Part shown: positions 1 through 15,017 of the stretch, one piece after another
Layout of the letters: each line of letters opens with the position of its first letter
How positions within the stretch are numbered: the stretch's first letter is position 1
From: Candidatus Aerophobetes bacterium Ae_b3b
Lineage (GTDB): Bacteria > Aerophobota > Aerophobia > Aerophobales > AE-B3A
Reading direction: 5' to 3'
DNA length: 15,017 nt
NCBI GenBank assembly: GCA_005223085.1
Contig: NJBP01000048.1
Span: 1-15,017, forward strand
Program-made: the position numbers and the translations under genes
Notes under the pieces: model-generated
What the model was told of the DNA's origin: nothing
Databases searched by the model: none
The model's input: only the letters and a program-made list of their open reading frames with translations

Positions 1-740
1 GCAATAGCACCCTCAGTGTTCAGGTAGCCGTCGACTTTGTAGGTTGAATAGTTGCCAAGCTCTCCCCCAAACGACCAGATGACTTGTTCGGCGAACATTG
101 CCAGCGAGTCATATCCGTTATCACCGTAGATTGCCACGCCATAGAAATCGTTAGCCGGATCGTGGAAGAATTCGGCTATGTCTTTCAGCATATCCCAGGA
201 CTTTGGGATTCCCAGGGTATATCCATATTTTTTTTCAAAAGCAGCCATGTTGTCAGGATCCTCAAAGAGGTCTTTGCGATATGCCCAGGCTAATGCGTCC
301 CCTTCGCACGGAACTGCATAGTACTTTCCTGACCCCTTGGGGTACTCCGCGTAATAGGTTAGAGAAGCAGGAGTAAAGGTTTTGTCAACCTGGTGCTCGG
401 TAATCCAGTTGGTCAAATCTACGTAGTGTCCGCCAACTACGTTGTTTCCGATGTCCTGACTGTCACCGACGATGATGTCCCAGGCGTCACTTTTGGCAAT
501 TAGCTCAGTATTGTATTTCTGCACGAACGTCTCCCACGGAGTTTGCTCAACAATTACTTTGATGCCGGTCTCGGCAGTAAAATCCCGAGACAGCTTTTCC
601 AGATAATCAGCTGGCGCCCACTGTGCCCAATGAATTGTGATGAACTCCTGAGCCAGAGCTTGACGGCTGGCCAGAGAAAGGCCAACAATCAGGGACACAC
701 TCAAAATAACCGCTACTGACGGTAAGGATATTTTCTTCAT
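1..740 (-). CDS. Extracellular solute-binding protein (family 1), N-terminal part, runs off left edge
   Basis: Binding protein of an ABC importer, probably for a carbohydrate; it would act in the periplasm and hand substrate to a permease pair encoded beyond the left edge. The frame is open from ATG at 740 to the window edge (about 246 codons), so the C-terminal third or more is missing. Residues 1-30 are a classic signal peptide (MKK start, hydrophobic core, then SRQALA before QEF), with cleavage likely after Ala30 and no lipobox Cys. The mature start (ITIHWAQWAPADYLEKL) and later stretches (TPWETFVQKYNTEL, DAWDIIVGDSQDI, YYAVPCEGDALAWAYRKDLF) are typical of COG1653-type proteins. A strong Shine-Dalgarno (GAGGAGGAAG) precedes the ATG. 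It is divergent from the importer at 1413 and has a promoter-like sequence about 365 nt upstream. Family is clear; the substrate is not. Confidence 0.93.
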   Translation of the reverse strand, partial: MKKISLPSVAVILSVSLIVGLSLASRQALAQEFITIHWAQWAPADYLEKLSRDFTAETGIKVIVEQTPWETFVQKYNTELIAKSDAWDIIVGDSQDIGNNVVGGHYVDLTNWITEHQVDKTFTPASLTYYAEYPKGSGKYYAVPCEGDALAWAYRKDLFEDPDNMAAFEKKYGYTLGIPKSWDMLKDIAEFFHDPANDFYGVAIYGDNGYDSLAMFAEQVIWSFGGELGNYSTYKVDGYLNTEGAI

Positions 741-931
741 TTGTCTTCCTCCTCTTCTTTTGGAATGCTTCATTTCTCTCAAGAACCTCCAAGATAAAGA
801 AGTCAATATTTGGATGATTATCTCTTGGAGGACCGCCTCCTAATCTTTGGCTAGTGGCCTGTCTAATGTCTCACCTCCCTTTGGCCTTGTTCTTAGCGTT
901 GTTACCTTCCTGGAGAACGCTCGCATCACGA

Positions 932-1066
932 TTATGCTCTCCTCAATTGCGAGATAATCTCTTGTCCTAAATCCTCTTTATCTATGGCTAGGTAATCTGT
1001 TCTCCTTGAGAAGACGGATTCTGAGAGATATTCTTCTATCCCGGCATCTTTTTTTGCCTCTTTCAA
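932..1066 (-). CDS. Possible small ORF or gene remnant in the leader of the left binding protein
   Basis: A 44-codon frame starting at TTG (1066) and ending at TAA (932), preceded by an AGGAGAAG Shine-Dalgarno-like sequence that lies very close to the TTG. The frame stays open about 15 codons further upstream. Its composition is protein-like (LKEAKKDAGIEEYLSES, then RRTDYLAIDKEDLGQEII). It lies between the minus-strand promoter-like sequence at 1111-1138 and the binding protein starting at 740. I do not recognise the family. It could be the C-terminal remnant of a deleted gene, a short leader ORF, or chance coding-like sequence; the non-ATG start and poor spacing keep confidence low. Confidence 0.3.
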   Translation of the reverse strand: MKEAKKDAGIEEYLSESVFSRRTDYLAIDKEDLGQEIISQLRRA

Positions 1067-1110
1067 CTTCTCCTGTTTGACGCCACTTATTCTTAGGCTT
1101 CAGCTTTTTT

Positions 1111-1138
1111 AGTGTATTAAATGTATTAAAATAGTCAA
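1111..1138 (-). promoter_or_regulatory. Sigma-70-type promoter for the left binding protein
   Basis: Read on the minus strand: -35 TTGACT (1133-1138), 16-bp AT-rich spacer, -10 TACACT (1111-1116). The predicted transcript starts near 1104, leaving an unusually long leader of about 365 nt before the ATG at 740. The spacer and -10 contain a 10-bp tandem repeat (GTATTAAAT / GTATTAAAA). Predicted by consensus only. Confidence 0.5.
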
Positions 1139-1186
1139 GCCCATTTTTCTTTTTCATTTTTCTTTTGTTACTCTTATTTTCTTTTG

Positions 1187-1232
1187 GAGCTAATCTTACT
1201 CCGCCAGAGCTAGCGGTGGCGTACCAGAGCTA
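1187..1232. promoter_or_regulatory. Three phased GAGCTA boxes between divergent promoters (candidate operator)
   Basis: GAGCTA occurs at 1187-1192, 1207-1212 and 1227-1232, with a period of exactly 20 bp, close to two helical turns. The second and third copies extend to CCAGAGCTA. The array sits between the minus-strand promoter (1111-1138) and the plus-strand promoter (1284-1312), so one protein bound on a single DNA face could control both binding-protein genes. The regulator is not in the window. Confidence 0.45.
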
Positions 1233-1283
1233 TATAATTCTCTACTTTAGGCACTTCCCTCAATTTAGTAAAATCCAGAAAAA

Positions 1284-1312
1284 TTGACAGAATATTCCTT
1301 TTATGGTAAAAT
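1284..1312 (+). promoter_or_regulatory. Strong sigma-70 promoter of the plus-strand ABC importer operon
   Basis: Perfect -35 TTGACA (1284-1289), optimal 17-bp spacer, -10 TAAAAT (1307-1312, five of six consensus bases). Transcription would start near 1319, about 94 nt before the ATG at 1413. A perfect unused Shine-Dalgarno (AAGGAGGT, 1345-1352) lies inside this leader. Confidence 0.75.
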
Positions 1313-1412
1313 AATAAGTGAAAAATGGTTTCAATAAAAAAAGGAAGGAGGTGGGGATAAGGTAAAAGGTGTCTGTTTTTCATGTATGTAATTGAGAAAG
1401 AAGGAGGAAAAG

Positions 1413-2657
1413 ATGAAAAAGATAGGTTTAATAGCTATGACACTATCGTTGATTCCCCTGCTTTTTGGAACGCCTGTTGGTGCTAAGAAAGAGGTTAACT
1501 TCTTTCTGGCACTGTACGATGGATTGAGACCTGAATACTACCAGGATTTAAACAGAGCTTTTAACGAGGCAAATCCAGACATAGATTTAAAAGTTATCCC
1601 TGTGGATTGGAATGCTCTCCATGATAAGCTGGTAGTTGCTATTGCAGGAGGTAGGCCTCCAGATCTTTCGGTTATTGGAACCCGATGGTTATTAGAATTT
1701 TTAGATATAGGAGTGGTAGAACCTATAGAAAAACATCTAAGTAAAGAGTTAATTGACAATATTGAACCCGGAGCTATGGAAGCCAGAATCAACAATGTTC
1801 TCTATGCTCTACCCGTAGCAGCCGGCCCTCGATTTTTGTACTATCGCTCTGACATCTTTAAGGAACATGGTATTGCCGGACCCCCAGACACTTTTGAGGA
1901 GATGCTTACCTATGCCCAAAAGATCAATGATCCCCCCAATTTCTACGGTGTAGGAATGAGCGGGAAAAAGTATGTGGAGCTCACCGAATTTGCCTATTAT
2001 CTTCTCGGAAACGATGGCTACTTTTTCGAAATCAACCCTGATGGAAGCTACGGAAAGTGCCGAGTTAACGATGAGGCAGGAGTTGGAGCTTTGACCTTTA
2101 TGAACGATTTGGTTAACAAATACAAGGTGACTCAGTCAGGTGTGACTGCATATACACGAGATGAAGTTCAGGATCTTTTTGTCTCCGGTAAATTAGGCAC
2201 CATCTTGATTGGAGCATACACTGATGTCATTCTGAAGCAAAGAGGGGTTACCTTCAAATGGGATTATGGTCTCATACCTCGTTTTGCCGGTAAAGATCGT
2301 CATCCCCTTATGATTACCGATTCCATTATGATGTTTGAAGCCTCAAAAAACAAGGAAGCAGCAGCAAAGTTCTTGGAGTTCTTTTATCAGGATGAGTGGC
2401 GACTTGGGTTTGACAAACACGTTGGATTTCCTCCTGTGCTAAAATCGGTAGGGAAAATGCCTTATTTCCAGGCACCAATCTATAAAGTCATGGTTAACTC
2501 TATGTCTGGAGCTAAGGGATGGCCTTTGATTCCTCAATGGGCAGAATGTAATGATATAATCTGGGATGCAATAGGGGCAACTTTCTTAGGTCAGAAAACT
2601 CCCAAGGAAGCACTGGATGAGGCAGCAGCAAGAATAGATGAGATTCGGGAAGAATAG
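1413..2657 (+). CDS. Extracellular solute-binding protein (family 1, sugar ABC importer)
   Basis: Periplasmic binding protein of a carbohydrate-type ABC importer, 414 aa, a normal length for the family. I start at ATG 1413 rather than the in-frame TTG at 1392: AAGGAGG (1401-1407) lies five bases before the ATG, and the protein then begins MKKIGLIAM, a standard signal peptide ending near VGA (residues 22-24) without a lipobox Cys. Family features include an N-terminal strand (VNFFLALYDGL), an amphipathic helix followed by NPDIDLKVIPVDW, the PDLSVIG stretch, the domain-crossing segment YALPVAAGPRFLYYRSDIF, and the C-terminal PKEALDEAAARIDEI helix. First gene of an operon with the permeases at 2708 and 3625; transcribed from the promoter at 1284. 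Substrate unknown; a mono- or oligosaccharide or cyclitol is likely from family alone. Confidence 0.95.
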   Translation: MKKIGLIAMTLSLIPLLFGTPVGAKKEVNFFLALYDGLRPEYYQDLNRAFNEANPDIDLKVIPVDWNALHDKLVVAIAGGRPPDLSVIGTRWLLEFLDIGVVEPIEKHLSKELIDNIEPGAMEARINNVLYALPVAAGPRFLYYRSDIFKEHGIAGPPDTFEEMLTYAQKINDPPNFYGVGMSGKKYVELTEFAYYLLGNDGYFFEINPDGSYGKCRVNDEAGVGALTFMNDLVNKYKVTQSGVTAYTRDEVQDLFVSGKLGTILIGAYTDVILKQRGVTFKWDYGLIPRFAGKDRHPLMITDSIMMFEASKNKEAAAKFLEFFYQDEWRLGFDKHVGFPPVLKSVGKMPYFQAPIYKVMVNSMSGAKGWPLIPQWAECNDIIWDAIGATFLGQKTPKEALDEAAARIDEIREE

Positions 2658-2664
2658 TAAGTCG

Positions 2665-2696
2665 AAGCTCAGGTGGCCTTTAGGCCACCTGAGCTT
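2665..2696 (+). other. Perfect 14-bp intercistronic hairpin after the binding-protein gene
   Basis: AAGCTCAGGTGGCC (2665-2678), loop TTTA, GGCCACCTGAGCTT (2683-2696): a perfect 14-bp stem starting eight bases after the stop codon. Only a weak U-tract follows (TTTAATTATAG), so partial termination or 3'-end stabilisation of the binding-protein mRNA is more likely than full termination. The downstream permease ATG is only 12 nt from the stem. Confidence 0.85.
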
Positions 2697-2707
2697 TAAT
2701 TATAGTT

Positions 2708-3625
2708 ATGGATAAGAATCTTGCCTCTCGTCCTAAAGTAAAAGTCGCCTTTTGGACTACAGAGTCGACGCTTGCCTACCTTCTTCTCTTACCTGCTATA
2801 GCAGTCCTAATAGCTTTTATGCTTTATCCTATTGTTTACGTTTTCCTAACATCGCTGTATAAAACCAACCGAATAGGGAATCTGGTTGAATTCATCGAGA
2901 CAGATAACTTTAAAACTTTATTTAGCAGGAGGGAATTTTGGGAAGTAACCATCAGATCAGTTATCTGGACTGTCCTGGCAGTTTCTGCTAAAACTTTAGT
3001 AGGTCTTACCATTGCTCTTTTGTTAAATGTTGATTTTAAAGGAAGAAAACTGGCCCGCACTCTGGTTATTCTCCCCTGGGCATCCTCAGTTCCTATAAGT
3101 GCTATGCTCTGGCAGTGGACATATAATTATGATTTTGGACTTCTCAATTATACCCTGAAAATAACCGGTCTCTGGAAGCACCCTCCTCACTGGCTGGGAT
3201 ATCCCCTTTCTGCTTTTGTTGCTAATCTTTATGTGGACATCTGGATTGGCATACCTTTTATGGCTTTGGTCTTCTTAGCTGGTCTTCAAAGTGTACCTCC
3301 AAATTTGTATGAAGCAGCCGAGGCAGATGGAGCAAGCCTCTGGCAGAAGTTTTATCATATTACCCTGCCTTTACTTAAACCAGTCCTGCTAATTGCTACT
3401 TTACTCTCCTGTCTTTGGACCTTTAATGATTTTAATGTCATTTATATTTTAACCAGAGGTGGACCAGTAAATTCCACCGATATCCTTATTACTTTTATCT
3501 ATAAATATGCCTTTAGTTTTTTGAAATTCGGACCGGCCGCTGCCATGGCAGTAGTTGCCTTCGCTATTCTTCTCATTTTAAGCTTACTCTATGCCTGGTT
3601 TTATTTCAAAAGTGAAAGGTACTGA
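2708..3625 (+). CDS. ABC sugar importer permease, MalF/UgpA type
   Basis: Inner-membrane permease subunit, 305 aa, about six transmembrane helices. The first begins near residue 22 (LAYLLLLPAIAVLIAFMLYP). The cytoplasmic EAA loop that docks the ATPase is clear: YEAAEADGASLWQKF (about residues 201-215) followed by HITLPLLKPV, with E202-A-A, G208 and LP at 220-221. The C-terminus (LLYAWFYFKSERY) is complete. It pairs with the MalG-type permease starting at 3625, whose start overlaps this stop (TGATG), so they are translationally coupled. The start is less certain than the family: no Shine-Dalgarno is visible before ATG 2708, only the end of a 14-bp hairpin and TTTAATTATAGTT, so initiation may be weak, matching the usual need for less permease than binding protein. 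Confidence 0.95.
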   Translation: MDKNLASRPKVKVAFWTTESTLAYLLLLPAIAVLIAFMLYPIVYVFLTSLYKTNRIGNLVEFIETDNFKTLFSRREFWEVTIRSVIWTVLAVSAKTLVGLTIALLLNVDFKGRKLARTLVILPWASSVPISAMLWQWTYNYDFGLLNYTLKITGLWKHPPHWLGYPLSAFVANLYVDIWIGIPFMALVFLAGLQSVPPNLYEAAEADGASLWQKFYHITLPLLKPVLLIATLLSCLWTFNDFNVIYILTRGGPVNSTDILITFIYKYAFSFLKFGPAAAMAVVAFAILLILSLLYAWFYFKSERY

Positions 3626-4452
3626 TGAAGCAAAATAAAGGTAAATTTGTTGTCTGTTTCTTAATCATAGTTATACTATTGGTGTTACTATTCCCTTTCT
3701 TTGTGACTCTTTCTACGGCATTTAAACCATTAAAAGAGGTTTACGCCTCTCCTCCTCATTGGATACCTTACCGATTATGGTGGCGTAATTTTAGTGATGT
3801 CTGGACAAAATACCCTCTGGCGCAGTATTTTATCAATAGCTTTATTATTGCCTCAGGGGCAACTCTCTTAAACATGGTAATATGTATTCCTGCTGCCTAT
3901 GCAGTTGCCCGATTAAAATTTGTTGGGCGAAAATTCTTGCTGTTTTCGTTTCTGGTTGTTCAAATGTTTTCCCCTATTATTGTGGTTATTTCCCTATTTA
4001 AAATCTTTGCTCGCTTAGGCATGATTGATACTCTCTCATCTTTGGTTATTGTTAATACTGTGTTTACTCTGGCCTTTTCCATCTGGATGTTGAATGGTTA
4101 CTTTTCCACTATACCTATGGAAATAGAGGAGGCTGCTCTTATAGATGGATGCACTCGTCTAAAAACCATAATCCATGTTACTCTACCCATTGCTATGCCT
4201 GGAGTGGTCACCACTCTTATTTACACCTTTATCTGGGCCTGGAATGAGTTTATGTTTGCCTTAACTCTTATCAATACAGCGGCAAAAAAGCCATTAACAC
4301 TGGGTCTTTATGATCTTGTGGGAAGGTGGGAAGTACAGTGGCAGTATCTTACAGCAGCTTCTCTCTTCGCTGTTACCCCTGTTATAGTCTTGTTTATTTT
4401 GATTGAAAAACAATTGGTTAGAGGCTTAGCTGGGGGAGCTATAAAGGGATAA
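3625..4452 (+). CDS. ABC sugar importer permease, MalG/UgpE type
   Basis: Second inner-membrane permease of the importer, 275 aa, six predicted transmembrane helices. The N-terminal helix is followed by the family signature FVTLSTAFKPLKEVY and then a WIPYRLWWRNF periplasmic stretch. The EAA loop is IEEAALIDGCTRLK (residues 167-180), with TLP at 186-188, followed by WAWNEFMFALTLI, typical of MalG relatives. The C-terminus QLVRGLAGGAIKG is the normal family ending, so the gene is complete. ATG overlaps the upstream stop by one base. No ATPase follows; the next gene is convergent after only 39 bp, and I see no hairpin terminator in that gap. Confidence 0.95.
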   Translation: MKQNKGKFVVCFLIIVILLVLLFPFFVTLSTAFKPLKEVYASPPHWIPYRLWWRNFSDVWTKYPLAQYFINSFIIASGATLLNMVICIPAAYAVARLKFVGRKFLLFSFLVVQMFSPIIVVISLFKIFARLGMIDTLSSLVIVNTVFTLAFSIWMLNGYFSTIPMEIEEAALIDGCTRLKTIIHVTLPIAMPGVVTTLIYTFIWAWNEFMFALTLINTAAKKPLTLGLYDLVGRWEVQWQYLTAASLFAVTPVIVLFILIEKQLVRGLAGGAIKG

Positions 4453-4491
4453 GTTAAATTCAGATTCGGCGATTTGCATAAAAAAGTTAGT

Positions 4492-5307
4492 TCAAGGCCT
4501 TCCCGCCGTATGGCCTGATGATTCCTGTCCTATGGTTCCTCTTGCCAGAATACTTCCCTTGCTTCCATAAACCTCCAGCCTGTTTTCAGAGGAAGCATCC
4601 GGGATATTGAAATGGTTATCCACCACTCCTACAGCACCTGTTTCAAATTTTAATAAAACTACCGCTGTGTCCTCTACTGGATAATCCTGTATTAGGCCTC
4701 CTGTATAGCAGAAAACTTCTACCGCCTTCCCCATAAACATCTCCAGCAAATCAATACAGTGAGTTCCCATATCTATAAGTGACCCTCCTCCTCCAAACTC
4801 GAACCTTTGACGCCAGGTCCCTTCCATAGGTGGATACCAGCAGGTTAATTGAGCTCTTCCCATAACTAAAGTTCCCAATGCTCCTTCATCTATGAGCTCT
4901 TTTATCTTGCGATGATGAGAGTGGTAGCGCATCATATAATCTAAGGTAAATTTTACCCTATTTTCCTCACATACCCTCATCATCTCCTCTGCCTGGTTTA
5001 AATTCATAGCCATAGGCTTTTCACAGAGAATGTGTTTTCCAGCTCGGGCAGCTTTAAGAGCTTGTGGATGATGCAGGTAGGTGGGAGTAGCAATGTAAAT
5101 GGCTTCCACCTCTGGGTCATTAATCAAATCATCCTCTTTGGTGTAGTATCGGATCCCTCCGTATTTTTCTGCCACCTTTTTTAAACGCACCTCATCTATA
5201 TCCATCAATGCCACAAGTTTAGCATTTTCTGCAGGGATTATTCCCTCAGGGATTGTTCTTCTATCAGCAATACCGCAGGCTCCAATAACTCCCCATTTTA
5301 CTGACAT
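4492..5307 (-). pseudogene. Gfo/Idh/MocA-family NAD(P)-dependent dehydrogenase, C-terminally truncated
   Basis: Sugar or cyclitol oxidoreductase, 271 aa from ATG 5307; family members are usually about 330-390 aa. I prefer this ATG to the longer frame from 5349 because GAGGAGGT sits just before it and the protein then starts MSVKWGVIGACGIADR, a normal Rossmann strand with the dinucleotide-binding glycines (G6, G9, G12). The hallmark EKP is at residues 96-98 (HILCEKPMAMN), and the substrate-side motif GGGSLIDMGTHCIDL is at about 173-187. Homology stops abruptly after GSILARGTIGQESSGHTA; the frame ends in GRP and a stop, and the next bases are the tail of the convergent permease operon. The other frames there do not look like the missing tail. 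Roughly 60-110 residues of the C-terminal domain are absent, so it is probably inactive. Lies 52 nt downstream of the aminotransferase gene. Confidence 0.85.
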
Positions 5308-5359
5308 ACAGACCTCCTCTCTGCTGAACCCGGCAAAAATCCTGATCATCGAGTTTCCC

Positions 5360-6634
5360 TTATCTTACATAGTGAGAGGCAACCTTCTTAATTGCTTTGG
5401 CAAATAGATGAATATGTTCCTCTTCAAAGGTAGGGAACATATGGACAACAAAGGTTCTTTCCTCTAACCAGGCACAATTGGGACAAAAACCCTTGTCATA
5501 CTCTACTTGTTTGGGATCGGTATATTCTCTTGATTCAAAAGGGAACTTAAATCTACCAAAACCATTATGCTCTGTGTAAGCTTTTTCCTTATAGCTCTGA
5601 GGCCAAAACTCCTTCCAGGCTACAACACCTTCGGCAAGTATTGCCTTCAGAAATCTATTTTTATCACAGGTAAGTCTATCCAGATCAAGAACAATGGGGA
5701 AGACATAAAAACCATTTAGCTTTTCCTTATTGTGGACTGGTAGATACTTAATCTGTGGGCAATCTGAGAGCTCATCAATTAAAATCTCTCCGTATCTACG
5801 TCGTCTTGGCAAATTCCAGGTATCGATCCTTTCCAATTCCTTAAGGCCAATAGCGGATTGCATTTCAGTCATTCTATAATTAAAACCAATCCGCCGGTGA
5901 ATGTAAGGCAAAGCCTGTTCCATCTCTAAAAGGCTCATTCTCTTCTCAACATCATAGCCATGATCACGAAAGGAGCGCGCCTCCCAGGCAATTTCCTCAT
6001 TATTGGTAACAACCATTCCACCTTCTCCACCAGTGGTAAAGGTCTTGTTTTGACAGAAGCTAAAGGCTCCCACATCACCTATAGAGCCAACCTTCTTTCC
6101 TTTATAGAGAGCACCGTGTGCCTCAGCGGCATCTTCAATTACGTAAAAACCATGCTTTTTAGCAATAACCATAATTTCATCCATTTCACAGACGTTGCCA
6201 TAAAGATGAACCGGGATGATGGCACGGGTACGAGGGGTTATCTTTCCTTCAATATCCTCCGGATCAATGCAATGGTCCTCCCGACGAACATCAGCAAAAA
6301 CAGGAATTGCTCCTGCTTGAACTATACAAAAGGAGCTAGCAATGAAGGTATAAGGAACAGTAATTACCTCATCTCCAGGACCAATATTTAAGGCACCCAA
6401 AGCAGTATGCAAGGCGGAGGTACCGCTGCTGGTACTGATTGCATACTTTATTCCACACCATTTGGCAAAATGTTTTTCAAATTCCGTTCCTAAAGGACCT
6501 GTCCAGTAGTTTACTTTACCTGTCTTCAGGGGTTCCATGGCTGCCTGGATTATTTCCTCTGTAAACCAGGGCCAGGAAGGCAGTTTTTCCTGGATAGTTG
6601 GTTTTCCTCCTTCAACGGCTAATTTTTCAGACAT
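5360..6634 (-). CDS. DegT/DnrJ/EryC1/StrS-family PLP-dependent aminotransferase
   Basis: Cytoplasmic PLP enzyme, 424 aa, full length. The family transfers an amino group, usually from Glu or Gln, to a keto-sugar or keto-cyclitol. Visible features: entry motif VNYWTGPLGTEFEKHFA; GTSA phosphate-binding turn (71-74); IEDAAEAHGA (166-174), whose D168 should contact the PLP ring nitrogen; FSFCQNKTFTTGGEGG (191-206) with Schiff-base lysine K197. The N-terminus MSEKLAVEGGKPTI and the length resemble StsC-like scyllo-inosose aminotransferases, and the adjacent Gfo/Idh gene would fit a cyclitol or amino-sugar route, but that assignment is inference. Start supported by GGAGGATGAT before the ATG. First intact gene after a decayed second DegT copy; reads toward the truncated dehydrogenase. 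Confidence 0.93.
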   Translation of the reverse strand: MSEKLAVEGGKPTIQEKLPSWPWFTEEIIQAAMEPLKTGKVNYWTGPLGTEFEKHFAKWCGIKYAISTSSGTSALHTALGALNIGPGDEVITVPYTFIASSFCIVQAGAIPVFADVRREDHCIDPEDIEGKITPRTRAIIPVHLYGNVCEMDEIMVIAKKHGFYVIEDAAEAHGALYKGKKVGSIGDVGAFSFCQNKTFTTGGEGGMVVTNNEEIAWEARSFRDHGYDVEKRMSLLEMEQALPYIHRRIGFNYRMTEMQSAIGLKELERIDTWNLPRRRRYGEILIDELSDCPQIKYLPVHNKEKLNGFYVFPIVLDLDRLTCDKNRFLKAILAEGVVAWKEFWPQSYKEKAYTEHNGFGRFKFPFESREYTDPKQVEYDKGFCPNCAWLEERTFVVHMFPTFEEEHIHLFAKAIKKVASHYVR

Positions 6635-6672
6635 ATCATCCTCCTTATAGATCTAAAGCTCCCCTATCATTT

Positions 6673-6894
6673 TTACTTTTGCATCTCTTCTACTGATTCT
6701 ATTACTGCATCGGCCATATACTCAAGTTGTTCGTGGGTTAAGGGGCAAAGTGCGGAATCTGAACTACTCCTTTTTGAGTAAGCTTTTCCTTCAAATCCTG
6801 GATATCCCCTTTTTAGTCTATCAGGGTCTAGCTGCAGAAGATAAAGGTGATGGGTGCTTTTTATTTACGCACCATCCAGGGGAGGAGTTACAAT
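6673..6894 (-). pseudogene. Remnant of a second DegT/StrS-type aminotransferase (C-terminal part)
   Basis: Translating the minus strand in shifting frames gives pieces in the order expected for a DegT C-terminus. In one frame: VTPPLDGA, a stop (TAA, 6865-6867), then IKSTHHLYLLQLDPDRLK. After a slip at the C4T5 run at 6806-6814, another frame reads GDIQDLKEKLTQKGVVQIPHFAP. Near 6740-6745 it returns to the first frame with LTHEQLEYMADAVIESVEEMQK and a TAA at 6673. Related proteins carry a few dozen residues between the HFAP and LTHEQ segments, so an internal deletion is inferred. The catalytic half is absent. It lies 38 bp upstream of the intact aminotransferase on the same strand, suggesting the cluster once had two such enzymes. 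Upstream limit is approximate. Confidence 0.75.
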
Positions 6895-6958
6895 CCTTTC
6901 CTAACCCAGGATATGTGATGTTGTGTAAACTAGGATATAAAGTGTGCCCTGTTCTCTC

Positions 6959-7030
6959 GTGAAATGGTGGCTGTTTCAGCGATATAAAGTCCATTACCAA
7001 TCTTATAGCTTCAACCAACCACCATTTCAC
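6959..7030. repeat. 72-bp imperfect palindrome with perfect 12-bp ends
   Basis: GTGAAATGGTGG at 6959-6970 is exactly inverted at 7019-7030 (CCACCATTTCAC). The inner 48 bp are also partly self-complementary (CTGTTTCAGC against GCTTCAACCA, then GATATAAAG against CTTATA), so the whole unit can fold into one long imperfect hairpin. Pairing stops at the outer ends. It lies 64 bp downstream of the RRM gene stop and about 65 bp beyond the aminotransferase remnant. It could be a MITE or REP-like element, a mobile-element remnant, or a 3' structure of the RRM transcript. Only one copy is in the window. Confidence 0.6.
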
Positions 7031-7094
7031 TTTACATTTGGATTGTTTCTCTTAGCTCGTTACAGGTCGATGTTCTTACTGTTACAGAAGAGTA

Positions 7095-7367
7095 TTAATA
7101 CTGTTGAAATTCACGGTTTTTTCGAGGTCGAGCTTCGTTGACAACGATTTCTCTATCCTGCAACGTCTTTCCATTGAGAAGCTTAACAGCCTTATCTGCA
7201 TCCTCGTCAGAGCTAATTTCTACAAAACCAAAACCCCGAGATCTTCCGGTAGCCCGGTCAGTAATTACATTCACTTCGGTTACCGTCTCGAATTCCTTGA
7301 AGAGATCTCTAAGATCATCTTCAGTCGCCTTGTAGGAAAGGTTTCCTACATAGAGTTTTTTACTCAT
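7095..7367 (-). CDS. Small single-RRM RNA-binding protein
   Basis: Cytoplasmic RNA-binding protein, 90 aa, essentially one RNA-recognition motif. RNP2 is LYVGNL (residues 5-10) and RNP1 is RGFGFVEI (44-51), with the aromatic residues that stack on RNA bases (Y6, F46, F48) present; betas and helices follow the order of bacterial and cyanobacterial Rbp proteins. The C-terminal tail (NEARPRKNREFQQY) is short and basic rather than glycine-rich. I start at ATG 7367: a GGAG lies just before it, and the protein then begins MSKKLYVGNL; an upstream frame to 7472 adds residues unlike the family. Stands alone, with a promoter-like sequence about 215 nt upstream and a stable hairpin directly before the Shine-Dalgarno. 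Relatives are often cold-induced; the long structured leader would fit post-transcriptional control, which is inference. Confidence 0.95.
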   Translation of the reverse strand: MSKKLYVGNLSYKATEDDLRDLFKEFETVTEVNVITDRATGRSRGFGFVEISSDEDADKAVKLLNGKTLQDREIVVNEARPRKNREFQQY

Positions 7368-7380
7368 TTTTTCTCCTTTT

Positions 7381-7402
7381 TCCACTACCTTTGGGCAGTG
7401 GA
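7381..7402 (-). promoter_or_regulatory. Leader hairpin just before the RRM gene's Shine-Dalgarno
   Basis: On the transcript: UCCACUGCC, loop CAAA, GGUAGUGGA, a nine-pair stem with one G-U pair. It ends within a few bases of the AAAAAGGAG ribosome-binding region and 13 nt before the ATG at 7367. This position suits control of translation, possibly by the RRM protein itself (inference). Confidence 0.6.
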
Positions 7403-7587
7403 TATTTTCTCTATTCCTGTTTACCATAAAAATGCTGCTGAGCACATTATGATGATTAACCCCAATAATCAAGTAGATTTTTGCTGTCAGGGTAAGCTAC
7501 TCTTAAAACGTAGCTACTATAGGGGAAATAGGCAGGTCCTAGGCTATCCATATGTTAGTTACTCTGATTACCAAAAATCGCAATAAC

Positions 7588-7615
7588 ATCGTACACCATT
7601 CTATTTCCTTGTCAA
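7588..7615 (-). promoter_or_regulatory. Sigma-70-type promoter of the RRM gene
   Basis: Minus strand: perfect -35 TTGACA (7610-7615), 16-bp spacer, -10 TACGAT (7588-7593, four of six). Start would be near 7581, giving a leader of about 215 nt. Inside the leader a second inverted repeat, AGCTAC (7495-7500) / GTAGCT (7510-7515), can form a hairpin. Confidence 0.5.
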
Positions 7616-8210
7616 GCTGTGCGGTGACAGAATTATTTAAGAGGATTTGGAGAACCGGGGATATCGAAATGGCGTTTATTTTGGGAGGTAAAATAAGGTT
7701 ATTTACTACAATTAAGTGGGATTAGAAAGATTCTCTGTGCAGAGCGGAATCACATCATTACAGATTCAATAATCAGTAGAGCAGAGTGTTTAAAATCAAA
7801 GAAAAGTTGTTACTATGGCGAAGAGTCAAACTCCATACGGTTAACTCTATTTTTGCGATTTATATCATCCTGCAAGGTTAACCTAAACAATTCTCTTTTT
7901 GGGCTAAATTATGGACAATCCTATTGTAACATTTAAGATATGGGTTCCTATTCCTCCATATAACAGCTTAGTATGGGAGCTCATTAGACGCATGCAGGGC
8001 ATTTTACCCAGTCTGACACTAAATCCTAGATAATTTCAATCTTAAATATCAAATAGTGCCACCTGCTCTCCAATTCATGCCCAATTGGACAAAATTGAAC
8101 AGTCCAAACTTTGAATTTAAGCTATTTTCTTGTAATTAATATGTTTTCATGAACTAAATAAGCAACTACTACAATCCCTCAAGCAATTCTTAATCCCATG
8201 CCACAATAGC
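7616..8210. other. Gene-free AT-rich stretch
   Basis: I find no supported gene. Frames are short and unlike known families (for example MAKSQTPYG and a stop at about 7815-7844). Weak local repeats are present: GGTTAAC/GTTAACC around 7839-7882, and TTGGAC (8085-8090) with GTCCAA (8102-8107). It follows the truncated dehydrogenase and looks like decayed or rearranged sequence between two operons. Confidence 0.6.
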
Positions 8211-8561
8211 CTAATAGGTTAAATTAACATCTATAATTTTATTCCACTCATCATATGAGTGATCCTCTATAGATCCTCTTTTGATAATTCCTGCATTATT
8301 AACGAGAATATCTATCTTCCCGAATTTAAAATAAATACTTTTCACCATCTCTTCAACTTCCTTTTGATTTGAGACATCAGCCCTTACCATAAGAGCCTGT
8401 CCCCCTTGTGATTTTATCTGGTGACCAAGCTCCTCCGCTTTCTCAAGATCAACATCATTGACAACTACCACTGCACCTTTTCGTGCAAATTGTAAAGCAA
8501 CAGCTTTTCCTGTTCCTCGTGCACTTCCCGTTGCTATAGCTTCCTTATTCTCCAGCATCAT
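8211..8561 (-). pseudogene. Short-chain dehydrogenase/reductase (SDR), N-terminal half only
   Basis: 116 aa from ATG 8561, against about 250 aa for classical SDRs. Present: the Rossmann start with the cofactor motif TGSARGTG (usual form TGxxxGxG), the ADVSNQKEVEEMV segment, and LVNNAGI. The frame stops (TAG) right after IIDVNLTY, exactly where family members continue into the helix before the catalytic Ser, Tyr-x-x-x-Lys region, so the active site is missing. The next codons in this frame (AIVAWD, stop) show no continuation. The first strand also deviates (NKEAIATGS where NKVAIVTGA is typical). It is the last gene of the minus-strand importer operon, 20 nt after the permease stop, with a poor ribosome-binding site. 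Almost certainly non-functional. Confidence 0.85.
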
Positions 8562-8581
8562 GTTCAATATCCATTATTTGC

Positions 8582-9442
8582 CTACTGTTTCACTGCTCCA
8601 GCCGTCAAGCCTCTCACAAGGGCTCTTTGCAAAAAGACATAGAGAAGCACTGACGGCAGGGATGCTACCAAGGTGGCCGCCATCAACATCGGCCAATTTA
8701 CCTGAAACTGCCCTACAAAAAAAGCGAGTCCGACTGTTACAGTCCTGGTCGATTCTGTAGCTGTTAAAGTCAATGCCCACAGCAAATCTTGCCAAGCTAA
8801 CAAAAAGCTGAACAATATTGTAGCAACCATCCCTGGAACTGCTAATGGGGAAACAACCAAAAGAAAGGCCTGGAATCGCGAACACCCATCAACCATTGCT
8901 GCCTGATCAATCTCTGGTGGGATGGTGTCAAAGTATCCCTTTGTCATCCACGCACAAAAAGGCAAAGATATTGTAGTAAGAGCGATCATTAATCCAAACC
9001 TTGTATTATATAGATTGAGTTTGGCTAGTATCTTGAAGTACGGCCCGATAATTACTGTTCCTGATATCATCTGAGTTGCAAGGAATGCCCCAATGAGAAA
9101 AGTTCTTCCGCGAAATTTAGACCTAGAAAAACCATATCCGGCCAATGCGCCGATAAAGGTAGCGAGTAAAGCTGTAGAAGAAGCGACGAGCATACTATTC
9201 ATAAAGTAGGTAGTGAAATGGTAGCCTTTCCATATCTGAGTATAACTTTGAAAAGTAGGACGCTCAGGTATCCATGTTATCGGAATCGACATAGCCTCTG
9301 GATTAGTTTTCAAGGAAGTCGCCAGCATCCATGCGAAAGGAAACAAGGCATACATCACGAAAAGCGTTGAAATAATAACTATCAAGACACCTTTTATGAT
9401 CTTGTGGCTACTTTTGGAATCCTCTCTTTGCATTCGCAACAT
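8582..9442 (-). CDS. ABC sugar importer permease, MalG/UgpE type
   Basis: Inner-membrane permease, 286 aa. I choose ATG 9442, preceded by GAGG seven bases upstream and 13 nt after the upstream permease stop; a longer frame from GTG 9466 would overlap that gene and adds an Arg-rich start. A first membrane helix (VLIVIISTLFVMYALFPF) is followed by WMLATSLKTNPEA, and the EAA-type loop reads IDQAAMVDGCSRFQAF with SPLAVPGM. Note SP where most relatives have LP. WQDLLWALTLT and the ending ALVRGLTAGAVKQ are typical of the family, so it is complete. Works with the MalF-type permease immediately upstream; no ATPase gene is nearby. Confidence 0.94.
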   Translation of the reverse strand: MLRMQREDSKSSHKIIKGVLIVIISTLFVMYALFPFAWMLATSLKTNPEAMSIPITWIPERPTFQSYTQIWKGYHFTTYFMNSMLVASSTALLATFIGALAGYGFSRSKFRGRTFLIGAFLATQMISGTVIIGPYFKILAKLNLYNTRFGLMIALTTISLPFCAWMTKGYFDTIPPEIDQAAMVDGCSRFQAFLLVVSPLAVPGMVATILFSFLLAWQDLLWALTLTATESTRTVTVGLAFFVGQFQVNWPMLMAATLVASLPSVLLYVFLQRALVRGLTAGAVKQ

Positions 9443-9455
9443 TTTGATCCTCAAC

Positions 9456-10316
9456 CTATACCTCACTTAACAGACCCTTAATATAAGGGATGCTGATCAC
9501 TAGTAGAACGATCGTCAGCATAATTGCAATTGCAGAGGCATATTCAAAGTTAAAGAATTTAAAGTATTGTTTAAAAACTAAAGTTGGCATGACCTCAGTG
9601 CTATATCCAGGTCCTCCGCCTGTCATTATAGAGACAAGCGCAAATCGGCGGAACTCCCATATTGTAGACAGGGCCAAGCTGACTATGAGCGATTTTTTCA
9701 AACCTGGAATGGTAATATGCCAAAACTGCTTGAAGGCATCCGCTCCATCCAACGCAGCACATTCATACCATTCTTTAGGGATGGATTGCAATCCCGCTAA
9801 GAGTATTATCATTGCAAAGGGATACCCTCGCCAAATATTTGTCGCTATGATGCTGTATATCGCTAGATTAGGAGAAGAGAGCCATTCAATGTTACCAAAC
9901 GGAAGGCCTAACTTCTCAATCAAACCATTTAAGACACCGTACGTGGGGTTGTAGATCCAACGCCAGGTTAGGCCAACGGCAACATCGGGCACTGTCCAGG
10001 GGAGTAAGGCAATGATACGAAGCCACACCCTTCCTCTCATTGGTCTATTAAGAAATAGTGCTATACTCAGCCCAATTATGATAAAAAAACATACACTGAC
10101 CGTAGAGATAAGAAAAGTGTTTCTGAAGGCGGCTTGAACTACTGGATCGGAAATAGCTCTCGCGTAATGCTTGAATACGTAGCCACTTCCATCTTTTGTG
10201 GAAATGCTTAATTTAAGGGTGTTAATAGCAGGCAAAATTATGACGGTCATTAAGAGTAACGTAGCTGGCAAGACAAAATAATAGCCATACTTATTTTCTC
10301 TGAAGCTCCCTGCCAT
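9456..10316 (-). CDS. ABC sugar importer permease, MalF/UgpA type
   Basis: Inner-membrane permease, 286 aa, six predicted helices, the first at YYFVLPATLLLMTVIILP. The EAA-type loop is WYECAALDGADAFKQF, then HITIPGLKKSLIVSL; ECA replaces the usual EAA. The segments LLPWTVPDVAVGLTWRWIYN and LNGLIEKLG are typical of MalF relatives, and the protein is complete. The ribosome-binding site is weak (TTAGGCAAAG before ATG 10316). It lies 63 nt downstream of the RbsB-like gene and 13 nt upstream of the MalG-type gene, all on the minus strand. Confidence 0.94.
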   Translation of the reverse strand: MAGSFRENKYGYYFVLPATLLLMTVIILPAINTLKLSISTKDGSGYVFKHYARAISDPVVQAAFRNTFLISTVSVCFFIIIGLSIALFLNRPMRGRVWLRIIALLPWTVPDVAVGLTWRWIYNPTYGVLNGLIEKLGLPFGNIEWLSSPNLAIYSIIATNIWRGYPFAMIILLAGLQSIPKEWYECAALDGADAFKQFWHITIPGLKKSLIVSLALSTIWEFRRFALVSIMTGGGPGYSTEVMPTLVFKQYFKFFNFEYASAIAIMLTIVLLVISIPYIKGLLSEV

Positions 10317-10379
10317 CTTTGCCTAAGAACCTGATCCAGTCCTTGATATGCTCATAGTGTATCTCAAGTGTGCTTCTCT

Positions 10380-11438
10380 TTACCCTTTCCAATGAATTTC
10401 CGGTAGTTTAGGGTACGGGAAAAATTGTGTGATATTTCCTGAAAATTCAATGCGTGGAACGATATCATGGCTCACTGGGACGCTTTGTCCTTGAGCAGTT
10501 TTTGTTGCAAATTCTACCCCGTGCCAGCCCCATTCCGGGAAGCCGTGCCAGGTCTCTGCGACAAGCCTTCCCTGCTCAATCATTTTCAACGATTTTGGAG
10601 TGCCATCGTTTGTTATCACCGCCATTCCTTGAGCATCGGGGTGCCGTTCCTGATTTAATCGTCCATTTTGCTCGAGAATATCTATCACGCCAAATGCCAT
10701 ATCGTTGCAGGCTGCCCAGATTACGTCCACTTCGTCCTCTTTATACTCATTGAGAATCTTTTCCGTAATCCCAGATGCTTTTTGGGGGTTCCAATATCCC
10801 GGGTATATCCCTTTAATAACAATATTGGGAAATTTATCAACCACATTTCTAAACCCTTTCAGACGTTCAGTTGATGTAAAGCTCCCAGGGACGCCCTCAA
10901 TGATGATAACATTTCCGGCAACTTCTATATTATTCTTAGAAAGGTAAAGAGATTTATACCAGTCAATGCCTAGATATGAATCTACTGGGGGGCTTTCTGT
11001 CTTATTGCTTCCAAGACATCCCGGGCCGCCCAAATAATCCACTGTAGCGTACGCAGATATTTGCCCTGCGATGTAATTATCAAAACCTATATAAGATGTA
11101 ATGTCAAGATCTGCATATTCTGCGGTCTGCAGCAAATTCACCAACACAACGCAAACACCGGCTTCTATTGCTTTCTCGAGTGCAGGCTTTATCGGCTTCA
11201 CATCGGCAGGATGGACGATTAATGCATCTATACCTGAGCCAACAAATTCTTCTATGACTTGAACTTGGTACTCCCAATCACGCTTTGGCGAAGGTTCGCT
11301 AGAAACAAAGACTTCCAACCCTGCTCTCTTTGCGTCTTCAGCAGCCTTTTGCATGAACTGCATTGGTATTCTGTAGACATCCGAAGACTCCGGCTCCGGC
11401 GAAGTAAAACCAATTCTCACCGATGTTGACTGGCACAT
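10380..11438 (-). CDS. RbsB/LacI-type sugar-binding domain protein without signal peptide or HTH
   Basis: 352 aa with the type I periplasmic-binding fold (Peripla_BP_4-like). It begins directly with the first strand of the domain (TSVRIGFTSPEPESSD), then QVIEEFVGSGIDALIVHPAD, IEAGVCVVLVN, SYIGFDNYIAGQISAY, a GVPGSFTSTERLKGF ligand-domain segment and WAACNDMAFGVIDIL, in the order seen in ribose/galactose-binding relatives. Unusually, there is no signal peptide and no N-terminal DNA-binding domain. The start cannot be moved upstream, because an in-frame TAA lies one codon before ATG 11438; GGAGGAG precedes the ATG at good spacing. It sits between a creatininase-family gene and two MalF/G permeases that already have their own binding protein (12504-13805). 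It may be a cytoplasmic sensor or an exported protein that lost its leader. Confidence 0.85.
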   Translation of the reverse strand: MCQSTSVRIGFTSPEPESSDVYRIPMQFMQKAAEDAKRAGLEVFVSSEPSPKRDWEYQVQVIEEFVGSGIDALIVHPADVKPIKPALEKAIEAGVCVVLVNLLQTAEYADLDITSYIGFDNYIAGQISAYATVDYLGGPGCLGSNKTESPPVDSYLGIDWYKSLYLSKNNIEVAGNVIIIEGVPGSFTSTERLKGFRNVVDKFPNIVIKGIYPGYWNPQKASGITEKILNEYKEDEVDVIWAACNDMAFGVIDILEQNGRLNQERHPDAQGMAVITNDGTPKSLKMIEQGRLVAETWHGFPEWGWHGVEFATKTAQGQSVPVSHDIVPRIEFSGNITQFFPYPKLPEIHWKG

Positions 11439-11453
11439 GTCTTACTCCTCCTT

Positions 11454-12329
11454 TCATCGGATCCACCTCTTAGAGCGAAAGAACGACGGACTGTTAACTT
11501 TGTGAACGTGTTTATCCTTTATTTCACGCACGGGCCTATCTTTAAAGTCTATAATGATTTTTTGCAATCCTTCCACCATTGCGTTAAGTAATTTGATACC
11601 TTTTTCCTTAGTAGCTTTAGTGGGATCTCCTATTGCGCCCGTTTTAGATAGAGTGCTCCACCATTCCAACATCTTAACAGGTGTGCCTGTTTTAGGGCTT
11701 TTCTCTGGAGCTAAATCAGTGTAAAAATATCTGCTCTTTGGGAGGGAGATATCTTTGGTTGCCTTGGCCATCTTTACGTGCTCCGGCGCAAGAGCAAGAT
11801 AGATTGAGGTCTCCACCTCTCCCGCATGACTTGCTCCGCCTGGATATTCAGATTCCCTTATCTTCCTAAATATATCTTGAAACTCTTCGATCTCCCAAAG
11901 AGAGAGCATAGCGCATTGAACATCCGGATATTCCAGAATTACCCGCCTAGCCGCTATTTGTGTCAGTGGGTGATTACTCCCATGTCCGTTTACAAGTAAA
12001 ATCTTTTTAAAACCATGATGCGCCAGACAAAGGGTGATTTCCTCTAATTGCTGGGTGAACACCTGCCAACTGATTGAAATCCCACCTGGGAAATCCATTC
12101 TATAGGGATGATAGCCGTAAACAACTGTGGGCATAACAAGAACCTGTCCGTCAAAGAGAGCAGCGATACGTCTACATACTTCTGTTACTATTAAACTATC
12201 AGTATCCAAGGGGAGATGTTTTGCATGATCCTCGATCGACCCAACCGGTAGCAAAATAACCTTGTTTTCTTTGACAGCCTCATTAATTTCTGGCCATGTT
12301 AATTTCTCATAGTTAATTTTTTCAACCAT
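11454..12329 (-). CDS. Creatininase-family metal-dependent amidohydrolase
   Basis: 291 aa, slightly longer than the usual 240-270. Cytoplasmic; relatives open cyclic amides (creatinine amidohydrolase) or act as mycofactocin or related hydrolases, using two divalent metals. Metal-site motifs are present in order: LLPVGSIEDHAKHLPLDTD (E33, H35, D44), LVNGHGSNH (114-120) and GGASHAGEVETS (H168, E173). YGYHPYRMDFPGGISIS corresponds to the loop that covers the active site. The last 30 or so residues (RPVREIKDKHVHKVNS onward) have no motif I recognise. ATG 12329 is preceded by a GAGGGAGGA-type Shine-Dalgarno. It lies 15 nt upstream of the RbsB-like gene, in the importer operon, so its substrate may be the imported compound or a lactam or amide derived from it; true creatininase activity is not implied. 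Confidence 0.92.
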   Translation of the reverse strand: MVEKINYEKLTWPEINEAVKENKVILLPVGSIEDHAKHLPLDTDSLIVTEVCRRIAALFDGQVLVMPTVVYGYHPYRMDFPGGISISWQVFTQQLEEITLCLAHHGFKKILLVNGHGSNHPLTQIAARRVILEYPDVQCAMLSLWEIEEFQDIFRKIRESEYPGGASHAGEVETSIYLALAPEHVKMAKATKDISLPKSRYFYTDLAPEKSPKTGTPVKMLEWWSTLSKTGAIGDPTKATKEKGIKLLNAMVEGLQKIIIDFKDRPVREIKDKHVHKVNSPSFFRSKRWIR

Positions 12330-12386
12330 ATTTCTCCTCCCTCACAGTTCTTCCTTAGACTTCGCCAGTATCTGCGCAATCCAGGG

Positions 12387-12434
12387 CGAAAGGCGCTTCA
12401 ACTGTGCTCTTCTAACAACTTAAAGCGCCTTTCG
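12387..12434 (-). other. Intercistronic hairpin after the second importer's binding-protein gene
   Basis: CGAAAGGCGCTT (12387-12398) and its exact inverse AAGCGCCTTTCG (12423-12434) form a 12-bp stem with a 24-nt loop. It lies in the 174-bp gap after the binding-protein stop (12504) and before the creatininase start (12329). On the transcript no long U-tract follows, so mRNA stabilisation or partial attenuation seems likelier than full termination. Confidence 0.75.
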
Positions 12435-12503
12435 TCTACCCATTGTTTTAGGCTCCCCCCGTCCAAACTCTTGTCATATGAACAGGCGTTCCTTTATGTC
12501 TAA

Positions 12504-13805
12504 CTACCTGCCTAAGAGGTCATTTATTCTGTCATGTGCCTCCGCGAGAGCTTCCTCAGGTGTCTGAACGCCTGTTAGGGCATTTTGCAACGCTGTTATC
12601 ACGATGTCTGCGGTCTCTGGCCACTCTTCGATCGCCGGAGGGAACTTAACTCGATCCTGATTCTCAACGAGTAATCGTCCAAACTTATCGGAAGTGATTG
12701 CCTCAGATTGTGTCACATCCCTGCGTGCTGAAGTCCATCCATTGACATACCACGTCTCTAACTGGTTCTCATAGTTGTTCACATACTTGACAAAGTCCCA
12801 TGCCTCCTGAGGATGCTTCGTCTGAGCGCTTATCACCTGTCCAACCAGAGTGGCTTGTGTGAACACGGGCTTTTCGCCATAAGACGGAAAAGGTGCAAAT
12901 TGCAGAACTTTGAATGCGTTTAGTTCAGGATTGATGCCATCGACTATCCCTGGTGTAAAGGCTGTTCCAACGTTCATGGCAACCTTTTCGTTGGCCAGTG
13001 CTATTCTAACATCATGGGGTCCCATTTCTACTGCACCTGGATGGGCAACTTTATGCTTTGTGGCAAGTTCTACGAAGAACTTGAAGCCTTCCAGTGCTTC
13101 TGGCGAATTCAGGGCAGAAGAGGAAAGGTCCTTGGTCAGATAATCTCCTCCTGCGCTCCAGACGAAACCACTAAATCTGGAGAACAGCCCTAGGGTGCGC
13201 GCAGCAGTCATACCGAATCCCCACTGGTCTACCTTACCATCATCATCTGTATCTCTGGTCAGCACCTTGGCATTCTCTAAGAACTCTTCCATAGTCTTCG
13301 GTGGATGGCACGGATCCAGGCCAGCTTCGCCAAACAACTTAGAGTTATAGACAAGCAGCCAGGGGTAAAAAGACCCCGGGATCATATATACGTTCCCGTC
13401 GACAGTGAGAGCAGATATTGCCGTCTCACTCCATGTCTCAATGAATTCTGGCTCTTCCTGCTCGATAAAAGTGTTCACGCTCATGATATAGCCCTTTTTC
13501 GCAAAGAGAGGGACAACGTCAAAACTGAAATCCCCTATATCTGGACCTACTCCCGCTTCACAGCGGGTTGTATAAACGGTTTCCTTATCAGCAAATGTGG
13601 TTGATTGAAGCTCAATTTTGATCCCGGGGTTTTGCTCTTCATACTTCGCCACAATGTCTCTGATCCAGCCTCCCCAGATTTCTTCAGCTAAGCCCCAGCT
13701 GAAGTAGGTAAGCGTGGTCTTCCCCTGCGCCGCTGATTCAAACACTGGGCCAACGGACAGCACCAAGCAGAGCACCAGTAAACTAGTCACCAAATTTCGT
13801 TTCAT
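12504..13805 (-). CDS. Extracellular solute-binding protein (family 1, sugar ABC importer)
   Basis: Periplasmic binding protein, 433 aa, complete. The signal peptide is residues 1-26 (MKRNLVTSLLVLCLVLSVG core, cleavage near SAA before QGK); Cys13 is inside the hydrophobic core, not a lipobox. The mature part starts TTLTYFSWGLAEEIWGGW, followed by NPGIKIELQST, GPDIGDFSFDVVPLF, the hinge-side VYMIPGSFYPWLLVYNSKLF, and the Asp-rich loop DTDDDGKVDQWGFG that many family members carry. The C-terminal helix is TPEEALAEAHDRINDLL. ATG 13805 has a strong Shine-Dalgarno (AGGAGGT, 13813-13819). First gene of the six-gene minus-strand operon; it would serve the permeases at 9456-10316 and 8582-9442. I see no convincing promoter between it and the IS110 element to its right. 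Confidence 0.95.
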   Translation of the reverse strand: MKRNLVTSLLVLCLVLSVGPVFESAAQGKTTLTYFSWGLAEEIWGGWIRDIVAKYEEQNPGIKIELQSTTFADKETVYTTRCEAGVGPDIGDFSFDVVPLFAKKGYIMSVNTFIEQEEPEFIETWSETAISALTVDGNVYMIPGSFYPWLLVYNSKLFGEAGLDPCHPPKTMEEFLENAKVLTRDTDDDGKVDQWGFGMTAARTLGLFSRFSGFVWSAGGDYLTKDLSSSALNSPEALEGFKFFVELATKHKVAHPGAVEMGPHDVRIALANEKVAMNVGTAFTPGIVDGINPELNAFKVLQFAPFPSYGEKPVFTQATLVGQVISAQTKHPQEAWDFVKYVNNYENQLETWYVNGWTSARRDVTQSEAITSDKFGRLLVENQDRVKFPPAIEEWPETADIVITALQNALTGVQTPEEALAEAHDRINDLLGR

Positions 13806-13864
13806 TTGTACTACCTCCTCATGTGTTATTTTAAACTCACCATATTATTGGTAGGTTTAATTGC

Positions 13865-13893
13865 TTGAATTTTAACTTACTCTCTGCTATACT
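13865..13893 (+). promoter_or_regulatory. Promoter of the IS110 leader RNA
   Basis: -35 TTGAAT (13865-13870), 17-bp spacer, -10 TATACT (13888-13893). The predicted start near 13900 falls directly before the first stem (13903), as expected for a promoter dedicated to a structured RNA. Confidence 0.65.
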
Positions 13894-13976
13894 TTTAGGC
13901 AGGGAGTAAGGACGACTTAAATCTCTTTTGCGGGCTCCGAGCAATCGGAGTACACGCTTTTCAAAGAGATGTCGCC

Positions 13977-14004
13977 TTGCTCCTTTTTTTGTTTAAAGGA
14001 GCAA
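13977..14004 (+). other. Linker hairpin competing with module A, with internal T-run
   Basis: TTGCTCCTTT (13977-13986) and AAAGGAGCAA (13995-14004) form a perfect 10-bp stem with loop TTTTGTTT. Its left arm overlaps the 3' arm of module A's basal stem (13975-13983), so the two folds exclude each other. Module A followed by seven T (13984-13990) also looks like an intrinsic terminator. Confidence 0.6.
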
Positions 14005-14017
14005 ATTAAGGTATAAT
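13989..14017 (+). promoter_or_regulatory. Second promoter-like sequence, between RNA modules A and B
   Basis: -35 TTGTTT (13989-13994), 17-bp spacer, perfect -10 TATAAT (14012-14017). Start would fall near 14024, right before module B's first stem (14026). The -35 is poor, so it could be chance in AT-rich sequence. Confidence 0.45.
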
Positions 14018-14125
14018 CTCTTCCTGAAGCAGGCAAGGCTCTTTACCTCCTTGCGGGCCCCTGCGGGGGTACACGCTATCGAAAGACTGCCCCCTGCTTC
14101 TGGGAGAGGCTTGTCAGATGAGGTT

Positions 14126-14168
14126 TATAGGATGCTGCGAAGCTCAATACTTTTGAGCTAACGCTATA
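14126..14168 (+). other. Third hairpin with GCG/CGC flanks before the transposase
   Basis: AGCTCAA (14141-14147), loop TACTT, TTGAGCT (14153-14159), flanked by TGCGA on the left and AACGCTATA on the right, with an outer TATAG/CTATA pairing (14126-14130, 14164-14168). It resembles a smaller, diverged version of modules A and B (GCG, hairpin, CGCTAT). May be part of the same RNA or a leader structure of the transposase mRNA. Confidence 0.5.
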
Positions 14169-14222
14169 CATGAGGTCCCCACTGGCAAGATTTATACAAA
14201 TTTATCCATGAAAGGAGAACGT

Positions 14223-15017
14223 ATGAGTCAAAAACTCAAAGAACAAAGACTTAAAGAACTTGCCTTCGTAGGAGTAGATACCCACAAAGACGAACATACT
14301 GCCTGCATAGCTAACTGCTTTGGCCAATCCTTAGGAGTATTTACTTCAGAAAATAGACCCAAAGAGCTAAAAGGACTTCTTGAGAAAGTAGATGAAACTG
14401 CTAAGTCTCATAACTTAAAGCCTGTCTTTGGCCTTGAAGATGTAATGGGTCTAGGTCAACACCTTGCCCGATCCTTAATTTCTGGTGGCTATCATCTCAA
14501 AGAAGTAAATCCAATAGAGACTGAAAGAAAACGTCTTAAGAACGCACATCCTGACAAATCTGATCCCTTAGATGCTCTGGCTATATCCAGGGTGTTAATC
14601 ACAGACTTTGATAAGCTACCTACTATCCAGAGCTTAAATGAGATTTATTTAGCAATCCATGAGCTCTCCAACCGGCGCGACTCTTTAGTTAAAGAAAAGA
14701 CCAGAATCAAGAATAAACTCCATATACTGCTGCATCGAGAATACCCCTATTACCAAACTATGTTTAAGAATACCTTCTCTAAAGCAGCCTTAGCCTTTTG
14801 GGAAAGGTTCCCTATAGCTTCTTTACTTAAGGGTATCGGAGTAGAGAGACTCGCTCAATACCTGAGGGCCAATTCCAATAACACTGTCTCTACTAAAAAG
14901 GCCTTAAGTATTTTGAAGCTGGTCGATAAAGATTCTGTACCTTCTTGTTTAAATCTAGTTCACTCAAGTATCATCAGGAATCTAGTAAAGCACTTGAGAT
15001 TTATTGAAGAACAGATA
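14223..15017 (+). CDS. IS110-family DEDD transposase, N-terminal part, runs off right edge
   Basis: Recombinase that moves the element, guided by RNA in characterised relatives. 265 codons are visible and open to the edge; full-length proteins are usually about 330-430 aa. The RuvC-like domain carries all four acidic residues: D19 (FVGVDTHKDEHTA), E72 (VFGLEDVMGLG), then D114 and D117 (DKSDPLDALAI). A helical, basic coiled-coil region follows (SNRRDSLVKEKTRIKNKLH). The C-terminal Tnp domain with the catalytic serine lies outside, so activity cannot be judged. Start at ATG 14223 is supported by AAAGGAG six bases upstream; an in-frame ATG at 14208 would put that site inside the gene. The long leader holds the candidate bridge RNA. 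Confidence 0.95.
   Translation, partial: MSQKLKEQRLKELAFVGVDTHKDEHTACIANCFGQSLGVFTSENRPKELKGLLEKVDETAKSHNLKPVFGLEDVMGLGQHLARSLISGGYHLKEVNPIETERKRLKNAHPDKSDPLDALAISRVLITDFDKLPTIQSLNEIYLAIHELSNRRDSLVKEKTRIKNKLHILLHREYPYYQTMFKNTFSKAALAFWERFPIASLLKGIGVERLAQYLRANSNNTVSTKKALSILKLVDKDSVPSCLNLVHSSIIRNLVKHLRFIEEQI

What the first reader, a model, noticed from the sequence alone, without database searches (positions are those of the whole stretch)
13900..14100. Two homologous stem/internal-loop modules upstream of an IS110 transposase: a candidate bridge RNA
Seen: modules at 13903-13983 and 14026-14100 share TTGCGGGC before and GTACACGCT after a variable apical hairpin, each closed by UCUUU/AAAGA-type pairing and a long basal stem, and the first is preceded by a TTGAAT-17-TATACT promoter whose start coincides with the first stem. 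Known: IS110 elements of the IS621 type encode a bridge RNA with target- and donor-binding loops next to the transposase. Inferred: one module reads the target and the other the RE-LE donor junction. Here both loops visibly share a scaffold, which should make the guide bases easy to locate.
Basis: partly seen in the sequence, partly recalled or inferred. Interest (0 to 1): 0.85.

Follow-up and report, generated by a model that had tools for sequence, protein, structure and literature searches.

The report
IS110 recombinase with three guide stem-loops
The stretch in front of an IS110 transposase encodes three RNA stem-loops of the kind that tell IS110 mobile elements where to insert; two are close duplicates and a third had been overlooked, so this is a new member of a known RNA-guided recombination system with one guide unit more than expected.

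Summary
Two stem-loop modules with an identical inner scaffold (TGCGGGC…GTACACGCT) lie upstream of an IS110 transposase. A covariance model built only from modules upstream of related IS110 recombinases (12 of 15 pairs with compensatory changes) picks the three window modules as its three best hits in the 2-kb end of the window. In those relatives the module is demonstrably a guide: its 5' loop matches the right flank of each insertion (112 matched bases against 63±6 in permutations, 0/50,000). So "candidate bridge RNA" is supported. The role assignment is not. Modules 1 and 2 are duplicates of one unit (−10 box plus loop, homologous over ~100 nt), while module 3 is the only one whose loop resembles the element's right end (ATAGGATG). 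Best reading: modules 2+3 are the bridge RNA (target loop, then donor loop). Module 1 is an extra target-type unit, either an older left end or a spare guide. Neither module 1 nor module 2 could be matched to the element's flanks, and the left end is inferred, not proven. Interest lies in the duplicated guide unit and in the relatives, whose guides are set to polymorphic-toxin/RHS linkers.

The parts
14223..15017 (+). IS110-family DEDD transposase/recombinase, 5' part (residues 1-265); completed by contig C83 (L002:1-583) to 416 aa
   Evidence: Pfam PF01548 and PF02371; IS621 and ISCro4 are the PDB relatives; C83 shares an exact 127-nt overlap with the window end
13888..14000 (+). unit 1: TATACT box plus module 1 stem-loop (target-loop type)
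   Evidence: fold; homologous to unit 2; covariance-model hit 13895-13994, E 0.27
13915..13928 (+). module 1, 5' internal-loop strand (ACTTAAATCTCTTT)
   Evidence: position relative to the TGCG scaffold, as in relatives
13929..13957 (+). module 1, inner stem and apical hairpin (TGCGGGC…GTACACGC)
13958..13971 (+). module 1, 3' internal-loop strand
13989..14017 (+). TTGTTT-17-TATAAT, promoter-like site in front of module 2; perfect -10 box
   Evidence: read from sequence; -35 box too weak for the scanner's threshold
14006..14007 (+). inferred left core dinucleotide TT (element would start at 14008)
   Evidence: homology with G004:C79 starts at 14004; virtual RE-LE junction gives TTGACA-16-TATAAT; inferred
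14018..14108 (+). module 2 stem-loop: inferred target-binding loop of the bridge RNA
   Evidence: fold; best covariance-model hit 14019-14112, E 0.061
14038..14051 (+). module 2, 5' internal-loop strand (GCTCTTTACCTCCT), inferred left target guide
   Evidence: target not found
14052..14076 (+). module 2, inner stem and apical hairpin
14077..14090 (+). module 2, 3' internal-loop strand, inferred right target guide
   Evidence: fold; covariance-model hit 14137-14176, E 0.12
14122..14135 (+). module 3, 5' internal-loop strand (GGTTTATAGGATGC); ATAGGATG equals the right end in C83, inferred left donor guide
14165..14178 (+). module 3, 3' internal-loop strand; reverse complement ends GTATA, as in the inferred left end
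13812..13890 (-). host leader/operator of the minus-strand sugar-binding-protein gene (12504-13805): not part of the element
   Evidence: same block at other genes in G002, G005 and G012 without the element

Best explanation
The region is the left end of an IS110-family element and encodes its guide RNA. Modules 2 (14018-14108) and 3 (14110-14189) together form a bridge RNA: module 2 is the target-binding loop and module 3 the donor-binding loop. The RNA would be transcribed from the TATAAT box at 14012, whose consensus -35 box (TTGACA) lies in the right end and is joined to it only in the excised circle. The recombinase would use the two strands of each internal loop to pair with opposite strands of the target and of the joined ends. 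Module 1 (13888-14000) is a second, paralogous copy of the left-end-plus-target-loop unit. It is most likely the left end of an older copy, or a duplicated spare target guide with its own promoter. Shown: the three modules, their homology to a covarying family, the guide function of that family in relatives, and the duplication. Inferred: which loop reads what in the window, the element boundaries, transcription and activity.
For: Transposase: PF01548 and PF02371, related to IS621/ISCro4. Modules. Model R1 from 26 relatives' modules, none from the window: 95.1% of cells paired against 72.1% in shuffles, covariation 0.662 against 0.209, 0/500, and far above slid registers. R1's three best hits in window 13000-15017 are modules 2, 3 and 1 (E 0.061, 0.12, 0.27; next E 5). 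Relatives carry one such module just upstream of the ORF, and its 5' loop matches the right flank copy by copy: 24 distinct guides, 112 against 63.2±6.2, 0/50,000; at least 5 contiguous bases in 25 of 43 loci against 7.7% of mismatched pairs. Unit 1 is homologous to unit 2 (0/1000), and neither to unit 3. Module 3's loop shares ATAGGATG with the right end, and its other strand shares GTATA with the inferred left end. A virtual RE-LE junction gives TTGACA-16-TATAAT. In G004:C79 a unit-2-like left end (49 nt, 88%) has host-like sequence, not unit 1, on its left.
Against: The model hits are individually weak (E 0.06-0.27 in 2 kb, filters off) and are not found with default filters. The ATAGGATG match has P 0.03 over all loops tried and sits 3-4 bases off the register expected with core TT; with core GT the register fits but the junction-promoter spacing does not. 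Module 2's loops match neither flank well, and no target site stood out in the genome. In relatives the module at the position of module 3 reads the target, and its 5' loop pairs with the transposase-sense strand, the opposite order to IS621; in the window that order was not supported. G002:C66 carries the left arm of module 1 joined to unrelated DNA, which is unexplained. C43 and C83 are joined only by an assembly overlap.
Confidence: 0.6

Rival explanations
1. One element with an enlarged left end (starting near 13884) that makes two target-binding RNAs plus one donor loop: module 1 as a separate ~100-nt RNA, modules 2-3 as the bridge RNA. The recombinase could then serve two targets.
For: Module 1 has its own promoter-like site, an intact fold (z -6.3) and a T7 run; loops of modules 1 and 2 differ while the scaffold is identical, as expected of two maintained guides. 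The junction of the right end with this left end would also give a 16-bp promoter spacing. Separate target-loop and donor-loop RNAs work in vitro for IS621 (PMC11208158).
Against: The nearest other left end (G004:C79) lacks unit 1. Relatives have one module. The T run sits in a bulge of the longest fold. No target was found for module 1.
Confidence: 0.25
2. One reading: module 1 is the target loop and module 2 the donor loop of one bridge RNA.
For: Two modules with a common scaffold directly upstream of an IS110 gene; target and donor loops of IS621 are structurally similar (PMC11208158).
Against: Modules 1 and 2 are duplicates including their -10 boxes; neither loop matches the right end, module 3's does; the model ignores module 3.
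Confidence: 0.08
3. Module 3 is the target loop, as its position and its AACGCT…TGAGGT scaffold suggest by comparison with relatives, and modules 1/2 are donor-type or accessory loops; strand order as in relatives.
For: Position 87 nt before the ORF and scaffold letters closest to relatives; in relatives that module reads the target. In two G004 copies the right flank begins CTCATCTA, close to the reverse complement of module 3's 3' loop (CTCATGTA).
Against: The right end then matches module 3's 5' loop only by chance; no flank of the window's own copy fits.
Confidence: 0.15
4. The stem-loops are only cis-regulatory (attenuation or translational control of the transposase), not guides.
For: They lie in the 5' region of the gene and module 1 ends near a T run.
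Against: The family fold covaries and its loops track the insertion flank in relatives.
Confidence: 0.05

Closest known systems
IS621-type bridge RNA (IS110 group; PMC11208160, PMC11208158)
   Same: DEDD RuvC plus Tnp-domain recombinase; RNA in the left end upstream of the gene; two internal-loop stem-loops in tandem; RE -35 and LE -10 that would form a junction promoter
   Different: An extra duplicated target-type module in front; the two target-type modules share an identical primary scaffold; core would be TT rather than CT; guide register for the donor not clean
seekRNA of IS1111 and IS110 types (PMC11187229)
   Same: 70-100-nt single stem-loop guide with matches to both target strands, like each module here and like the single module of the relatives
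   Different: Relatives found here have the RNA upstream of the gene (IS110-like) but the 5' loop pairs with the transposase-sense strand first (the order reported for IS1111)
TIGR-Tas stem-loop arrays (PMC12045711)
   Same: Tandem stem-loops each with two short guide segments
   Different: Here three units in front of a full IS110 recombinase, no Tas protein, no array

Membership tests
IS110 family recombinase | DEDD RuvC-like domain (PF01548) and Tnp domain (PF02371) | tested here: met
IS110-group bridge RNA element | long non-coding left end upstream of the gene encoding a structured RNA | tested here: met
   215 nt from the inferred left end to the ORF, about 45 nt after it; folds and covariance family
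IS110-group bridge RNA element | two internal loops, one matching target flanks, one matching the joined ends | tested here: inconclusive
   module 3 matches the right end by 8 nt (P 0.03 over all loops); module 2 not matched to its flanks
IS110-group bridge RNA element | same core dinucleotide (xT) at both ends | tested here: inconclusive
   TT fits both inferred ends and three of five right ends; CT in two copies; boundaries inferred
IS110-group bridge RNA element | junction promoter from RE and LE | tested here: inconclusive
   TTGACA-16-TATAAT in the virtual junction; circle not observed
guide-module family of the relatives | conserved fold with loops that track the insertion flank | tested here: met
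   for the relatives; the window modules are weak but top-ranked members, and flank tracking could not be shown for the window's own copy
IS1111 group | long non-coding region downstream of the gene and 7-17-bp subterminal inverted repeats | tested here: not met
   right end after the stop codon is about 45-50 nt; inverted repeats not tested separately
TIGR-Tas | Tas protein (Nop domain, solo or with HNH/RuvC) with a guide array | tested here: not met
   neighbouring ORF is a full IS110 recombinase; only three units
Rfam families | match at gathering score | tested here: not met
   no family matches the window

The most novel reading that the evidence does not exclude
A natural IS110 element that carries a small array of interchangeable guides: two target-binding RNAs with the same scaffold and different programmes, one of them an independent transcript, sharing one donor loop and one recombinase, so that a single element can insert at two kinds of site or re-programme itself by swapping units.
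Probability: 0.2. Interest if true: 0.8.

Novelty: new member of a known kind. Interest (0 to 1): 0.5.

Why it matters
Bridge RNAs programme both partners of a recombination reaction. A left end with two near-identical target-type units shows how guides may be duplicated and re-programmed in nature, and offers a ready-made scaffold for split guides. The relatives add a large natural data set in which guide and target co-vary at polymorphic-toxin genes.

Tried and rejected
(1) Left end at 13820 (CT-CATGTG): attractive because module 2's 5' loop and module 3's 3' loop both match there. Set aside because the same 24-76-nt block precedes several sugar-binding-protein genes in other genomes without the element; it is a host leader. 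(2) Left end at 13931, from G002:C66, which carries 13815-13931 at 99% without the rest: would cut module 1's 23-bp basal stem in two, so C66 is more likely a truncated copy. (3) Intact RHS target in the G067 genome matching both guides: only 2-mismatch hits, four against two in the control. (4) Target of module 2 in the own genome: 3 hits against 11 control hits. (5) First version of the guide-flank test, scoring the whole 330-nt flank, was too noisy (p 0.012); the test anchored on the core AG, chosen after seeing that noise, is the one reported. (6) Viral contigs: no relatives. Plasmids: only below 60% identity.

Full report
Observation. The two modules are in the sequence as described. The scaffold GCGGGC…TACACGC occurs exactly twice in 15 kb with none expected by chance, and both regions fold far better than shuffled sequence. 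The promoter-like TTGAAT-17-TATACT is present but not beyond chance by itself. No Rfam family matches.

A third module. Between module 2 and the gene lies a further stem-loop, 14110-14189, with the inner stem TGCG…AACGC. It lies 87 nt before the ORF, where related IS110 genes carry their single module.

The gene and its context. The ORF (14223 to the window end) continues in contig C83, which shares an exact 127-nt overlap with the window end, giving a 416-aa IS110 recombinase with PF01548 and PF02371; IS621 and ISCro4 are its relatives in the PDB. Close relatives exist only in genomes of the same small phylum: G004 at 86% and a fragment in G002. Everything else found is 34-55% identical, mostly Bacillota.

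A covarying family. I extracted 26 modules upstream of related transposases and aligned them. Twelve of 15 consensus pairs show compensatory changes; 95.1% of cells are paired against 72.1% in shuffles and 27-48% when slid, covariation score 0.662 against 0.209. A covariance model from these alone gives nothing in the whole window with default filters. With filters off on 13000-15017, its three best matches are exactly modules 2, 3 and 1 (E 0.061, 0.12, 0.27), the next at E 5. Membership of the window modules is therefore supported but weak one by one. Across 63 loci searched, nearly every intact relative has a single module just upstream of the gene; L031 and L033 have two.

The module is a guide in relatives. 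In these relatives the right flank lies at a polymorphic-toxin linker (PPEG[T/S/A]G) or the RHS core. The 5' loop of the module, reverse-complemented, matches that flank copy by copy: GTCGAACCC with GGGTTCG, CGCACC with GGTGCG, CGTACC with GGTACG, ACGTATC with GATACGT. Anchored on the core AG, 24 distinct guides match 112 bases contiguously against 63.2±6.2 under permutation (0 of 50,000), and 25 of 43 loci match at least 5 bases against 7.7% of mismatched pairs. The anchoring was chosen after a looser score gave p 0.012. The permutation does not correct for relatedness between loci; the copy-by-copy changes within Lacrimispora and within Paenibacillus are the part least affected by it. The 5' loop pairs with the transposase-sense strand, the order reported for IS1111 seekRNAs, although the RNA is upstream of the gene as in IS110 (PMC11187229). 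An intact target matching both halves was sought in one genome and not found.

Window: roles. Units 1 (13884-14002) and 2 (14003-14130) align over about 100 nt from their TATAxT boxes to the 3' basal arm (score 44, shuffle maximum 33, 0/1000); neither resembles unit 3. Modules 1 and 2 are thus copies of one type. Five right ends (C83; G004 C79, C99, C45; G002 C1) share GACATAGGATGTCT or a one-to-two-base variant. Module 3's 5' loop contains ATAGGATG (P 0.003 alone, 0.03 over all six loops), and its 3' loop, reverse-complemented, ends in GTATA like the inferred left end AAGGTATAAT. That is the pattern of a donor loop, with ATA and TAT flanking the core as reported for IS110 donors (PMC11208160), though the register is not clean. 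Module 2 would then be the target loop. Its flanks were not matched, and its best genomic sites are no better than the control.

Window: left end. The region 13812-13890 is host: the same block precedes sugar-binding-protein genes in G002, G005 and G012 without any element. G004:C79 carries a unit-2-like left end next to host-like sequence with no unit 1. Joining the right end to a left end at 14006 gives TTGACA-16-TATAAT with core TT; joining it to unit 1 (core CT) gives TTGACA-16-TATACT. Both are possible. I prefer 14006 because of C79, which makes module 1 the left end of an older copy, or a duplicate. G002:C66 carries the leader and the left arm of module 1 up to its apex and then unrelated DNA; I cannot explain why both fragments (C66, C79) stop at a module apex.

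What is known. Target and donor loops of IS621 adopt similar structures, two RNA molecules serve one complex, and separate target-loop and donor-loop RNAs support recombination in vitro (PMC11208158). A single 70-100-nt seekRNA can guide insertion (PMC11187229). So neither a shared scaffold nor a single-loop RNA is new. A duplicated target-type unit was not found in the papers read, but the library is partial.

Verdict. Real and of the kind proposed, with roles not as proposed and one module missed. It is a new member of the IS110 bridge-RNA kind; the two-guide reading remains open.

Noticed in passing
L016, L017, L022, L037-L058, L009, L011, L014, L031, L078: Related IS110 genes sit just upstream of variable C-terminal tips of polymorphic-toxin/RHS genes, with guides matching the conserved linker; a serine recombinase gene lies directly upstream of the module in L011, L016, L031, L034 and L078. 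Possibly an RNA-guided way of exchanging toxin tips.
   Followed up: partly
13812-13835 (minus strand); also G002 C66/C93/C115, G005 C83, G012 C65/C66/C77: A 24-nt leader TTTAAAATAACACATGAGGAGGTG recurs 20-150 nt upstream of sugar-binding-protein genes; at five loci it is joined to an inverted repeat AAACTCACCA…TGGTAGGTTT. Probably a shared operator or leader.
   Followed up: partly
L002 about 1243-1363 (G000:C83): A ~100-nt palindromic repeat present about 30 times in the genome and in many genomes of the phylum.
   Followed up: no
L002 681-720 and 1008-1026: Repeated TTGACAAANTGG motifs to the right of the element, like remnants of other IS ends.
   Followed up: no
L126 / G002:C66 (8262-8378) and L125 / G004:C79 (352-400): Fragments of units 1 and 2 that both break off exactly at the apex of the module, joined to unrelated DNA.
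   Followed up: partly
13979-14005: Inverted repeat TTGCTCCTTT…AAAGGAGCAA that competes with module 1's basal stem; could act as a conformational switch.
   Followed up: no
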